Assembly: GCF_900110875.1 (NCBI RefSeq)
Contig: NZ_FOFM01000003.1
Coordinates: 310,001 to 374,000 of the forward strand
Length of the DNA stretch: 64,000 nucleotides
Reading direction: 5' to 3'
From: Pseudovibrio axinellae
GTDB taxonomy: Bacteria; Pseudomonadota; Alphaproteobacteria; Rhizobiales; Stappiaceae
Part shown: positions 1 through 64,000 of the stretch, piece after piece
Layout: each line of letters opens with the position of its first letter
Numbering within the stretch: the stretch's first letter is position 1
Program-made: the position numbers and the translations under genes
Notes under the pieces: generated by a model
What the model saw: only the letters and a program-made list of their open reading frames with translations
Told to the model about the DNA's origin: nothing
Database searches by the model: none

Positions 1-525
1 AGGCACGTAGACCGCATCGAGGTCTTTTATTGCCCGAAAAATCTCAAGTGCATAGGTGGCTGCACCGACGACGAGGTCATAGTCGAAGCCGGGGGATAAT
101 ACCTGATTAGAATCCTCTGCCAATTGGCAAGCAAAGGCGTGGGCTTCTTCAAAGTCCGCACCATGCTCTATCATGAACGCACCATAGCTTTGGATTGCTG
201 CAGCGGTTTCTTTGAAGGTCCCTTGAGGGACAATGATTGCGGAGCGAAGTTGCAATATACTTGCAGCCCACGCAATCCCAATCCCGAAATTTCCGCGGCT
301 TGCAGTCACAAAGCTTGTTGAACTTATATGGCGTGCTGACTGCCGCAGAAGGTACAGGAGGGCGCAGCGTGCTTTAAACGAGCCTGTCGGTGCATGGTTC
401 TCGTGCTTAACGAAGACCTCGCACCCCAATGCATCATTGAGCAGGGGCCAGCTGTAGAGAGCTGTTGGCGCAATAAAGGGCCGCAACTCTTGCGAGGCTT
501 CTTCCAAAGCAGCTAGTGTGAGCAT
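1..525 (-). CDS. Threonine dehydratase-like PLP enzyme (3' end outside window)
   Basis: Reading the minus strand from ATG at 525 gives 175 open codons that run off the left edge, so only the N-terminal half is present. The sequence fits fold-type II PLP enzymes such as threonine/serine dehydratases. HENHAPTGSFKAR carries the probable PLP-binding Lys51, and SRGNFGIG (about residues 76-83) matches the phosphate-binding SxGNxG loop. The family removes ammonia from Thr or Ser to give 2-oxoacids, but related members are racemases or diaminopropionate lyases, and the substrate cannot be fixed from this half. A GGAGATCGGA stretch lies directly before the ATG. The gene starts 39 nt downstream of the sensor kinase stop and may be co-transcribed with it. 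Confidence 0.8.
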   Translation of the reverse strand, partial: MLTLAALEEASQELRPFIAPTALYSWPLLNDALGCEVFVKHENHAPTGSFKARCALLYLLRQSARHISSTSFVTASRGNFGIGIAWAASILQLRSAIIVPQGTFKETAAAIQSYGAFMIEHGADFEEAHAFACQLAEDSNQVLSPGFDYDLVVGAATYALEIFRAIKDLDAVYVP

Positions 526-564
526 TCCGATCTCCCGCGATGGTCAGGCCACCACAGGAGCGCA

Positions 565-3500
565 TTATTCGGCGAGAACCCGCTGAGGTGGGAAGGTGAC
601 TTCAGCCAGCGTACCTTCATCCTCTTCAGAATTTATTGAAAACGAAGCGCGGTTCGCCTCCACAAGAGCTTTGGTTAATGGAAGACCAAGGCCAGACCCC
701 TCAGTGGAAGCCGATGCGTTAAGGCGACGGAACGGTTGAAGTGCCGCCTCAAGGTCACTCTTGGACATTCCATGACCAGTATCTCTAATTCTCAAATGAA
801 CTTCACCATTCGGATCAAGAACAACAGAGACAATCACCTGACCACCGGAGCGATTGAATTTAATCGCATTGGAAAGCAGGTTCAGTGTGATTTGGCGAAG
901 AGTTTTCGGGTCAGCAACAATCTTTGGAACAGACAGAGGGGTACTTGCGCGTATAATGATCCGCTGCTCGTTCGCCTGCGGCTGCAAAAGAGCTACACAT
1001 TCATTAATTATGTCAGCAGCGGAGACAGCCTCAAATGTCAGCTCTACCTTACCAGCTTCAATCTTGGCTAGATCAAGCAGGTCATTGACCAGCATCAGCA
1101 TATGAGAGCAGGAGCGATGAATATCGCGCACATACTCTTTGTAGCGCATATTCCCCAATTCGCCGAAACGCTCTTCCTGCATCACCTCAGAAAAACCGAT
1201 GACTGCGTTAAGTGGTGTGCGAATTTCATGGCTGATCTTTGCCAAATACTCTGACTTGTGTGCATTGGCGTCTTCAGCCTTAGAACGCGCACTGACAAGC
1301 TCTTCTTCTGCTCGTTTAAACTGAGTAATATCGCGCAGAACGGCGCAGAACAGTTTTTCGTCAGAACGGTTCACGCGTCCCATGCTCAAGAAGGTCGGGA
1401 GGATATCGCCGTCCAGTGTTTTGCAAATGACTTCTCGGCCATCGTTAAGAACACTCGACACGCCGTTGGCAGTCAGCCCATCCAGATAATCCAACGCAGA
1501 AGCATGGCTCTCTTCTGCCAGGAAATCGGTAAACGGAGCACCGAGCAGATCGTCTTCGCCAGCGTTAAAGAGGGCCACGGCTGACCGGTTAGCGCTTCGG
1601 ATGATGCCTCTCCGGTCCACCACCAGCACGCCGTCTGTTGCTGTTGCCAGCATGGACTCCAGCTCATCAACACGGGTGCGCAACTGCTTCATCTGGGCAT
1701 CAGATACCACAGGTACGTCGCTTTGTAGTGTTTTCACAGGTGCTTTGGAAGCATCTGTATCCGGCTGACGATCGCCATTGTCGACCACGGAAATCATCAA
1801 GGCTTGCGTTCCGCTCCAAGGGACAGCATGCATACGGGCATCGACAGAAAGTACGCCGCCTTCAGCAAGTCGCACATGCACCACCCGGTCCACAGTCTGT
1901 GGGCTTGGTGTAGGGCATTCTTCTGGCTCTGCAAAAATCGCCTCAAGGCCGCCTGCTTCATTTAATGCTTCAAAGCGATCATACCCAAGCAGCTCAAGCA
2001 GAGTGTCGTTTGCATAAACAACATCGCGGTCCCGAACAACGGCTACACCAATCGGAAGGCGATCCAGTAAGCGAGGGTCTATTGGCTCGACAATTGGCTT
2101 ATCTGGAATACGCCCTGTTTTCTCGCGTGCGCGTTCAGCAGCCTCTTCAATATCTGGTGGAACCCGCGGCAGGACCACGTGAGTAACGTTGCCTTCTTTT
2201 GGTTCAAGGACATCGTTCTCATCGCGAGTGACAGGGTCTGCAGGCAGAGAAATAATATTACCCGCAGCTGGCGCAGTATCTGGAATATCAACTTGGTCTG
2301 TCTCCGCAATATCCACTTGGGCTACTGCAAGGGCGGCAGTGTCCTCAGGTGTAGAAGAGACAGGTTCTTGTGCCTGAGTTTCTGTGCGGACAGAAACCGG
2401 TTCCTTCGTTTTTTCCGCGCCCAATGCACGCGCGATCTTGTCAAACGCGTCGCGCTCGGGCTTGGATAGTCCGGTGCTTTCTCGAGATACAGGGTGCTTA
2501 TCAACCAACCGGACGATGCTGCTCGTCAGTTCTGCAAGACTGCGTGGACCGGACTTATTTTTCTTTTTGGGCGCGTTCGGTAAGTTTGCAATCGCGCGCT
2601 CAAAATCGTCTTTACTGGTTGGCTCTGGATTCGTCGGTACCGGGCTAACCGGTTTGGGTGCCGTACGCGCAAAGGGTTCCGGCTCTGCCAAATCGGTTTC
2701 AAAGGCATACAGGTCTTCCTCGGCAAAGGCTTCAGAAGGAGCGTTTACACCAACCGCTTCACCTTGGTCCGAGCGAGTATCTAAGGCTACGGTATCCTGT
2801 TCAACTGTTTCAACCCCCCTGAAAACTTCAAGAGGATCTGTCACATCATGAAGGACATCCGCATCAGTCAGTTGGAGAAAACCTTCACTCTCTTCGAGTT
2901 GTTCCTCTTGCAGAAGCTCGGGCTCAGATTCTTCAATCACGGAGTCAGATGTTACCGGTAAAGACAGAGTCTCAACAGCCAGTTCGGCTTCAGCCTCAAT
3001 GTCTTCCGCTGGTTCTTCTCCAACACCGGCAAGTGTTTCTTCAGCAAGGTCAGCATCGTCCTTGCGCTCCTGATCCGTCGTTTCGGAAACACCATTTTCT
3101 TCATCAACCTCACCGTCTTCCTCATTGAAGTCGATGATCAGCTCGGGGAGCTCAGGCTCGCTCTGTAAAAAGCCAGGAGCGGTGATGCCGTCTTCTAAAG
3201 GAGAGTCGAGAACTTCTCCAACGTGTGCCTCTTCAGTCTCATTAAGGGCTTCAATGGGCTCTAGCCCATCTTGCACAATACGGTCGCTGTGATTGTGCTC
3301 TCGCGTCAGTTCGGAGGGAGGTTGATCCTCAGCAACAACTTCAACAGGTGCGCTCTCCAGTTCAGCGCCCTCAGCCTGTAACGCTGCCCTTAATTTGGCC
3401 AGGGCTGCAAGCGGGTCGACTGGTTCATCGGATTGTTTTGCATCAACACTGCGAATAACCCCAAAACCGTGCAAGCCGTCATAGTCGCCTGTCTCGGTTT

Positions 3501-3795
3501 CTGCTGGTTGAACAGAAAGGTCCAGCGGCACCACTTTGTCTGTGTTGCAGGCCGGCCAAAGCACTGTAGCGCCAGTCACAGCACGTTGCTTTTTGATCGC
3601 TTTAGAAAGAGCAGGGATCTTTCCCATTTTCAGCTTTTTACGAACAGCATCAAACGGAAGGCCGATCAAGGCAACATCTTGCGGGCCCAGGAGCTCTGCA
3701 AACTCCTTGGAGAAACTGCGAAAGCAGCCGTCACGATCCAGCTCCCATGTGAAGCGGATTGGCCGTTGTCGGCGTTTAAAGACAAAGTCAGCCAC
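565..3795 (-). CDS. pdhS: PdhS-type PAS sensor histidine kinase
   Basis: This 1076-residue protein has no obvious membrane segment. The N-terminal part (about 1-110) is a divergent sensory-like region. Residues about 120-570 are a long, acidic, low-complexity stretch rich in Glu, Asp, Pro and Ala. Two PAS domains follow (about 575-680 and 715-825), then a HisKA domain with SHEIRTPLNAVIGFSEVM (phosphoacceptor about His856) and an HATPase_c domain with N, G1 (RDTGHGMS) and G2 (GSGLGLPL) boxes. The H-box and the following FGELGN/YVRDIH segment match the PleC/DivJ/PdhS group, which controls phosphorylation of the cell-cycle regulator DivK. Assignment to this group is fairly secure; which PdhS paralogue it is cannot be settled. 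It lies upstream of the PLP-enzyme gene on the same strand. Confidence 0.8.
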   Translation of the reverse strand: MADFVFKRRQRPIRFTWELDRDGCFRSFSKEFAELLGPQDVALIGLPFDAVRKKLKMGKIPALSKAIKKQRAVTGATVLWPACNTDKVVPLDLSVQPAETETGDYDGLHGFGVIRSVDAKQSDEPVDPLAALAKLRAALQAEGAELESAPVEVVAEDQPPSELTREHNHSDRIVQDGLEPIEALNETEEAHVGEVLDSPLEDGITAPGFLQSEPELPELIIDFNEEDGEVDEENGVSETTDQERKDDADLAEETLAGVGEEPAEDIEAEAELAVETLSLPVTSDSVIEESEPELLQEEQLEESEGFLQLTDADVLHDVTDPLEVFRGVETVEQDTVALDTRSDQGEAVGVNAPSEAFAEEDLYAFETDLAEPEPFARTAPKPVSPVPTNPEPTSKDDFERAIANLPNAPKKKNKSGPRSLAELTSSIVRLVDKHPVSRESTGLSKPERDAFDKIARALGAEKTKEPVSVRTETQAQEPVSSTPEDTAALAVAQVDIAETDQVDIPDTAPAAGNIISLPADPVTRDENDVLEPKEGNVTHVVLPRVPPDIEEAAERAREKTGRIPDKPIVEPIDPRLLDRLPIGVAVVRDRDVVYANDTLLELLGYDRFEALNEAGGLEAIFAEPEECPTPSPQTVDRVVHVRLAEGGVLSVDARMHAVPWSGTQALMISVVDNGDRQPDTDASKAPVKTLQSDVPVVSDAQMKQLRTRVDELESMLATATDGVLVVDRRGIIRSANRSAVALFNAGEDDLLGAPFTDFLAEESHASALDYLDGLTANGVSSVLNDGREVICKTLDGDILPTFLSMGRVNRSDEKLFCAVLRDITQFKRAEEELVSARSKAEDANAHKSEYLAKISHEIRTPLNAVIGFSEVMQEERFGELGNMRYKEYVRDIHRSCSHMLMLVNDLLDLAKIEAGKVELTFEAVSAADIINECVALLQPQANEQRIIIRASTPLSVPKIVADPKTLRQITLNLLSNAIKFNRSGGQVIVSVVLDPNGEVHLRIRDTGHGMSKSDLEAALQPFRRLNASASTEGSGLGLPLTKALVEANRASFSINSEEDEGTLAEVTFPPQRVLAE

Positions 3796-4359
3796 GATCT
3801 CGGTCCTTACTCTGAAAGTTTCCCAAGAAGGGGATGGTTGAGAAACACAATCTACTCTCTTTCACAGACACTAGGGCACAATACCGCCGGTGCTATCAAA
3901 TGATATATAGTTTGAAACGGGCATGTAAGCGACTTCAGCTGTCTTGCTGTAAGCTTACTAAAGAAACCTGCCTCAATTTATAAGGGGTACATTTTGTCAA
4001 TTATAGCCCCGTGCTGCCTTATCCGTAAGCTTTGAAAAACCAGAGCTTGCCTTTCATGGCAACCCACACACTTGGCTTTTCAAAGGCTAAATCCTGATAA
4101 AGGCTTAGACTTTACCAAATGAGGGTTCAAGTTTGCATCTGTCAATTACAATAGGTGCAAGCCACTCAATTATTCACCCCCCGATCCTTATATACTTAAG
4201 CTACCGTAAATCGAGGTGCTCGTCTAAGCTCCTATTCCCTTTCCCTATGGTTAAGTATAGCATTGTCACGTCAGAGTAAAAGAGTTGCAAATAGGGGAGG
4301 GAACAGTCCCTTTCCGCTATGAAAATGGAAGATTAATCACGAAAGGTGGAGGCTTGAGC
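3796..4359. other. Intergenic region between divergent kinase and phasin genes
   Basis: About 560 nt with no convincing gene. It is AT-rich and must hold the divergent promoters of the kinase gene and the first phasin gene. Isolated TGCA motifs occur (tttgcatc near 4133 and gtgcaagc near 4156). No terminator, RNA gene or repeat was recognised. An in-frame TTG at 4285 would extend the phasin, but it has no sensible ribosome site. Confidence 0.5.
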
Positions 4360-4746
4360 ATGGTAGATACAAAAGTTCCTTTTGAAGTATCAGAGCAGAT
4401 GCGAGAATTTGCTGATCGCAGTATCGATCAGGCACGCAAGGCCTTTGATAACTTTATGGATGCGACCGAAAGTACGGTTGCAAGTATGGAGGAGGCATCT
4501 AGCACAATGCAGGAGGATTCCTCCGATTTGCACCGCCATGCACTTGCCTTCGCAGAGCAAAATGTAAGCTCCGCATTTGAGCTCGCACAGAGCATGTTTA
4601 AAGCTCGCGACATGGAAGATATCGTAAAACTTCAGCAGGAATATTTGCAAAAGCAGATGGAGATGACTGGAGCCCAAATGCGCGAAATGAGCGAAAAGGC
4701 TGCTCGCACCGTCAAAGACGCAGCCAAAAAAGCAAGTGATTCCTGA
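4360..4746 (+). CDS. Phasin family protein 1
   Basis: A 128-residue, almost entirely helical, charged protein with the phasin pattern. It begins MVDTKVPFEVSEQMREFADRS, then a long amphipathic helix with SAFELAQSMFKARDMEDIVKLQQEYLQKQ, the characteristic phasin_2 segment, and an Ala/Lys-rich tail. Phasins coat polyhydroxyalkanoate granules, and some act as membrane- or stress-associated proteins. The ATG at 4360 is chosen over the upstream TTG at 4285 because GGTGGAGG lies about 7 nt before it and the extra residues look non-native. A hairpin terminator follows at 4801, so it is probably monocistronic. No PHA synthase or depolymerase is in the window. Confidence 0.85.
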   Translation: MVDTKVPFEVSEQMREFADRSIDQARKAFDNFMDATESTVASMEEASSTMQEDSSDLHRHALAFAEQNVSSAFELAQSMFKARDMEDIVKLQQEYLQKQMEMTGAQMREMSEKAARTVKDAAKKASDS

Positions 4747-4800
4747 AATCTTAGGGTTCTACACCCATGTATTGACCTATGATAATTGAATGATGGAATG

Positions 4801-4822
4801 AGGCGAAACCTCGCCTTTTTCC
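4801..4822 (+). terminator. Rho-independent terminator after phasin 1
   Basis: A perfect 6-bp stem AGGCGA / TCGCCT around an AACC loop is followed at once by five T. It lies 54 nt after the phasin 1 stop codon. Confidence 0.75.
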
Positions 4823-4921
4823 TAGGCAAGCATGAGGCTCACGCTTGCCAATCTCATATTCCAAGCGCCGATTTAAAAAAGTTTTCTTCTTCGTTTCAGC
4901 AGCTTATCAAAGTTCTATATG

Positions 4922-4946
4922 TTGCACTGCAAAAACATGTTGCAAC
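4922..4946. promoter_or_regulatory. Paired TTGCA palindromes upstream of phasin 2 (possible PhaR site)
   Basis: TTGCA-C-TGCAA (4922-4932) and GTTGCAAC (4939-4946) are both perfect dyads, separated by 6 nt and centred about 115 nt before the phasin 2 ATG. The regulator PhaR is known to bind TGC/GCA-rich dyads before phasin genes in alphaproteobacteria. The link to this site is inferred. Confidence 0.45.
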
Positions 4947-5050
4947 GCACAAAAACCCCTCCTATATTAGATGTAAGTTGACCTTAGGTGAGAACATGCT
5001 CTCGCTCAGGATCCTTTATGTTCCTCCCATGACGACAAGGAGCAATACCG

Positions 5051-5554
5051 ATGACTACTGCGAAAAACGATACTGCGAAGACTCAGAATAAGGCTGGAGA
5101 AAAAACTTCGAAGGCCTCCAAAACTTTAGAAAACGAGGTGTTTGCTATGAATAAGATGGAAGTACCTGCATTTATTCAGGAAATGACCGAAAAGGGTGTA
5201 GACCAAGCTCGTGAGGGTTACGCCAAAGTGAAATCCGCTTCTGAAGAGACAACAGCAATGCTCGGCTCAACCATTGAAGTCACTCGTGACGGTTTGATGG
5301 AAATGAACCTCAAAGCTGTAGATGCTGCAAAAGATAATTCTGAAGCAGCGTTCTCGCACATCCGCGATATGTTTGGTGTGACAAGCTTTTCCGAAGCCAT
5401 CGAACTTCAGTCGGCTTATAATCGTAAACAATACGATGCAGTGAGCGCGCAAGTGAAAGACATGCAGGAATCTGCAACAAAATTTGCAACCAGCATCTCT
5501 CAGCCTGCAAAAGAAACATTCGACAAGTCTATGAAAGACATGAAGCTGGCATAA
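5051..5554 (+). CDS. Phasin family protein 2
   Basis: A 167-residue phasin. The first 30 residues are a Lys/Thr-rich polar tail. The phasin_2 helices follow: VPAFIQEMTEKGVDQAREGYAK, then a central SEAAFSHIRDMFGVTSFSEAIE segment typical of the family, and an Ala/Lys-rich C-terminus. It is clearly related to phasin 1 (shared EF/IQ-EMxE-G-DQAR and AF..A..MF patterns) but longer, so the two look like diverged tandem duplicates. AAGGAG stands 11 nt before the ATG. Expected role: surface protein of PHA granules, with possible PhaR control through the TTGCA palindromes upstream. Confidence 0.88.
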   Translation: MTTAKNDTAKTQNKAGEKTSKASKTLENEVFAMNKMEVPAFIQEMTEKGVDQAREGYAKVKSASEETTAMLGSTIEVTRDGLMEMNLKAVDAAKDNSEAAFSHIRDMFGVTSFSEAIELQSAYNRKQYDAVSAQVKDMQESATKFATSISQPAKETFDKSMKDMKLA

Positions 5555-5586
5555 TTACAGCTAAATTTTTTCAAGACCGCACATAT

Positions 5587-5635
5587 CCTCCCGATTGTGT
5601 TGCATTGTAATTTGCAGCTCATGCGGGAGGTTTTT
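5587..5635 (+). terminator. Probable terminator after phasin 2
   Basis: CCTCCCG at 5587-5593 pairs with CGGGAGG at 5624-5630, which is followed by TTTTT. The 30-nt loop is long but contains a second short dyad (GCATTGTAATTTGC region), so a compound hairpin is plausible. Confidence 0.5.
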
Positions 5636-5785
5636 GTGTTTAAGCCACTGAAAAACTGAGTGAAAACACCTATACACGCGCTTTAGGTGCCGATTTTTCA
5701 TCAGTGCTGTGGACTTTTTCCATTTTGATGTTTCAAGGGACTTGCCAACCTGAAAAATTGAACCTATGTTCCGCGCCACTGGCAA

Positions 5786-5862
5786 GCAGACGTAGCTCAG
5801 TTGGTTAGAGCGTCGGATTGTGGCTCCGAAGGTCGGTGGTTCGAACCCACTCGTCTGTACCA
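5786..5862 (+). tRNA. tRNA-His (GTG)
   Basis: A 77-nt cloverleaf. The acceptor GCAGACG pairs with CGTCTGT, including a G1-U72 wobble. The D arm reads AGCTCAGTTGGTTAGAGC. The anticodon stem TCGGA/TCCGA encloses loop TTGTGGC, giving anticodon GTG. A T arm follows, then discriminator A73 and an encoded CCA. The base before position 1 is A, so the G-1 hallmark of most tRNA-His is absent, as is known for many alphaproteobacteria. Confidence 0.96.
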
Positions 5863-5908
5863 TCTGCCTGCCAGTTCTTTTCCCTAGGAATCAAGATGAT
5901 ATGCTGGT

Positions 5909-7729
5909 TCATTCCAATTGCAGCTGCTTTGGAATGAGGATGGCATTCGCATTTTTTTCTATGATTTCACCCAACCAGAATGTGCAGTCCGATCGCTCGA
6001 AGAGGCCGTCATAAGTCTCCTTGTTGGCCGCACCTTTCAGTAGGTTGAAGTTGGCTGGGTTGCCGGTTTCTGGCCAGTTCCAAAGTTTCCAATCTTTTGA
6101 TGGCCCTTCTCCAGGTGTTTTGGCAAACTGGGCCCAAAGTGCATTCATCTTGACCGCTAGATCTTTGTCATCTTGTGTCGCTTCTGGTGGCAGGGCGTTG
6201 AACACAAACGGCAACTCAGAGCCATGACATGAGTTATCCCATTCATTATGTGGCCCGCAGGTGTTGTTGATTCCCGGTTCAGTCGGTGGTTTTTGCATAT
6301 TTGCGACAGACGTCTGCACAAAATAATAGAACCATGTAGATGTGTTCGGTTTTTGCGCTTCAATATTTGCCGACGTGTTTGGGCAAACAAAAGCGAAATT
6401 TCCAATCAGGTTAGAAAGGGCGGTCGCTGGTGTCTTAGGACGAAGGCCATGTGCGGCAGGAGTTTGCACGTTATAGCTAGGCCGGTCGATGATCAGCTTC
6501 GCGTTTTCAAAGTCACGACCTAAAATAGCGTTGAATGTCACCGCGTTGAGCTTGCCAGCCGCATCAATACGGTTTGCAAGGCCCACACCCTCATTTTTAT
6601 TGACCCCGAGCATTAAAGGCATGTCCGAGCCTTTTTGCAGCTGCACGTGTGGCTGTGCCTTTAAAAAGTTCCCATCAATGATCGGTGAAAATAAAATGCT
6701 ACCGGGAAGAGCGCTTCGGAAAAGGGCTTTCTTTGCCACTGTTTTGCGAAGCAGTCCCTGTGCGACGAGAATTTGCCGCGTCGTTGCTTGTTCAAGGTCG
6801 TCAAGCTGCGCGGTCACCTCGCATTCAGCAGCCTCAAGATTGCTGATAGCAGCCCTTAAACACTTAAGATAATAATGGAAGAGATCGCGGCCTTCCTCTT
6901 TATTGCGGTATTGGTAAGCTGCGGCGGCACTTTGCATAATTCCGGCGCGGAATAGTCCCTTAGAACTGTCAGCGCTAAACATATGCAGCCCAACCATCAT
7001 AGCGCCAGAGCTTTGACCAAATACCGTGACTTGGGTCGGGTCGCCTCCAAATGAGCTGATATGCTTTTGTACCCATTGCAGAGCAACCTGTTGATCTTGA
7101 AGACCGTAATTGCCACCGTTGGCAGGTTCCTGCCCTGTAGGGCCGCTCGTAGCCAAGCTACCTAAAACTCCAAGCCGGTAATTCACGGTGACCAAAACAA
7201 TATTCTGGTCAGATGCAAACGCTTTCCCGGCGTAAAGGTCGATGAGTTTGCCATCCTTGGTATGATAGGTTTTGTTGGCGCCGCCAGATGTGAAGCCGCC
7301 ACCATGGAAAAACACCATGACGGGCAGTTTACTGAGGTTCTTGATGGCTTCGGCTGGCGCCCAAATGTTCAGGTATAAGCAGTTCTCTTCGCCGCGAATT
7401 GGGTCTTTGGGCTTCGCGATTGGCTGAGGACAGCGCGCCCCGTATTGCAACGCTTCATATCCGTTGGGCATATATTCATCGAATAAGTTAGCAGACTGCC
7501 AGCGGTCCGCTTGCCCGTATTGGACGCCTTTAAAAACGCTTAGGAGCTGGCTTCCGTCTTTGTCGGCTTGGCCGCACAGAATCTTTTTATTGCTTAGAGT
7601 GATGCACGGTTGCTCTGGAGGGGCCGGTTTGTCCGGTGCAAACAGCAATTGCCCATCTGTGTTTAAGCCTTGTGCATATACATAGGTCGTGCAGAAAATA
7701 CCGAAAGCAAGTGCCAATACCGTTTTCAT
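5909..7729 (-). CDS. Secreted type B carboxylesterase
   Basis: A 606-residue alpha/beta hydrolase of the carboxylesterase type B family, which also includes p-nitrobenzyl esterases and cholinesterases. The start at 7729 gives a clean signal peptide (MKTVLALAFGIFCTTYVYAQ) with AAGGCGGGG before it; a frame 25 codons longer lacks these. Visible motifs are ENCLYLNIW, the oxyanion-hole FFHGGGF, nucleophile elbow FGQSSGA (Ser240; GQSSG replaces the usual GESAG), NKNEG with the acidic triad member, and CHGSELPFVF with the catalytic His. Several cysteines could form disulfides in the periplasm or outside the cell. It would hydrolyse carboxylic esters; the natural substrate is unknown. It is a single gene, convergent with tRNA-His. 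Confidence 0.88.
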   Translation of the reverse strand: MKTVLALAFGIFCTTYVYAQGLNTDGQLLFAPDKPAPPEQPCITLSNKKILCGQADKDGSQLLSVFKGVQYGQADRWQSANLFDEYMPNGYEALQYGARCPQPIAKPKDPIRGEENCLYLNIWAPAEAIKNLSKLPVMVFFHGGGFTSGGANKTYHTKDGKLIDLYAGKAFASDQNIVLVTVNYRLGVLGSLATSGPTGQEPANGGNYGLQDQQVALQWVQKHISSFGGDPTQVTVFGQSSGAMMVGLHMFSADSSKGLFRAGIMQSAAAAYQYRNKEEGRDLFHYYLKCLRAAISNLEAAECEVTAQLDDLEQATTRQILVAQGLLRKTVAKKALFRSALPGSILFSPIIDGNFLKAQPHVQLQKGSDMPLMLGVNKNEGVGLANRIDAAGKLNAVTFNAILGRDFENAKLIIDRPSYNVQTPAAHGLRPKTPATALSNLIGNFAFVCPNTSANIEAQKPNTSTWFYYFVQTSVANMQKPPTEPGINNTCGPHNEWDNSCHGSELPFVFNALPPEATQDDKDLAVKMNALWAQFAKTPGEGPSKDWKLWNWPETGNPANFNLLKGAANKETYDGLFERSDCTFWLGEIIEKNANAILIPKQLQLE

Positions 7730-8065
7730 GGAGCCCCGCCTTATTGTTTGTTTCGCGCTTCCTTTAGTGTTCGCCTTTTTGGAAAAAAACGGGTTAAGCA
7801 GCATGCTTTAAAAAGAATTGTCGAAAATGTGGCAAATTTGGGGGTGTCAAAATGCTTTGTTTAATTCTGAGAGGAATTGTGTGACAGCAGTCACAAACCT
7901 AAAGAAGTGGCTGGTTTTAGCGATAAATACAGTGGAATGCAGGGACACACTGGCCCTATGCACTTGTATTCAACGCTCAGTGGTTTTTGATGGGGCCAAT
8001 GTTTTAGGCAAGGCCAGATTCGCTGCTTTTCATCTGGCCTTCAAAATACCATGTGAGAATTATCA
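7730..8065. other. Divergent intergenic region, esterase/OmpA-lipoprotein
   Basis: About 335 nt holding the divergent promoters of the esterase and the OmpA-type lipoprotein. No gene, operator or RNA structure could be recognised. Confidence 0.5.
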
Positions 8066-8728
8066 ATGAAAAAACTAATGTACGCTGCCACTGCAATCGT
8101 TCTTGGCGTTTCTGTTGCAGCCTGTACCACGACCAATCCATATACAGGTGAGTCTCGCATATCGAACACGGCAGGCGGAGCAGGTCTGGGTGCGGCAACG
8201 GGCGCGATCATTGGTGCTGTCGCTGGTGGCAAAAGTGCACGCGTAGAAGGCGCTCTGGTTGGAGCTGCAGCTGGCGGTCTGATTGGCGGCGGAATCGGCA
8301 ACTACATGGATCGGCAGGAAACAAAGCTTCGCTCGCAACTCCAGTCCAGTGGTGTTTCAGTCACACGTAACGGTAATCAGATCGTACTGAATATGCCAAA
8401 TGACGTGACATTCGGCGTTGGCGAAGCGGTTCTTTCCTCGCGCGCGATGCAGGTCCTCAACAGCGTTGCATTGGTGGCCAAAGAGTTCCCGCAGACCCGC
8501 TTAAACATTTATGGTCACACCGACAACACTGGCTCCGCACAGTTTAATATGCAGCTGTCTCAGCGCCGTGCAGACTCCGTCAGCAGCTACTTGTTTAATC
8601 AGGGTGTGAATGGGTACCGCATCTCCGCAGCTGGCTATGGTTTGACCAACCCGGTTGCATCCAATGCTTCAGAGGCGGGCCGCGCGCAGAACCGCCGCGT
8701 GGAGATCGTTCTTTCTCCTTTGAACTAA
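8066..8728 (+). CDS. OmpA-family lipoprotein with glycine zipper (YiaD-like)
   Basis: A 220-residue outer-membrane lipoprotein. It has a signal peptide with lipobox VAAC (lipidated Cys20), then a glycine-zipper region (about 30-75, many GxxxG repeats) and an OmpA-like peptidoglycan-binding domain in the C-terminal half. That domain includes IYGHTDNTGS and the LSQRRADSVSSYL and NRRVEI motifs that contact meso-diaminopimelate. The architecture matches E. coli YiaD. It probably anchors the outer membrane to the cell wall. It is monocistronic, with a strong terminator directly downstream. Confidence 0.9.
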   Translation: MKKLMYAATAIVLGVSVAACTTTNPYTGESRISNTAGGAGLGAATGAIIGAVAGGKSARVEGALVGAAAGGLIGGGIGNYMDRQETKLRSQLQSSGVSVTRNGNQIVLNMPNDVTFGVGEAVLSSRAMQVLNSVALVAKEFPQTRLNIYGHTDNTGSAQFNMQLSQRRADSVSSYLFNQGVNGYRISAAGYGLTNPVASNASEAGRAQNRRVEIVLSPLN

Positions 8729-8752
8729 GCACATAGCACGTGAGAGTTATTG

Positions 8753-8786
8753 AACGCGGCCCCTTGTTAGGGCCGCGTTTTTTGTT
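8753..8786 (+). terminator. Strong Rho-independent terminator
   Basis: A perfect 10-bp stem (AACGCGGCCC / GGGCCGCGTT) with a 7-nt loop is followed by a T run. It ends the OmpA-lipoprotein transcript. Confidence 0.9.
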
Positions 8787-8819
8787 AGTCTCATGTACAT
8801 CCTCAAAAGGAGTTGGCGC

Positions 8820-9578
8820 ATGAAACCTAAGGACGTAGCTGCATCGCATTTCCAAACGGCTGGTGGGGCTTATGCAAAATATCGTCCAACCTATCCTGCA
8901 GAGCTCGCAACGTTCCTTGCCTTACAGTGTCGCCAACACAACACGGCTTTGGATCTAGGCTGCGGGACTGGTCAGTTCTCTAAACTGATCGCCAACCACT
9001 TCAAACAGGTTCTGGCAACAGATGTAAGTGCCTCACAAATTGATAATGCCGTGCCTGCATCCAATATTCGGTTTGCTGTTGAGCCAGCTGAACAGTGTTC
9101 GGCAGATGACGGGAGCGTTGATCTAATTGTTGCAGCTCAGGCTGCACACTGGTTTGACCTGGCGCGCTTCTATGAGGAAGTCGAAAGGATTGCTGCTCCA
9201 GGTGCTGTGCTGGCTCTTGTCAGTTATGGTGTGCTTGCGATCGATGAGGCCAAGTGCAACGAGCGCTTTGGCAAGTTCTATTATGACGAGATCGGTCCTT
9301 ACTGGCCACCTGAACGTAAGCACGTTGATAATGGTTATGCCAGTTTTGAGTTCCCGTTTCAGGCTATAAAATATCCTTCATTGTCTATCGAACGGAATTG
9401 GACGCTGGAACAGTTTCTTGGTTATGTGGGCACTTGGTCATCGATAAGGGCAGCCACAAAAGCAGGCGAGGGCGCTATATTAGGCGAATTCTCTAAGGAG
9501 CTTGCCAGCTTGTGGGGCGACCCGAACCAGCAAACTAAGATTACCTGGCCCATAGCCAAGCGTTTGGGACGGGTTTAA
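8820..9578 (+). CDS. Class I SAM-dependent methyltransferase
   Basis: A 252-residue protein with a Rossmann-type methyltransferase domain. Motif I is ALDLGCGTGQFS (about 43-54), followed by TDVSASQID and SADDGSVDLIVAAQAAHWF, the motif IV region. AHWFD is typical of the Methyltransf_11 group that includes fungal trans-aconitate methyltransferase-like proteins. The ATG at 8820 is preferred over one nine codons upstream because AAAAGGAG lies 8 nt before it and the domain begins immediately. The substrate is unknown. It is convergent with the MFS gene, with only 14 nt between the stops. Confidence 0.8.
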   Translation: MKPKDVAASHFQTAGGAYAKYRPTYPAELATFLALQCRQHNTALDLGCGTGQFSKLIANHFKQVLATDVSASQIDNAVPASNIRFAVEPAEQCSADDGSVDLIVAAQAAHWFDLARFYEEVERIAAPGAVLALVSYGVLAIDEAKCNERFGKFYYDEIGPYWPPERKHVDNGYASFEFPFQAIKYPSLSIERNWTLEQFLGYVGTWSSIRAATKAGEGAILGEFSKELASLWGDPNQQTKITWPIAKRLGRV

Positions 9579-9592
9579 GTGGCTCTCCCGTT

Positions 9593-10912
9593 CTAAAGAC
9601 TGCTTGGCCACCTTGTATGCAGATCGTCAATTTTGAAATCGTGCACGTGGCTCTTGCCGACCTTATCGACGCCTTTCGCCCAATGGGGGTCTGCGTCGGG
9701 AAGGTTTTGATGAGAGTGACGCAGTTTGACTGCATCTTTTCTTGGCCACAACATCAATGCAGCAAAGACGCTTATCCATGCGAGCAAGGCTAGAATCATG
9801 AAACTGGCCGGAATGCCAAAACTGGAGCCAACCCAACCAGCCAGTGGGTAGCCAATTAACCAGCAGACATGGCTGAGCGCAAACTGACTGGCAAAGACGG
9901 AAGGCAGATCACTTCCGCTTGCTGAGCGCCGCAGGACGCGCCCGGAAGGGGTCTGCGCTGCAGAGTAACCAAGACCCATGATAAACCAAAGTGGCAACAG
10001 CTGTGTGTAGCTGTTCAGCATAAAGCCTAGGCTCAGGCAGATTGCCATCAGGCTTGCGCCCCAAATCATGACGCTTCGGTCTTTGAAACTTTCAAGCACC
10101 TTGGGCATGCTAAGCGCAGTAATCATGGAGCCCGCGCCAAAGCAGGCCAAAGCGACAGCCACGTCATCTGCTTGCAGGCCAAATGTTCCTTGGACAATTA
10201 CCACCGTGTTGACGATCACCATCGCTCCACCAGCAGCAACTGCAAGGTAGACGCAGAGCATACCGCGCAGACGAGGTGTACTCAGATAGATGCGCGTGCC
10301 CTGTGTCGTGCGTTTGAACGTGCGTTGGTTCTTGACTGTTTTAAGCTTTGGTAGAGTGACAGATACAACCAGCGCCGCTGAGGCGATAAAGCCAAGAACT
10401 GTGCCACCAAACAGAGCTTGGAAGTCGATCACAAGCAACAAAGCCGCAGCAATGGTTGGGCTGAGGAGGTTTTCAAGATCATACGCAAGCCTGCTCAGCG
10501 AGAGAGCGTTGGTATAGTCTTTCTCATCTGGTAGCACGTCTGGAATAACGGCCTGAAAACTTGGAGTAAACGCTGCCGAGGCGGATTGCAGTAAGAAGAT
10601 AAGCAGATAGATCTGCCAGATCTCTGTGACAAACGGCAGGGCAAGCGCGACAGCCGCGCGGATAAGATCAAGCCCGACCAACACTGCACGTCGTGGCAAC
10701 TTCTCAATCAAAGCAGCAGCAATTGGAGCAAGTCCCACATAAGCAACCATTTTGATTGCAAACGCCGTACCCAGCACCGAACCAGCTTCGTCACCGGCGA
10801 TGTTGAAGGCCAGCAAGCTCAGAGCAACTGTAGCAAGGCCAGTCCCAAACAGGGAAATGACTTGCGCGAAAAAGAGGTGACGGTAGGTCCGGTTCGCAAG
10901 GACGGATAGCAA
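9593..10912 (-). CDS. MFS exporter, probably for a transition metal
   Basis: A 439-residue, about 12-helix major facilitator protein of the EntS/NreB-like MFS_3 type. The hydrophobic part ends near residue 390. The cytoplasmic tail is His-rich (HSHQ, DPHW, SHVHD, DLH), a feature of nickel/cobalt exporters such as NreB. The TTG start at 10912 is supported by TAAGGAG 8 nt upstream. It is the second gene of an operon, 45 nt after a CsoR/RcnR-family repressor, and that partner is the main reason to predict metal efflux. It could instead export a metallophore or drug, so substrate confidence is moderate and family confidence is high. Confidence 0.8.
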   Translation of the reverse strand: MLSVLANRTYRHLFFAQVISLFGTGLATVALSLLAFNIAGDEAGSVLGTAFAIKMVAYVGLAPIAAALIEKLPRRAVLVGLDLIRAAVALALPFVTEIWQIYLLIFLLQSASAAFTPSFQAVIPDVLPDEKDYTNALSLSRLAYDLENLLSPTIAAALLLVIDFQALFGGTVLGFIASAALVVSVTLPKLKTVKNQRTFKRTTQGTRIYLSTPRLRGMLCVYLAVAAGGAMVIVNTVVIVQGTFGLQADDVAVALACFGAGSMITALSMPKVLESFKDRSVMIWGASLMAICLSLGFMLNSYTQLLPLWFIMGLGYSAAQTPSGRVLRRSASGSDLPSVFASQFALSHVCWLIGYPLAGWVGSSFGIPASFMILALLAWISVFAALMLWPRKDAVKLRHSHQNLPDADPHWAKGVDKVGKSHVHDFKIDDLHTRWPSSL

Positions 10913-10957
10913 CGTTTGAACTCCTTAACCCTCATGGTGACTGTAAGGCCTGATCCC

Positions 10958-11236
10958 CTACAGGTAACGGGAGATTGCCTTGAACTCTTCAATCGTTTGG
11001 CCGGAAGCTGCCTCCTGATTGTCAACCATGTCTTCAAGGCAATGATCGAGATGGTCGTAAATCAGAGTTTTCTTCGCCTGGATCACTGCACGCTCAACCG
11101 CATGAATTTGTTGGGCTATTTCAGTGCATGGGCGCCCGTCCTCAATCATGTCGATGATTGACTTCAAATGCCCGTTAGCGCGCTTCAGGCGATTAACAAC
11201 ACCTTGATGAGACGTGTGCTTGTGTGTTTGTGTCAT
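10958..11236 (-). CDS. CsoR/RcnR/FrmR-family metal-responsive repressor (DmeR-like)
   Basis: A 92-residue all-helical protein of the DUF156 family (CsoR, RcnR, FrmR, DmeR). Visible features are an N-terminal Thr/His segment (MTQTHKHTSH), NRLKRANGHLKSIIDMIEDGRPC with the conserved Cys, EIAQQIHAVERAV with the conserved His, and YDHLDHCLED. The His-rich N-terminus with this Cys and His set resembles the nickel/cobalt sensors RcnR and DmeR more than copper-type CsoR. Formaldehyde-type FrmR proteins share the Cys, so that alternative remains. It heads an operon with the MFS exporter. A perfect C5/G7 dyad sits 11 nt upstream of its start codon, consistent with autoregulation. Confidence 0.88.
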   Translation of the reverse strand: MTQTHKHTSHQGVVNRLKRANGHLKSIIDMIEDGRPCTEIAQQIHAVERAVIQAKKTLIYDHLDHCLEDMVDNQEAASGQTIEEFKAISRYL

Positions 11237-11246
11237 TCATCAATCC

Positions 11247-11265
11247 TATCCCCCTGGGGGGGATA
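11247..11265. promoter_or_regulatory. Candidate operator of the CsoR/RcnR-type repressor
   Basis: The dyad TATCCCCC-TGG-GGGGGATA lies just upstream of the repressor gene. CsoR/RcnR/DmeR proteins are known to bind AT-flanked G/C tracts of this form. Confidence 0.7.
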
Positions 11266-11460
11266 TTGCAAGTCATACGACGCGATGAAAATTCCGGTCA
11301 ACCATTTGGGCATTCCTTCGTGGTATCGTGAGTTGGGTAGGGTGTTGCAAGTTGCCGCTTTACCCTGAGGAAACGAGGGGCTTGCTCATCACCTTAGAAT
11401 GCTGAAACTAAACCTGACCGTTCAAAAGACGTTGCCATTGAAGTGTACCGGGAGAGTAGC

Positions 11461-12423
11461 GTGCCGGATAATTATGTTTTTGCAATCGATAGTGATGGCG
11501 GGATCGATGATGCGATCGCGATCATGATGTTGATTGGCTCTGGAAAGCAAATTGACTTCATCACCTCCACGTTTGGTGCCGTCAATGTGGAGCAGGCAAC
11601 GCAGAATATTCTGGATGTCGTGGCTCTGTGTAAGGTTGCTATCCCCGTTCACCAAGGGGCTGCTGACCCAATTTCGGGAGAGAGGATTGATGCAGCCTAT
11701 GTGCACGGACAAGATGGTTTAGGCGGGGTAGAGCGTCCCGAACATGATCTTTACGTGTCCGAGGAGGACGCACATCGTGTCCTTCGTGACGTTCTGCGCA
11801 AGGCTGTCATGGGTGGCCCAAAACTCCAAATCCTAACAATTGGGCCTTTGACAAACCTGGCAGAAGTGCTGCGTGAAGAGCCTGATCTTGCACAAGGTAT
11901 TGACCGTATCTGGAGCATGGGCGGCACATGCCACGGCAGAGGTAATGTTACTCCCGCCGCGGAGTTTAATTTTCTTTGCGATCCGGAAGCAGCAAAAGTC
12001 GTCCTCTCACAAACCATCAACACAACGCTTGTTCCGTGGGAACCATGTCTCCATGCGGCAATCCCTGGAACTGTGGCCGACAGTATGTTTGAACGATTGG
12101 GGGACACGGACCCTGCAATGTTTGCTCAGCAAATATGCGCCTTAATGCGAGAGCGGGGCAGGACATGGTACCATGAGGATCTTCTGGTCTTGTCCGCTGC
12201 TTTGACCGCAGCAGCTCTTTTGGACCCAGAAGTGATCGCCAGAACCATTGTTTGTGGCGTTCTTGTTGAGACGGGAGGGGAGTTCGCCCGTGGTGCGGCG
12301 ATTTTAGACCATGAAGGCAAAACACACGCGCCTATCATTGGCATAATGGAACAGGCGGACCGGCCTAGAATGGAGCGCCTGTTGGAACAAGCACTGGCAG
12401 CGCTTGGATCACGCCACCAGTGA
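11461..12423 (+). CDS. Inosine/uridine-preferring nucleoside hydrolase family protein
   Basis: A 320-residue member of the IU nucleoside hydrolase family, which splits the N-glycosidic bond of ribonucleosides to base and ribose. The N-terminal DSDGGIDDA matches the calcium-binding DxDxGxDD motif, with Gly in place of the usual Pro. VHGQDGLGG, LTIGPLTNLA and the central FNFLCDPEAA (metal-site Asn and Asp) fit the family. The usual C-terminal active-site region reads WYHEDLLVLSAAL, with His and Asp retained. The GTG at 11461 is favoured over the GTG at 11443 because GGGAG lies 6 nt before it. A BMP-type nucleoside-binding protein lies nearby, so a nucleoside salvage role is possible. Confidence 0.82.
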   Translation: MPDNYVFAIDSDGGIDDAIAIMMLIGSGKQIDFITSTFGAVNVEQATQNILDVVALCKVAIPVHQGAADPISGERIDAAYVHGQDGLGGVERPEHDLYVSEEDAHRVLRDVLRKAVMGGPKLQILTIGPLTNLAEVLREEPDLAQGIDRIWSMGGTCHGRGNVTPAAEFNFLCDPEAAKVVLSQTINTTLVPWEPCLHAAIPGTVADSMFERLGDTDPAMFAQQICALMRERGRTWYHEDLLVLSAALTAAALLDPEVIARTIVCGVLVETGGEFARGAAILDHEGKTHAPIIGIMEQADRPRMERLLEQALAALGSRHQ

Positions 12424-12428
12424 CATCT

Positions 12429-13025
12429 CTAAAGAAGCAGTGACCAGGCCGTAGCAGCCAACATGGCAAGAGCCATTGCAATCGTAATGCCGCGCATCAA
12501 AGCCCCTTCACCAATGACTTTTAGAATTGAAACACCCACCATCGCCCACATGCTATGCGAGATCAAACCGCCGAGTAGGAAGCCAGCGGTCAGCACCGCG
12601 GTATTCTCAAGTAGCCCCAAACCATTGGCAGCAAAGAAGCTGGTAAAGGCGACAAGGCTCATAGCCCATGTTTTCGGGCTTAGTGGATGAATAAGCAAAC
12701 CTTCCCAAAATGTTGGCAGAGTCACTTCACCTTTGGGCTTGATGCTCAGCTGCACAATGCGCCACGCCAGATACGTCATGTAGGCCATGGATGCGAACTT
12801 GAAAACGGTGACAAGCGGGCCGCCACGGGCCATGAGTTGCCCCAATCCGAAAGCAACGAAGATGTTCAGCACAACGCTGCCAATCTGCGACGCGATAATG
12901 ACCGGAAAGGCGGTGCGATACCCCGCGCTGGCACCAATCGCCATGAAGGTGAGATTTCCCGGTCCAGGGGTTCCGGTCATGATGGCTACAAAGATAGCGA
13001 ATGCGCTGAGGGTTGCCCAATCCAT
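12429..13025 (-). CDS. LysE/RhtB-family amino acid exporter
   Basis: A 198-residue membrane protein with about six hydrophobic segments and the LysE/RhtB N-terminal signature GTPGPGNLTFMA, followed by GYRTAFPVIIASQIGS. The family exports amino acids or their derivatives. The gene is divergent from a MocR regulator across an 82-nt region with an inverted repeat, so it is very likely the regulator's target. The start ATG at 13025 reads MDWATLSAF. The substrate cannot be read from sequence. Confidence 0.87.
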   Translation of the reverse strand: MDWATLSAFAIFVAIMTGTPGPGNLTFMAIGASAGYRTAFPVIIASQIGSVVLNIFVAFGLGQLMARGGPLVTVFKFASMAYMTYLAWRIVQLSIKPKGEVTLPTFWEGLLIHPLSPKTWAMSLVAFTSFFAANGLGLLENTAVLTAGFLLGGLISHSMWAMVGVSILKVIGEGALMRGITIAMALAMLAATAWSLLL

Positions 13026-13042
13026 TGTGATATTCCAGTAAG

Positions 13043-13081
13043 TTGATACAATTAGTAAGGTGTGTTAGATTATTGTATCAA
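13043..13081. promoter_or_regulatory. Inverted repeat between LysE-type exporter and MocR regulator
   Basis: TTGATACAAT (13043-13052) and ATTGTATCAA (13072-13081) form a perfect 10-bp inverted repeat with a 19-nt spacer in the divergent promoter region. A further partial copy (atcgtatctatcaat) follows. It is probably the MocR operator. Confidence 0.6.
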
Positions 13082-13107
13082 TCGTATCTATCAATCGTTT
13101 TATTGTT

Positions 13108-14529
13108 ATGAGTACAATGTGGAAGCCTGACCCCAATAAGCTTACTAGCCCGAAATACCTAAGTATTGCTTGGGTTTTGGAACAGGATATTCAAGCAGGC
13201 CGCCTTGTGGAAGGTGACCGGTTGCCCCCTCAGCGCGAGCTGGCTTATCAACTTGGGGTGACGCTTGGAACCATCACGCGTGCCTATGCTGAGGCAGAGC
13301 GTAAGAAGCTTGTGAGGGGGGAAACCGGCAGGGGAACCTTCATTGCCAAAACAGCCAAGGTCCATGCACCATTGATGTTGATGCCAAACACACAAGGCAT
13401 TCAAAGCTATGACCTGGCACGCAATTTGGGCCTGGCACACCTGAACCCGGACCTTGGCCAAATGCTGCGGGAATTGAGCGAGGGGCCGCACGTCAATTCC
13501 TTCAATGAATACGGTCCCTCTGAAGGCACGCCGCGTCATCGGGAGATAGGGGCACAGTTCCTCAATGAGTTTTATGGTGCACCGGCCAATGCCAGCCAGA
13601 CACTGGTTACATGTGGAGCGCAACACGGCATTCAGCTTGCTATGTTGGCCATGTTTAACCGTGGTGATGCCATCGCGGTAGACGAGATGATTTACCCTCC
13701 CATCCTGTCTCTTTTGCCGGCGTTGGGCCTGCAAATTGTACCCATTGCAGCTGAACGCGATGAGCACGGTCAGTTGGGGGCAATGTCTGCCGAGGCCTTA
13801 GCACAAGCCTGCACGAAACAGGACATCCGCGGCATCTTTCTCATACCTAACGCGCAAAACCCAACCACGCACACTTTGAGCAATACAGAACGGCAAAAGC
13901 TGGCTGGTGTCATTGAAAAATACAACCTCACGGTCGTAGAAGATGACCCCTATACACCCTTTATCTCTCACAAGCAGAAGAGCTTTTTGGAGCTCCTGCC
14001 AGAGAATACAGTCCTGATCGGTTCCCCGTCCAAAGCCATGTCAGCAGGGTTGCGCACCGGTTATATTCATGTTCCCAACCCGGTCAAAACGGCCTTTGCC
14101 AATGCGATTGGTGAAAGCACTTGGATGGCAGCTCCGCTCAATGTGGAGATTGTGTCCAGATGGATTACAGGCGGGGAACTGCATGAAACACTGCAAAGAA
14201 AACGCGATGTTCTGAGGCAGCGTTATAGGTTTATGCAAAAGATGTTTCCGCAAAACGTATTGCAGGGCGGCGAGGAAAAACTCTTTACCTGGCTTCATTT
14301 ACCAAGACAGCAAAGTGCGGAGCTGGTGGCGCAGGCAGCTCTTTTGAGAGGGGTGGAGGTGTTGCCACATCGCAACTTCCAAGCAATGCAGCGCACGGAT
14401 GTCAACGCATTGCGTGTTAGCCTGTCCACGATCAGGCACCAAGGGCAATTTGAAGAGGCAATATTTCTTCTGAAAGCGTCCATTGAACATCTTGAAGGTA
14501 TACAAACCCCAAGGCCGATGCTGGGCTGA
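13108..14529 (+). CDS. MocR-type GntR/aminotransferase fusion regulator
   Basis: A 473-residue regulator of the MocR/PdxR subfamily. The N-terminal winged helix (about 12-80) includes LPPQRELAYQLGVTLGTITRAYAEAERKGL-like residues with the variant KKLVRGETGRGT. A linker and a fold-type I aminotransferase domain follow (about 110-460). PLP-site features are NAQNPT, VVEDDPY with the pyridine-N-binding Asp, and SPSKAMSAGLRTGY with the Schiff-base Lys. Such proteins sense PLP or an amino-acid adduct. The divergent LysE-type exporter and the intervening inverted repeat suggest it controls export of an amino compound. Confidence 0.9.
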   Translation: MSTMWKPDPNKLTSPKYLSIAWVLEQDIQAGRLVEGDRLPPQRELAYQLGVTLGTITRAYAEAERKKLVRGETGRGTFIAKTAKVHAPLMLMPNTQGIQSYDLARNLGLAHLNPDLGQMLRELSEGPHVNSFNEYGPSEGTPRHREIGAQFLNEFYGAPANASQTLVTCGAQHGIQLAMLAMFNRGDAIAVDEMIYPPILSLLPALGLQIVPIAAERDEHGQLGAMSAEALAQACTKQDIRGIFLIPNAQNPTTHTLSNTERQKLAGVIEKYNLTVVEDDPYTPFISHKQKSFLELLPENTVLIGSPSKAMSAGLRTGYIHVPNPVKTAFANAIGESTWMAAPLNVEIVSRWITGGELHETLQRKRDVLRQRYRFMQKMFPQNVLQGGEEKLFTWLHLPRQQSAELVAQAALLRGVEVLPHRNFQAMQRTDVNALRVSLSTIRHQGQFEEAIFLLKASIEHLEGIQTPRPMLG

Positions 14530-14534
14530 AACAC

Positions 14535-14567
14535 AAAAAAGCCCTCGCCTGAATTCAGGCGGGGGCT
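14535..14567 (-). terminator. Terminator for the BMP-protein gene
   Basis: A 13-bp stem with one mismatch has its arms meeting at GAATTC (14540-14567). On the minus strand it is followed by a run of T (AAAAAA at 14535-14540 on the plus strand). It may also stop the convergent MocR transcript. Confidence 0.8.
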
Positions 14568-14600
14568 CATGTACGGCCTAAGCCAACACACTAGGATCTC

Positions 14601-15602
14601 TTAGTATGGGCAGGACATATCGCTCATGTAATCATGAACCTGGATTTTACCGGAAATGATGTCCTGACGAGCAGCTTCTACAGCAGCAGCCATTTCAGCA
14701 TTTACAAGCGACGCGTTGTTTTCGTCCATTGCGTATCCAACACCGTCTTCGGCAAGGCCAAGAGCCTGAATGCCAGTGGTGAAGGTGCCGTCTTTAGCAT
14801 CCATGAATGCTTTTGAAACTGCAACGTCAACACGCTTAACCATGGAGGTCAGCACTTTGCCAGCGGCCAGGTGGTTCTGGTTGGAGTCAACGCCGATAAA
14901 CAGTTTGTTTTCATCAACGGCTGCCTGAAGAACACCAAGGCCAGTGCCGCCAGCTGCCGCGAAGATCACATCTGCACCACGTGCAAAGTGGGACTTAGCA
15001 AGCTCGCCACCCTTTACCGGATCGTTCCAGGCAGATGGTGTGGTGCCAGTCATGTTTGCGAAGACTTCACCGTTCTTATTAGTGGCCAGTGCGCCCTGCT
15101 TGTAACCACAGGAGAACTTGGAGATCAGCGGAATATCCATGCCGCCAACAAAGCCAACTTTACCGCTCTGTGAAGCAAGCATTGCCATCATACCAACAAG
15201 GTAAGACCCTTCCTGCTCTTTAAAGACGACAGACCGTACGTTTGGCAGGTCTACAACAGCGTCAACGATCGTAAAGTGTACATCAGGGAATTCCTTTGCA
15301 ACTTTTTCAACCGGAGCAGCCTGCGCAAAGCCCATCGCTACGATAGGGTTCATGCCGCGACGGGCAAAGTTGCGAAGAGCTTGCTCGCGCTGTGAAGCGT
15401 TGGAGATCTCAAATTCGCGGTATTCGATACCAGTCTCAGCTTTAAAAGCTTCAGCGCCATTGTAGGCAGCTTCGTTGAATGACTTGTCGAACTTGCCGCC
15501 CATGTCAAAGATAACTGCAGGTTTAAAGTCCGCTGCCATAGCAGTTGTGCTCATTGCAGCAGCCAATACTGCAGATGCAGCGATGGTTTTAATGGATTTC
15601 AT
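14601..15602 (-). CDS. BMP-family ABC transporter substrate-binding protein
   Basis: A 333-residue periplasmic binding protein of the Bmp/Med family, whose studied members bind purine nucleosides or related ligands. It has a signal peptide (MKSIKTIAASAVLAAAMSTTAMA) cut before ADFKPAVIFDMGGKFDKSFNEAAYNGAE; the GGKFDKSFN motif is typical. No lipobox is seen. The start at 15602 follows GGAGGA by 6 nt, and a longer frame begins before this site. No ABC permease or ATPase lies beside it, so it is an orphan here. A nucleoside hydrolase gene 2.2 kb away could use an imported nucleoside, but the genes are not in one operon. Confidence 0.88.
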   Translation of the reverse strand: MKSIKTIAASAVLAAAMSTTAMAADFKPAVIFDMGGKFDKSFNEAAYNGAEAFKAETGIEYREFEISNASQREQALRNFARRGMNPIVAMGFAQAAPVEKVAKEFPDVHFTIVDAVVDLPNVRSVVFKEQEGSYLVGMMAMLASQSGKVGFVGGMDIPLISKFSCGYKQGALATNKNGEVFANMTGTTPSAWNDPVKGGELAKSHFARGADVIFAAAGGTGLGVLQAAVDENKLFIGVDSNQNHLAAGKVLTSMVKRVDVAVSKAFMDAKDGTFTTGIQALGLAEDGVGYAMDENNASLVNAEMAAAVEAARQDIISGKIQVHDYMSDMSCPY

Positions 15603-15974
15603 ACCCATTCCTCCGTTTACTCCCAATGGGAAACCTTTGTGTTGCCCGGTCACCAAGTCTGTTTTCAGCAAAAAATCCTAACCTGAAGACACACCCCGTC
15701 GAGGTCAGAGACAAAGAGCACACCTTCCCCTACATAAGTCCAGCCTGGTGTTAGCTTGTCCTTAATTATGCGCCTATAGGTTGTCTGAAACGATCAGGCA
15801 TGTTGAAAACAGTTCTATCTACCATCTTTAGTTGGACACATGCCGGAGATAGGATCAAGGTTAAAATGCGAATGAATATATTAGGACTGCAAAAATTTTC
15901 AGTTATCCGCTAATTTGCCTAATATTATTCATCAAAACTAACAAAATTGCTTAGTGACGACGCAGGAGTTTGTG
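15603..15974. other. Divergent intergenic region, BMP protein/lytic transglycosylase
   Basis: About 370 nt containing divergent promoters. No gene or known riboswitch pattern was recognised; no purine-riboswitch-like conserved core was found by eye. Confidence 0.45.
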
Positions 15975-16820
15975 GTGTTCGAATCATTTATTTGTAGGGT
16001 GAAGTCAAAAACCAGAAAAGCCGGCCTATTACTTGGCGCAGGGCTCATGTTGCTAGGAGTATCTTCCGCTCAAGCTGCCACATGTGGTGATACCGGCGCA
16101 GGCTTTGATAGCTGGCTAGCCTCTTACAAAAAGACGTTGCAGTCCAAAGGGATTTCTCGGTCAACCTTGAACAAGGGACTCAGCGGCGTAACCTATAACC
16201 GTAAGGTGATTGGGTATGACCGTAACCAGAAATCCTTCAAGCTCAGTTTCGATGAGTTTTACCGGCTTCGTGTCAACAATGCGCTCATCAACAAGGGCCG
16301 CCGGTTGATGAAGAAGCACAATGGGCTGTTCACGCGTATCGAAAACGAGTTCGGCGTACCGCGTGAAATTATCACCGCTATCTGGGGCCTTGAAACCGGG
16401 TATGGCCGTGGCATCGGCAATATGAGTACGCTTCGTTCTCTGGCAACACTTGCCTATGATTGTCGTCGAGCCAATTTTTTCCGCAACGAGTTATATAATG
16501 CTCTGCTAATTGTGCAGAAGGGTGACCTGAATCCAAGCCAGATGAAAGGGGCCTGGGCCGGAGAACTTGGTCAAACACAGTTCCTTGCCTCCTCCTATAT
16601 TAAATTCGCCATTGATTATAGCGGTGATGGCAAGCGTGACTTGCTTTACAATACCGCAGATACATTGGCTTCCACCGCACACTTCCTTAATTCCTACGGA
16701 TGGCGTAAAGGCCAGCCATGGGGCCCTGGCACATCAAATTATGGTGTGATCCGCTCTTGGAACCGTGCTGGTGTCTATGTTAAAACCATTCAAATTATGG
16801 CTGAAAAACTGAGTAATTAG
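15975..16820 (+). CDS. MltB-type lytic murein transglycosylase
   Basis: A protein of about 281 residues with an N-terminal signal segment (KAGLLLGAGLMLLGVSSAQA) and an SLT_2/MltB domain. It contains FDSWLASYKK, RIENEFGVPREIITAIWGLETGYGR with the catalytic Glu, and AGELGQTQFLASSY, the motif typical of MltB. It cleaves peptidoglycan glycan strands to 1,6-anhydromuramyl ends in the periplasm. Start choice is uncertain: GTG at 15975 has AGGAG 6 nt upstream, while GTG at 15954 would add seven residues. The C-terminal peptidoglycan-binding domain found in some relatives is absent. The MOSC gene starts 15 nt downstream. Confidence 0.85.
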   Translation: MFESFICRVKSKTRKAGLLLGAGLMLLGVSSAQAATCGDTGAGFDSWLASYKKTLQSKGISRSTLNKGLSGVTYNRKVIGYDRNQKSFKLSFDEFYRLRVNNALINKGRRLMKKHNGLFTRIENEFGVPREIITAIWGLETGYGRGIGNMSTLRSLATLAYDCRRANFFRNELYNALLIVQKGDLNPSQMKGAWAGELGQTQFLASSYIKFAIDYSGDGKRDLLYNTADTLASTAHFLNSYGWRKGQPWGPGTSNYGVIRSWNRAGVYVKTIQIMAEKLSN

Positions 16821-16835
16821 CGCTTAAGGAATGGA

Positions 16836-17534
16836 ATGAACGTCTCAGCAGAAATTTTGGGCCTATACATCGGTGCTGCGAAGCACCGATGGGAGGGGAA
16901 GAGCCCGTCCGCTATTGGCAAAAGCTTGGCAGAGCGGCCCCTACAACTTACTCAAACTGGTTTTGAGGGAGATGAACAGGCCGATTTGACGGTCCATGGC
17001 GGCCCGGAAAAAGCGTTGCATCATTATTCTGCTGATCACATGTCAGCTTGGCGAGAGGAGTTTCCAGAAAAAGCGGAATTCTTCCAGCCAGGTTGTTTTG
17101 GAGAAAATATCTCGTCCCGCGGTCTCGATGAAAACAATTTGTGCTTGGGGGATGTACTCACCATGGGTACTGCTAAGGTGCAAATCTGTCAGGGAAGGCA
17201 ACCTTGTTGGAAGCTATCCCTGCATACTGATCTTCCGCAAATGGCAGCACGTTTCCAAAAAACCGGGCGCACGGGTTGGTACTACCGTGTCATAGAGGCT
17301 GGAATGGTGCAGGCCGGCGATACAATGTCGGTTATTGAGCGCCCCCATGACCAATGGGTACTGGCAAAGCTCATTAAAGCAAGGTTTAACCCAAAGCTTG
17401 ATGCCGCCGTCGCTGAGGAACTCTCCAAAATTCCGTCTTTATCGCAAAATTGGCAGGCATCCTTTGTAAAGAAGATGAATGCGGGCTTTAAAGAAGATGC
17501 CTCGCGGCGTTTGCTGGGAGACACTGCGCCGTAA
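16836..17534 (+). CDS. YiiM-like MOSC domain protein
   Basis: A 232-residue MOSC-domain protein resembling E. coli YiiM. Motifs are GFEGDEQADLTVHGGPEKALHHY, CFGENISSRGLDE and GRQPCWKL, whose Cys is the expected molybdenum-cofactor ligand. A C-terminal helical 3-alpha domain follows (about 165-220). YiiM reduces N-hydroxylated bases such as 6-hydroxylaminopurine using molybdenum cofactor, and a detoxification role is likely here by homology. AAGGAATGGA precedes the ATG. It follows the transglycosylase gene by 15 nt and may be co-transcribed, though no functional link is evident. Confidence 0.87.
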   Translation: MNVSAEILGLYIGAAKHRWEGKSPSAIGKSLAERPLQLTQTGFEGDEQADLTVHGGPEKALHHYSADHMSAWREEFPEKAEFFQPGCFGENISSRGLDENNLCLGDVLTMGTAKVQICQGRQPCWKLSLHTDLPQMAARFQKTGRTGWYYRVIEAGMVQAGDTMSVIERPHDQWVLAKLIKARFNPKLDAAVAEELSKIPSLSQNWQASFVKKMNAGFKEDASRRLLGDTAP

Positions 17535-17585
17535 GCGCTGTTAACGCCTGCCGGTATAGATATGCATCGGCCTATGAAAACAAAA

Positions 17586-17620
17586 AAGCCCCAAAGCTCG
17601 TCACTTTGGGGCTTGATTTT
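17586..17620. terminator. Bidirectional terminator between MOSC and folD genes
   Basis: AAGCCCCAAAG pairs perfectly with CTTTGGGGCTT over a 7-nt loop (17586-17614). An A run precedes it and T-rich sequence follows, so it can end both convergent transcripts. Confidence 0.88.
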
Positions 17621-17640
17621 TATGGAGTCTAAATTCCAGT

Positions 17641-18567
17641 TTATTTGTTCAGCGCGTCAAACAACGGTGGCTCTTCGGTAAGGCCCAGCAGCCGACGCGC
17701 AGCGGTGACTGTATTGCTCATCAACATCGCGATTGTCATTGGGCCAACGCCACCGGGGACTGGTGTAATTGCTCCAGCATGCCCAAGCGCTTCGTCATAG
17801 GCCACATCGCCCACCAGACGTGTTTTACCTTCGCCTTTTTCCGGTGCAGGAATACGGTTCATACCCACGTCGATCACAGTGGCACCAGCTTTGATCCAAT
17901 CACCGCGGATCATCTGAGGGCGTCCCACAGCTGCAACCACGATATCAGCTCCGCGAACCAGATCAGGAAGATCCTTGGTACGTGAATGAGCAATCGTGAC
18001 CGTACAGTTTTCCTGCAACAACAACTGGGCAACAGGTTTGCCAACGATGTTGGAGCGGCCAACAATCACAGCTGTTTTACCAGAAAGATCAGCGCCGAGA
18101 GCACGTTTGGTAAGCAGCACGCACCCTGCTGGCGTACATGGCACCAAAGCGCGGTCAGTGTTGCCACTGCCTAAAAGGCCGACGTTGATAGGGTGGAACC
18201 CGTCAACATCTTTCTCAGGCTTGATGAGGTTGAGGACCTTATTCTCGCTAATATGCTTAGGCAGCGGGAGTTGAACAAGAATACCATGAATAGCTTGGTC
18301 TTCGTTCATCTCCGCGACAAGTGCCAGCAGCTTTTCTTCGCTCACATCAACCGACAGGGTGTGTGTGATTGAGTTAAAGCCACATGCGCTTGCGGTGCGT
18401 CCTTTGTTGCGCACATACACCTGACTGGCAGGATCTTCACCCACAATCACAACGGCCAAACCTGGCTTAACGCCGATCTCTGCTGCCAGACGTGCAGTGC
18501 GTGCTGTGATTTCGTCAGTCACAGATGCCGCGATAGCTTTGCCGTTTAAAATAAGAGCCTCAGTCAT
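17641..18567 (-). CDS. folD: Methylenetetrahydrofolate dehydrogenase/cyclohydrolase FolD
   Basis: A 308-residue bifunctional enzyme that interconverts 5,10-methylene-, methenyl- and 10-formyl-tetrahydrofolate using NADP. The N-terminal catalytic part has [14 protein letters not shown] with the catalytic Lys, and [15 protein letters not shown]. The Rossmann part has GRSNIVGKP, and [14 protein letters not shown] closes the family signature. It lies 8 nt after purU, so the two form an operon that partitions formyl-tetrahydrofolate between formate release and folate reduction. Confidence 0.96.
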
Positions 18568-18575
18568 GACAAATC

Positions 18576-19433
18576 CTACTTAAAGATCACGGTACGATCA
18601 CCGTTCAGGAGAATTCGGTGCTCCAGATGATAGCGGACAGCACGAGCCAGAACCTGACTTTCCGTATCACGCCCTTGGGCAATGAGTTCGTTCACCGAAT
18701 AGGAATGTTCAACACGGCTTACGTCTTGCTCAATGATCGGGCCCTCGTCAAGGTCAGCTGTAACGTAGTGAGCTGTCGCACCAACCATCTTGACGCCGCG
18801 TGCATGGGCACGGTGGTACGGTTTTGCACCAATAAAGCTTGGCAGGAAAGAATGGTGGATATTGATCACCTTACCAGCGAGCTTCTCACAAAGGTCATTT
18901 GAAAGAATCTGCATGTAGCGCGCAAGGATCACAAGGTCGATGTTTTCCCGCTCCACCAGATCAACAATCTGCGCTTCCTGTTCTGCTTTGGTTTCTTTCG
19001 TCACAGGAAGATAGTGGTACGCAATCTTTTCGTGCTCAACACGTGCCTGATACTTCGTATGGTTAGACGCTACAGCCACCAGATCCATCGGCAACTGACC
19101 GGTGGAGTTGCGGTAAAGCAGATCGTTCAGGCAGTGCCCCATTTGCGAAACAAGGACCAGAACACGCGGCTTCTTGGAAAGATCATGCACTTTCCAGTCA
19201 AAACCATAGCCTGTCGCGACAGGGCCGAAGCCTTCTTCAAACCGCTCTTTGGTCATTCGATCAGGGGCATGGAAGGATATGCGCATAAAGAAACGGTCAG
19301 TCTCTGGATCGCCGTATTGAGCGCTTTCGCAGATGTTGCAGTTTTGAGAGGCGATTGAATTCGCAACCGCTGCAACAATGCCCTTTCTGTCGCCGCAGGA
19401 AAGGGTAAGGACATAGTTTGCCGGAGTGTTCAT
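18576..19433 (-). CDS. purU: Formyltetrahydrofolate deformylase PurU
   Basis: A 285-residue enzyme hydrolysing 10-formyltetrahydrofolate to formate and tetrahydrofolate. The N-terminal ACT domain (about 7-90; [18 protein letters not shown]) senses amino acids, as Met and Gly control E. coli PurU. The C-terminal formyltransferase-type domain has [19 protein letters not shown] with the catalytic Asn and His, and the distal Asp in [12 protein letters not shown]. It is first in an operon with folD. The upstream region showed no recognisable glycine or folate riboswitch by eye. Confidence 0.96.
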
Positions 19434-19806
19434 GGGAGGCTTAATCTACACGTTTGATCTGAGTTTTCTGCCGCGCACCATAGGGTGCAACTCGCCATTT
19501 TCAAAGCGAAAAAGACTGACGAACTGCAGAAAGTAGAGCCAGCCGAAAATAATCGGATCAATTTGGGTTCTGCAAGAGGATCAACCCTGCTTTGGGCACT
19601 GGCAATTACAATACTGGCCCGGCATTTCCGTAGGCCTCAGGAAAGCGATACCTTTATATTTGCCTTGTTATATTATCGGGTATCAAATCAACCAGATTGA
19701 GAACAACACCGTAGATTTCTAGAGTGAATGACGGTGCGTTCGCTTGTGGTCAGGGCTTTTTTAGTCCAGCAGCGCATCTGTTCGACCGGTGGGCCGGGGG
19801 TGCAAA
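19434..19806. other. Intergenic region before glycosyltransferase
   Basis: About 370 nt with the divergent promoters of purU and the glycosyltransferase. A 71-codon plus-strand frame at 19485 has no supported start and no recognisable product. Nothing else was seen. Confidence 0.45.
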
Positions 19807-20931
19807 ATGAAGCTCTTTATAGTTCAGGAAAGCTTCTTGGATGAAGACATTGCACAGGTCACTGAGGTGATCGCGAATGGCCTTGCTGCGCGTCAACACA
19901 ACATCACGCTGGTCACGCTAACCGGAAAACCAATTGAAACTACGCATTATTCTCCGCGAGTAACCTCTGTCTTTCTGGGAAAAGCACGCGCCGCAGCTGC
20001 GGCGGCCGGTGTTGCCAGACTGGTAGAAAAGGAAAAGCCGGACGTTATTCTCTCTCACGGAACTGCCAGCAATATTGCCTGCCTGACAGCAGTGAAAACC
20101 CGCTCTTCGTTGAAAGTCCCGGTTGCGATCACACTCCATTCGTCAGTTACGATTTCTGAGAAACTGGCGCTGGAAACGCAAAAAAGCGCCGCAACCATCG
20201 CTGTGCCACTAATTTACCGAGAGGCGGACCGGATCATCTGTACGCTGAAGTCGATTGAGCACGTCATAGATCTGTGTACTCAGGTGCCAAGCGAAAAGTC
20301 GGTTGTCCTATACAACCCTCTGGTCGAAATGAACGTGTTTGAAACAGCAGCTGCGCCAATTGAGGAGGAGTGGTTTGAAGCACCTGGTGCCAGCAAGGTC
20401 GTAAGTGTGGGGTCAAGTTCAAACCACCTCGCGCACCATCAGCTCTTACAGGCAATGGCGATCAGCCGTTACAAGGTAAACTTGCGGGCCTATTTGTTGG
20501 GGCAGGGTAAAGATCAGGAGGAAATGCGCGTCCTTGCCTCCAGTCTGGCTCTTGATGACATCGTGACTATGCCGGGGGTCGTTGCCAAGCCCGAGAGGTT
20601 TTTGCGTGCTGCCAATGTGTATGTTTCAACCTCCCAGCACGACAGTGTTTCTGGAGAACTTGTGCGCGCAATGGCACTGGGCACACCTGTGGTCGCAATC
20701 GACAGCGGCGCTGGCGCTCGTGAGGTGTTGCGTGATGTGCGAAATGGGTGGCTTGTGCCCTTCGGGGAAGCAGACAAACTGTCGGAAGCCATCATTGCAG
20801 CCGTCAAATGCGATCGCTCAGATGATACTCTGGCAACCCGGGCGCGGGACTTCTCGCAGGAGCGTACGATAGATACCTATGAGAAGCTATTAGTTTCCAT
20901 GATTGCGGAGCGGGTCTCCGATCTGGACTAA
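19807..20931 (+). CDS. Family 4-like glycosyltransferase
   Basis: A 374-residue GT-B-fold glycosyltransferase. The N-terminal domain begins MKLFIVQESFLDEDIAQVTEVIANGLAARQH, typical of GT4 acceptor domains. The C-terminal half has LGQGKDQEEM and YVSTSQHDSVSGELVRAMALGTPVVAID, the donor-binding E-x7-E region in slightly modified form. It transfers a sugar from a nucleotide sugar, probably in cell-surface polysaccharide or glycolipid synthesis; the acceptor is unknown. The ATG at 19807 follows a GGGGG ribosome site and replaces a start six codons upstream. It is a lone gene with no polysaccharide cluster around it. Confidence 0.8.
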   Translation: MKLFIVQESFLDEDIAQVTEVIANGLAARQHNITLVTLTGKPIETTHYSPRVTSVFLGKARAAAAAAGVARLVEKEKPDVILSHGTASNIACLTAVKTRSSLKVPVAITLHSSVTISEKLALETQKSAATIAVPLIYREADRIICTLKSIEHVIDLCTQVPSEKSVVLYNPLVEMNVFETAAAPIEEEWFEAPGASKVVSVGSSSNHLAHHQLLQAMAISRYKVNLRAYLLGQGKDQEEMRVLASSLALDDIVTMPGVVAKPERFLRAANVYVSTSQHDSVSGELVRAMALGTPVVAIDSGAGAREVLRDVRNGWLVPFGEADKLSEAIIAAVKCDRSDDTLATRARDFSQERTIDTYEKLLVSMIAERVSDLD

Positions 20932-21227
20932 CCCCATAATCGCTAGGGGCGAAGATAATTTTCTATGTTGTTAGAACCAGTTCCCATCATGGTGCAGACT
21001 GTTTCATAACGGGCGGTAAATTCATATAACCCCATATAATTACTAGGTAAATCATGTTTTTTCCTGCTTTACCTTGGGATAACACAACCTAATCGACACG
21101 GGAGTTTGACCTGTGATTCCGGCTTGCCGTACCCTGACGGAAGCCGTGTTCTGTTGGCTGGCGTTTGTAGTGTGCGTTCGTGTTCGTTCTCCACCCATAA
21201 AACAAGCAAGTTGCTGGAGCATCGCTA

Positions 21228-22826
21228 TTGAATTTTAGGTCTGGGTTTTGCAACAAGACGAGGAGTAGTCCTACGCCTGTCATTCGGCGCAGCCCTGCAC
21301 TTGTGCTGATTGCAACCCTGTCTGCATGTATGGTGGGTCCAAACTTCGAACGACCAGAGCTTTCCCCCGAAGCCAAGTTTACCCGTGATGATCCCGGCGC
21401 AACCGTCTCTGCCAACACAGTGGCTGGCGCCTCACAATCCTTCTCCACACACAGAGATGTTCCCGGAGAATGGTGGGAACTGTTCCAGTCTCAACCACTC
21501 AACACTTTCGTCAGTCTTGCCGTTGCCAATAGCCCGTCTCTGGCGCAGTCAGAAGCAGCGCTCCGTCAGGCGCAGGAAACAGCGTATGCAGCAGGCGGGG
21601 CACTCTACCCAACGGTCACCGGCCTTGCTGACTTCAACCGTCAAAAGTTCGCGATAGGTGGTGGTGGTGCAGGCCAAATCATTGCAAACATCAGCCCTAT
21701 TTTCTCCATGTACAGCGCTTCCCTGGCCATATCGTATACCTTGGATATCTGGGGTGGGGTTCGGCGCAATATTGAATCGCAGGTCGCCGATGTCCAGTAC
21801 GCCCAATTTCAAGTGGAAGCAGCACACCTCACACTGACCTCCAACCTGTTAAATGCTGTCATCCAGGAAGCGTCGGTCAAAGGTCAGATCCGCGCGACAA
21901 AAGAAATTATCCAGGTACAGGAGCGACAGCTCTCTATCCTTCGCACTCAGTTCAGGCTTGGGGGCGTTGATGAAAGCCAGGTGTTGCAGCAAGTTGCGAC
22001 GCTTGAGCAAACCAAAGCAACATTGCCAGCACTGGAACAGGCGCTTGTTGTCCAAAAAAACCTGATCAACACTCTGGGTGGTTTCTATCCAACCCAAAAT
22101 GTAGTGCAGGAGTTCGAGCTTTCAGACCTTACATTGCCAAGAAAGCTTCCCCTCAGCCTGCCTTCACAGCTTGTGGAGCAACGGCCTGATGTTCGATCAG
22201 CTGAGGCCCAGCTTTGGGCCGCCAGTGCTGATATCGGTGTTGCCCTGGCAAACCAGCTGCCGAACTTTACCATTACAGGCAACGCAGGAAACCAATCTGC
22301 TGAGTTCCACCGCCTGTTTTCGTCAGGAACCGGGATTTGGTCCCTCACCACATCTTTGAGCCAGACCATATTTGATGCAGGTACGCTCAACAGCGAGCGT
22401 AAAGCCGCGGTTGCTGCCTTTGATGCAGCTGCCGCGAACTACCGTGAAGTGGTTGTTTCAGCCTTTGGGGATGTCGCAAATACCATCAGCGCTGTCCAAA
22501 AGGATGCCAAAGCGCTCAAGGCAAGCTTGGCGGCGGAGCGCTCAGCCATGAAAAGCCTGAAGTTGACACAGCAGCAATACACGTTGGGTGCCATTGATCT
22601 GACAACTTTGCTTCTTGCCGTCCAGACCTATCAGCAGGCAAAGATCAATCTTGTTCAAGCGCAGGCGGCACGCTTTTCAGATACGGTTGCTCTCTTTTTC
22701 GCGCTGGGCGGGGGCTGGTGGAACAGGTCACTGTCAGCTCCAAATCGGGTCAGGGAGCCTTTGACAATTCTCTCCGCAGTTCCTCCGTTTAACCGCAGAC
22801 AGACCGTGCCGATGAGCCAGCCATGA
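21228..22826 (+). CDS. RND efflux outer membrane factor (NodT/OprM family)
   Basis: About 532 residues. The N-terminus carries a lipoprotein-type signal with lipobox LSAC (Cys at about residue 35) followed by MVGPNFERPELS, the usual OprM/NodT start. Two outer-membrane-efflux repeats follow with long coiled helices; LSLPSQLVEQRPDVRSAEAQLWAASADIGVA is the family signature. It forms the trimeric channel taking substrates through the outer membrane. The TTG start at 21228 is used, with GGAG 8 nt upstream; it is uncertain but needed for the signal peptide. It is the first gene of a three-gene operon, its stop overlapping the adaptor start as ATGA. Confidence 0.88.
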   Translation: MNFRSGFCNKTRSSPTPVIRRSPALVLIATLSACMVGPNFERPELSPEAKFTRDDPGATVSANTVAGASQSFSTHRDVPGEWWELFQSQPLNTFVSLAVANSPSLAQSEAALRQAQETAYAAGGALYPTVTGLADFNRQKFAIGGGGAGQIIANISPIFSMYSASLAISYTLDIWGGVRRNIESQVADVQYAQFQVEAAHLTLTSNLLNAVIQEASVKGQIRATKEIIQVQERQLSILRTQFRLGGVDESQVLQQVATLEQTKATLPALEQALVVQKNLINTLGGFYPTQNVVQEFELSDLTLPRKLPLSLPSQLVEQRPDVRSAEAQLWAASADIGVALANQLPNFTITGNAGNQSAEFHRLFSSGTGIWSLTTSLSQTIFDAGTLNSERKAAVAAFDAAAANYREVVVSAFGDVANTISAVQKDAKALKASLAAERSAMKSLKLTQQQYTLGAIDLTTLLLAVQTYQQAKINLVQAQAARFSDTVALFFALGGGWWNRSLSAPNRVREPLTILSAVPPFNRRQTVPMSQP

Positions 22827-23977
22827 ATGAGCGCAAGAAACCAAACACCAAGAAAAATATGATCATTATGCTGATTTGTGTCGCCGTGGCGTTTGGTGGT
22901 CTTTACGCGTTTCAGTTTTACAAATCCATACTTGCAAACAAATTCATTTCCGCGATTCAAAACAAGGTTGAGACAATCTCTTCCTACAAGGCCACCAACC
23001 AGCTTTGGACAGACAAGATCACGGCAATTGGTAGCCTTGTTGCTATCAAAGGTGCAGAGCTTTCACCACAGGTGGCTGGCACTGTTACCCGGATCAACTT
23101 CTCTTCAGGGGAAGATGCCGAGCAAGGCATGCTGCTTATTGAACTTGATACCACTCAAGAAGTCGCCCAGCTTCAGTCACTGCAGGCACAAGAGACTCTG
23201 GCACGTCAGACGCTCGATAGGGACTTAAAGCAGTACAAGGTCAAAGCGGTCAGCAAGCAACAGATCGATACAGACTGGTCCAACCTTAGAAACCTGCAGG
23301 GGCAGGTGCAAAACCAGCTTGCGCTCATTGCCAAGAAGAACATTCGCGCGCCGTTTTCAGGCAGGGTTGGTGTTCGCCAGGTAAGTGTTGGCCAGTATCT
23401 GAATGTTGGGACGCCTTACGTATCTCTTCAACAGCTGGATGAGCTCTTCGTTGATTTCTATGTGCCTCAGCGCTTCCTAAGCGTGATCCGTTCAGGGCAA
23501 AAAATCAGGCTCACTGTCGACGCTTTCCCCAACAAGGTCGTGGACGGAAAAGTCGTGGCAATAGATTCACTTGTAGATAATAGCAATGGCAACGCCAAGG
23601 TGCGTGGCAGGTTCAAAAATCCCAACAAGATTCTGCTTCCCGGCATGTTTGTCGATGTTGATATTGTTACTTCAGCGCCAGATGAGCGGGTCACCGTTCC
23701 GCAAACTGCAATCACCTACAATTCCTACGGTGTAAGCGTATACGTCCTTGAAAAGACTAAGAAAAAGAGTGGCGGAAAAGACATTTATAAAGCGAACGTA
23801 CGGTTTGTGGAGACCGGACAGAAGCGCGGCGATCAGATTGTAATTACTAAAGGAGTTAAAAACGATGAGCTGGTTGTAAGCGCTGGTCAGAATAAGTTGA
23901 GCAACGGTTCGCAAGTTATGATCGATAACTCTGTCCTGCCAACAAATGACCCAAACCCCAAACCCGTTGAGCATTAG
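22823..23977 (+). CDS. RND efflux periplasmic adaptor (membrane fusion protein)
   Basis: A 384-residue HlyD/AcrA-type adaptor. One N-terminal membrane anchor (about 13-32) replaces the lipid anchor of AcrA. A lipoyl half-motif (about 70-105, GAELSPQVAGTVTRINF), a short alpha-hairpin, the second lipoyl half (IRAPFSGRVGVRQVSVGQYL) and beta-barrel and membrane-proximal domains follow. It links the inner-membrane pump to the outer-membrane channel. The gene overlaps its upstream partner by four nucleotides and ends 9 nt before the pump gene, so all three are probably translated from one mRNA. Confidence 0.92.
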   Translation: MNERKKPNTKKNMIIMLICVAVAFGGLYAFQFYKSILANKFISAIQNKVETISSYKATNQLWTDKITAIGSLVAIKGAELSPQVAGTVTRINFSSGEDAEQGMLLIELDTTQEVAQLQSLQAQETLARQTLDRDLKQYKVKAVSKQQIDTDWSNLRNLQGQVQNQLALIAKKNIRAPFSGRVGVRQVSVGQYLNVGTPYVSLQQLDELFVDFYVPQRFLSVIRSGQKIRLTVDAFPNKVVDGKVVAIDSLVDNSNGNAKVRGRFKNPNKILLPGMFVDVDIVTSAPDERVTVPQTAITYNSYGVSVYVLEKTKKKSGGKDIYKANVRFVETGQKRGDQIVITKGVKNDELVVSAGQNKLSNGSQVMIDNSVLPTNDPNPKPVEH

Positions 23978-23986
23978 GGAGGCTGG

Positions 23987-26900
23987 ATGTCTAGCTTCAC
24001 AGAAGTCTTTGTGCGTCGACCCGTTATGGCATCGACCATCAGCCTTATGATCCTCGCATTAGGGTTGCGTGCAGCTTTTCTTTTGCCGGTATTGGAGTAC
24101 CCGAAGACAGAAAATACAGTCATCACAATCTCGACGACCTATTACGGGGCAAGTGCGGAGACTATAGCCGGTTTCATAACCACGCCGCTGGAAGAAGCAA
24201 TCGCGCAGGCGGAAGGCATTGATTATATGACCTCCACCAGCGCAAGCACCGTTAGCACGATCACTGTTAACCTGGTTCTGAACTACGACGCGGACAAAGC
24301 GCTGACCGAGATATCGGCACAAATTTCCTCGGTTATTGACCAATTGCCGCAACAAACTCAAAATCCGGTTCTGACCATTCAAGTGGGCGAAACCATCGAT
24401 GCGATGTATATCGGGTTCACCGCTGACGTGATCGACCGTAACCAGCTGACAGACTACATCTTGCGCGTCGTCCAGCCACAAATCCAGGCAATCGAAGGGG
24501 TGCAAACAGCGGAACTCATTGGCGAAAAGCGCTATGCCATTCGGGTCTGGCTGGACCCGGGCAAATTGGCAGCCTATAGCCTGACAGGAACAGACGTCGC
24601 AAACGCGTTGGCTCAAAACGATTTTATCTCTGGTGTCGGTAAATCCAAAGGACAGATGGTTCAGGTGGAACTGACAGCAAACACTAACCTGACAGACGTT
24701 GAACAATTCAGGCAGCTGGTGGTTCGGCAAAGCGGTTCAGCGATTATTCGCCTTCAGGATATAGGGCAAGTCGTGCTTGGCTCGGAGGACTACGATAGCG
24801 CAGTCCTCTACAGCGGCAAACAAGCGGTCTATATCGGTGTGCAGGCCGCACCAGCGGCAAATGTCCTGGCGATGCTAGATGAAGTCCGCGCTTTGATACC
24901 TCAAATTCAAGATGCAATGCCTCCTGGTCTGGAAGTGCGTGTCGTGTATGATTCCGGCCTTTTTATTGATGCAGCGATCGATGAAGTGATCAGCGCATTG
25001 GTCGAAGCATTGCTCATCGTGACTGTTGTGATCTTCTTGTTTATCGGGTCATTGCGCACCGTTGTCATTCCGGTGATTGCTATCCCCCTCTCACTGGTGG
25101 GAACGTTCTTTATCATGTTAGTGCTGGGGTACTCCATCAACTTGCTGACATTGTTGGCACTCGTGCTTGCAATCGGCTTGGTGGTGGATGATGCGATCAT
25201 TGTCGTGGAAGACGTTGAGCGGCATATTGCAGAAGGCAGCACCCCGACCATGGCTGCAATTCAGGCAGGGCAGGACCTTGGACGGCCTATCCTGGCAATG
25301 ACAGCAGTGCTGGTTGCAGTGTACGCCCCCATCGGCTTTCAGGGAGGGCTGACGGGCGCTCTGTTTACTGAATTTGCTTTTACTGTTGTTGGGGCGGTGA
25401 CCATTTCGGCGCTCGTAGCACTTACCCTAACGCCTATGATGAGTTCCAAAATCCTCAAAGCCAGGTCTGAGAAGTCCAGCGGTTGGGACGAAACATTCAC
25501 CCGCACAGTCGATGATATTTATGACAGGTTCAGGAGCAAGTACCTTCGCTTGCTCGAAGCTTCGCTGGATAACAAGGTCGTTGTTCTCACGTTCGCCGCG
25601 TTGATCCTCACTTCTATTCCCTTCCTGTATGGAACAAGCAAGCAGGAGCTGGCGCCTCAGGAAGATCAGGGCTTGGTGCTGGCACAGTCCACGCCAGCAC
25701 CGTCTGCCACGTTGCAGCAAAAGCTCTTGTACGCTGAAGAAATTTACCGCAATGCCGCTAAGTATTCAGAGACCGAGGGTGTATTCCAGCTGATCTTAAG
25801 CAGCAGCGTCCTCTCCGGTATTTTGCTGACCCCATGGGACGAACGCGATAAAACCGCAACGCAGCTGCAATATTCCATGCAAACCCCGATGCAAGCTATC
25901 GCAGGCCTGAAAACTGTGATGTTCCAGAACCCGCCCTTGCCGGGCAGTAGTGGCTTGCCGGTTCAATTCGTTCTCAAGACCACTCAAAGCGTCGAGAAAC
26001 TCAATCTGGTTGGCAGCCAGTTGCTCACCAAAGCCCAGGAAACCGGGAAGTTCGTGTTTATTGATAAGGACCTGAAGATAGACAGACCGCAGGGCCAGAT
26101 TCTCATAGATAGGGACCTGACAGCAGAGTTGGGGCTCACTATGTCAGACGTGGGTTCAGCTCTGACAAACTTGATGAGTGGTGGTTACATCAACTATTTC
26201 GATTTTGATGGGCGCTCATATAAGGTTATTCCGCAGCTCATTCAGTATGATCGCCTCAATCCCGAACAGCTGTTGGACACTTACATCCGCACCAGCAATG
26301 GCTCGGTCGTTCCACTGTCGACCATTGCAACCATAGAGACCACAGCAACACCGGAGTTTATTCCGCACTTCCAGCAGCAAAATTCAATGACGTTGTCAGG
26401 CGTTCCCAATTTCGGAATTCCGCTCGCAGAAGCCCTCACCACCTTGCAAGGGTTAGCTGCGGACGAATTGCCTGTAGGTTATGCGGTTGATTATGCGCAG
26501 CAATCGCGCCAGTTTGAGCAGGAATCTGATAGCTTTATCGTGACGTTTGCGTTTGCCTTGCTCATCATTTTTCTCACCCTTGCAGCACAGTTTGAGAGCT
26601 TCCGTGATCCCATAATCATTCTCGTCTCGGTCCCCATGTCGATTGCAGGCGCGCTGTTCTTCATCAATATTGGAATAGGAGGCGCAAGCATTAATATCTA
26701 CACCCAGGTGGGCATCATCACGCTGATGGGGTTGATTTCCAAGCACGGTATTTTGATCGTGGAAGTTGCGCGTGAACTGCAAGAAAATCAGGGTGCAAGC
26801 AAAAGAGAAGCTGTTATCGGCGCGTTGCATGTGCGCCTTCGCGCAATTTTGATGACAACAGCCGCTATGGTCCTCGGTGTTATCCCTCTTGTGCTGGCAA

Positions 26901-27097
26901 GCGGAGCAGGTGCCGCCTCTCGTTTCAATATGGGCCTGGTGATCGCCACAGGTCTTTCCATCGGAACACTCTTCACGCTTTTCGTCGTGCCCAACGTGTA
27001 CATGCTGATTGCACAAGATCGCTCAAAAAATAGGCAACCCGATGATATTGCGAAGGAAACGCCAAAAGGAGATGGTGAGCCAGACCCCGCTCAATAA
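23987..27097 (+). CDS. RND multidrug efflux pump (AcrB/MexB type)
   Basis: A 1036-residue hydrophobe/amphiphile exporter, 12 membrane helices with two large periplasmic loops. Proton-relay residues are visible: adjacent Asp401-Asp402 in GLVVDDAIIVVEDVERH (helix 4) and Lys919 in GLISKHGILIVEVAREL (helix 10). Together with the adaptor and outer membrane factor upstream it forms a complete tripartite pump driven by the proton gradient, exporting drugs, detergents or bile-salt-like compounds. GGGAGG precedes the start. No TetR-type repressor is adjacent, so regulation is unknown. Confidence 0.95.
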   Translation: MSSFTEVFVRRPVMASTISLMILALGLRAAFLLPVLEYPKTENTVITISTTYYGASAETIAGFITTPLEEAIAQAEGIDYMTSTSASTVSTITVNLVLNYDADKALTEISAQISSVIDQLPQQTQNPVLTIQVGETIDAMYIGFTADVIDRNQLTDYILRVVQPQIQAIEGVQTAELIGEKRYAIRVWLDPGKLAAYSLTGTDVANALAQNDFISGVGKSKGQMVQVELTANTNLTDVEQFRQLVVRQSGSAIIRLQDIGQVVLGSEDYDSAVLYSGKQAVYIGVQAAPAANVLAMLDEVRALIPQIQDAMPPGLEVRVVYDSGLFIDAAIDEVISALVEALLIVTVVIFLFIGSLRTVVIPVIAIPLSLVGTFFIMLVLGYSINLLTLLALVLAIGLVVDDAIIVVEDVERHIAEGSTPTMAAIQAGQDLGRPILAMTAVLVAVYAPIGFQGGLTGALFTEFAFTVVGAVTISALVALTLTPMMSSKILKARSEKSSGWDETFTRTVDDIYDRFRSKYLRLLEASLDNKVVVLTFAALILTSIPFLYGTSKQELAPQEDQGLVLAQSTPAPSATLQQKLLYAEEIYRNAAKYSETEGVFQLILSSSVLSGILLTPWDERDKTATQLQYSMQTPMQAIAGLKTVMFQNPPLPGSSGLPVQFVLKTTQSVEKLNLVGSQLLTKAQETGKFVFIDKDLKIDRPQGQILIDRDLTAELGLTMSDVGSALTNLMSGGYINYFDFDGRSYKVIPQLIQYDRLNPEQLLDTYIRTSNGSVVPLSTIATIETTATPEFIPHFQQQNSMTLSGVPNFGIPLAEALTTLQGLAADELPVGYAVDYAQQSRQFEQESDSFIVTFAFALLIIFLTLAAQFESFRDPIIILVSVPMSIAGALFFINIGIGGASINIYTQVGIITLMGLISKHGILIVEVARELQENQGASKREAVIGALHVRLRAILMTTAAMVLGVIPLVLASGAGAASRFNMGLVIATGLSIGTLFTLFVVPNVYMLIAQDRSKNRQPDDIAKETPKGDGEPDPAQ

Positions 27098-27123
27098 AAT
27101 CACTATGCAATTTTGCGGAAAGA

Positions 27124-27147
27124 AAACTGGCGGAACCTTGCCAGTTT
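27124..27147 (+). terminator. Hairpin after RND operon (weak terminator)
   Basis: AAACTGGC / GCCAGTTT form a perfect 8-bp stem over an 8-nt loop 27 nt after the pump stop. The following sequence is A-rich rather than T-rich, so its use as a terminator on this strand is doubtful. Confidence 0.4.
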
Positions 27148-27259
27148 GAGAAAAATTGACTTTCACCTGTGGAACACTTGGAAGTTTCTCACAGCAAAAC
27201 GAATTTGAGTGGTTGCCTATTTTAAATCCTGAAGCTATAAACCGCCCCACACAACGCAT

Positions 27260-27334
27260 TGGGGTGTAGCCAAGTGGTAAGGCAACGGTTTTTGGTATCG
27301 TGTACCGTAGGTTCGAATCCTACCACCCCAGCCA
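27260..27334 (+). tRNA. tRNA-Gln (TTG)
   Basis: A 75-nt cloverleaf. The acceptor TGGGGTG pairs with CACCCCA. The D arm has TAGCCAAGTGGTAAGGC. The anticodon stem ACGGT/ATCGT encloses TTTTGGT, giving anticodon TTG. The T arm is GTAGG TTCGAAT CCTAC, followed by discriminator G and encoded CCA. Confidence 0.95.
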
Positions 27335-27552
27335 GCTTTCTCATTAAACGATTGAAGTGATTACTAAATTTCAAAACCAAACGGTTTGAAATTGAGCCTT
27401 TTTGCGTTGCGGTAATACACGGTGTGTTCCTCGGACCTTTTCGAGGATAAGATGGCAACGTACTTACTCTCCAAATATTACCGGACCAATGCGCAAATTC
27501 CAGTTGGCTTCTTTAGGCAGGGTTGCTTGCGGTGTTTCAAGATGAAGCTGGG

Positions 27553-28503
27553 TTATATCTTTGGAAACTCACCCAGAGAGTAGAGTGGTTCCCCTTGTTT
27601 CACTAGGATACTATCCATCATATATAAAAGCACGCCATTGCTCATACTCAGGACTGGCTGTGCCTCCTTGTCAAAGAACTCCTTTGTGTATCCCACCGTC
27701 TCGTTTTTCTGCAAGGTTTGGCCTGTTCGAGCTTTTGGATACCAGAGCACATCTGTTTTCGCGATCTCCGAACGAAGCTCGACTTCGTGAGGACATTCAT
27801 AGTGCTGCTGTTCAACCACGCTGGATGTCATGCCTAAGAATGACAGCACCCGTCGTACCCCCAGCGACAGCGCTTCCACATGATCGCGGTCTACATGACC
27901 GCACTCTCCTCCTTCTGCGATTAACCCTGCGCAGTCATAGGAGGTTGCAGCGGTCGTGGTTACCCCATTGAGGTTGGTGCCTAATTTATAAGGTAAGCCG
28001 AAAACATCAGCCAACTCGCTGCTTTTGGGGTTGTCTTTATGGAAGATGCAAAACGGCAGTAAACGTTCAACCATATTGCCTGAGTGCAGATCAAGATGCA
28101 CATTAGCATGCCTAGTAAATTTCTCGCTGATATATTGAGCAATTACCTGACTCTCGCTCCCCTTAAGGTCTCCTGGAAATACCCTGTTGAAGTTTTTATT
28201 GTCCGCCGGATTATAGGTGATTGAGCGTTGCCAGAAGCCCTTCCAGTTTATGAGCGGCAGGATGGCCAGGGTCCCTCTTATCACGGCGGGTTGATTCAAA
28301 ATCAGATCATAGGCGGCTTCTATTGATGTGTACTCTGTGGGGTGAAGGCCGGCTGTTACGAGTGCCGTGGGGCCATCCTTTTCGCCACGCAGGAGGAAAA
28401 AAGGAAGAAAGTACTCGTCAATGGTGTCTATATAAAAGTATCCGCTGGACTGCCCTGTAGGTAGACTGTTCAAGTCCAGGCTATCCAAGTTAACCTTCAA
28501 CAT
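27553..28503 (-). CDS. AstE/AspA-like zinc hydrolase of the five-gene operon
   Basis: A 316-residue member of the succinylglutamate desuccinylase/aspartoacylase family (M14-like). Zinc ligands are expected at His54 and Glu57 in GLHPTEYTS and at His140 in HLDLHSGN. NKNFNRVFPG matches the substrate-binding Arg motif, and Glu197 or Glu200 in LIAEGGECG is the likely catalytic base. Relatives remove acyl groups from amino acids (AstE, AspA, DoeB). The ATG at 28503 begins one nucleotide after the upstream transporter stop, with AAGGG before it; a TTG at 28524 is less likely. It is last in an overlapping five-gene operon. The substrate is unknown and may be an N-acyl amino acid intermediate. Confidence 0.8.
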   Translation of the reverse strand: MLKVNLDSLDLNSLPTGQSSGYFYIDTIDEYFLPFFLLRGEKDGPTALVTAGLHPTEYTSIEAAYDLILNQPAVIRGTLAILPLINWKGFWQRSITYNPADNKNFNRVFPGDLKGSESQVIAQYISEKFTRHANVHLDLHSGNMVERLLPFCIFHKDNPKSSELADVFGLPYKLGTNLNGVTTTAATSYDCAGLIAEGGECGHVDRDHVEALSLGVRRVLSFLGMTSSVVEQQHYECPHEVELRSEIAKTDVLWYPKARTGQTLQKNETVGYTKEFFDKEAQPVLSMSNGVLLYMMDSILVKQGEPLYSLGEFPKI

Positions 28504-28504
28504 T

Positions 28505-29440
28505 TCATCGACCCTTTCTATCAAACCAGTTCGCTGTGAGCTTTTCGCCGTAAAAACCGCAGACCGAGCCTGCGATCATCATACCCACTCCGATGAGGGC
28601 AGTCGGTGTCCAGGTGTAGCTTTCAAAAATAGTGGAGAGCAAAAGGGCAACAATTGGAAACAGTATGGCTGCAAAAGCAGCTTTTTCAGGACCTGTATTT
28701 TTTACGAGGCTTAAATACAGAAGATAGGCGATGGCAGTGCAAAAGATGGAAAGGTAGAGCAGGGAAGATAAGTAGGAAAAGGACAATGGAATTGCGAAAC
28801 TACTCCCCTGCGCCAAGATTATAGCAAGGCAAAAAGCGGAGCCATACCACAGTCCATATGTGGTTGATGTAAGAACTGGAACGTCTTTCTTGCTAAACCG
28901 GACAGAAATCATATTGCCAAGTGAAACTAAAAAGGTAGCCAGAAAAGCAAGTATGACCCCATGAAGTCTTGCCAAAGTTTCATGTTGCAGAAATATTTCC
29001 TTATAGAATAAAAGTATAACTCCTATAAAACTCATAAGACCCCCGGCAATAATAGGTAGTTTTATTTTTGTTCCAAAGAATAGTCTGTCATTGAAGCTAT
29101 TCATAAAAATAATAGTAGAAAATATTACTGAAACAAGACCGCTTTCGATGTTTATAATGGAATTATAAAATAGGTAGTAGTTAAAGGAGAACAGAAAAAT
29201 CCCAAGCAATAGGAGGTAAATATGATCCTTAATTGAGAATTCAGGAGCGCTCCGCCACCTCTGATAAACGAGTGCTAAGAAGATTGCAGAGATGAGGGCC
29301 CGATAAAATATGGAGACCAAAATAGGGGTTGAGCTGAACTGGAATCGGATCGAAATCCACACGGTTCCCCAGATTATGACGGTAGAACACAGCAGGAAGA
29401 AGTTGAATTTCTTAGAGGGTTGTGAAACGGAAAGTGACAT
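28505..29440 (-). CDS. EamA/DMT-family transporter of the five-gene operon
   Basis: A 311-residue membrane protein with about ten hydrophobic helices arranged as two EamA repeats (the first about 10-145, the second about 165-300). Repeat 1 begins with STVIIWGTVWISIRFQF, the usual EamA opening. DMT proteins export amino acids and metabolites; here the likely cargo is the product of the surrounding enzymes. The start overlaps the upstream racemase-like gene by 29 nt. The DNA is strikingly AT-rich for this window, hinting at foreign origin, although membrane-protein codon choice contributes. Confidence 0.85.
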   Translation of the reverse strand: MSLSVSQPSKKFNFFLLCSTVIIWGTVWISIRFQFSSTPILVSIFYRALISAIFLALVYQRWRSAPEFSIKDHIYLLLLGIFLFSFNYYLFYNSIINIESGLVSVIFSTIIFMNSFNDRLFFGTKIKLPIIAGGLMSFIGVILLFYKEIFLQHETLARLHGVILAFLATFLVSLGNMISVRFSKKDVPVLTSTTYGLWYGSAFCLAIILAQGSSFAIPLSFSYLSSLLYLSIFCTAIAYLLYLSLVKNTGPEKAAFAAILFPIVALLLSTIFESYTWTPTALIGVGMMIAGSVCGFYGEKLTANWFDRKGR

Positions 29441-30407
29441 AAGGTGACATCATTAATCTGTTCAGGGAATAGTAGTTGAGCTGGAATACAACTGTACCTC
29501 TGACCTTCGGCTCCCAACTACTATCTCTCGATAGTACCAAATGATCGCTAAAGGCATGCTCAACTTTCACTCCATTGGGACAGATAAGGTCATTGGGGTT
29601 AACATCGCATAGCCCAATAGGGATAATAAGCTGCCGTCCTTTCTCTTGCATTATGTCCACCTCAAGGTGGAAGGTATTTTGCGATAACCCTTCTATCTTT
29701 TGGTTTCCAACAGAGGAGGAGATACCAAGTAATATGGCTGTTCCTAAGCGGTACTCATCAAGGGAAGCCAACAAATGGGGCTCTTTGTAAAGGGTGCCAA
29801 AGCACAATGAAGAGCCAACCGACAACCTGAGATAGTTCAGTTGCAGGTCTGCCATAAGTGCCTTTCGAAGGTCGCAGATCTGCTCGAAGGTAGCTTGATA
29901 GTGCTCAGACGTTTCCTCATTGCTCAAATAGCACGCTATGCTGTCAAGCTGCGTATAGGGAGAGCCTCTGATGAGCTCTGCAGCAGCTCTAAGTGCGCTC
30001 AACTCAAACCCTTCGCGGCCGTGACCGACATCAGCGATCAAACCTAGCTTATGGCTTTTTTTAAGTGTGTGGCAGCTGTTTATTGTCTCCGCGATCGTTG
30101 CCTGCGTACAATGAAAGGAGCTGTCTGCATACTGAACCGTTTCTGGAATTTCCGCGAGGGAAGGCGGGCGCATCAGGCAGAGTTCAGCTTTGTTTTGGTA
30201 AGTGCCCCGCAGCTGAATAATGTTCTTAAGTCGGGAGTCTCCAAGAGAGTACAGTCCCTCTTGTAAGAAGATGTCACATATTTTCTGGTTTGCACGAAGT
30301 GACTTTGTAACAACCATAGTCGTTACGTCATGCTTCTTTAAAAACTGCGAGAGAACACGGGTGTTATGACGAATACTTTCCTTGTCACAAACCAGATTTA
30401 TTGTCAT
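29412..30407 (-). CDS. Alanine/ornithine racemase-like PLP enzyme
   Basis: A 331-residue PLP-barrel protein resembling the alanine/ornithine racemase family (YhfX and ornithine racemase Orr). The Schiff-base residue is probably Lys35 in VVTKSLRAN. GDSRLKNI, LIADVGHGREGF and SVGSSLCFGTLY correspond to conserved barrel motifs of that group. A racemase or epimerase of a basic or neutral amino acid is the best guess, not catalysis in the AlaR two-domain manner. Its ATG overlaps the upstream dehydrogenase stop as TAATG, and its own stop lies inside the transporter gene, so translation is tightly coupled. Confidence 0.72.
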   Translation of the reverse strand: MTINLVCDKESIRHNTRVLSQFLKKHDVTTMVVTKSLRANQKICDIFLQEGLYSLGDSRLKNIIQLRGTYQNKAELCLMRPPSLAEIPETVQYADSSFHCTQATIAETINSCHTLKKSHKLGLIADVGHGREGFELSALRAAAELIRGSPYTQLDSIACYLSNEETSEHYQATFEQICDLRKALMADLQLNYLRLSVGSSLCFGTLYKEPHLLASLDEYRLGTAILLGISSSVGNQKIEGLSQNTFHLEVDIMQEKGRQLIIPIGLCDVNPNDLICPNGVKVEHAFSDHLVLSRDSSWEPKVRGTVVFQLNYYSLNRLMMSPYVTFRFTTL

Positions 30408-31576
30408 TATGTATCCAGTAAACTATCTAGATCACAGTATTTGAAGCCCTTTTTCTCGGCTGTGTAGGGGTGAGTTATATGTCCTTGGAAACAGACCACA
30501 CCGTTTTTTAAGTATGCATCCTCCTGAAGTGCCTCAACTATTCCTTTGTTTGCAATGGAGCGCACATATTTGAATGTAGTATCGGTCAAAAGTTTGGTGG
30601 CTGTGGCGGGAACACGTGCAGGGATGTGGTCACAATTATAATGGACGACACCCATTTGTGTAGAGGTCTCCTCCAAAAGGGGGGAGGAGATACAGGTCTC
30701 AAGGAGATCCTGGTCACACGCGGTCGCATCACAAACAATGCTGCCTGGCGCCATTTTTGCAATCATCTCCTTGCAAACCAGAAATTCTAGTTTTTCTTTG
30801 GGCATATCGGGCCTGCGCACGGCGCAGTTCAATAATATATCCAGCTCTGGCATAAGCGCTGCAAGTTCCTGAACGGTTTGCTCCGGCTGATTGACGCTCA
30901 TGACGAGGCTGCGAAATCGGTCTGGGTCAGGGGCGCCATCACCAAAGCGGTCACGAAGCTTTTTGCTTAGTTGTTCTGCACCGCCCTTCGTAAGGACAGT
31001 CAAATTTACATTTAAGTCTGCGAAATATTTTATGGCGGACAGGCCGATATTCCCTGCGCCAATAACCAGCACATTGCCGCCAGGTAAGAAGCGTTCGTTC
31101 GCAGGAAGAAAGACACCTTTGTTTAGTGCGGACAACTCAATAGATTTTTGGGCGAAGAGGTATCCTGTAAGGCGGCTCATTGGCTCTAGTAATGGGTAGT
31201 GCTGGTCGCCCCCGACCCACTCATAGGCGATGCCCATTACACCAGATGTGAGGAAGCGCTGAATGGTGGGAGCAGGAATATTCTCATCCAGATGAAGGTA
31301 GGTGAACAGGATCTTGTCCTGATCGTAATCCTCATACTCTTCTTCTAAGGGCGCCTTCACTTTTAAGAGAAGCTTTCCTGCCCGTATAACCTGGGCTTTC
31401 GGCCTTACAAGCGCGCCGCAGTCCAGATAGTTCTGGTCTGAAAAGCCTGATGCGAGCCCGGCCCCCTCCTCGACATAGACTTCATGTCCATCCCGAGAAA
31501 GGGTACTGGCTTGATCAGGGCGCAAAGCAACACGTAATTCGTCTGGTTTAATTTCCTTTAGGACAGAGATTCTCAT
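30407..31576 (-). CDS. Alanine dehydrogenase/opine dehydrogenase-like oxidoreductase
   Basis: A 389-residue protein of the AlaDH/PNT superfamily. The N-terminal domain (VLKEIKPDELRVALRPDQ, then EGAGLASGFSDQNY) is typical, as is Lys in LLLKVKAP. The Rossmann fold has VLVIGAGNIGLSA, and a C-terminal half follows with DATACDQ. Relatives include alanine dehydrogenase, saccharopine dehydrogenase and N5-carboxyethyl-ornithine synthase, so it could reductively aminate or couple an amino acid with a 2-oxoacid. It overlaps the desaturase-like gene by 29 nt and the racemase-like gene by 1 nt. The ornithine-racemase-like neighbour makes the opine reading attractive, but this is inference. Confidence 0.72.
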   Translation of the reverse strand: MRISVLKEIKPDELRVALRPDQASTLSRDGHEVYVEEGAGLASGFSDQNYLDCGALVRPKAQVIRAGKLLLKVKAPLEEEYEDYDQDKILFTYLHLDENIPAPTIQRFLTSGVMGIAYEWVGGDQHYPLLEPMSRLTGYLFAQKSIELSALNKGVFLPANERFLPGGNVLVIGAGNIGLSAIKYFADLNVNLTVLTKGGAEQLSKKLRDRFGDGAPDPDRFRSLVMSVNQPEQTVQELAALMPELDILLNCAVRRPDMPKEKLEFLVCKEMIAKMAPGSIVCDATACDQDLLETCISSPLLEETSTQMGVVHYNCDHIPARVPATATKLLTDTTFKYVRSIANKGIVEALQEDAYLKNGVVCFQGHITHPYTAEKKGFKYCDLDSLLDT

Positions 31577-32720
31577 CCGGCGTTTTCCCGTGACTTTTGA
31601 TCATCGTAGTTCTTAAGTAACTAATTGCACTCAAAGACTTTTTCGAGTTGAAGAACAAACCGCGTGATGTGTTTTTTCCATACTCAGGCATATTATCGAT
31701 AAGCAGCTGATCGGCCGCGCCCAGATAACTCCACCGCAAGTAAGGAAACAGCGAGTGGGCTAAATGATGATTATCACCGATAGGGAAAATGCTGTTCCTG
31801 ATGATGGCACCGCTAATTCCCTCGTAAAGAGTTGGCCGGCAACTTGTCAGTTCCCTCTCTAAAGGGTCCATGCCGTCCACATTTTCAAACCAGCGATGCT
31901 CAACAACCTGAGAGAACCAGTAGAATTGTGGAAACACAATGAGAAGTGGGATTAAGTAAAACATCAAGAAGCCATAACCCCACCCAAGCAACAGGAATGG
32001 TGCGATTGTGGCCACAATACCAACGATCCGAAGGGTGAGGCGATAGGGCGACGTCAGATCCCTCTTGAAATGAGAGAGAATGCCACGGCACCGCTCATAG
32101 ATACCCTTGGGTGTGCAGGGGTGAAAAACCCCAAGCCAGAACTTAAATTTCGAAATTCCAGGTACAAACCCAATTTCAATAAAGTCACGTAGGCCGGGAT
32201 CGACGTCAAGCAAGTTGGCATTGGGGTGATGCAACACGCAATGTCGATGCCGCCGTTCCTCAGCAGAGGACATTAAAGCGGGGAACTGGAATAACGAATC
32301 GGCAAGTAGAATCTGACTTTTTTTGCTTCCACCAAGTATGCCATGGATCGCCATGTGTCCCAGCTCTTCCAGGGCGCGCAGTTGGCTGCAAATCACCCAG
32401 ATAGTAAGCAAATCGAAGACAAAAAGCTGGATGTGAAAGGCGAGACCGATCATGCCGATGATCACCAGCCAGTGGCCTACAAACTGAATAGGGCCAAGGA
32501 TGCTATCAAGCTTCTTGGGCCTGTAATGGCTAAAGGCACGTCTTGCGGCATGTATGTCTGTGACGCCTTTTAAGCCAGCGATTTTTCGACATTCATTCAG
32601 ATGATATAGGGGGTCAAGAACGAATGCGACTAATCCTAATGCTATAAGGAGCACGAAAAAGTAATCGGTCATCACTTCTGTCCAAGTATTTTTGTTTTCT
32701 TGGTCCTTCTTAGGGACCAC
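31548..32720 (-). CDS. Fatty-acid-desaturase-like di-iron membrane enzyme
   Basis: A 390-residue protein with about four to five hydrophobic spans and the His-box layout of membrane di-iron desaturases and hydroxylases. Box 1 is ELGHMAIH (His122, His126). Box 2 is HRHCVLHH (His160, His164-165). Later ones are VVEHRW and GDNHHLAH. It would use O2 and electrons to desaturate or hydroxylate a chain or amino-acid side chain. The substrate is not predictable, and no ferredoxin or reductase is adjacent. The GTG at 32720 has AGGGG 8 nt upstream; an ATG at 32672 is the alternative. It is the first gene of the overlapping operon, 229 nt downstream of argP. Confidence 0.75.
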   Translation of the reverse strand: MVPKKDQENKNTWTEVMTDYFFVLLIALGLVAFVLDPLYHLNECRKIAGLKGVTDIHAARRAFSHYRPKKLDSILGPIQFVGHWLVIIGMIGLAFHIQLFVFDLLTIWVICSQLRALEELGHMAIHGILGGSKKSQILLADSLFQFPALMSSAEERRHRHCVLHHPNANLLDVDPGLRDFIEIGFVPGISKFKFWLGVFHPCTPKGIYERCRGILSHFKRDLTSPYRLTLRIVGIVATIAPFLLLGWGYGFLMFYLIPLLIVFPQFYWFSQVVEHRWFENVDGMDPLERELTSCRPTLYEGISGAIIRNSIFPIGDNHHLAHSLFPYLRWSYLGAADQLLIDNMPEYGKNTSRGLFFNSKKSLSAISYLRTTMIKSHGKTPDENLCPKGN

Positions 32721-32949
32721 TGAAAATACCCCTACGTTAGTATCAGAGCAACAATCTAGAGGTTGTTGGTGAAGTGCTTTACCTCTCGATAGGTGTTTAC
32801 ACGCATATATCCGAGATATATCATGGGTTTATGGGTGAGGTTATAGAGCTGAATTAGAGAGTTTATGGCCAGATTGCTGACGGTCGGAATGAAAAACATT
32901 TTCAGCCTGTCACGACCACAGTTTAGCAGCGGCGACGCGTGGCGCGGTC

Positions 32950-33834
32950 CTAGCCTGTGAGTGCATTCTTCGCAGTTGTTCGCACGGCTTTTGTGAGAGG
33001 CTTTATGGTGTGGGCAGTTGAACGGCTGATATGCCAGTAGAGCTGCGTTTCGTAAGCTGTGTTGGGGATGAGCTCCACCAGTTTGCCCTGGTCAATCAAC
33101 GGCTGGGCCAAAACCTGCGGGTTCATGCCCCAGCCGATGTGATTGACTGTGGCGTCGATGAAACCGTGACTGCTGGCAAGCCAATGGCAATTGGGAATGA
33201 ACACTTCCCCAAAAACCAACTTAAGCCACTCGGTCTGCAATGTGTCCTTGTTGTTATAGGTAAGTGAGGGAGCACGCTTAAGTGCCTCTAGCGTCACGCC
33301 CTTTGCAAACCACTTCTCCATAAACTCTGGACTGGCGGTGGCTTGGTAGCGCAGCGCTCCCAGTGGGAAGCAGTCACAACCTTGGATGGGAGCAGACTCT
33401 GAGCTGACAGCGGCTTGAACCTCTCCGCGGCGCAGCCAGTTTGCACTGTGCTCTTGATCATCGATCTTCAAATCGAAGAGAAACCCGTCCACCTGCGCCA
33501 GCGCGCCAATAAACCATGTGGCGAGGCTGTCAGCGTTAACGGCGATTTGAAGACTGGCAAAGTCGCTTGTTTCGCTCGTAAAGCCGATTTCTTCTTTGGT
33601 CTGCTTTTCCAGCAACGCGACTTCATTGGCATGGCGTAGCAACCGCTCGCCTTGTGCGGTCGCGGTGCAGGGGTGCCCGCGTATCACCAGGAGGCAGCCC
33701 AGTTTCTCTTCCAGCGCCTTAAGCCTTTGGGAGATGGCAGACTGCGTAACACCAAGGTGTTGTGCGGCCTTCTCAAACGTTCCGGTAGTCAAGATAGATG
33801 CAAGAGCCATCAACTGGGAGCGGTCAAAGTACAT
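32950..33834 (-). CDS. argP: ArgP-type LysR regulator
   Basis: A 294-residue LysR-family regulator of the ArgP (IciA)/LysG type. The winged helix begins MYFDRSQLMALASILTTGTFEKAAQHLGVTQSAISQRLKALE, and a periplasmic-binding-like effector domain follows (about 90-290). ArgP activates a basic-amino-acid exporter in response to Arg or Lys, and here the exporter is divergent with a perfect inverted repeat between them. The ATG at 33834 matches the family N-terminus; the open frame extends 102 codons further through the exporter promoter and is not coding. It also lies upstream of the five-gene operon on the same strand. Confidence 0.9.
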   Translation of the reverse strand: MYFDRSQLMALASILTTGTFEKAAQHLGVTQSAISQRLKALEEKLGCLLVIRGHPCTATAQGERLLRHANEVALLEKQTKEEIGFTSETSDFASLQIAVNADSLATWFIGALAQVDGFLFDLKIDDQEHSANWLRRGEVQAAVSSESAPIQGCDCFPLGALRYQATASPEFMEKWFAKGVTLEALKRAPSLTYNNKDTLQTEWLKLVFGEVFIPNCHWLASSHGFIDATVNHIGWGMNPQVLAQPLIDQGKLVELIPNTAYETQLYWHISRSTAHTIKPLTKAVRTTAKNALTG

Positions 33835-33852
33835 TAGTCTCTCTAATGACAG

Positions 33853-33876
33853 ATTATAACTATTAATTTTTATAAT
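33853..33876. promoter_or_regulatory. Candidate ArgP operator
   Basis: ATTATAA (33853-33859) and TTATAAT (33870-33876) make a perfect inverted repeat with a 10-nt spacer, in the divergent promoter between argP and the exporter. The AT-rich spaced dyad is compatible with LysR-type binding. Confidence 0.5.
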
Positions 33877-33934
33877 GAAGCGGTCCGATGTAGTCAAGCT
33901 GACAGGTACCCACGCACGACACCAAGGAAATAGA

Positions 33935-34540
33935 ATGTCGCTCACATCAGTCGCCGCTTCTGGCTTTACGCTTGGATTAAGTTTGATTTTCGCAATTGGC
34001 TCGCAAAATGCCTTTGTCCTGCGACAAGGCCTGCGCGGAGAACATGTGTTGTTAACCTGTCTCACATGTGCTCTCAGCGATGCGTTGCTGATTACTGTTG
34101 GTGTCAGCAGTCTTTCGGTTTTGTCGGCCCAGCTTCCCATGCTGGAACCGGTAATGCGGTTTGGCGGTGCTGTGTTCCTTACAGTTTATGGTTTGCGCAG
34201 CGCTATCTCTGCCTACAAGGGCGGTGCGTCCCTCACGCCGAACGAGAGTAAAACCGGTGGTGCCTTGGGCACACTTGTGATCGTCTTATCTCTCACCTTC
34301 CTGAACCCGCACGTTTATCTCGATACAGTTCTACTCGTTGGCTCCATTGCAAGTCGTTATGTGGGCGCAGAGTACATATTCGGGCTTGGCGCTGTCGCAG
34401 CCTCTTTTGTGTTCTTTTTTGCGCTTGGGTACGGGGCCAAATTGTTGCGTCCTGTCTTTGCAAACCCAACCTCATGGAGAATTCTGGACGGGCTTATTGC
34501 GCTCATAATGTGGGCTATAGCCATCAGTTTGCTGGCCTGA
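33935..34540 (+). CDS. argO: LysE/ArgO-type basic amino acid exporter
   Basis: A 201-residue membrane protein with about six helices and the ArgO/LysE motifs FAIGSQNAFVLRQGLRG and LTFLNPHVYLDTVLL. It exports arginine, lysine or analogues such as canavanine. The ATG at 33935 is supported by AAGGAAAT and by the family N-terminus; an upstream in-frame start at 33875 overlaps the operator. Regulation by the divergent ArgP is likely. Confidence 0.9.
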   Translation: MSLTSVAASGFTLGLSLIFAIGSQNAFVLRQGLRGEHVLLTCLTCALSDALLITVGVSSLSVLSAQLPMLEPVMRFGGAVFLTVYGLRSAISAYKGGASLTPNESKTGGALGTLVIVLSLTFLNPHVYLDTVLLVGSIASRYVGAEYIFGLGAVAASFVFFFALGYGAKLLRPVFANPTSWRILDGLIALIMWAIAISLLA

Positions 34541-34767
34541 TCTGAAACAGCAGCACATTAATTTGCCGCCCCCTAAAAGGCCTGCAACCTGTCATTGCTG
34601 CGTTAAACAAGAGGCGTATACCAAGAATTGCAAAACACTATAGTATCCGCCCCTTGAATGATTGAGTTGAGACAACCTGATGGGCGAGTTCTTAAAACGA
34701 CGAAACAGCAGGAGTGTTGCAACCAGATCGGCTCAATGAAAAACCGGCCTTTTATAGGGGGAGACCG

Positions 34768-36315
34768 ATGAATCCAGCACAGTGGCTCGCACGCACCGCC
34801 AGTATCACACCGCAAGCACCAGCGCTCTTGCACGGGACTGAAATGGTGGCAACCTACGCGCAGTTTGGCGCACGCTCAGCCGCAATTGCTGGATCTATGC
34901 AACGCGATTTTGGCCTTGCCAAGGGAGAGCGCGTTGCCATCTTCATGAAGAACCGTACAGAGTATCTGGAGGTCAGCTACGGCATCTGGTGGGCGGGTGC
35001 GGCGGCAGTCCCGGTCAACGCAAAACTCCACCCCAAAGAAGCGGCCTGGATTATTGAGAATGCGCAGGCCTCGGCAGTCTTTATCTCCGATGATGTTGGA
35101 GAGGATCTGCTCAAAGAGATCGATCAGTCAAAGGTTAAGGTCATCTCAGTTGACCAGAGCGCTTACACTGAAATGCTCCGCGCAGAACCCCTCGCAGACC
35201 CAGTGCCGATTGATGCGCAGGATATGGTCTGGTTGTTTTACACCTCGGGCACGACCGGGCGTCCCAAAGGGGTGATGATGTCCTCGCAAAACATCCAGAG
35301 CATGATGCTTGGCTATTATGCAGGGGTCGGTACCCCGACTCACGCAGATGCAACGCTGTATGCAGCTCCCATGTCTCATGGTGCTGGAGTTTATAGCTTC
35401 ATGCATGTTGTCGCTGGAGGCAGACATGTTTGTCCTGTATCTGGCGGGTTTGATGCAGCCGAAATCTTAGAAGTAGCGCCTAAAATTGGAAACATCGCCA
35501 TGTTTGCAGCACCTACAATGGTGCACAGGTTGGTAGATGAGGCAAAGAAGACAGGGGGCATCGGCAAGGGGCTGGACACAATCATCTATGCTGGCGGGCC
35601 AATGTATTTCGCCGATATTGTTGATGCTGTTGATGTAATGGGGCCGCGCTTTGTTCAAATATACGGGCAGGGCGAGTGTCCCATGGCAATCACGGTGCTT
35701 AACCGTCAGCTGGTATGCGACAGAAAACACCCGCGATGGCAAGAAAGACTGCGCTCAGTTGGGGTAGCTCAAGTCGCCTCGCACGTGCGTGTGGTAGGAG
35801 AGGACATGAACGACCTGCCCAATGGTGAAGTTGGTGAGATTGTTGTGTCGGGTTCTGCGGTGATGACCGGTTATTGGGACAACGAAGAGGCAACTGCGGC
35901 CGCGATTGTTGATGGCTGGTTGAAGACTGGCGACATGGGAACACTGGATGAGGATGGGTTCCTCACGATGCGCGACCGTTCAAAAGATATGATCATCTCG
36001 GGCGGCTCCAATATCTACCCCCGCGAGGTAGAGGAAGTGCTTTTGATGCATCCAAATTTGGCTGAAGTTGCAGTTGTCGGTCGGTTTCATGAAGAGTGGG
36101 GTGAAGAGGTGGTTGCAATCATCGCTCCAGAAAAAGGGAAGACCGCAGATCTCGCAGAGCTGGATGAGCTTTGCATAGAAAACATCGCGCGTTTCAAGCG
36201 CCCAAAGCATTACATCGTTATGGATCAGCTGCCGAAAAACAACTACGGCAAGATCTTGAAAAGAGATTTGCGAGAAATGCTGAAGAACACAGAGAAAGGT
36301 GGACCAGTTCAATGA
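34768..36315 (+). CDS. AMP-forming acyl-CoA ligase
   Basis: A 515-residue member of the ANL adenylating family. Motifs are FYTSGTTGRPKGVMMSS (P-loop), YGQGECPMAIT, GWLKTGDMG, RSKDMIISGGSNIYPREVEE and the C-terminal catalytic Lys region NNYGKILKRDL. It activates a carboxylic acid to its CoA thioester; short- to medium-chain or aromatic acid ligases have this size, but the substrate is unknown. The ATG at 34768 has GGGGGAG 6 nt upstream and starts MNPAQWLART. The stop overlaps the GNAT gene start as ATGA, so the two are co-translated. Confidence 0.86.
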   Translation: MNPAQWLARTASITPQAPALLHGTEMVATYAQFGARSAAIAGSMQRDFGLAKGERVAIFMKNRTEYLEVSYGIWWAGAAAVPVNAKLHPKEAAWIIENAQASAVFISDDVGEDLLKEIDQSKVKVISVDQSAYTEMLRAEPLADPVPIDAQDMVWLFYTSGTTGRPKGVMMSSQNIQSMMLGYYAGVGTPTHADATLYAAPMSHGAGVYSFMHVVAGGRHVCPVSGGFDAAEILEVAPKIGNIAMFAAPTMVHRLVDEAKKTGGIGKGLDTIIYAGGPMYFADIVDAVDVMGPRFVQIYGQGECPMAITVLNRQLVCDRKHPRWQERLRSVGVAQVASHVRVVGEDMNDLPNGEVGEIVVSGSAVMTGYWDNEEATAAAIVDGWLKTGDMGTLDEDGFLTMRDRSKDMIISGGSNIYPREVEEVLLMHPNLAEVAVVGRFHEEWGEEVVAIIAPEKGKTADLAELDELCIENIARFKRPKHYIVMDQLPKNNYGKILKRDLREMLKNTEKGGPVQ

Positions 36316-36815
36316 AGACCTTTGAAATACACAGTGCTCGTTCAAAGGATATTCCGCAAATCGGAACAGTCGGGTTAGCCTCTTGGGAAAGAGGAATTGC
36401 GCCACATGTGCCGCAAGCTGCTCACGATACGATGAATGAAACGTCCTTTAAAGACTTTGCAAGTGCCTGTCTGGATCAGATCGTGGTTGCGGTAAACAAG
36501 GAGCGAGTGCTCGGTTTTATTGCGACGGAAAACAGTGACAACTTCATTACAGATCTTTGGATTGATCCTGAATGTGAAAGTAAGGGCCTGGGCTCTGCTT
36601 TGGTGAGCGAAACCGAACGCCGCATCGCCGCACGTGGTTATAACACTGCTGAGATATCGGTTCTTGCTCAAAATGAGCGCGCGCTCAGTCTCTATCACCA
36701 CATGGGTTACGAGGAAGTGGAACGTGCAAAAAAGTTCCATGAAAAGCTCAATTGCGAGATCAGCTACATCAAACTGCGTAAGCACCTACCATTTTACGCA
36801 GAAGAGATAGCCTGA
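36312..36815 (+). CDS. GNAT-family acetyltransferase
   Basis: A 167-residue GNAT protein. DIPQIGTVGLASWE is the N-terminal strand-helix. ITDLWIDPECESKGLGSALVSETERR carries the acetyl-CoA pyrophosphate-binding motif A (G-x-G-x-[AS] as SKGLGSA). AEISVLAQNERALSLYHHMGY is motif B. It is coupled to the acyl-CoA ligase by ATGA, so it may transfer the acyl group made there, or acetylate and control the ligase as Pat-type enzymes do. Neither can be shown from sequence. Confidence 0.85.
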   Translation: MKTFEIHSARSKDIPQIGTVGLASWERGIAPHVPQAAHDTMNETSFKDFASACLDQIVVAVNKERVLGFIATENSDNFITDLWIDPECESKGLGSALVSETERRIAARGYNTAEISVLAQNERALSLYHHMGYEEVERAKKFHEKLNCEISYIKLRKHLPFYAEEIA

Positions 36816-37141
36816 ACCCCGCTATTGCAGGCAAGGTGAACAGTTGTTGGCGGTAATGTACCGTTCCATCGTGATGCAAACCTGTCAGGCTGCCTTAGTG
36901 GCAAAATCAGCAGGCACCCTCATGGTTTTGGGGCCTGCCGCAGCACGTACATTCTGGTTGCAGACCTGGTTAAATGGCCAAACGCAAAGGTGCAAACCAA
37001 CGCAGAACAAACGCAAATTGCCAAATATTGATAACTAACTGAACTCATTTATATTTTTTCGTCAATGTTCGCGGCATCTCCCATAACAACGCAAAATCGC
37101 GCAAAAAATTACTCCCCCCTCCGCAAAAAGTTATCCTCCTT
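36816..37141. other. Intergenic stretch after GNAT gene
   Basis: No supported gene. A 64-codon frame at 36844 has no ribosome site and is poor in coding character. A short imperfect inverted repeat (gcaggcaccc...gggcctgc, 36910-36940) has no T run. Confidence 0.4.
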
Positions 37142-37480
37142 ATGACAGAGCCTTCAGTGTGCTTTTGTGTGCTGGCACAAGCGCCTGAGGAGCTTCCTGT
37201 GAACCGTCAAGATGGCTGCGTGGTGAAGAAGCAAAGCGGCCTCTGCATGCCTATTGCAAATGGCGGTTTGGCAAGCAGTCCCATTCACATCACTCTTTAA
37301 GATCTTTGGGTGCCACTAAATGTCCAAAGTGGCCTGCCAGAACACCCTAAAGAGCGACTTGCCGATATCTCTGGGTCAGGATTTGGCCCCGAAGGTTCCG
37401 CAGTTGATGCGCAGGGATATCTCTGGAAGGCTCAAAAACATGGATAAAGAGTCGAGCGCACTATTCGTGACGAGTTTTCT
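37142..37480 (+). pseudogene. Remnant of an SMP-30/gluconolactonase-like gene
   Basis: Two short open segments look like pieces of one SMP-30 family protein. The first starts at ATG 37142 (MTEPSVCFCVLAQAPEEL) and stops after about 50 codons. The second, near 37333-37444, reads ERLADISGSGFGPEGSAVDAQ then GYLWKAQ before a stop. The GPEGSAVDAQGYLW pattern matches the substrate/metal-binding part of SMP-30 lactonases. Both pieces are far too short for a working gene of about 290 residues. It sits just upstream of a GH42 beta-galactosidase-like gene, the usual neighbour of lactonases in galactoside pathways. Family assignment is by eye only. Confidence 0.4.
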
Positions 37481-37677
37481 GGCTGTTTTTTGAGGTGAGC
37501 GCACACGAAAACCCTTGCCTCAAGTTGGACAGGCCAAGCGAAAAGATATTGCCGGCGAGCATAGCTTGCAAAAATAAAACTGAGACAGAGAAGGCGAGAG
37601 TATTGTCTTTTTATGCGGTTTTTGCAGCTTCAAATAAAACTCCAGGCCGTCAGTGCCAGAACTAAAAATGTGATCTC

Positions 37678-39660
37678 ATGAGCGAAAATAAACACTTAGG
37701 TATCAGCTACTATCCAGAACATTGGCCACAAGAGTGCTGGAAGCAAGACGCAAAAGATTTGGCTGACTTGGGTATTACCTACGTGCGAATAGCAGAATAT
37801 GCATGGTCCCGCATTGAGCCTGAACCTGGTGAGTTTGCATGGGAATGGCTGGATAAGGTGATTGAGACACTTGCAAGTAAAGCTTTAAAAATCATCATGT
37901 GCACCCCAACTGCTGCCCCGCCGCGCTGGATGCTGAATAAGCACCCGGATATGTTGGCAGTTGATGAGGCGAACCAACCACGCAAATTCGGATCGCGTCG
38001 CCACTATTGCTTTTCTCACGAAGGGTATCGATGGGAGTCACGTCGCATAACGGAAATTCTGGCGGACCGCTATGGCAATCACCCAGCTATTGCTGCCTGG
38101 CAAACCGATAGTGCATATGGTGGGCACGAAACAGTGCGCTCGTGGTCTCCCTCCGCACATAAGGCGTTTCAACTGTGGCTAGCGCAAAAGTACGGTAATA
38201 TCAAAGCCTTAAATCAGGCATGGGGAAGTGTGTTGTGGTCTATGGAATACAACAGCTTTGAACAGATCGAGCTGCCGAACCTCACAGTGACTCAGGCGAA
38301 CCCCGCACACTGTCTGGATTTCGACCGGTTCTCTTCTGATCAAGTCGCTGAATTCAATTCCGAACAAGTTGGCATTTTAAGGCAACTCGCTGCTGGCCGA
38401 CCAGTCATCCATAACTTCACCGCAGATACATTTGCTTTTGATCATTACAAACTTGCTGATCAGCTCGATATCGCGGGTTGGGATTGCTATCCAATTAGCT
38501 TCCATACCCACTATCAGATGGAGAGCTCGTTTGGCACTCCAGAAGGCTATTGGGAGGACTATTTTCAGCAAGGCGACCCTGATTATCAGGCATTTCATCA
38601 TGACTTGTACCGGCAGGCGGGCCACGGTCGTTTATGGGTAATGCAGATGCAATCAGGGCCTATGAATTTGGCACCCTATAATCCAGTCCCTTTGCCCGGT
38701 ATGGTTCGGCTATGGAGTTGGGAAGCTTTTGCCCATGGTGCTGAAACCACAAGCTATTTCCGGTGGCGGCAAGTACCCTTTGCGCAAGAGCAAATGCATG
38801 CTGGGTTAAAGCAAACGGATAACAAACCAGCACAAGGCTATGTTGAAGTTGCACAGCTTGCGTTGGAGCTTGAGCAGCTAGGCCCATTCACACCGGCTGA
38901 AGCGCCGGTCGCGCTTGTTGTTGACTACGAAAGTCAATGGGCACACGAAGCTCAGCGATATGGGAAGGACTTCAGCTATATCCGGCTCGTCCTCGCCTAT
39001 TATCGGGCGCTAAGGCAGAAGGGGGTCGATGTCGAGATCATCAGGCCACTTTCTCAAGACCTGTCGCCCTACAAGCTGGTTATCGTGCCTGCCCTGTACG
39101 CATTAAGTGAGGAGCTATCAGAGAACCTGGCAGCCTATGTCGAGTTTAACGGAGTTGTGCTTGGTGGCCCACGACTGGCACAAAAAGACGCGAACTATCA
39201 GCTCTCTCAATCCTCATTGAAACTGCCCAAACCATTTGAAGGTGTTGAGGTTTTACGAAGCAGTACAAGCCCGAAAGAGTTCTCTTGCGCTGTGCGTGAT
39301 CTGGCTGATCACAACAGAGGGAAAGCCTATATCTGGCAGGAAGAAATCAGCACAAGCCTGCCAGTGCTTTTTGAAGATGAAAATAATCAGCCGGTATTTA
39401 TGGGAGAAAACAACACATTTTACGTTGCAGCGTGGGCGGACCCGACCTTGATGAGCGCCATTTTAGATGAGGTGTTCAAAATCGCGAAAATCGACAAGGT
39501 GGAAATGCCAAGCGGTCTTAGAAGAAGCAAAACATCTATTGGCACGTTCTACTATAACTACTCCAAGAACACGGTAAATTTGAAAGCACTACGCTTGGCT
39601 GATGCGGCGGACTTGGACGGATTGGAACTGCCACCAGCTGGGGTCGCTCTGGTGCGATAA
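37678..39660 (+). CDS. GH42 beta-galactosidase-like protein lacking both catalytic Glu
   Basis: A 660-residue intact frame covering all three GH42 parts: TIM barrel (about 1-380), glutamine-amidotransferase-like domain (about 385-590, with VALVVDYESQW) and a small C-terminal beta domain. ISYYPEHWP and RIAEYAWSRIEPEPG are family motifs. However, the acid/base motif that normally reads DNEYG is DSAYG (Glu replaced by Ala146, Asn by Ser145), and the nucleophile motif VMEQQPG is VMQMQSG (Glu replaced by Gln323). By GH-A clan chemistry it should not hydrolyse beta-galactosides. The start ATG at 37678 has no strong ribosome site. With the lactonase remnant upstream, this may be a decaying locus or a non-catalytic sugar-binding protein. 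Confidence 0.85.
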   Translation: MSENKHLGISYYPEHWPQECWKQDAKDLADLGITYVRIAEYAWSRIEPEPGEFAWEWLDKVIETLASKALKIIMCTPTAAPPRWMLNKHPDMLAVDEANQPRKFGSRRHYCFSHEGYRWESRRITEILADRYGNHPAIAAWQTDSAYGGHETVRSWSPSAHKAFQLWLAQKYGNIKALNQAWGSVLWSMEYNSFEQIELPNLTVTQANPAHCLDFDRFSSDQVAEFNSEQVGILRQLAAGRPVIHNFTADTFAFDHYKLADQLDIAGWDCYPISFHTHYQMESSFGTPEGYWEDYFQQGDPDYQAFHHDLYRQAGHGRLWVMQMQSGPMNLAPYNPVPLPGMVRLWSWEAFAHGAETTSYFRWRQVPFAQEQMHAGLKQTDNKPAQGYVEVAQLALELEQLGPFTPAEAPVALVVDYESQWAHEAQRYGKDFSYIRLVLAYYRALRQKGVDVEIIRPLSQDLSPYKLVIVPALYALSEELSENLAAYVEFNGVVLGGPRLAQKDANYQLSQSSLKLPKPFEGVEVLRSSTSPKEFSCAVRDLADHNRGKAYIWQEEISTSLPVLFEDENNQPVFMGENNTFYVAAWADPTLMSAILDEVFKIAKIDKVEMPSGLRRSKTSIGTFYYNYSKNTVNLKALRLADAADLDGLELPPAGVALVR

Positions 39661-39761
39661 GTAATGATTGCTCCTTAGCAACGTCCTAACGCCGCGCATG
39701 GATGTTCTCGCTCGCATTGGGAATGGGTTCGTGCCAGCTATCAGGTGCATCTGTGTGATGT

Positions 39762-39793
39762 AAAAAGCCGCCCCCAAATTGAGGCGGCTTTTT
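39762..39793. terminator. Bidirectional terminator between GH42 gene and putA
   Basis: AAAAAGCCGCC at 39762-39772 and GGCGGCTTTTT at 39783-39793 form an 11-bp stem around a 10-nt loop. It is flanked by A and T runs and serves both convergent genes. Confidence 0.9.
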
Positions 39794-39800
39794 CAACGAC

Positions 39801-42800
39801 TTAACCTTCTGAAGCGGCAAGCAAGCTTGTGTTGCCACCCGAGGCAGTTGTGTCGATACACAAGTGGCGCTCCAGCTGGTAACGCTCGATCTGGTTGCGT
39901 TCCATGATGAGCTGCATCAATGCGCCATCGCGGTCCGCAAGCTCACCCTTCATCACTTTCAGGTCTTCTTCTGAGTGGTTTGCAGCAATTGCATCAATAC
40001 CCTGAAGCTTTGTGAGCGTTCCCTCAGCCAACTGCCCTTCCAAAGCGACAATCGGAGCAGAGAATGAACGCAAACTCGCAGCCAGCTTTTCCGCACCTTG
40101 CCCAACAGCAATCACACTGTTACCAGCAGCCAGTGCAAGAACAACTTGGTGCTTCAAGCTTTCTGTGTCTGGCCCAAGGCACAGCACAGTGCCGCGCGGC
40201 GCACTATAAAGTCGGTTGGATTCGCCAGTCGGCCCAGGCATGTCGTAAGCCTGCTCTTGTGCGGCCCGGTGCAGCAAGTGAGCTTCTTGCTTAAACAACG
40301 TCGCCAACTCAGTGAAGCGAGCAGAGTTGCTCTCCCAATTATTGGTGCGCACTGCGCCGTGGGCTTTAAAGATATCCTCTGCTGTAAAAGACTTATGCAG
40401 CGTGACACTTTCAGCAGATTTCGTATCTGCCCGAGCGAATCTGCTTAAATAATGAGGACCACCCGCTTTCGGACCCGTGCCAGAAAGGCCCTCTCCACCA
40501 AAGGGTTGAGACCCAACGATTGCACCAATCTGGTTGCGGTTCACATAAAGGTTGCCCACCTTCACACGCTCCACAACATGCTGAACTCGGCTATCAACTC
40601 TGGTATGCAGACCGAATGTTAGACCATATCCTTGCCCGTTAATTGCATCGATTGTCTGGTCGATTTCTTCTGCTTTGAACGTTGCGATATGCAGGACCGG
40701 CCCGAAGATTTCCTCGCCAAGTTCTTCAATGCCATCTAGATGAATAAGCGTTGGAGCAACAAAATGACCTTTGTTCGGTGCCTTTAACTGCTTAAGAACA
40801 CGTCCTTTTTCCGCCCACTTCTTGCAGTGCGCATCAATCTTGCTCTGTGCAGCGGCATCAATCACAGGGCCCACATCTGTCGACAATGCACTCGGGTCGC
40901 CTAGCTCAAGCTCAGCCATCGCGCCCAAAAGCATCTCTTTAAAGTCCTCAAAGATATCCTCTTGAACATAAAGCATGCGAAGTGCAGAACAGCGCTGCCC
41001 AGCACTCTGGAAACTTGAAGCGATAACATCACGAACTGCCTGCTCTGGAAGCGCAGTGGAGTCAACAATCATCGCATTCAAACCACCAGTCTCAGCAATC
41101 AACGGCGCAGTCGGACAAAGCGCATTCGCCATAGCGCGATTGATGTGTTGTGCCGTCGCTGTTGAACCCGTAAAACAAACCCCAGCAACACGTTTATCGG
41201 AAGTCAACGCTGCCCCAACTTCACCAGCGCCTGGAAGTAGTTGCAAGGCTTGGACCGGAATGCCTGCCTGGTGCATCAAGCCCACTGCATACGTCGCGAT
41301 AAGCGGTGTTTGCGGCGCTGGTTTTGCAAGCACCGGGTTACCAGCTGCAAGAGCCGCAAAAATCTGGCCAGAGAAAATCGCAAGTGGGAAGTTCCACGGG
41401 GAAATGCAGGTGACCGGGCCACGTGCATCACTCTTGCCATCACGCTCTTCAAGCCGGATAGCCTCGTTGGCATAATAACGACCAAAATCAACGGCTTCAC
41501 GCAGTTCGTTGATCGCGTCCATATAGGTCTTGCCAGCCTCACGCGTGAGCAGCGCAAAGATCTCTGAGGCATTTTCTTCTAGTAAATCAGCAGCTTTTCG
41601 CAGGACAACCGCACGATCTTGAGCGTTTTTCTCTGTCCATTCCTTACAACCCGCGTGGGCAGCTGTTAGCGCTGCTTCGATTTGCTCAGGGGTCGCTGTT
41701 GCAACATGACCAACAGTATCTCGCAGATCAGCCGGGTTCTTAACAGCAATAGCAGTTGCATTCTTAACCGATGCAGCAATGACCGGATGCCCTTCCCACT
41801 TGGTGGTTAAGAAGGATTTCATGCTTTCAACGTACTGCGTTTCTTGTTTCGGATCAGTCAGGTCCCAGCCCTTAGCATTTTTGCGTCCAGAGCCGTAAAG
41901 TGCTGGTGGAAGAGCAATTTTTGCATTGGAGATTTGCTCGCCATACGCTTCGATATGCATCAAAGGGTCTTGTGCGATCGCCTTCGGGCTCACGCTTTCA
42001 TCGCGGATCTGATGTACAAAAGAACTGTTTGCGCCGTTCTCTAACAGACGGCGAACCAAATAAGCCAGAAGGTCTTTGTGAGCGCCAACGGGAGCATATA
42101 TGCGGCAATTGGAGCCATGCTTCTTCATCGTGCGCTCGTGAAGAGCCTCACCCATGCCATGCAAACGCTGGAATTCGTAGGAGTTTAGCGGCAGGTTTTT
42201 GGCCAGCTCTAGTATGGTTGCAACACTGTGAGCGTTGTGAGTAGCAAACTGCGGGTAAATCCGATCAGTCATAGCAAGAAGCTTCTCTGCACAGACAGTG
42301 AAGGAAAGATCGGTAGAAACCTTACGCGTGAAGACTGGGTAGCCTTCAATACCCAGTGTCTGGGCGCGTTTGATTTCGGTGTCCCAGTAAGCGCCTTTCA
42401 CGAGGCGAACCATGATTTTGCGGTCATATTTTTGAGCAACTGCGTATAGCCAATCGATAACGTGGGTTGCACGCGGTCCAAAGGCTTGTACAACAACACC
42501 AAAGCCATCCCAGCCTTCGGTTGCAGGGTCAGCTAAAAGAGCCTCGATCACATCAAGAGAGATATCGAGACGGTCCGCTTCTTCTGCATCGATGTTGAAG
42601 CCCATATTGGATGACTTAGCCAGCATGATCAGTGAGAGCGTCCGTGGGACCAGCTCTTTCATCACTCTCTCACGTTTTGCAAACTCATAACGTGGGTGGA
42701 GGGCTGAAAGCTTGACGGAGATACCTGGATTTTCGCGAATGCTGTGATGCTTGCAGTTGCTGGACAGCGCTGTGATAGCTTTGGAGTAGGAGAGGTGGTA

Positions 42801-43439
42801 GCGCTTTGCATCTGCGTCTGTACATGCTGCCTCACCAAGCATGTCGTAGGAATAAGTGAAGCCGTTGCCTTCTTCAACGCGGGCGTTGCGCATCGCTTCA
42901 CGAATTGTTCTGCCAAGAACGAACTGGCGGCCAAGCTCTTTCATGGCTTGGGCAACCGCGGTCCGCACGACGGGTTCCCCCATGCGCTTAACAACACCAC
43001 GGATTGTGCCGACAAGCCCCTGATCATCTGGTGCAAGTACTTTACCTGTCAAAAGCAAAGCCCACGTAGAGGCGTTGATCAGTGTTGACGATGAGCGGCC
43101 CAGATGCTCCCCCCAGGCGCTCGGGGTGATCTTGTCTGCAATCAACGCGTCGATCGTTTGAGCGTCAGGAACACGCAACAAGGCCTCCGCAAGGCACATT
43201 AACGCAATGCCTTCTTGAGTTGAGAGGCCATATTCACCGAGGAAACTCTCCATGATTGTAGGAGATGTATTCGCGCGCAAATCCTGAATTAAATCTGCCG
43301 CTCCGCGTGAGGCGCGTTCCCGCGCTGCTTCATCCATCTGTAGTGATGAAATGAGTTCCTGAACGACCTGTTTTTCATCAGGGAGATAGTTATCTCTAAT
43401 CTTGTCGCGGATAATTTCCGGCGTTGCCTCTGAACCCAT
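39801..43439 (-). CDS. putA: Bifunctional proline dehydrogenase/glutamate semialdehyde dehydrogenase PutA
   Basis: A 1212-residue enzyme that oxidises proline to glutamate: FAD-dependent proline dehydrogenase barrel (about 130-480; VRLVKGAYWDTEIKRAQ, YEFQRLHGMGEAL) and NAD-dependent aldehyde dehydrogenase (about 560-1010; catalytic Cys817 in SAGQRCSALR, plus FTGSTATAQHINRA). The extra C-terminal domain (about 1030-1200) is the aldehyde-dehydrogenase-like extension of longer PutAs. The N-terminus lacks the ribbon-helix-helix DNA-binding domain of trifunctional PutA, so it does not repress itself. The ATG at 43439 follows GGGAG. The divergent Lrp-type gene is its probable activator. Confidence 0.96.
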   Translation of the reverse strand: MGSEATPEIIRDKIRDNYLPDEKQVVQELISSLQMDEAARERASRGAADLIQDLRANTSPTIMESFLGEYGLSTQEGIALMCLAEALLRVPDAQTIDALIADKITPSAWGEHLGRSSSTLINASTWALLLTGKVLAPDDQGLVGTIRGVVKRMGEPVVRTAVAQAMKELGRQFVLGRTIREAMRNARVEEGNGFTYSYDMLGEAACTDADAKRYHLSYSKAITALSSNCKHHSIRENPGISVKLSALHPRYEFAKRERVMKELVPRTLSLIMLAKSSNMGFNIDAEEADRLDISLDVIEALLADPATEGWDGFGVVVQAFGPRATHVIDWLYAVAQKYDRKIMVRLVKGAYWDTEIKRAQTLGIEGYPVFTRKVSTDLSFTVCAEKLLAMTDRIYPQFATHNAHSVATILELAKNLPLNSYEFQRLHGMGEALHERTMKKHGSNCRIYAPVGAHKDLLAYLVRRLLENGANSSFVHQIRDESVSPKAIAQDPLMHIEAYGEQISNAKIALPPALYGSGRKNAKGWDLTDPKQETQYVESMKSFLTTKWEGHPVIAASVKNATAIAVKNPADLRDTVGHVATATPEQIEAALTAAHAGCKEWTEKNAQDRAVVLRKAADLLEENASEIFALLTREAGKTYMDAINELREAVDFGRYYANEAIRLEERDGKSDARGPVTCISPWNFPLAIFSGQIFAALAAGNPVLAKPAPQTPLIATYAVGLMHQAGIPVQALQLLPGAGEVGAALTSDKRVAGVCFTGSTATAQHINRAMANALCPTAPLIAETGGLNAMIVDSTALPEQAVRDVIASSFQSAGQRCSALRMLYVQEDIFEDFKEMLLGAMAELELGDPSALSTDVGPVIDAAAQSKIDAHCKKWAEKGRVLKQLKAPNKGHFVAPTLIHLDGIEELGEEIFGPVLHIATFKAEEIDQTIDAINGQGYGLTFGLHTRVDSRVQHVVERVKVGNLYVNRNQIGAIVGSQPFGGEGLSGTGPKAGGPHYLSRFARADTKSAESVTLHKSFTAEDIFKAHGAVRTNNWESNSARFTELATLFKQEAHLLHRAAQEQAYDMPGPTGESNRLYSAPRGTVLCLGPDTESLKHQVVLALAAGNSVIAVGQGAEKLAASLRSFSAPIVALEGQLAEGTLTKLQGIDAIAANHSEEDLKVMKGELADRDGALMQLIMERNQIERYQLERHLCIDTTASGGNTSLLAASEG

Positions 43440-43586
43440 GCCGTGCTCCCTACTATCAAATACCTATTGTTGAGCTGACATTAGCAAAATACCCATAGGG
43501 ATGTTTCCTGTATTTTTTGATGGTAAAGACTATTCGACTTTGATATTTATTAGACATGGTGATTTTGAATACAAAAACGGTATATC

Positions 43587-44039
43587 ATGGAGAAACTGGA
43601 CGATTTCGATCGCAAAATTCTGGAAGAATTACAAAAATGTGGGCGTACAACGGTCACTGACCTGGCGAAAAAGGTAGGACTGTCGAAAACGCCTTGCCAG
43701 ATCCGTATGAAAAAACTGGAGGATGCTGGCTATATCCTTGGTTATCGGGCGGAGGTTGACCACACCAAACTAGGAGCAGGTCATATCGCGTTTGTGCAGG
43801 TCAAGCTCAATGACACCCGTTCCAGGTCTCTGGAGGCCTTCAATGCGGCAGTGCGCAATATTCCGGAGATCGAGGAATGTCATATGATTGCCAGCGGCTT
43901 TGATTACCTCCTGAAAGTACGGACAAAAGACATTGTGAGCTATCGAAGGGTCCTTGGTGAAAAACTCTCAGAAATGCCCCATGTTGCACAAACATCCACG
44001 TTCGTGTGCATGGAGCAGGTGAAGGATAGGCCTATCTAA
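43587..44039 (+). CDS. putR: Lrp/AsnC-family activator of putA
   Basis: A 150-residue Lrp-family regulator: helix-turn-helix (about 5-55; LDDFDRKILEELQKCGRTTVTDLAKKVGLSKTPCQIRMKKLED) and a RAM/effector domain (about 65-145; IEECHMIASGFDYLLKVRTKD). Its position, divergent from putA with 147 nt between, is that of PutR, which activates putA when proline is present in alphaproteobacteria. No clear symmetrical operator was identified by eye in the intergenic region. Confidence 0.92.
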   Translation: MEKLDDFDRKILEELQKCGRTTVTDLAKKVGLSKTPCQIRMKKLEDAGYILGYRAEVDHTKLGAGHIAFVQVKLNDTRSRSLEAFNAAVRNIPEIEECHMIASGFDYLLKVRTKDIVSYRRVLGEKLSEMPHVAQTSTFVCMEQVKDRPI

Positions 44040-44186
44040 TAAGCCGCTCGTCGCATCGTCTAGCTGTAAAAGCGTCAGGTGTGCCACAGTGCTTTGAGTA
44101 TCAATCCTTGACGTATTCAAATGCTACATACCGTCGGTCTCTTGGGCGGATGCTGCTAAGCGAAGTCGAACGGTTACAATGGACTG

Positions 44187-45674
44187 TTATTCGACCTTTT
44201 GCTCATCATCTGGCAGTACAATTCGCTCTGGTTTGTGATCGGTCATCGTTAGCATACGCCACCCCATGACCGCAAAGAGAACGGTCAGAATTGGGCTGGC
44301 AATATTGAAGACTGCAAATCCGGCAAAAGCAAGTGTTGGCACCCCAAGCGTCGCAGCCATGTAAGCGCCACAACTGTTCCAGGGAATGAGAGCCGATGTC
44401 ACGGTCGCACTGTCGCCAACCGCCCGGGAAAGAACTTCAGGTCGAAGTCGGCGAAGGCGGAAAGACTTGCGGTACATGCGGCCAGGGATCACGATTGCAA
44501 TATATTGATCTGCAGCAAGGATATTTGTCGCGATTGCAGTTGAAACCAAGGATAAAACAAGAGCACCAGTTGTTTTTGCAGCTCGTAAGATAGGCCCGAT
44601 GATCCGGTCCAGTATGCCCGCTTTTTCAACAACGCCGCCAAAGGCTAACGCTGTCATGATCAACCAGATGGTTGTCAGCATGTTACCCATGCCACCACGG
44701 CTTAGAAGCGCATCAATGGAAGGATCGCCCGTCACACTCACATAGCCATTGGACATGGCAATCCAGACGCCCTTTGTCATTTCAAGGGCATAGGGAAGGT
44801 GAGGCGTAGAGCCCAAAGCGATGACCTTGTCTGGCTCCATCACAACAGCATAAAGGCCGCCAAATAACGCGCCTATAAAGATAGTCGTAAACGGTGGGTA
44901 GCGAACAAGGGCTAAGCCTAACACCAGCACCAGCGGTAGGAAGTTAAGCAGGGTAATGTCATAGTAGCGTTCGATGCTGGTCAAAGTCTCTTGTGCAACA
45001 AAATCTCCTGGTTTCCCAAGCCACCAAAAAACAACGAGCGCAATTGCAAGTGCCGGTATTGATGTCCAAAGGTTCTCTTTGATATGGGCGTAAAGATTTG
45101 AGCCAGCAGCGGCGGTTGCCAGGTTAGTAGCGTCAGATAGAGGAGAGGATTTATCTCCGAAATAGGCGCCAGAAAGGACCGCACCGGCAGTGATTGCGGG
45201 GTCCAGCCCCATTTTGGTCGCTATGCCCATCAATCCGATGCCAATTGTTCCAGCAACGGTCCATGAACTGCCGATGCTGACAGAAACTAATGCGCAGATA
45301 ATGACTGTGGTGAAGTAAAAGTAATTTGGGCTAAGTATCTGTAATCCATAATAAACCATTGCCATGATAGTGCCTGACATAGCCCAGGTTCCAATAAGGG
45401 ACCCCACCGCAAGCAGAATAAAAATTGCGTGCATTCCTGTGCTGACGCTATCAACAACAGCATCTTTTAGTTCATCAAATTGGAAGCCGTGTGTGAGTGC
45501 AACAAAGGTCGCGATTAATGCACAAAATAGAAGGGCAATCTGGTTTGGTCCGGAGGATGCTTCATCTCCGAATAAATAGTAGGAGAGCGCAAGTAAACTG
45601 ATTAGTGCGACAACAGGGATCACGGCTCCGATGAGCGTCATCTTTTGAAAACTTGGAACTGGCACGTTGGCCAT
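44187..45674 (-). CDS. NhaC-family Na+/H+ antiporter in arc operon
   Basis: A 495-residue membrane protein of the NhaC/IT-superfamily type, about 11-12 helices. SIGSSWTVAGTIGIGLMGIATKMGLDP, SGAYFGDKSSPLSDATNLA and a repeated motif near residue 385-400 (AADQYIAIVIPG) are characteristic. It follows arcC by 127 nt on the same strand and is likely the last gene of the arginine deiminase operon. It could exchange Na+ for H+ to offset alkalinisation from ammonia, or move arginine or ornithine, as NhaC-like proteins in some arc clusters are suspected to do. Confidence 0.83.
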   Translation of the reverse strand: MANVPVPSFQKMTLIGAVIPVVALISLLALSYYLFGDEASSGPNQIALLFCALIATFVALTHGFQFDELKDAVVDSVSTGMHAIFILLAVGSLIGTWAMSGTIMAMVYYGLQILSPNYFYFTTVIICALVSVSIGSSWTVAGTIGIGLMGIATKMGLDPAITAGAVLSGAYFGDKSSPLSDATNLATAAAGSNLYAHIKENLWTSIPALAIALVVFWWLGKPGDFVAQETLTSIERYYDITLLNFLPLVLVLGLALVRYPPFTTIFIGALFGGLYAVVMEPDKVIALGSTPHLPYALEMTKGVWIAMSNGYVSVTGDPSIDALLSRGGMGNMLTTIWLIMTALAFGGVVEKAGILDRIIGPILRAAKTTGALVLSLVSTAIATNILAADQYIAIVIPGRMYRKSFRLRRLRPEVLSRAVGDSATVTSALIPWNSCGAYMAATLGVPTLAFAGFAVFNIASPILTVLFAVMGWRMLTMTDHKPERIVLPDDEQKVE

Positions 45675-45801
45675 ATGCAGTTCGTCCTTTCCGTTCCTGT
45701 TCTTGTCGTGTGCGGAGCAGCACCCAAGGCCATAAAGCTACTTAGCGCCAGTCTTTCGATCGAGGTAGCTATTAGGTTTGTTCAGCCTTGGGGCTGGCAA
45801 T

Positions 45802-46734
45802 CTAGTAAAATGTGGTCTCCCCTGCATCCACAGCGATTGATGTGCCTTTCTGCCCCAAGATGGCTTGCGGAACTTCCGAAAGGGTGCAGATAATGGCTTT
45901 CTTTCCTGTTTTACGGGCGAAGGTTTGTGCGGCTTCCACTTTGGGACCCATCGATCCGGCTGCAAAGCCATAAGCATCGAGTGCATCTGGGGAGGCTGAT
46001 CGGATTGCTCGTTGGCTTGGGGTGCCCCAATCCAAATAAACGGCATCAGCATCTGTTGCCATAACGTAAATGTCAGCTTCGATCTCTTTAGCAAGCAGTC
46101 CAGAGCACCTGTCTTTGTCGATAACGCACTCGACACCGACGAGTTTTTTCTCTTCGTTATACATGGTTGGAATACCGCCACCACCAGCTGCAATTACAAG
46201 TACATCATGGTCAAGCAGCCACTTGATCGGCCTTATCTCGAAGATCTGTTTTGGCATTGGGCTTGGGACAACGCGCCTCCACTTATCTCCATCCTCTCGG
46301 ATGGACCAGCCTTTTTCCTTGGCAAGTTTGTGGGCTTCTTCCTTGGTGTACAGTGGGCCAATTGGTTTGGTAGGATCTTTAAAAGCCGGATCCGTGGGGT
46401 CCACTTCGACCTGTGTGAGTATTGTGGCGAATGGCTTTTCAAATGGCAGAAGGTTTCCTAGCTCCTGCTCAATCATGTAACCAATCATGCCGACGGTTTC
46501 AGCTCCCAACACATCAAGGGGGTAGGTTTCTACCTGCTCGTAGGCTGCACCTTGTAAGGCCAATAGTCCAACCTGTGGGCCATTTCCATGCGTGATGACA
46601 ACATGATGTCCATTACCGCAAAGCGGAGCGAGCGCTTCAGCAGCAATACGAGCGTTGTTCCTTTGGTTTTCGGCGGTCATTGCCTCTCCGCGTCGCAGAA
46701 GAGCATTGCCGCCAAGAGCGACGACAACACGCAT
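45802..46734 (-). CDS. arcC: Carbamate kinase ArcC
   Basis: A 310-residue amino acid kinase-fold enzyme converting carbamoyl phosphate and ADP to ATP, CO2 and ammonia. Motifs are [68 protein letters not shown] and [13 protein letters not shown], all conserved in carbamate kinases. Its start overlaps the arcB stop by one nucleotide. It supplies the ATP-yielding step of the arginine deiminase pathway. Confidence 0.96.
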
Positions 46735-47738
46735 TACCGGCCTCCAATCGTGGCAACCATGATGGCTTTGATGGTGTGAAGTCGGTTCTCCGCTTGTTCA
46801 AATGCCAGATTACGGTCTGACTCAAAGACGTCGTCTGTGACTTCCATCTCTGAAATGCCAAACTTCTGGAAAATATCCTCGCCGACCTTCGTCTCGCGGT
46901 TATGGAATGCTGGCAAGCAATGCATGAAGAACGTATTCGAATTTCCAGTGCCTTCCATCAGCTCTGTGTTGACCTGATAATCGCGAAGCAGCTTAATCCG
47001 AGTTTCCCAAACATCTGCAGGTTCACCCATGGAAACCCATACATCGGTGTGAATGAAATCGACACCTTCGGTTCCCTTTTTAGGGTCGTCGGTGATTGTT
47101 ATACGCGCTCCGTAGCGCTTCGCATTTGCTTCAGCGATTTTGAGTACATCTGGCTCAGGTTGAAGTTCTTTGGGAGCAACTATGCGTACGTCACATCCGC
47201 ACAGTGCACCAAGCATCAAGAGTGAGTTGCCCATGTTGTTGCGCGCGTCGCCCATATAAGCGAATGAAATCTCATGCAGAGGTTTTGAACTATGCTCGGT
47301 CATTGTAAGCATGTCGGCCAGCATCTGCGTTGGATGCCAGTCGTCTGTGAGACCGTTGTAGACCGGAACACCTGCAAATTCAGAAAGCGTTTCAACGGCC
47401 TTTTGCCCTGAGCCACGAAACTCGATTGCATCAAACATACGGCCAAGGACACGTGCAGTGTCTTTCATGGATTCCTTATGGCCGATTTGTGAGCCGGATG
47501 GATCCAAATATGTGACATGGGCACCTTGATCGTGAGCTGCAACCTCAAATGCACAGCGTGTGCGGGTTGAGGTCTTTTCAAAGATCAGACAAATGTTTTT
47601 TCCAACAAGTGTCTGCCGTTCTGATCCAGAGTATTTAGCTCGTTTGAGGTCACGGGCGAGGTCTAGCATGAAAAGGACTTCACGTTGGCTGAAGTCTTTT
47701 AGCTTGAGGTAACTGCGACCTTTAAGGTTGAAAGCCAT
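46734..47738 (-). CDS. arcB: Catabolic ornithine carbamoyltransferase ArcB
   Basis: A 334-residue enzyme splitting citrulline with phosphate to ornithine and carbamoyl phosphate. Conserved elements are [15 protein letters not shown] (carbamoyl-phosphate loop), [45 protein letters not shown] and MHCLPAFHN. Presence between arcA and arcC, and the length, indicate the catabolic rather than biosynthetic enzyme. ArcB and ArcC overlap by one base; arcA lies 55 nt upstream. Confidence 0.96.
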
Positions 47739-47793
47739 TGTTCTTACTCTCCATCTCTTGGATGTTCTTGTTGTTCAACGGAGGTTGAGAAGA

Positions 47794-49020
47794 CTAGAAT
47801 TGAACCGATTCTCGAATTGTGGGGCATGTCATGCAATGGCCGCCGCCGCGCCCACGACCGAGCTCTGAGCCGTCAATGGCAATGACTTCAACGCCCGCAC
47901 GTTGTAGCTTCGAGTTTGTGTAGGTGTTTCGACGATATGCGACGACGACTCCAGGTTCGATGCAGACAACGTTGTTGCCATCGTCCCATTGTTCGCGCTC
48001 TTGATCGTATGCGTTGCCGCCTGTGGTCACGACGTTCAACTTTTTAATGCCAAGTGAGTCAGCAACCACATCGAACAAATGACCATCTTCCTGCCGGTAG
48101 TCTACTGACTCGGGCGTGTCACCTGGACGAATGGAGAAACAAATGATTTCGTCACAGACACCAGTGAAAGCGGTTGCTTTATCACGGTCAAGAAGCGTGA
48201 AGACGGTATCCAGATGCATTGCAGCGCGGCTCTTTGGCATCTGACAGGCAATCACACGGGTGGCTGCATCGTTGCGGAATAAAGCACGTGCCACCTGACC
48301 CACAGCTTGCGGCGTTGTCCGCTCTCCCATGCCGATCAAAACCACGCCATTGCCAATTGGCATTACATCCCCGCCCTCTACGGTGGATTCGTGGAAGTTC
48401 TTAGCGGGGTCGCCCCACCAGAAATTCACTTTACCTTTGAAGTGGGGGTGATGCCTATAGATCGCTGTGGCCAGCAACGTTTCGTTTTGCCGAGCCTGCC
48501 AAAACATGGGATTAAGTGTCACCCCGTTGTAAATCCAGCACGTCGTATCTCGCGTAAAGAGCGTGTTTGGTAACGGTGGGATGACGAAATCATTCGGCTC
48601 AAGATAGCTGCCAAATACGCCTGTCGGCTGGAAGCCAAGCTCACACCTTGCGATGCCACCGATGAGATGGTCTGCAAGAAATTTCTCTGGCTGTTCAAAG
48701 AGCCATGCGCGCAGATCCTCTGCCATACCATAGCCGACACGATGGTGCGTGACACGGTGTTCTAACACCCACTTCCGAGCTTCGGGGTCCTCAAGCGTTT
48801 CGGTTAGGAGATTGTGCATCTCCAGCACGTTCACACCACGCTCCTCCATTCTAAGGCAGAAGTCGTAATGGTGCTTTTGCGCCTCCCGCACCCAGATGAC
48901 ATCGTCAAACAAGAATTCCTGACAGTTGCCGGGAGTAAGGCGCATATGCGCCAATCCGGGACGGCAAACCAATACTTCTTTTAGTTTGCCAACTTCTGAA
49001 TGGACACCAAATTCAGTCAT
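47794..49020 (-). CDS. arcA: Arginine deiminase ArcA
   Basis: A 408-residue guanidino-group hydrolase converting arginine to citrulline and ammonia. Catalytic features are [12 protein letters not shown] (Asp), [25 protein letters not shown] (Glu and Asp), [12 protein letters not shown] (His) and the nucleophile Cys396 in [11 protein letters not shown]. The length matches the family. GGAG precedes the ATG at 49020. It is the second gene of the operon, 131 nt after the YfcC-type carrier. Confidence 0.97.
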
Positions 49021-49151
49021 GTTGCAGGCTCCGTTCCAAAATTCTTATGTTTGCGAGGTTGATCCCTCTTTGTGTCAGTTCAAAGGTTTGTTCTGTGCCT
49101 CTCTGGCGTGCCCGTTTGCGGTGGCGACCCCGCAATCTTGGGAGGTCGTCC

Positions 49152-50552
49152 TTAAACGCTAAGGGAAAGGGCGAGAGAGATTAGGACGAACAGGATAACG
49201 ACGAGCGGGATCGCGAAGCGAAGCCATTTATCGTAAGGTACGCGGCCAATCGCCAACCCTCCCATCACAACAGCGAACGTGGGGTTGAACAGGTTCAACA
49301 GTCCACTAGCAGACTGGAAGGCTGTGACAACAAGCTCGGCGCCAACATTTGAGAACCCTGCCAATGGTGCCATGATCGGCATGGATAAAACAGCAAGGCC
49401 AGACGAAGATGGAACGAAGAATGAAAGCACAAGTTCAAGCCAGAACATGACATTAATAAAGGCGACTTTGCTCAGACCGCTCACGGCCTGTTCGGACCAG
49501 TAAAGAACAGTGTCTGTTATGGACCCGGCGTCCATCACAACCACGATACCGCGTGCAACGCCAATGATCAGTGCAACGCCAAGCAAGTCTCTAGCGCCAT
49601 CAAGGAAGTTATCGACGAATTCGTGTTCACCTTGCCGAGCAACAATACCCACCAAAATTGAGGCAGCCAGGAAGAGCGCAGACATTTCACCCATCCACCA
49701 GCCAAGGGCTGCCACGCCATAGATCAGCAGCGCAAAGGTGAACACGAAGATTGCCATAATCCAACCGTGCTTATGGGTGAAGTCTGGAATGTCCTCTTTG
49801 GAAACGCCTTGGAGAAAGTGCTTTTCGTTTTCTTCCTTCATCTCCGCAACGAGGGAGGTTGTGTGGTCTGCTTTGACTTTAGCAGCGTAACGCATCACCC
49901 AAGCTACACAGATCAGCCATCCAACGATCAAAATCAGGAAACGAAGTATGATGCCATCGGTGAAAGGAACGCCAGCAGCGTTGGAAGCGATCACTGTTGC
50001 AAATGGATTAATTGTAGAGCCAAGCGTACCCATACCTGCACCGAGCATGATAACGGCTACACCTGTCATTGAATCATACCCGGCGCGGATCATGACGGGA
50101 ATAATGAGAGCGTAGAACGCAAGGCTCTCCTCCGCCATCCCATATATCGTGCCTCCTGCTGCAAAGAAGGCCATCAATATAGGGATCATGAGGTTCTCTC
50201 GCCCCTTTAACGCCGTCATGACTTTTGCAATTCCGGCATCAATCGCACCAGTGCGTGTAACGACCATAAGAAAGCCACCAATTACAAGCACGAAGGCGGC
50301 AACATCAATCGCGTTGGCTGTATATGAGATTGGGTCATACAACCCTGCAATTGGGGCCATGAATACTTCAACAGGCCCTTGCGGGTTGGCCTCCACCAAA
50401 TGGTAAGTTCCCGGTACTGGGACTTCTTTTTCCAACACTGGATTGACAACCCGGTCATATTTACCTGCGGGCACAAACCAGGTCGCAAGTGCAACCAAAA
50501 TGATAAGACCAAATAGAATTGTAAATGCGGTTGGAAATTTGAACTTCGACAT
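49152..50552 (-). CDS. YfcC-family carrier, probable arginine/ornithine transporter
   Basis: A 466-residue integral membrane protein of the YfcC/DcuC-like C4-dicarboxylate carrier superfamily, about 11-13 helices. It opens KFKFPTAFTILFGLIILVALATWFVPAGKYDR, the YfcC signature, and has GAGMGTLGSTINPFATVIAS and VPSSSGLAVLSMPIMAPLA. It stands directly before arcA where other bacteria carry ArcD, so arginine:ornithine exchange is the best inference; the family itself does not prove the substrate. A possible FNR-type site lies about 125 nt upstream. Confidence 0.82.
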   Translation of the reverse strand: MSKFKFPTAFTILFGLIILVALATWFVPAGKYDRVVNPVLEKEVPVPGTYHLVEANPQGPVEVFMAPIAGLYDPISYTANAIDVAAFVLVIGGFLMVVTRTGAIDAGIAKVMTALKGRENLMIPILMAFFAAGGTIYGMAEESLAFYALIIPVMIRAGYDSMTGVAVIMLGAGMGTLGSTINPFATVIASNAAGVPFTDGIILRFLILIVGWLICVAWVMRYAAKVKADHTTSLVAEMKEENEKHFLQGVSKEDIPDFTHKHGWIMAIFVFTFALLIYGVAALGWWMGEMSALFLAASILVGIVARQGEHEFVDNFLDGARDLLGVALIIGVARGIVVVMDAGSITDTVLYWSEQAVSGLSKVAFINVMFWLELVLSFFVPSSSGLAVLSMPIMAPLAGFSNVGAELVVTAFQSASGLLNLFNPTFAVVMGGLAIGRVPYDKWLRFAIPLVVILFVLISLALSLSV

Positions 50553-50676
50553 TTGATTTTCCGCTTAGTTATTTGTCGAATATAGTCATGGGTTCACTAC
50601 CTAATATCTAACGCTATACAACCGTCAATAGGTATTCATTTTCTTGATTAAGCGGCGTTACAAACAAAAAGTGGAT

Positions 50677-50690
50677 TTGATCTATATAAA
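50677..50690. promoter_or_regulatory. Possible FNR/FnrL-type site upstream of arc operon
   Basis: TTGAT-CTAT-ATAAA matches the FNR consensus TTGAT-N4-ATCAA at nine of ten positions. It lies about 125 nt before the first arc-operon gene. Another TTGAT half-site is at 50644. Position relative to the promoter is unverified. Confidence 0.4.
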
Positions 50691-50856
50691 TTTTAAGTAA
50701 TTATATGCGTTTGTTTTGGGGTGTATATATTGTTGGGAGTAGATGTCGGGAGATGTCTAATAACAAGTCGCTGCAAACTAAAACGCTTGCAGCATTATTT
50801 ACTTGTTTGGAGAAAAGGTAGGGAATTTAAAATCAGCTAACTGAAGTGAAATTATG

Positions 50857-52041
50857 TCACAAGAAACTCAATAGCATGCACACTAGTTTTTCGGGATCGT
50901 AATAAGGATTGGATTGTGCGCTTGTCAGATCAGCACCAATAAGGGAAATGCCTTGTGCTTCCAAGGCGGCCCAGTCAAATTCCGCAGCGTATTTTTCGTC
51001 GGTAATTACAAAATTCAGCAGTTTATCAGTTGGCGTGTCTTGACCTGCATCCGCCCGCAGGTGCTTCAAGAGAGCATCAATCGTTTCGTTGGGACTCATC
51101 CCAAATTGCTCAGGGTCTCGCCCAAGATTGGGAATATAGACTTTAGGGTTCGCGCTGCGAGCGATTGCCTTGCCTACCCCTTTAGGGAGCAGGTTGGCGA
51201 CCAAACTACTGTGAAAGCTACCAGGTGGATAACAAATCATATCAGAAGTTTCGATAAGGTGCTGTTTCTTTGGGGAAACTTCTATCTCAACAGGGTCACC
51301 ACCTGCTAGGGAACGGGTCAGGTAAGTTCGATTAATTCGGCTTGCGATCGGCGCGCTCTCTTTACCGGACATGCCGTGCTGACCTACGATGACTTCGCCG
51401 GAGTCAAGTTCTACAGCAAGGTGAAGACGTGCATCCACCGTTGCCAGAACGGTCCCCAGTGTGTTCACCAACTTAGAAAATAGGAAGATGATCGGATCAA
51501 GTTTTTGGTTGTTATTTAGATACCCGCCCGCAAGGATCAGGTTGCCAATACTTGCACCACGCAGGTCAAAATTAGACGGCATCGCATCGTGGAAGAAGCC
51601 GAGCTGGTTGCAAATTAATCGGCGCATTGGGTTCGGAACCCGCGAGATAAGATGATCGTGTCCCTCAAGAAGGTCAACCAATTCGCCAAGAAGGACGTCT
51701 TGGGAGGCTTCCTTTGGAAATCGATGGGTGAAAAGGCGGTAAATCTCAGACTGACCTAAAACACTTTCATCTGCGAGCGCAATCAGCCTGGAGCGTAAAT
51801 CTCCAATTGCCGGCATTCCGAATGCATGACGCAAAACTGCAGAGCTGCCTCCGCTATCAAATGGCGTCATGAAATGAATGGAGTTGTGTGTATATTGCTT
51901 TAGCGCGCGCGCAGTTGGATTGAGAGCGCTGCCACCACTGAAAAATAAAAGGGTAGGCCCTAGTTCTGGAAGGCGTTTATAGCGACTGATGCGAACCGGA
52001 TCTGGGAGGTTAAGACCGCGAGTAACACTGAACTTCTGCAT
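50857..52041 (-). CDS. CofD/YvcK-like protein
   Basis: A 394-residue protein of the CofD/YvcK (UPF0052) superfamily. It has FFSGGSALNPTARALKQY in the nucleotide-binding position, FDSGGSSAVLRHAFGMPAIGDLRSRL (the family's DxGGSSxxLR...GDxR motif), FDLRGASIGNLILAGGY, and a central PPGSFHSSLVANLLPKGVGKAI. These match CofD-like proteins of the type associated with the poorly understood GAK system in some bacteria. No partner of that system (ATP-grasp protein or kinase) is visible nearby, and no F420 genes are present. CofD transfers phospholactate to FO, but YvcK-type members bind UDP-sugars, so the activity here is unassigned. It shares the arc operon's orientation but lies upstream of it across 304 nt. 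Confidence 0.75.
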   Translation of the reverse strand: MQKFSVTRGLNLPDPVRISRYKRLPELGPTLLFFSGGSALNPTARALKQYTHNSIHFMTPFDSGGSSAVLRHAFGMPAIGDLRSRLIALADESVLGQSEIYRLFTHRFPKEASQDVLLGELVDLLEGHDHLISRVPNPMRRLICNQLGFFHDAMPSNFDLRGASIGNLILAGGYLNNNQKLDPIIFLFSKLVNTLGTVLATVDARLHLAVELDSGEVIVGQHGMSGKESAPIASRINRTYLTRSLAGGDPVEIEVSPKKQHLIETSDMICYPPGSFHSSLVANLLPKGVGKAIARSANPKVYIPNLGRDPEQFGMSPNETIDALLKHLRADAGQDTPTDKLLNFVITDEKYAAEFDWAALEAQGISLIGADLTSAQSNPYYDPEKLVCMLLSFL

Positions 52042-52414
52042 TAAAAACTTGCCTGCCTTTGAGTTTTCCAGAACTTCTTATCATCAGAGAGCTATTAAAT
52101 CTGTTTATCGTCAAATTGTCCAACTTAATGATCTAAATGCGAAGCATCCCCAGAGAACTTTATGGAAAAAGAGGGAGGTTGGAATGCCTCTAAGAAGCAT
52201 TTAAGTATATCTTGAATTAGATATATCAGTAGTTATGTAAAATCTCTGTCAAATCAAAAATGAATATTCGTGGCTCATGAACCAGAGAGCTATAAATTAG
52301 AGGAAATACTTGTAGATATTGTGGGTTTGAAGGCTGTTTCTGGTATTGGTATTTGACACAAGCAAATTCAGAGGATGTAAAGCTCTGGAAATAATTAAAA
52401 ATAGAGAGAATAGC
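52042..52414. other. Intergenic region, CofD-like/acyl-CoA synthetase
   Basis: About 370 nt, AT-rich, holding divergent promoters. A weakly coding plus-strand extension of the acyl-CoA synthetase frame from 52346 is not supported. Nothing else was recognised. Confidence 0.4.
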
Positions 52415-54241
52415 ATGAGTTCGCAGGCGCAGCCCGTTACTCACACCAAAGCTGAAAAAGCTTTCAAGTCGATCCCAAAAGCATTCACAGAAACTGCAGA
52501 GCGGCTGGCAGAAAAGCCCGCGTATTTTGTACGTGGCGAGGCGACCTGGGAAGTTACGAGTTGGAGCGAATATGGTCAACAGGTGCGCAATGCGGCGAAG
52601 GCATTGCTAGCACTTGATGTGAAGCCAGGCGATGTTGTTTGTATCCTGAGTTACAACCGGCCGGAGTGGACCATTCTGGATGTTGCAGCCATGATGATCG
52701 GTGCTATTCCAACGGGCATATATTGGACATCTGCGGCCCCAGAAATAAATTATATTCTGCGCCATTCACAAGGTCGCATTTTGCTGGCTGAGAACAAGTG
52801 TCAGCTTAAAGGTATCACTGAACCAGCGGAAAATATGCGCCATCTGCGCAAGATAATTCGTTTGGATGGGCGCGTTGAGAATCCGGACCAGTATACATGG
52901 GCAAGCTTCATGTCATTGGGTGAAAACAGCCCAGGACTGGAAGCGGAGCTCGACCAGCGCCTCAACGAAATCAAAGCGTCAGATATCGCACTCCAGATCT
53001 ACACATCTGGTACAACAGGTTTGCCAAAAGCGGTCCAAATCAGTCACGGAGCAATTCGTGCAGAGTCGGATGCGCTGAACCATGCCGTAGGGCCAACGCC
53101 TGCAGACCGTTATATTTCATATTTGCCTATGGCGCATATTGCAGAACAGTGCGCAACCATCATCCAAGCCTGTGATACAGGCTACCCGGTCTACTATGCG
53201 AAGTCTGTGACCAGTCTGGGCGAGCATCTGCCAGAAGTCAGACCAACCGTAACTTTTGGCGTCCCAAGGATTTTTGAAAAAATCCACGAAAAGATTGAAA
53301 AGCAGCTCAATCAGGAAAAAGGCTTTAAAGGCAAACTCATCCAATGGGCGCTCAAAACGAGTAGCCAATGGCACAGCGCGACCCTTTCTGGCAAATCAGC
53401 TGGTTTGGTGTTGACTACAAAGAAGAAAATCGCAAATCGGCTCGTGCTTGATAAAATTAAATCCAAGATTGGTCTTGATCAAATGCGCATGCTCGTGAGT
53501 GGCGGTGCTCCGGTATCTAGGCGAATTTTAGATGCGTTCACAGGTCTCGATCTTGTTATTCGCGAAGTCTATGGACAATCCGAGAACTGTGGAGGTGCCA
53601 CAATTAACACGGTTGAGGCGACGCGTTTGGGGTCTGTGGGGAAGCCGATGGAGGGGGTGACGATCAAGGTTGCTGCTGACGGTGAGATCCTCTGCAAGGC
53701 GGACACCAATTTCTCTGGTTATGCGCACGACCCAGCTGCAACTGATGAGACCTTGCGCAACGGTTGGCTCTACAGTGGTGATATTGGGTATTTGGATAAA
53801 GACGGGTATGTTTTTATCACAGGCCGAAAGAAAGAGATTATCATCACGTCTGGCGGTAAAAATATCTCTCCAACCTTGCTTGAACACGACCTTATGGAAA
53901 TTCCGTTGGTTGAGTACGCAGTTGTTGCAGGAAACAATCAGACATTTTTGAGCGCACTGCTCACCATCGAAAGCCAGATGGCGCAACGCTTTGCAACAGA
54001 AAATAATATCAACCCTGAAGATGTATTGAAATCTGACCAGCTGAGAAGTGTAGTGCAAGCTGGGATCAACAAAGTGAACGCCCGGCACTCTCGAGTTGAA
54101 CGCATTCGTAAGTTCGAAATTCTTCCTACAGGGTTCTCGATTGATACTGGAGAGTTAACTTCAACCTTAAAGATTAAACGCGCAAAAGTACTTTCCAATC
54201 ATACGGATGCGCTGGACAATATCTATAAACACGACGCCTGA
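52415..54241 (+). CDS. Long-chain fatty-acid CoA synthetase (AMP-forming)
   Basis: A 608-residue ANL-family protein of the FadD15/bubblegum-like type. QIYTSGTTGLPKAVQISHGA is the P-loop, EVYGQSENCGGATIN follows, then GWLYSGDIGYLDKDGYVFITGRKKEIIITSGGKNISP, and a C-terminal region with TGELTSTLKIKR providing the catalytic Lys. It activates long-chain fatty acids for lipid synthesis or oxidation. ATG 52415 (MSSQAQPVTHTKAEKAF) is preceded by GAGAGA; a start 23 codons upstream lacks support. It appears monocistronic; a GC-rich inverted repeat lies just after the stop (54257-54291). Confidence 0.88.
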   Translation: MSSQAQPVTHTKAEKAFKSIPKAFTETAERLAEKPAYFVRGEATWEVTSWSEYGQQVRNAAKALLALDVKPGDVVCILSYNRPEWTILDVAAMMIGAIPTGIYWTSAAPEINYILRHSQGRILLAENKCQLKGITEPAENMRHLRKIIRLDGRVENPDQYTWASFMSLGENSPGLEAELDQRLNEIKASDIALQIYTSGTTGLPKAVQISHGAIRAESDALNHAVGPTPADRYISYLPMAHIAEQCATIIQACDTGYPVYYAKSVTSLGEHLPEVRPTVTFGVPRIFEKIHEKIEKQLNQEKGFKGKLIQWALKTSSQWHSATLSGKSAGLVLTTKKKIANRLVLDKIKSKIGLDQMRMLVSGGAPVSRRILDAFTGLDLVIREVYGQSENCGGATINTVEATRLGSVGKPMEGVTIKVAADGEILCKADTNFSGYAHDPAATDETLRNGWLYSGDIGYLDKDGYVFITGRKKEIIITSGGKNISPTLLEHDLMEIPLVEYAVVAGNNQTFLSALLTIESQMAQRFATENNINPEDVLKSDQLRSVVQAGINKVNARHSRVERIRKFEILPTGFSIDTGELTSTLKIKRAKVLSNHTDALDNIYKHDA

Positions 54242-54256
54242 TTAAGCTTTGCAAAC

Positions 54257-54291
54257 TTCCCCTTGGTTCAATTGTGGTTTCCAAGGGGGAA
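54257..54291 (+). terminator. Possible terminator hairpin after acyl-CoA synthetase
   Basis: TTCCCCTTGG pairs with CCAAGGGG-GAA through one bulge. There is no T run afterwards, so termination would be weak or Rho-assisted. Confidence 0.3.
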
Positions 54292-54522
54292 CGAGGAAAG
54301 CCTCAGAATATCAATTTTCGCCAAGAAAGCGGCCACCGGCGATTTATAGAGAGAGGTGCTAGCATACCTAAAGTCCGGTGCGATACGGTGGTCACGGATT
54401 GACGTGAGAGCAATGTCATGTTGCGCAGCTTTCAGCAAAATTAACGACCCAATTTGGTCAATGCCTAAGGCTCGGCCCTCCTTATGAATAGATACTGTTG
54501 GAAGCAACGAATAATTTAATTG

Positions 54523-54537
54523 TGTAACAATATTACA
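54523..54537. promoter_or_regulatory. Candidate Zur box upstream of znuC
   Basis: TGTAA-CAATA-TTACA is a perfect dyad in an AT-rich stretch (54520-54547) about 60 nt before znuC. It resembles Zur-type TGTTATA...TATAACA operators only in part. Its location upstream of znuCB with zur downstream makes zinc control plausible. Confidence 0.45.
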
Positions 54538-54596
54538 TAACATATAACGGCCATCCACCTTCGTGGTGCTGACCACGGCGAGCTGAGGTGCCTATC

Positions 54597-55361
54597 GTGC
54601 AACTGATTGAAATGGACGGAGTTGGGATCAAACGGCATGGTCGCTGGCTGATTCAAAACATCACATTAAGTGTAAAGTCAGGTGAAATAGTAACGCTCAT
54701 CGGACCCAACGGTGCTGGAAAAAGCACAACTGCGAAAACTGCATTGGGTGTCCTCAAGGCAGACGCAGGAAAGATCAAACGCAAGGCCAATCTAAAGGTT
54801 GGCTATGTTCCTCAAAAACTTGCAATTGACTGGACTATGCCGCTGACGGTGCGCCGTTTGATGAGCCTTACAGCAAAGCCAAGCTCTGAAAAAATCGATG
54901 CAGTCCTTGAGAAAACAGGGATCTCTCATCTCATTGATTCCAATGTTCAGCAGCTATCTGGAGGAGAGTACCAGAGGGCCTTGCTGGCACGAGCAATCCT
55001 GCGTGACCCGGATCTTCTCGTGCTCGATGAGCCAGTGCAAGGAGTAGACTATGCAGGTGAGATCGCACTTTATAATCTAATCCTGAAAGTCCGGGACGAA
55101 CTGAATTGCGGAATTTTGCTGATCTCGCATGATTTGCATGTGGTTATGGCACAAACAGATACCGTTGTTTGCCTCAACGGCCATGTATGTTGTAGTGGGG
55201 CGCCAGAACATGTAGCAGCTTCAGACGCTTACAAACAACTGTTTGGGGATTCTGCCTCTAAGTCTCTGGCGATCTACCATCATCATGACCACAATCACTT
55301 AGGTGATGACACGGTCGTTCCGTCCAAATGGGATAAGGGGGATTGCTGTGATCATGGATGA
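54597..55361 (+). CDS. znuC: Zinc ABC transporter ATP-binding protein ZnuC
   Basis: A 254-residue ABC ATPase. Walker A is LIGPNGAGKSTTAKTAL, the signature is LSGGEYQRALLARAI, Walker B is LLVLDEPVQGVD, and the H-loop is LLISHDLHVVMA. The C-terminal tail is His-rich (YHHHDHNHLGDD), a known zinc-related feature of ZnuC. GTG at 54597 is favoured because GAGGTG lies 6 nt before it; GTG at 54588 would add three residues. It overlaps znuB by eight nucleotides and is clearly co-translated. The periplasmic binding protein znuA is not in the window. Confidence 0.95.
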   Translation: MQLIEMDGVGIKRHGRWLIQNITLSVKSGEIVTLIGPNGAGKSTTAKTALGVLKADAGKIKRKANLKVGYVPQKLAIDWTMPLTVRRLMSLTAKPSSEKIDAVLEKTGISHLIDSNVQQLSGGEYQRALLARAILRDPDLLVLDEPVQGVDYAGEIALYNLILKVRDELNCGILLISHDLHVVMAQTDTVVCLNGHVCCSGAPEHVAASDAYKQLFGDSASKSLAIYHHHDHNHLGDDTVVPSKWDKGDCCDHG

Positions 55362-56169
55362 TTTTGTTGTCAGAGCAATGCTGGCTGGCATCGGCCTTGC
55401 CTTGGTAAGCGGTCCGCTTGGTTGCTTTGTCGTATGGCGACGTATGGCGTATTTCGGCGATACAATGTCCCACTCTGCACTTTTGGGCGTTGCACTTGCT
55501 TTTCTATTAAACATCAATCTCATGCTGGGCGTACTGGCGGTTACGATATCTGTCTCGTTGTTTTTGCTGATTCTTCAAAAGCGGGGCTCTCTTTCGACAG
55601 ACGCTTTGTTAGGCCTTCTCTCGCACTCTGCATTAGCACTGGGAATGGTTCTCATTGCCTTCATGAGCACAGTTCGATTTGATCTGCTCTCGTTATTGTT
55701 TGGCGATATTCTTGCCGTCGGCAAGGTGGACATAATCACCATTTACGCCACAGCTGCGGTGATCTTGGGGCTAATGTACTTCCTATGGAGGCCGTTGCTG
55801 GCGTCCACTGTAAACCGGGAGCTGGCAGAGGCTGAAGGCTACAATCCAGACCTGACACAACTTGTCTTTATGGTGATGATGGCGGCAGTCATTGCGATTG
55901 CTATGAAGATTGTGGGCGTTTTGCTAATCACAGCGCTTTTGATCATTCCAGCTGCAACTGCGCGCTGGTTCGCAAAAACACCAGAGCAAATGGCGATTGC
56001 CTCTTCAATTATCGGTGTTGTGAGTGTTGTTCTTGGGCTTGAGGGATCTTTGCAATTTGACAGTGCTTCTGGACCTTCCATCGTCGTTGCCAGCTTGTGC
56101 CTGTTTGTTCTTTCATTGTTTGCGTCCTCTCTGGTAAACCGGGTACTGCACGTGGACCGAAAGCGCTAA
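55354..56169 (+). CDS. znuB: Zinc ABC transporter permease ZnuB
   Basis: A 271-residue membrane protein with about eight helices and the ABC-3 permease pattern (GPLGCFVVWRRMAYFGDTMSHSALLGVALAF, with DTMSHSALLG typical). It transports zinc delivered by ZnuA across the inner membrane. The ATG at 55354 (MDDFVVRAMLAG) overlaps znuC. A frame extending to 55303 overlaps znuC further and is not needed. Zur lies 90 nt downstream. Confidence 0.93.
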   Translation: MDDFVVRAMLAGIGLALVSGPLGCFVVWRRMAYFGDTMSHSALLGVALAFLLNINLMLGVLAVTISVSLFLLILQKRGSLSTDALLGLLSHSALALGMVLIAFMSTVRFDLLSLLFGDILAVGKVDIITIYATAAVILGLMYFLWRPLLASTVNRELAEAEGYNPDLTQLVFMVMMAAVIAIAMKIVGVLLITALLIIPAATARWFAKTPEQMAIASSIIGVVSVVLGLEGSLQFDSASGPSIVVASLCLFVLSLFASSLVNRVLHVDRKR

Positions 56170-56259
56170 GCCTAGGTCGTCTAATGATTGGAAGTTTTGG
56201 GATTAAGTGCTCACAAAAATAACTGATTAGAGCGTAGGGCAGGTGAGCGAGACCTACAG

Positions 56260-56700
56260 ATGAGCGAGCGAGCAATGGCAACAGCAGAGTTGAAGCTTAC
56301 AAAAAATCAGAGTCTGGTACTGGATTTGCTGTGTGCATCAGATGCGCCAATGAGTGCATACTCCATTTTGGATCAGCTTCGTTCAGAAGGTCTTCGTGCC
56401 CCATTGCAGGTATATCGCGCACTCGACAAGCTTATCGGGCTAGGGGTGGTCCACCGCTTGGAGAGCATGAATGCCTTTGTAGCGTGCGCTCACCCGGCTT
56501 GCCATTCTGTCGAAATGGTTGGTTTTGCTATATGTGAGTCCTGCGGTAAGGCGCTGGAATTCGCGGATAATGACGTTGTCGAAATTTTAAGCGGTTGGGC
56601 CAGGGCAAACGGTTTTGACGCGAAAACTACGTCCGTTGAGATTAAAGGGACTTGTGAAGCCTGCCAAAAAAAAGAGATCATACCGTCAGGAACTAAGTGA
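56260..56700 (+). CDS. zur: Zinc uptake regulator Zur (Fur family)
   Basis: A 146-residue Fur-superfamily repressor. Winged helix is about 10-85 (SAYSILDQLRSEGLRAPLQVYRALDKLIGLGVVHRL). Zinc ligands are CAHPACHS, CESCGK (first CxxC) and CEACQKK (second CxxC), typical for the structural zinc site of Zur. In zinc-replete cells it represses zinc uptake, including znuCB upstream. Its 3' end overlaps the convergent 249-codon gene by 15 nt. Start at 56260 is ATG; an ATG six codons in is also possible. Confidence 0.92.
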   Translation: MSERAMATAELKLTKNQSLVLDLLCASDAPMSAYSILDQLRSEGLRAPLQVYRALDKLIGLGVVHRLESMNAFVACAHPACHSVEMVGFAICESCGKALEFADNDVVEILSGWARANGFDAKTTSVEIKGTCEACQKKEIIPSGTK

Positions 56701-57435
56701 GAACCGGCGCCTAAGATCAAACAAACTCGGTACATCACTCTCTGTGTGATGCAGCTCAGACGGCTCGATCAAGTCCCGAGAAATCCAGTTAGTTGTATAT
56801 AGTGGAGTTTTTTGAGGTCTTTTGGATGGGTGGCTACCAAATCCGCTACCATCAACAAGGATGAGATCTCTGGGCAGTTTTCGTCGAAGTTCCGAGAGGC
56901 TGGAAAATAGTAAGGACCTGTCTTTGCTGCATACCTGGAGCCCTGTTGCTCGCTCTGCCAACCGCGCAAACATATCCGGAAAAGCGCTGGTTCTTTCGCT
57001 TACAACATACCTCAGAAAAATGCCGGGCGAATAATCACCGAATAAGCTTATGATATCCTCTTCCGGGTGCACCTCGCCTACATTTCGAAAGGGGACATAT
57101 AGAGCATTTTCGTTGTTATAAAACGCCTCATGACTCACTGTATTGAAGTGACCTTGCTGTTTGGAAGAAAAGGCAACACTGGATGCGCTCGATTTAGCCT
57201 CAGCAGCGTCGTTTATAACTTGTAGGCCTCCGTCATACAGTGGGTCACCATACGCCAGCACAAGAGCGCCTGAGATGCGCTGGAAGCTCTGATCAAACTC
57301 CCTATCTGGTAATGGGCCAACGCTTAAGAGAAGATCAGAAGCGACAAGGGTACGTGTGGGAATTGGGCAAATGCCGCCATGATCACTCCAGATGACCTCA
57401 AGGTCACTCAAACTGGCAAAGTCGCTTAGCTGCAC
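56686..57435 (-). CDS. Unrecognised 249-residue protein
   Basis: I do not recognise this protein. It has no signal peptide or membrane helix. Visible stretches are ASLSDLEVIWSDHGGICPIP, VLAYGDPLYDGGLQVINDAAE, HFNTVSHEAFYNNENALYVP, VHPEEDIISLFGDY and LILVDGSGFGSHPSKRPQK. The C-terminus is Arg-rich. The start is GTG at 57435 with AGGA about 10 nt before it. It is convergent with zur, overlapping its end by 15 nt, and shares orientation with the LuxR regulator 252 nt upstream. The frame is long, but coding status rests on length and absence of a better alternative on the other strand. Confidence 0.55.
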   Translation of the reverse strand: MQLSDFASLSDLEVIWSDHGGICPIPTRTLVASDLLLSVGPLPDREFDQSFQRISGALVLAYGDPLYDGGLQVINDAAEAKSSASSVAFSSKQQGHFNTVSHEAFYNNENALYVPFRNVGEVHPEEDIISLFGDYSPGIFLRYVVSERTSAFPDMFARLAERATGLQVCSKDRSLLFSSLSELRRKLPRDLILVDGSGFGSHPSKRPQKTPLYTTNWISRDLIEPSELHHTESDVPSLFDLRRRFSLSS

Positions 57436-57687
57436 AGTTTTCTAGTCCTCTTTAATAGGAAGCCCGGCCTTGGGTGCGGACAGGTCCATATTGCGGAAAA
57501 ACTAACGTCACGGCAAGTGAGCTGTCGGCGGAAAAAGGTGATTTGGGAAAACAAGCTACTTGCTGTGGCAAGAGCGCTACAGCAACGCCAACTGTTGGAC
57601 TTGTCGTTGCTGTAGCCTCCGCAAAAGGAAGGAAAAAGCTCTGTGGCGAGGGAGCGGGATTCTCGTCACACAGGTGTGCGGTTCAAG

Positions 57688-58488
57688 TTACGGGGCAGCA
57701 ACATACGTTGTATGCAAAGAGCCAGCTGGCGTCACACCTGCACCCGCAATCTTATAATCGTTTCCAGCGCGGCGTGAATTAGATTTGGCATTGTTCGCTT
57801 TCCGACTCCCACCGCGATAGTCTACATTGATGCCAAGTTCATTGATCATCGCCACAAGTTGAGAGCGGGAATAGAAGCCCAAAGTGCTCAGCAATGCCGA
57901 TACGTGATGTTTGACAGTTGCTTCAGAGATGCCGAGCTCATGAGCGATCTGTTTGTTCAACTTACCTTCTTTCAGGTATGTCAAAATTGTAGCCTGACGG
58001 CGTGTTAAGTTAGCAAGACCCTCGTAAAAGTCGATACTAAAGGTCGTCTGTGCTTCTTCTTCATCAGTGTCTATTTCGACGGTGCCACCAGTCAGAATGG
58101 CCTTGAAGACAGAGAAATCTGCGGTCTTGGGCACAGCGGCATTCGCGCCACTTGCAATAAAGTAATCAGACAGGCCCGGGTTATCTTGCTCAAGCAGCAT
58201 AACAAGGCTGGAAATCTCGTAGGTTTCCAGCAATGCGGATGCGGTGCCTAGACCCGGTGCGCCTTTCATGCGTGGATTCACGAGCACAACCGCAGAAGGG
58301 TGAAGTTCTACCCAGGTCTGTAGCTCGGAGAAACTCTTGGTCACAAGAACATTCACTCCGTGGCACTCATTCGAGTAGATGCTCGCAAGTGCTCTGGAAA
58401 ATGCCGGATGTGGATCACCGATAATGACAGTGTGCATGGAAACCTTCTCCCTTAGGGTTCCAACAGTGGTCTGACGCTCCCGATACAT
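57688..58488 (-). CDS. LuxR-type response-regulator-like transcription factor (Asp-less receiver)
   Basis: A 266-residue NarL/FixJ-type protein. The receiver-like domain (about 18-135) has VIIGDPHPAFSRAL, matching the acidic pocket, and VPKTAD with the conserved Lys, but the phosphoacceptor position is Asn71 (VVLVNPRMKG) instead of Asp. The LuxR helix-turn-helix is about 170-235 (LTRRQATILTYLKEGKLNKQIAHELGISEATVKHHVSALL). A basic tail follows. Phosphorylation in the standard way is not expected. Two starts are possible: 58488 with AGGAG, or 58437 with GGAGAAGG. No cognate kinase is adjacent. It is divergent from a TetR gene. Confidence 0.87.
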   Translation of the reverse strand: MYRERQTTVGTLREKVSMHTVIIGDPHPAFSRALASIYSNECHGVNVLVTKSFSELQTWVELHPSAVVLVNPRMKGAPGLGTASALLETYEISSLVMLLEQDNPGLSDYFIASGANAAVPKTADFSVFKAILTGGTVEIDTDEEEAQTTFSIDFYEGLANLTRRQATILTYLKEGKLNKQIAHELGISEATVKHHVSALLSTLGFYSRSQLVAMINELGINVDYRGGSRKANNAKSNSRRAGNDYKIAGAGVTPAGSLHTTYVAAP

Positions 58489-58536
58489 AATTTCTCCTCC
58501 CTAAACTATGCACTACGTGTTTCGTCGTATCTCTTG

Positions 58537-58563
58537 AAAAAAATACATGCATATGGTTTTTTT
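58537..58563. promoter_or_regulatory. AT-rich symmetric site between luxR-type and tetR-type genes
   Basis: AAAAAAATA-CATGCATA-TGGTTTTTTT is a near-symmetric element around CATGCATATG in the 97-nt divergent promoter. It may be the operator of the TetR-type protein; this rests on position only. Confidence 0.3.
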
Positions 58564-58585
58564 ACAAGCGTTGTTGTGAGGGGCC

Positions 58586-59233
58586 ATGCAAAATAATTTT
58601 CAAGACATCAGTCAAACGCGAAAAACTACTCAGGCAGAAAAAAGTGATCGCATGCGGAAGGAGATCCTCCTTGCTGCTATTTGTTGTTTGCACGAATTCG
58701 GCTATCACCGTGCATCTATTAAGAAAATTACTGAAAAGACCAGATTTTCTCAGGGTGCGCTGCAACATCATTTTCCGACAAAAGAAGACTTGATGGTCTT
58801 TGTTTTGCAAAGATTGCTCTCAAAATCCGTACGGTTAACTTTAGAGTGGTTGAATGAAATCAATGAGGATAAAAGCAGAATTTCTGAGCTAACTATCAAA
58901 TGGTGGACGAATCAGGCGAACTCTCCAGAGTACCTCACCATGATGGAGATTCTTGTTGCAGCGCGAACAGAGGACACGTTGCGTCGCCGCATCAAACCCA
59001 CTTTTGACAACTTTGCAAGAGTCACGGATGACCGTATTCTGGCGATATTTGATAGCAAGAAAATCAGTCAATCAACTGCACGAACGCTTATCTCAGCCTC
59101 CCGTCACATAATGACTGGGCTGATTACTGCAGATGGATTGTTTATGAAGGAAGAGGAAAAGCAGGCCTATATCGAGCATTGGGCCGTGTTTTTACAACAG
59201 CTTTTTGAGCGCAAAATGCAAGAGCATGTGTAG
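58586..59233 (+). CDS. TetR-family transcriptional regulator
   Basis: A 215-residue one-component regulator. TetR DNA-binding domain is about 20-75 (RKEILLAAICCLHEFGYHRASIKKITEKTRFSQGALQHHFPTKEDLM), with the ligand-binding helical domain after that. GAGGGG stands before the ATG. The gene is divergent from the LuxR-type regulator and convergent with the SCP2-domain gene. A ligand or target cannot be inferred, but the neighbouring SCP2 protein could hint at lipid control. Confidence 0.88.
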   Translation: MQNNFQDISQTRKTTQAEKSDRMRKEILLAAICCLHEFGYHRASIKKITEKTRFSQGALQHHFPTKEDLMVFVLQRLLSKSVRLTLEWLNEINEDKSRISELTIKWWTNQANSPEYLTMMEILVAARTEDTLRRRIKPTFDNFARVTDDRILAIFDSKKISQSTARTLISASRHIMTGLITADGLFMKEEEKQAYIEHWAVFLQQLFERKMQEHV

Positions 59234-59251
59234 ACTTTAGTCTATATAGCA

Positions 59252-59271
59252 TTCGGGCATTTAAGCCCGAA
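59252..59271. terminator. Hairpin between tetR-type and SCP2 genes
   Basis: TTCGGGC-ATTTAA-GCCCGAA is a perfect 7-bp stem between two convergent genes. T runs are weak on both sides, so it may be a partial terminator. Confidence 0.45.
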
Positions 59272-59294
59272 CGCAGAATTTATCACAACTGTTT

Positions 59295-59576
59295 TTAGAT
59301 CAGTTGGCTCAGCTTCATAGCAATGCTCATGTCACCATCAATAGTGAACTTGCCTTGCATGAATGCAGCTGTTGGGTCCAGGTCGCCAGCAACCAGAGAC
59401 TGGAGGTCCTCGAAGGAAACACCGATGGTGCAATCAGCTTCCTGATTGTCAGTGGAGATTGAATTACCATCAATCACCAGTACGCCTTCGTCGCCACAAT
59501 CAAACTTGATTGAGTTACCAAAGTCGCTGGCTTCAACCTTGCCCTTCAAGTTGTTTACAATTGCTTCCATGCTCAT
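59295..59576 (-). CDS. SCP2 sterol-binding-domain protein
   Basis: A 93-residue stand-alone SCP2 domain, about the size of the whole domain. It has MSMEAIVNNLKGKVEASDFGNSIKFDCGD, DLQSLVAGDLDPTAAFMQGKFTIDGDMSIAMKLSQL; the last part is the typical SCP2 motif. Such proteins bind lipids or acyl-CoAs in a hydrophobic cavity. ATG 59576 follows GGAGG; the ATG at 59591 adds five residues that are part of the ribosome site. It is a single gene; the ligand is unknown. Confidence 0.87.
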   Translation of the reverse strand: MSMEAIVNNLKGKVEASDFGNSIKFDCGDEGVLVIDGNSISTDNQEADCTIGVSFEDLQSLVAGDLDPTAAFMQGKFTIDGDMSIAMKLSQLI

Positions 59577-59762
59577 TTTTGCTCCCTCCATCTGCTAAAT
59601 TGCAGTGTTTGATAAATTTTGACAGGTGCCTATGATGTATTTCATAACTCACTATGTATTACGCAACAGGCATCTTGTTAACGTAAGCGTAATCCACTGC
59701 GCGGCGATTGTAAAGTCATCAGATTGCGCTTCTTTCGGTTAACGTGTGCTGCCTTAGTAGGG

Positions 59763-60125
59763 TTATGAAACTAACTGATCAGCGATGCTCTTTGTTTTCT
59801 CTGTGACAATGTCGCCAGTGTGCTTTGTTGAGACGGGCTCGGTTAAGACAATCCAGCACTCTTCATCTGCAACAAGGTTATGCATGACGCCTTTTGGCAC
59901 GACGTGAAAGTCGCCTTGATTCAGTTTTAAGCTGTTGTTCTCGTACTCAATAGTGAGGTTTCCCTTCACTATGTAGAAAAGCTCATCTTCGCCATCGTGT
60001 TTGTGCCAAGCGAGGTCGCCTTTTACTTTCGCCACTTTTACGTACTGATCATTTACCTGAGCGACCACTTTGGGGGACCAATATTCAGTAACGGTTTCAA
60101 ACTCGGAAATAAAATTTCCAACCAT
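59763..60125 (-). CDS. Small cupin-domain protein
   Basis: A 120-residue single-domain cupin. Metal-binding motif 1 is KHDGEDELFYIVKGNLTIEYE and motif 2 is GDFHVVPKGVMHNL. The three to four expected ligands (WHKHDGEDE and VMHNL) are present. Function is unknown; small cupins include isomerases, dioxygenases and sensors. The N-terminus (FISEFETVTEYWSPKVVAQVNDQYVKVAKVKG) is typical of cupin_2 proteins in this group. It is divergent from rluA. Confidence 0.85.
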   Translation of the reverse strand: MVGNFISEFETVTEYWSPKVVAQVNDQYVKVAKVKGDLAWHKHDGEDELFYIVKGNLTIEYENNSLKLNQGDFHVVPKGVMHNLVADEECWIVLTEPVSTKHTGDIVTEKTKSIADQLVS

Positions 60126-60239
60126 TAAATGCCTCGTGTGCTTAAACTACTTATTGCATATGGGGAGGTCAGCTAAACGACACAATGCCTTGTGGTGCAT
60201 ATCCGTTGACCTTTGCTAATGAGGCGCTATAAGCGCCGC

Positions 60240-60944
60240 ATGAATAGTCCCAGTGCACCTTTTATATACGCCCCTCCAACGTCTCCCTTCCTCACGGTTG
60301 TCCATCATGATGAGCAATTATTGGTACTCAATAAGCCAAGTGGATTACTGAGTGTTCCGGGGCGAGCCGAAGCGCATAAAGATTGCCTGGAAGCGAGGGC
60401 ACAATCCATTTATCCAACGGCCACAACAGTGCATCGACTGGATATGGATACCTCCGGCTTGCTTGTCATGGCTATGAACAAAGAGGCACACAGGCATGTT
60501 GGTCTCCAGTTTGAAAAGCGCATGACGCGCAAAACATATATTGCACGTATCTGGGGGCACCCCGGTGATGATGCGGGAGAAGTTAATCTCCCGTTACGCT
60601 GTGATTGGCCAAACCGTCCCAAACAAATGGTTGATCATGAGTTAGGCCGTTCTGCGTTGACGCGATGGGAAGTAATGAGCCGCGAGGAAAAGACGACCCT
60701 AATGAAGCTGATGCCAGTTACGGGGCGCTCACATCAACTCCGTGTTCATATGCTAGCACTGGGGCATCCGATTGTTGGAGATCGCTTATATGCAGAAGGT
60801 GAGGCACTCTCATTCTCCGGCCGTCTGAATCTGCACGCTCAAACACTTGAACTACGGCACCCAATTGGTGGGGAGTACAATACCTTTACTGCGGCTTGCC
60901 CATTCTTCGATTTAGGACCTTCAGCTGAAGGGTGTATTTGCTAA
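60240..60944 (+). CDS. rluA: Dual-specificity pseudouridine synthase RluA
   Basis: About 234 residues, a RluA-type pseudouridine synthase. It has NKPSGLLSVPGR, VHRLDMDTSGLLVMA with the catalytic Asp, CDWPNRPKQ, and PVTGRSHQLRVHMLALGHPIVGDRLYA, closely matching E. coli RluA. That enzyme makes pseudouridine at U746 in 23S rRNA and U32 in several tRNAs. The ATG at 60240 fits the family N-terminus. An ATG at 60219 would add seven basic residues over a GGCGCTATAAGCGCC hairpin (60222-60236) that could mask translation. Confidence 0.93.
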   Translation: MNSPSAPFIYAPPTSPFLTVVHHDEQLLVLNKPSGLLSVPGRAEAHKDCLEARAQSIYPTATTVHRLDMDTSGLLVMAMNKEAHRHVGLQFEKRMTRKTYIARIWGHPGDDAGEVNLPLRCDWPNRPKQMVDHELGRSALTRWEVMSREEKTTLMKLMPVTGRSHQLRVHMLALGHPIVGDRLYAEGEALSFSGRLNLHAQTLELRHPIGGEYNTFTAACPFFDLGPSAEGCIC

Positions 60945-61448
60945 ATTTGTAATAATTAGTCCTATTACATAGGTGTGTTTCCGTGCATTGTGCATGTGGT
61001 CCACGCATTAAGCAATCTATAAGTGTAATTGCCGACAGGAAATTCGCTTTGAAGGCACTTTCACACACATTAGGTCAGTAGACTTGTCCTGATGACTGCT
61101 CTCTTATTATATATATGGCTGTATTTAGGTAACTAATTGAAAAATAACATTAATATAGCCCACGTTAAATAGGGTAACTGTATGCAGAATTATACAATAT
61201 GCGCCAAATAGCCTTATTTTAAAGGTGAAGCCGCCCTATTTGTTCAAAACCAAAGATCTAAAAGCTGGGTTTTATGACACCCTATTCATATATCTCAGAT
61301 TTTTGACTTAGGTCATGAGCTACGTGGCAATTTTGACCCAATAATACCTGCGTTGAACAGAAGAACGGCTTCCTCCTTTAAGCTGTTTTGTGACAAATAT
61401 GAACAGTGTGTCACGTTTCTGCTTCGGATTTTGCCTACGGAGAAGCAC
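60945..61448. other. Long leader/promoter region of adhE
   Basis: About 500 nt, AT-rich, between rluA and adhE. It includes the FNR-type dyad at 61303. No gene or RNA of known type was seen. The length leaves room for several regulators. Confidence 0.5.
61303..61316. promoter_or_regulatory. Possible FNR/CRP-family site upstream of adhE
   Basis: TTGAC-TTAG-GTCAT is a nearly perfect dyad of the FNR/DNR form (TTGAC/T-N4-A/GTCAA), about 135 nt before adhE. A related half-site TTGAC lies at 61332. Confidence 0.45.
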
Positions 61449-64000
61449 ATGCCTGTAACTAATCGCGAAGAATTAGACGCCCTGGTCGCTCGGGTTAAAA
61501 AAGCACAACGAATCTACGCAACATACACTCAGGAGCAGGTAGATAAAATCTTCCGCGCAGCCGCGTTGGCTGCAGCAGATGCTCGTATCCCACTCTCCCG
61601 CATGGCGGTTGAAGAGACAGGTATGGGTGTTATGGAAGATAAGGTTATCAAAAACCAGTTTGCATCTGAGTATATTTATAACAAATACAAGGACGAGCGG
61701 ACCTGCGGCATCCTTGCTGAAGATGAAACCTTCGGAACAATCACCATCGCTGAACCGACTGGTTTGATTTGCGGTATCGTTCCAACGACAAACCCAACCT
61801 CTACCGCTATCTTTAAAGCACTCATTTCTTTGAAGACCCGAAACGGTATCATCTTCAGCCCGCACCCACGTGCAAAGCTGGCAACCAACGAAGCAGCTCG
61901 TATCGTACTGGAAGCAGCTATTAAAGCAGGTGCGCCAAAAGACATCATCGGCTGGATCGATGTTCCAACCGTGGAACTCTCCAACGCTCTGATGACACAC
62001 GAGGAGATCAACCTGATCCTTGCAACCGGCGGTCCAGGCATGGTGAAGGCTGCTTATTCCTCCGGTAAACCAGCGATTGGCGTGGGTGCCGGTAATACAC
62101 CAGTTGTCGTTGACGAGTTCGCTGATGTGAAGCGCCTTGTTGCCTCTGTTCTTATGTCCAAAACATTCGATAACGGTGTGATCTGTGCATCCGAGCAGTC
62201 TGTGATCGTCGTTGAAGAAATCTATGAGCAAGTTAAAGAACGCTTTTCTAGCCATAAGGGCTACATCCTGAAAGGCAAGGAACTGCAAGCTGTTAAAGAC
62301 GTGTTGCTGAAGAACGGCGCACTCAACGCAGCTATTGTTGGTCAACCAGCAGCCAAAATCGCTGAAATGGCAGGCGTAAAAGTTCCAGAAGACACAAAAA
62401 TCTTGATCGGCGAAGTCTCCGAAGCAAGTGAAGCGGAAGCCTTCGCACACGAAAAGCTGTCTCCGACTCTGGCTATGTACAAAGCCAAGAACTTCGATGC
62501 TGCATGTGACATTGCTGAGAAACTGGTGGTTATGGGTGGTATCGGGCATACCTCCGTATTTTACACCGACCAGGACCGCTGCGAAGATCGTGTCAAAGAG
62601 TTCGGTCGTCGCATGAAGACCGCTCGTATTCTTATCAACTCTCCGGCCTCTCATGGCGGTATTGGTGACCTTTACAACTTTTCCCTTGCTCCTTCCCTCA
62701 CACTGGGTTGTGGCTCTTGGGGTGGTAACTCCATCAGTGAGAACGTTGGTCCCAAGCACTTGATCAACAAGAAGACTGTTGCGAAGCGAGCTGAAAACAT
62801 GCTGTGGCACAAACTGCCAGAATCCATCTACTTCCGTCGTGGCTGTCTGCCAATCGCTTTGGGTGATCTGGAAGGCAAAAAACGTGCATTGATCGTAACA
62901 GACGGCTTCCTCTTCAAGAACGGTTACACAGACGAAACTGTACGTGTTCTAAAAAGCCTTGGTATGGAAACGGACGTCTTTTACGAAGTAGAAGCAGACC
63001 CAACACTTTCCACCGTTCGCAAAGGCGCAGATCTGTGTAAAGCGTTTAAGCCAGACGTCATCATCGCAATTGGCGGCGGCTCTCCAATGGATGCTGCAAA
63101 GATCATGTGGGTCATGTATGAGCATCCAGAAGTCGACTTTGCAGATCTGGCTTTGCGCTTCATGGATATTCGTAAACGTATCTACAAGTTCCCTAAAATG
63201 GGTGAAAAAGCCAAGATGGTTGCTATTCCAACCACCTCTGGTACCGGTTCTGAAGTTACTCCCTTCGCGGTTGTAACGGATGATGAAACCGGCATGAAAT
63301 ACCCAATCGCTGATTATGAACTTACACCAAACATGGCGATTGTTGATGCTAACCTTGTCATGAACATGCCAAAGTCTCTTACAGCTTTTGGCGGCATCGA
63401 TGCCATCACCCATGCGACAGAAGCTTACGCCTCTGTTCTGGCTAACGAATACTCCGACGGGCAGGCTTTGCAGGCACTTAAACTGCTGAAAGAGAACCTG
63501 GTTGAATCCTACGAGAAAGGGGCTGAAGCGCCCGTCGCTCGTGAGAAGGTTCACAACGGAGCAACGATAGCCGGTATCGCGTTTGCAAACGCATTCTTGG
63601 GTGTTTGTCACTCTATCGCTCATAAAGTAGGCGCTGCCTTCCATGTGCCACATGGTCTGGCAAACGCGATGCTGATTTCTAACGTGATCCGCTACAACGC
63701 GAACGATAACCCAACAAAGCAGACAGCCTTTTCTCAGTATGATCGCCCGCAAGCAAAGTGTCGTTACGGTGAGATTGCTGACCATCTTGGTCTGACCGTT
63801 CCCGGCGATGACCGTGAGGTTAAGGTTGAAAAGCTCGTTGCGTGGATTGAAAGCGTTAAGAAGTCTCTTGAGATCCCTGCAAGCTTCAAAGAGCTGGGTA
63901 TTCCTGAGGACTTGTTCATGGCGAAACTCGATGAAGTCGCAGTAGAAGCGTTTGATGATCAGTGCACTGGTGCAAACCCGCGCTACCCATTGATCGACGA
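61449..64000 (+). CDS. adhE: Bifunctional acetaldehyde-CoA/alcohol dehydrogenase AdhE (3' end outside window)
   Basis: The first 850 codons of AdhE run off the right edge. E. coli AdhE has 891 residues. It reduces acetyl-CoA to acetaldehyde and then ethanol, regenerating NAD in fermentation. The N-terminal aldehyde dehydrogenase domain (about 1-440) has the catalytic Cys246 in FDNGVICASEQ and GVGAGNTPVV. The iron-dependent alcohol dehydrogenase domain (about 455 onward) has IGGGSPMDAAKIMW, TTSGTGSEVTPF, FGGIDAITHATEAY and CHSIAHKVGAAFHVPHG with the iron-binding His residues. ATG 61449 follows GGAG by 6 nt. An FNR-type dyad lies upstream. AdhE is unusual in alphaproteobacteria and suggests fermentative capacity. 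Confidence 0.96.
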   Translation, partial: MPVTNREELDALVARVKKAQRIYATYTQEQVDKIFRAAALAAADARIPLSRMAVEETGMGVMEDKVIKNQFASEYIYNKYKDERTCGILAEDETFGTITIAEPTGLICGIVPTTNPTSTAIFKALISLKTRNGIIFSPHPRAKLATNEAARIVLEAAIKAGAPKDIIGWIDVPTVELSNALMTHEEINLILATGGPGMVKAAYSSGKPAIGVGAGNTPVVVDEFADVKRLVASVLMSKTFDNGVICASEQSVIVVEEIYEQVKERFSSHKGYILKGKELQAVKDVLLKNGALNAAIVGQPAAKIAEMAGVKVPEDTKILIGEVSEASEAEAFAHEKLSPTLAMYKAKNFDAACDIAEKLVVMGGIGHTSVFYTDQDRCEDRVKEFGRRMKTARILINSPASHGGIGDLYNFSLAPSLTLGCGSWGGNSISENVGPKHLINKKTVAKRAENMLWHKLPESIYFRRGCLPIALGDLEGKKRALIVTDGFLFKNGYTDETVRVLKSLGMETDVFYEVEADPTLSTVRKGADLCKAFKPDVIIAIGGGSPMDAAKIMWVMYEHPEVDFADLALRFMDIRKRIYKFPKMGEKAKMVAIPTTSGTGSEVTPFAVVTDDETGMKYPIADYELTPNMAIVDANLVMNMPKSLTAFGGIDAITHATEAYASVLANEYSDGQALQALKLLKENLVESYEKGAEAPVAREKVHNGATIAGIAFANAFLGVCHSIAHKVGAAFHVPHGLANAMLISNVIRYNANDNPTKQTAFSQYDRPQAKCRYGEIADHLGLTVPGDDREVKVEKLVAWIESVKKSLEIPASFKELGIPEDLFMAKLDEVAVEAFDDQCTGANPRYPLID

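What the first reader, a model, noticed from the sequence alone, without database searches (positions are those of the whole stretch)
27553..32720. Overlapping five-gene operon for an unknown amino-acid-derived compound
The genes are a desaturase-like di-iron enzyme, an alanine/opine-dehydrogenase-like enzyme, an ornithine/alanine-racemase-like PLP enzyme, an EamA exporter and an AstE/AspA-like zinc deacylase. Successive genes overlap by 29, 1 and 29 nt, then a 1-nt gap, so translation is tightly coupled. The family set suggests making or modifying an amino acid (perhaps a carboxyalkyl-ornithine or lysine), desaturating or hydroxylating it, deacylating an intermediate and exporting the product. 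I know of no described pathway with this set. An ArgP/ArgO-type pair sits immediately upstream, which fits a basic amino acid theme.
Basis: partly seen in the sequence, partly recalled or inferred. Interest (0 to 1): 0.75.

Follow-up and report, generated by a model that had tools for sequence, protein, structure and literature searches.

The report
Orphan ornithine-type amino-acid operon
Five tightly packed genes, inserted next to a tRNA gene in one bacterial strain, probably make, trim and export an unusual amino acid built from ornithine or arginine, but no second genome with the same set was found, so the product is unknown.

Summary
Five intact minus-strand genes (32720 to 27553) overlap by 29, 1 and 29 nt, then a 1-nt gap. 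Pfam confirms the families, but all five fall far below the NCBIfam equivalog cut-offs. No second genome with the set was found. With argP/argO it occupies a strain-specific segment (about 27,349-34,598) beside tRNA-Gln, where congeners carry other genes.

Best reading: an oxidised, exported, ornithine/arginine-derived amino acid (0.5). The ArgP/ArgO link is not supported. Substrate, step order and product are inferred.

The parts
31548..32720 (-). gene 1: membrane FA_desaturase-family di-iron enzyme (GTG start); best NCBIfam model is GntB arginine hydroxylase
   Evidence: Pfam FA_desaturase 63.9 bits; GntB 77.8 bits, cut-off 380; eight His invariant across 5 aligned sequences
30407..31576 (-). 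gene 2: AlaDH/PNT-fold NAD(P)-dependent oxidoreductase of an unnamed subfamily
29412..30407 (-). gene 3: ornithine/alanine-racemase-like PLP protein lacking a ~28-residue loop present in the five relatives aligned
   Evidence: Ala_racemase_N; Orr 127 bits, cut-off 480; alignment A4
28505..29440 (-). gene 4: EamA-family exporter
   Evidence: Pfam EamA, two stretches, 103.7 bits
27553..28503 (-). gene 5: AstE/AspA-family zinc deacylase-like enzyme (alternative TTG start at 28524)
   Evidence: AstE_AspA_cat 80.6 bits; DoeB 72.4 bits, cut-off 402.7; H60, E63, H146, E203 invariant in 4 sequences
27349..34598 (.). strain-specific segment with the operon plus argP/argO, between tRNA-Gln and an AMP-ligase gene; borders approximate
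   Evidence: comparison with 7 congeneric loci
27260..27334 (+). tRNA-Gln (anticodon ttg), left border of the variable segment
32950..33837 (-). argP (LysR family), exact start not settled; in the same segment, link to the operon not supported
33935..34540 (+). argO/LysE-type exporter gene, divergent from argP

Best explanation
A strain-specific five-gene operon that makes and exports a modified amino acid derived from ornithine or arginine. Proposed steps, all inferred: the AlaDH-fold enzyme uses NAD(P)(H) on ornithine, most simply by reducing an imine to a secondary amine (a carboxyalkyl-ornithine, opine-like) or by oxidising or cyclising it. The Orr-like PLP protein sets or uses the alpha-carbon stereochemistry. 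The GntB-like membrane di-iron enzyme hydroxylates or desaturates the side chain. The AstE/AspA-like zinc enzyme removes an acyl or aminoacyl group. The EamA protein exports the product. Shown: gene anatomy, families, conserved metal and cofactor ligands, a distinct AlaDH-fold subfamily, and its linkage in some other genomes to arginine/ornithine-type genes. Not shown: substrate, reaction order, product, expression.
For: Tight overlaps and intact frames. The AlaDH-like protein is in a subfamily separated from AlaDH (support 100/100). R15, K74 and H95 are kept; the AlaDH Asp270 column is Cys in the window and 15 of 16 relatives and Asn in 1; R254, D288 and D316 are invariant in those 17 rows. 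Its gene is directly downstream of an arginine-dihydrolase-like gene in L042 and L045 (best PDB matches of the L042 protein are Sll1336 and Alr4995; NCBIfam Arg_dihydro 225 and 234.5 bits, cut-off 450), directly upstream of an arginase-like gene in L053 (210.8 bits, cut-off 227.6), and two genes from a saccharopine dehydrogenase in L051 (Pfam) and L052 (73% identical protein). Alr4995 is AgrE by recall; [quoted passage not shown] Best NCBIfam models: L-arginine hydroxylase for gene 1, ornithine racemase for gene 3, a diamino-acid deacetylase (DoeB) for gene 5. Genes that read as an arginine-deiminase pathway, an ornithine source, lie at 45802-50552 (by eye).
Against: The set was found nowhere else: none of the 17 subfamily loci carries another operon gene at tblastn E 1e-4, and none of their 17 genomes matched the desaturase (which had no positive control). 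In 12 of the 17 loci the dihydrolase, arginase and saccharopine-dehydrogenase proteins found no match at E 1e-6; five loci lie among polysaccharide-type genes and two plasmid relatives in apparently catabolic surroundings. The dihydrolase-like proteins also reach 214 bits on a dimethylargininase model with a cut-off of 300, a larger share of the cut-off than for arginine dihydrolase, so their product need not be ornithine. All named-enzyme labels of the five proteins are far below cut-off. The racemase-like protein lacks a loop present in the five relatives aligned. The deacylase's relatives lie beside a dipeptide-type ABC importer (L040) or peptidase genes (L041), which fits catabolism.
Confidence: 0.5

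Rival explanations
1. Salvage or detoxification operon: the deacylase frees a basic amino acid from an N-acyl conjugate, the AlaDH-like enzyme oxidises or cyclises it in the manner of AgrE, the racemase-like protein handles the D form, the di-iron enzyme oxidises the conjugate, and EamA exports surplus amino acid.
For: AlaDH-like relatives on Mesorhizobium and Methylobacterium plasmids (L038, L039) sit near FAD oxidoreductase, MmgE/PrpD and ABC transporter genes. A 35% relative of the deacylase follows a dipeptide-type ABC importer operon in Microvirga and another lies beside amidase and dipeptidase genes in Deinococcus. The nearest named deacylase, DoeB, is catabolic (role recalled). Arginine-dihydrolase and arginase are catabolic enzymes.
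Against: The operon has no importer gene; it has an exporter-type EamA protein and a GntB-like oxygenase, both more typical of biosynthesis (inference).
Confidence: 0.25
2. The genes form a transcription unit but not one pathway: unrelated cargo genes gathered at a tRNA-Gln hotspot.
For: No second genome with the set was found; gene GC differs (EamA 0.410, others 0.463-0.491), as if assembled from several sources; the hotspot holds different genes in congeners.
Against: Four successive junctions with 1-29 nt overlap or a 1-nt gap, and arginine/ornithine/diamino-acid hints in four of five proteins.
Confidence: 0.15
3. Envelope decoration: the AlaDH-like enzyme makes a carboxyalkyl amino acid that is attached to a glycan or lipid, and the desaturase acts on the lipid.
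For: Five of 17 subfamily loci (L050, L053, L056, L057, L058) lie among genes that read as polysaccharide or glycosyltransferase type (by eye); L050 and L056 share a 44% identical next gene.
Against: No glycosyltransferase, ligase or flippase gene was seen in this operon or its variable segment.
Confidence: 0.1

Closest known systems
AgrE/ArgZ arginine dihydrolase-ornithine cyclodeaminase (Alr4995, Sll1336)
   Same: Relatives of gene 2 sit next to an arginine-dihydrolase-like gene in two Bradyrhizobium loci, much as AgrE joins two activities in one protein
   Different: Gene 2 has the AlaDH fold and was not shown to be homologous to the AgrE C-terminal part; this operon has no dihydrolase gene
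L-alanine dehydrogenase
   Different: About 28-37% identity over the full length; 211 bits against a cut-off of 392; the Asp270 column is Cys and there is an insertion with Arg254-Arg255
Saccharopine dehydrogenase (Lys-forming) and the human AASS LOR/LKR domain
   Different: 16-19% identity; partial profile matches only (E 8.5e-8 to 3.6e-5)
N5-(carboxyethyl)ornithine synthase of lactococci (recalled, no call)
   Same: Recalled as an AlaDH/PNT-family enzyme that reductively joins ornithine and pyruvate
   Different: No sequence was in hand to compare; paper searches returned nothing
GntB L-arginine gamma-hydroxylase of the guanitoxin pathway
   Same: Best NCBIfam model of gene 1; membrane FA_desaturase-type
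   Different: 77.8 bits against a cut-off of 380; 26% identity to the one cyanobacterial hit, which looks like GntB by its neighbours
Ornithine racemase Orr
   Same: Best NCBIfam model of gene 3; PLP lysine K35 kept
   Different: 127 bits against a cut-off of 480; 25-26% identity to the Ilyobacter and Acetoanaerobium relatives and a ~28-residue loop missing
DoeB / AstE-AspA zinc deacylases
   Same: HxxE, second His and Glu conserved; best model DoeB
   Different: 72.4 bits against a cut-off of 402.7

Membership tests
L-alanine dehydrogenase | NCBIfam TIGR00518 cut-off (391.85 bits) | tested here: not met
   211.4 bits; the four relatives scanned also stay below, L057 nearest at 300.2
L-alanine dehydrogenase | Asp270 (M. 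tuberculosis numbering; a D270A mutant structure is listed; its catalytic role is recalled) | tested here: not met
   Column holds Cys287 in the window, Cys in 15 and Asn in 1 of 16 relatives, Asp in 12 of 12 AlaDHs; sequence alignment only
L-alanine dehydrogenase | AlaDH/PNT fold with R15, K75, H96 (roles recalled) | tested here: met
N5-(carboxyethyl)ornithine synthase | Reductive condensation of ornithine and pyruvate | not testable with these tools
   No reference sequence fetched; activity needs an assay
Saccharopine dehydrogenase / LKR | Sequence and fold match over the full length | tested here: inconclusive
GntB arginine hydroxylase | NCBIfam NF041365 cut-off (380 bits) | tested here: not met
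   77.8 bits
FA_desaturase membrane di-iron family | Histidine boxes for two irons (roles recalled) | tested here: met
   H122, H126, H160, H164, H165, H275, H319, H322 invariant in 5 sequences
Ornithine racemase Orr | NCBIfam NF040742 cut-off (480 bits) | tested here: not met
   127 bits
Ornithine racemase Orr | PLP-binding lysine (role recalled) | tested here: met
   K35 invariant in 6 sequences
Ornithine racemase Orr | C-terminal loop of about 28 residues (DAFGNKP region in Orr) | tested here: not met
   Gap in the window protein only; loop present in the other 5, of which 2 lack the DAFGNKP letters
AstE/AspA zinc deacylase | HxxE, second His, catalytic Glu (roles recalled) | tested here: met
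   H60, E63, H146, E203 invariant in 4 sequences
Conserved biosynthetic gene cluster | Same gene set in more than one genome | tested here: not met
   Operon partners in 0 of 17 subfamily loci; single-gene searches found no close relative; samples, not all genomes

The most novel reading that the evidence does not exclude
The operon makes a new natural product in which an uncharacterised AlaDH-fold subfamily, found in Hyphomicrobiales, Thiotrichales, a cyanobacterium, Planctomycetota, KSB1 and Thorarchaeota, acts on ornithine as a reductive condensing or cyclising enzyme, and a membrane di-iron oxygenase then functionalises the side chain: a new NRPS-free route to an exported ornithine-derived antimetabolite or signal.
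Probability: 0.3. Interest if true: 0.7.

Novelty: new variant of a known kind. Interest (0 to 1): 0.5.

Why it matters
If true, it gives an unnamed subfamily of AlaDH-fold enzymes (two plasmid members are annotated 'hypothetical protein') a testable substrate, ornithine, and adds a small NRPS-free cluster type that signature-based cluster finders would probably miss (inference). It also shows a tRNA-Gln hotspot where congeneric strains carry different metabolic genes.

Tried and rejected
Alanine dehydrogenase for gene 2: rejected on score, tree and the Asp270 column. Conserved pathway by co-occurrence: not found. ArgP/ArgO as functional partner: not supported, since the pair occurs elsewhere without the operon. 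Integration by tRNA-end duplication: the window holds only one copy of the tRNA-Gln 3' end, although congener L091 has a 34-nt, 94% repeat of that region; the insertion mechanism is open. Desaturase in phages: no match. A single-sequence AlphaFold model of the racemase was useless (pLDDT 38.9) and was not interpreted. No solved-structure match by sequence for the desaturase (E up to 1) or the racemase (E up to 0.1). Best relatives elsewhere: desaturase 34% in plasmids and 26-33% (some partial) in the class, gamma and cyanobacterial samples; racemase 27% in plasmids and at most 28% in the class sample; deacylase 34-37% in plasmids, its only search. EamA was not searched across genomes. Of the 13 other congeneric genomes with an RND match I fetched 7. 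The surroundings of L044 and L055 were not read; they were covered only by tblastn.
Full report
OBSERVATION. Five intact genes read leftward from 32720 to 27553. Overlaps are 29, 1 and 29 nt, then a 1-nt gap. Families were confirmed by Pfam. Against NCBIfam each protein's best model is far below its cut-off: GntB 77.8 of 380 bits, alaDH 211.4 of 391.85, Orr 127 of 480, 2A78 72.1 of 230.2, DoeB 72.4 of 402.7. So the families are known and the specific functions are not. Conserved residues fit active enzymes: eight His of the desaturase (5 sequences), Lys35 of the racemase-like protein (6 sequences), H60, E63, H146 and E203 of the deacylase (4 sequences); their roles are recalled from the families.

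RARITY. AlaDH-like protein: in 61 genomes (own plus 60 relatives, 15 of them of the same genus) no other full-length match exceeds 37% identity (one partial match is 40%), the level of ordinary AlaDH; at E 1e-50 only the own genome matched, 1 of 297 in the order. Desaturase: 12 of 385 genomes of the class at E 1e-3 including the own, best other E 2.9e-6; 1 of 369 in the class of a Thiotrichales genome (27%); 1 of 146 in the phylum of a Spirulina genome (26%); 38 plasmid records, best 34%; none in phages. Racemase-like: 13 of 367 genomes of the class including the own at E 1e-8, none of the others above 28%. These are samples, not whole clades.

GENOMIC COMPANY. Directly upstream in two Bradyrhizobium loci (L042, L045; 71% identical to each other) is an arginine-dihydrolase-like gene. 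PDB best matches of the L042 protein are Sll1336 and Alr4995 (E 5.6e-53 and 8.6e-53). NCBIfam gives Arg_dihydro 225 and 234.5 bits (cut-off 450) and bifunctional ArgZ 223.5 and 236.4 (cut-off 1025), but also a dimethylargininase model at 214 of 300 for both, so the reaction is not settled. [quoted passage not shown] that Alr4995 is AgrE is recalled. An arginase-like gene (Pfam 201.7 bits; NCBIfam 210.8, cut-off 227.6) follows in Planctomycetota L053. A saccharopine dehydrogenase gene is two genes on in L051 (Pfam) and, by 73% identity to that protein, in L052. That is 5 of 17 loci; in the other 12 tblastn with these three proteins found nothing at E 1e-6. Methyltransferase genes lie near L046, L048 and L049. 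Genes that read as polysaccharide type surround L050, L053, L056, L057 and L058 (by eye). L044 and L055 were not read by eye. Some flanks are short (L054 4.7 kb, L056 7.9 kb).

NO CO-OCCURRENCE. tblastn of all five proteins against 26 loci (L033-L058) at E 1e-4 found only the AlaDH-like gene in the 17 subfamily loci, and the desaturase found no match in their 17 genomes (that tool warns that an empty answer without a positive control shows nothing). That does not disprove one pathway, but nothing comparative proves it.

ISLAND. Of the 13 other genus genomes with an RND match I took 7. In 7 of 7 the RND gene and tRNA-Gln are adjacent as in the window. The AMP-ligase gene follows in 5 of 7; L089 reaches its contig end and L087 shows no ligase homology in 15 kb. 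Between them lie other genes, by eye: a GntR, DapA-like and TRAP-type set in L088, a permease, kinase and dehydrogenase-like set in L091, related sets in L090 and L093, and about 1 kb in L092. The window's variable segment is about 27,349-34,598. Operon genes are AT-rich (GC 0.410-0.491, against 0.516-0.545 for RND, ligase, argP, argO, PutA and arcA). The genus is not named by the tools; Pseudovibrio is my guess from genome size and GC.

ARGP/ARGO. Of 16 genus genomes, 6 have an ArgP match at E 1e-60 including the own; three are 76-78% identical and two 39-42%. The three have ArgO at 74-75% beside it, and no operon gene, RND gene or ligase gene in the 18-19 kb taken.

HOST CONTEXT. Genes that read as carbamate kinase, ornithine carbamoyltransferase, arginine deiminase and an antiporter lie at 45802-50552 (by eye), a possible ornithine source; their conservation was not tested.

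MECHANISM. Hints in four of five proteins (genes 1, 2, 3 and 5) point to ornithine, arginine or a diamino acid. I place the AlaDH-fold step on ornithine, oxidation by the GntB-like enzyme, and trimming and export by the last two genes. Whether the AlaDH-fold step condenses (opine-like), oxidises or cyclises cannot be told. The racemase-like protein lacks a loop of about 28 residues present in the five relatives aligned, so its role is the weakest. A catabolic or salvage reading remains a serious rival: the deacylase's relatives lie beside a dipeptide-type importer (L040) and peptidase genes (L041), and two plasmid relatives of gene 2 in catabolic-looking clusters.

LITERATURE. Nine searches listed no paper describing this set; most subscription papers are not in the library. 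PMC10367076 (passages) names GntB as a transmembrane enzyme making the linear precursor that GntC cyclises. PMC13185094 (passages) concerns an unrelated di-iron acetylenase that acts on the C-terminal arginine of a tripeptide. The rhizobitoxine papers were seen only as a listing.

CHECK.

Noticed in passing
L033 (Pantoea ananatis plasmid), L034 and L035 (Mycetohabitans megaplasmids): A shared cluster of about 10-12 genes with a desaturase 31-34% identical to gene 1, two DegT aminotransferases, Gfo/Idh oxidoreductase, HAD, NUDIX, an MTA-phosphorylase and an MFS gene; looks like a small-molecule cluster found both on a plasmid of an onion isolate and in fungal endosymbionts.
   Followed up: no
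window 27335-34755 and L088, L090-L093: The tRNA-Gln to AMP-ligase interval holds different genes in different congeners; L091 carries a 34-nt, 94% repeat of the tRNA 3' end region about 4.7 kb downstream.
   Followed up: partly
L050:2979-3968 and L056:6044-7060: A gene of about 330 residues directly after the AlaDH-like gene in two unrelated genomes, 44% identical; no Pfam match for the L050 protein; ATP-grasp-like by eye.
   Followed up: partly
window 23987-27097: The RND gene: six congeners match only residues 1 to about 780 in one piece; in the four of them compared by DNA (L090-L093) the alignment breaks at window 26287-26348 with extra DNA in the relatives.
   Followed up: no
L062: The cyanobacterial hit of gene 1 lies in a gene order resembling the guanitoxin cluster (by eye).
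   Followed up: no
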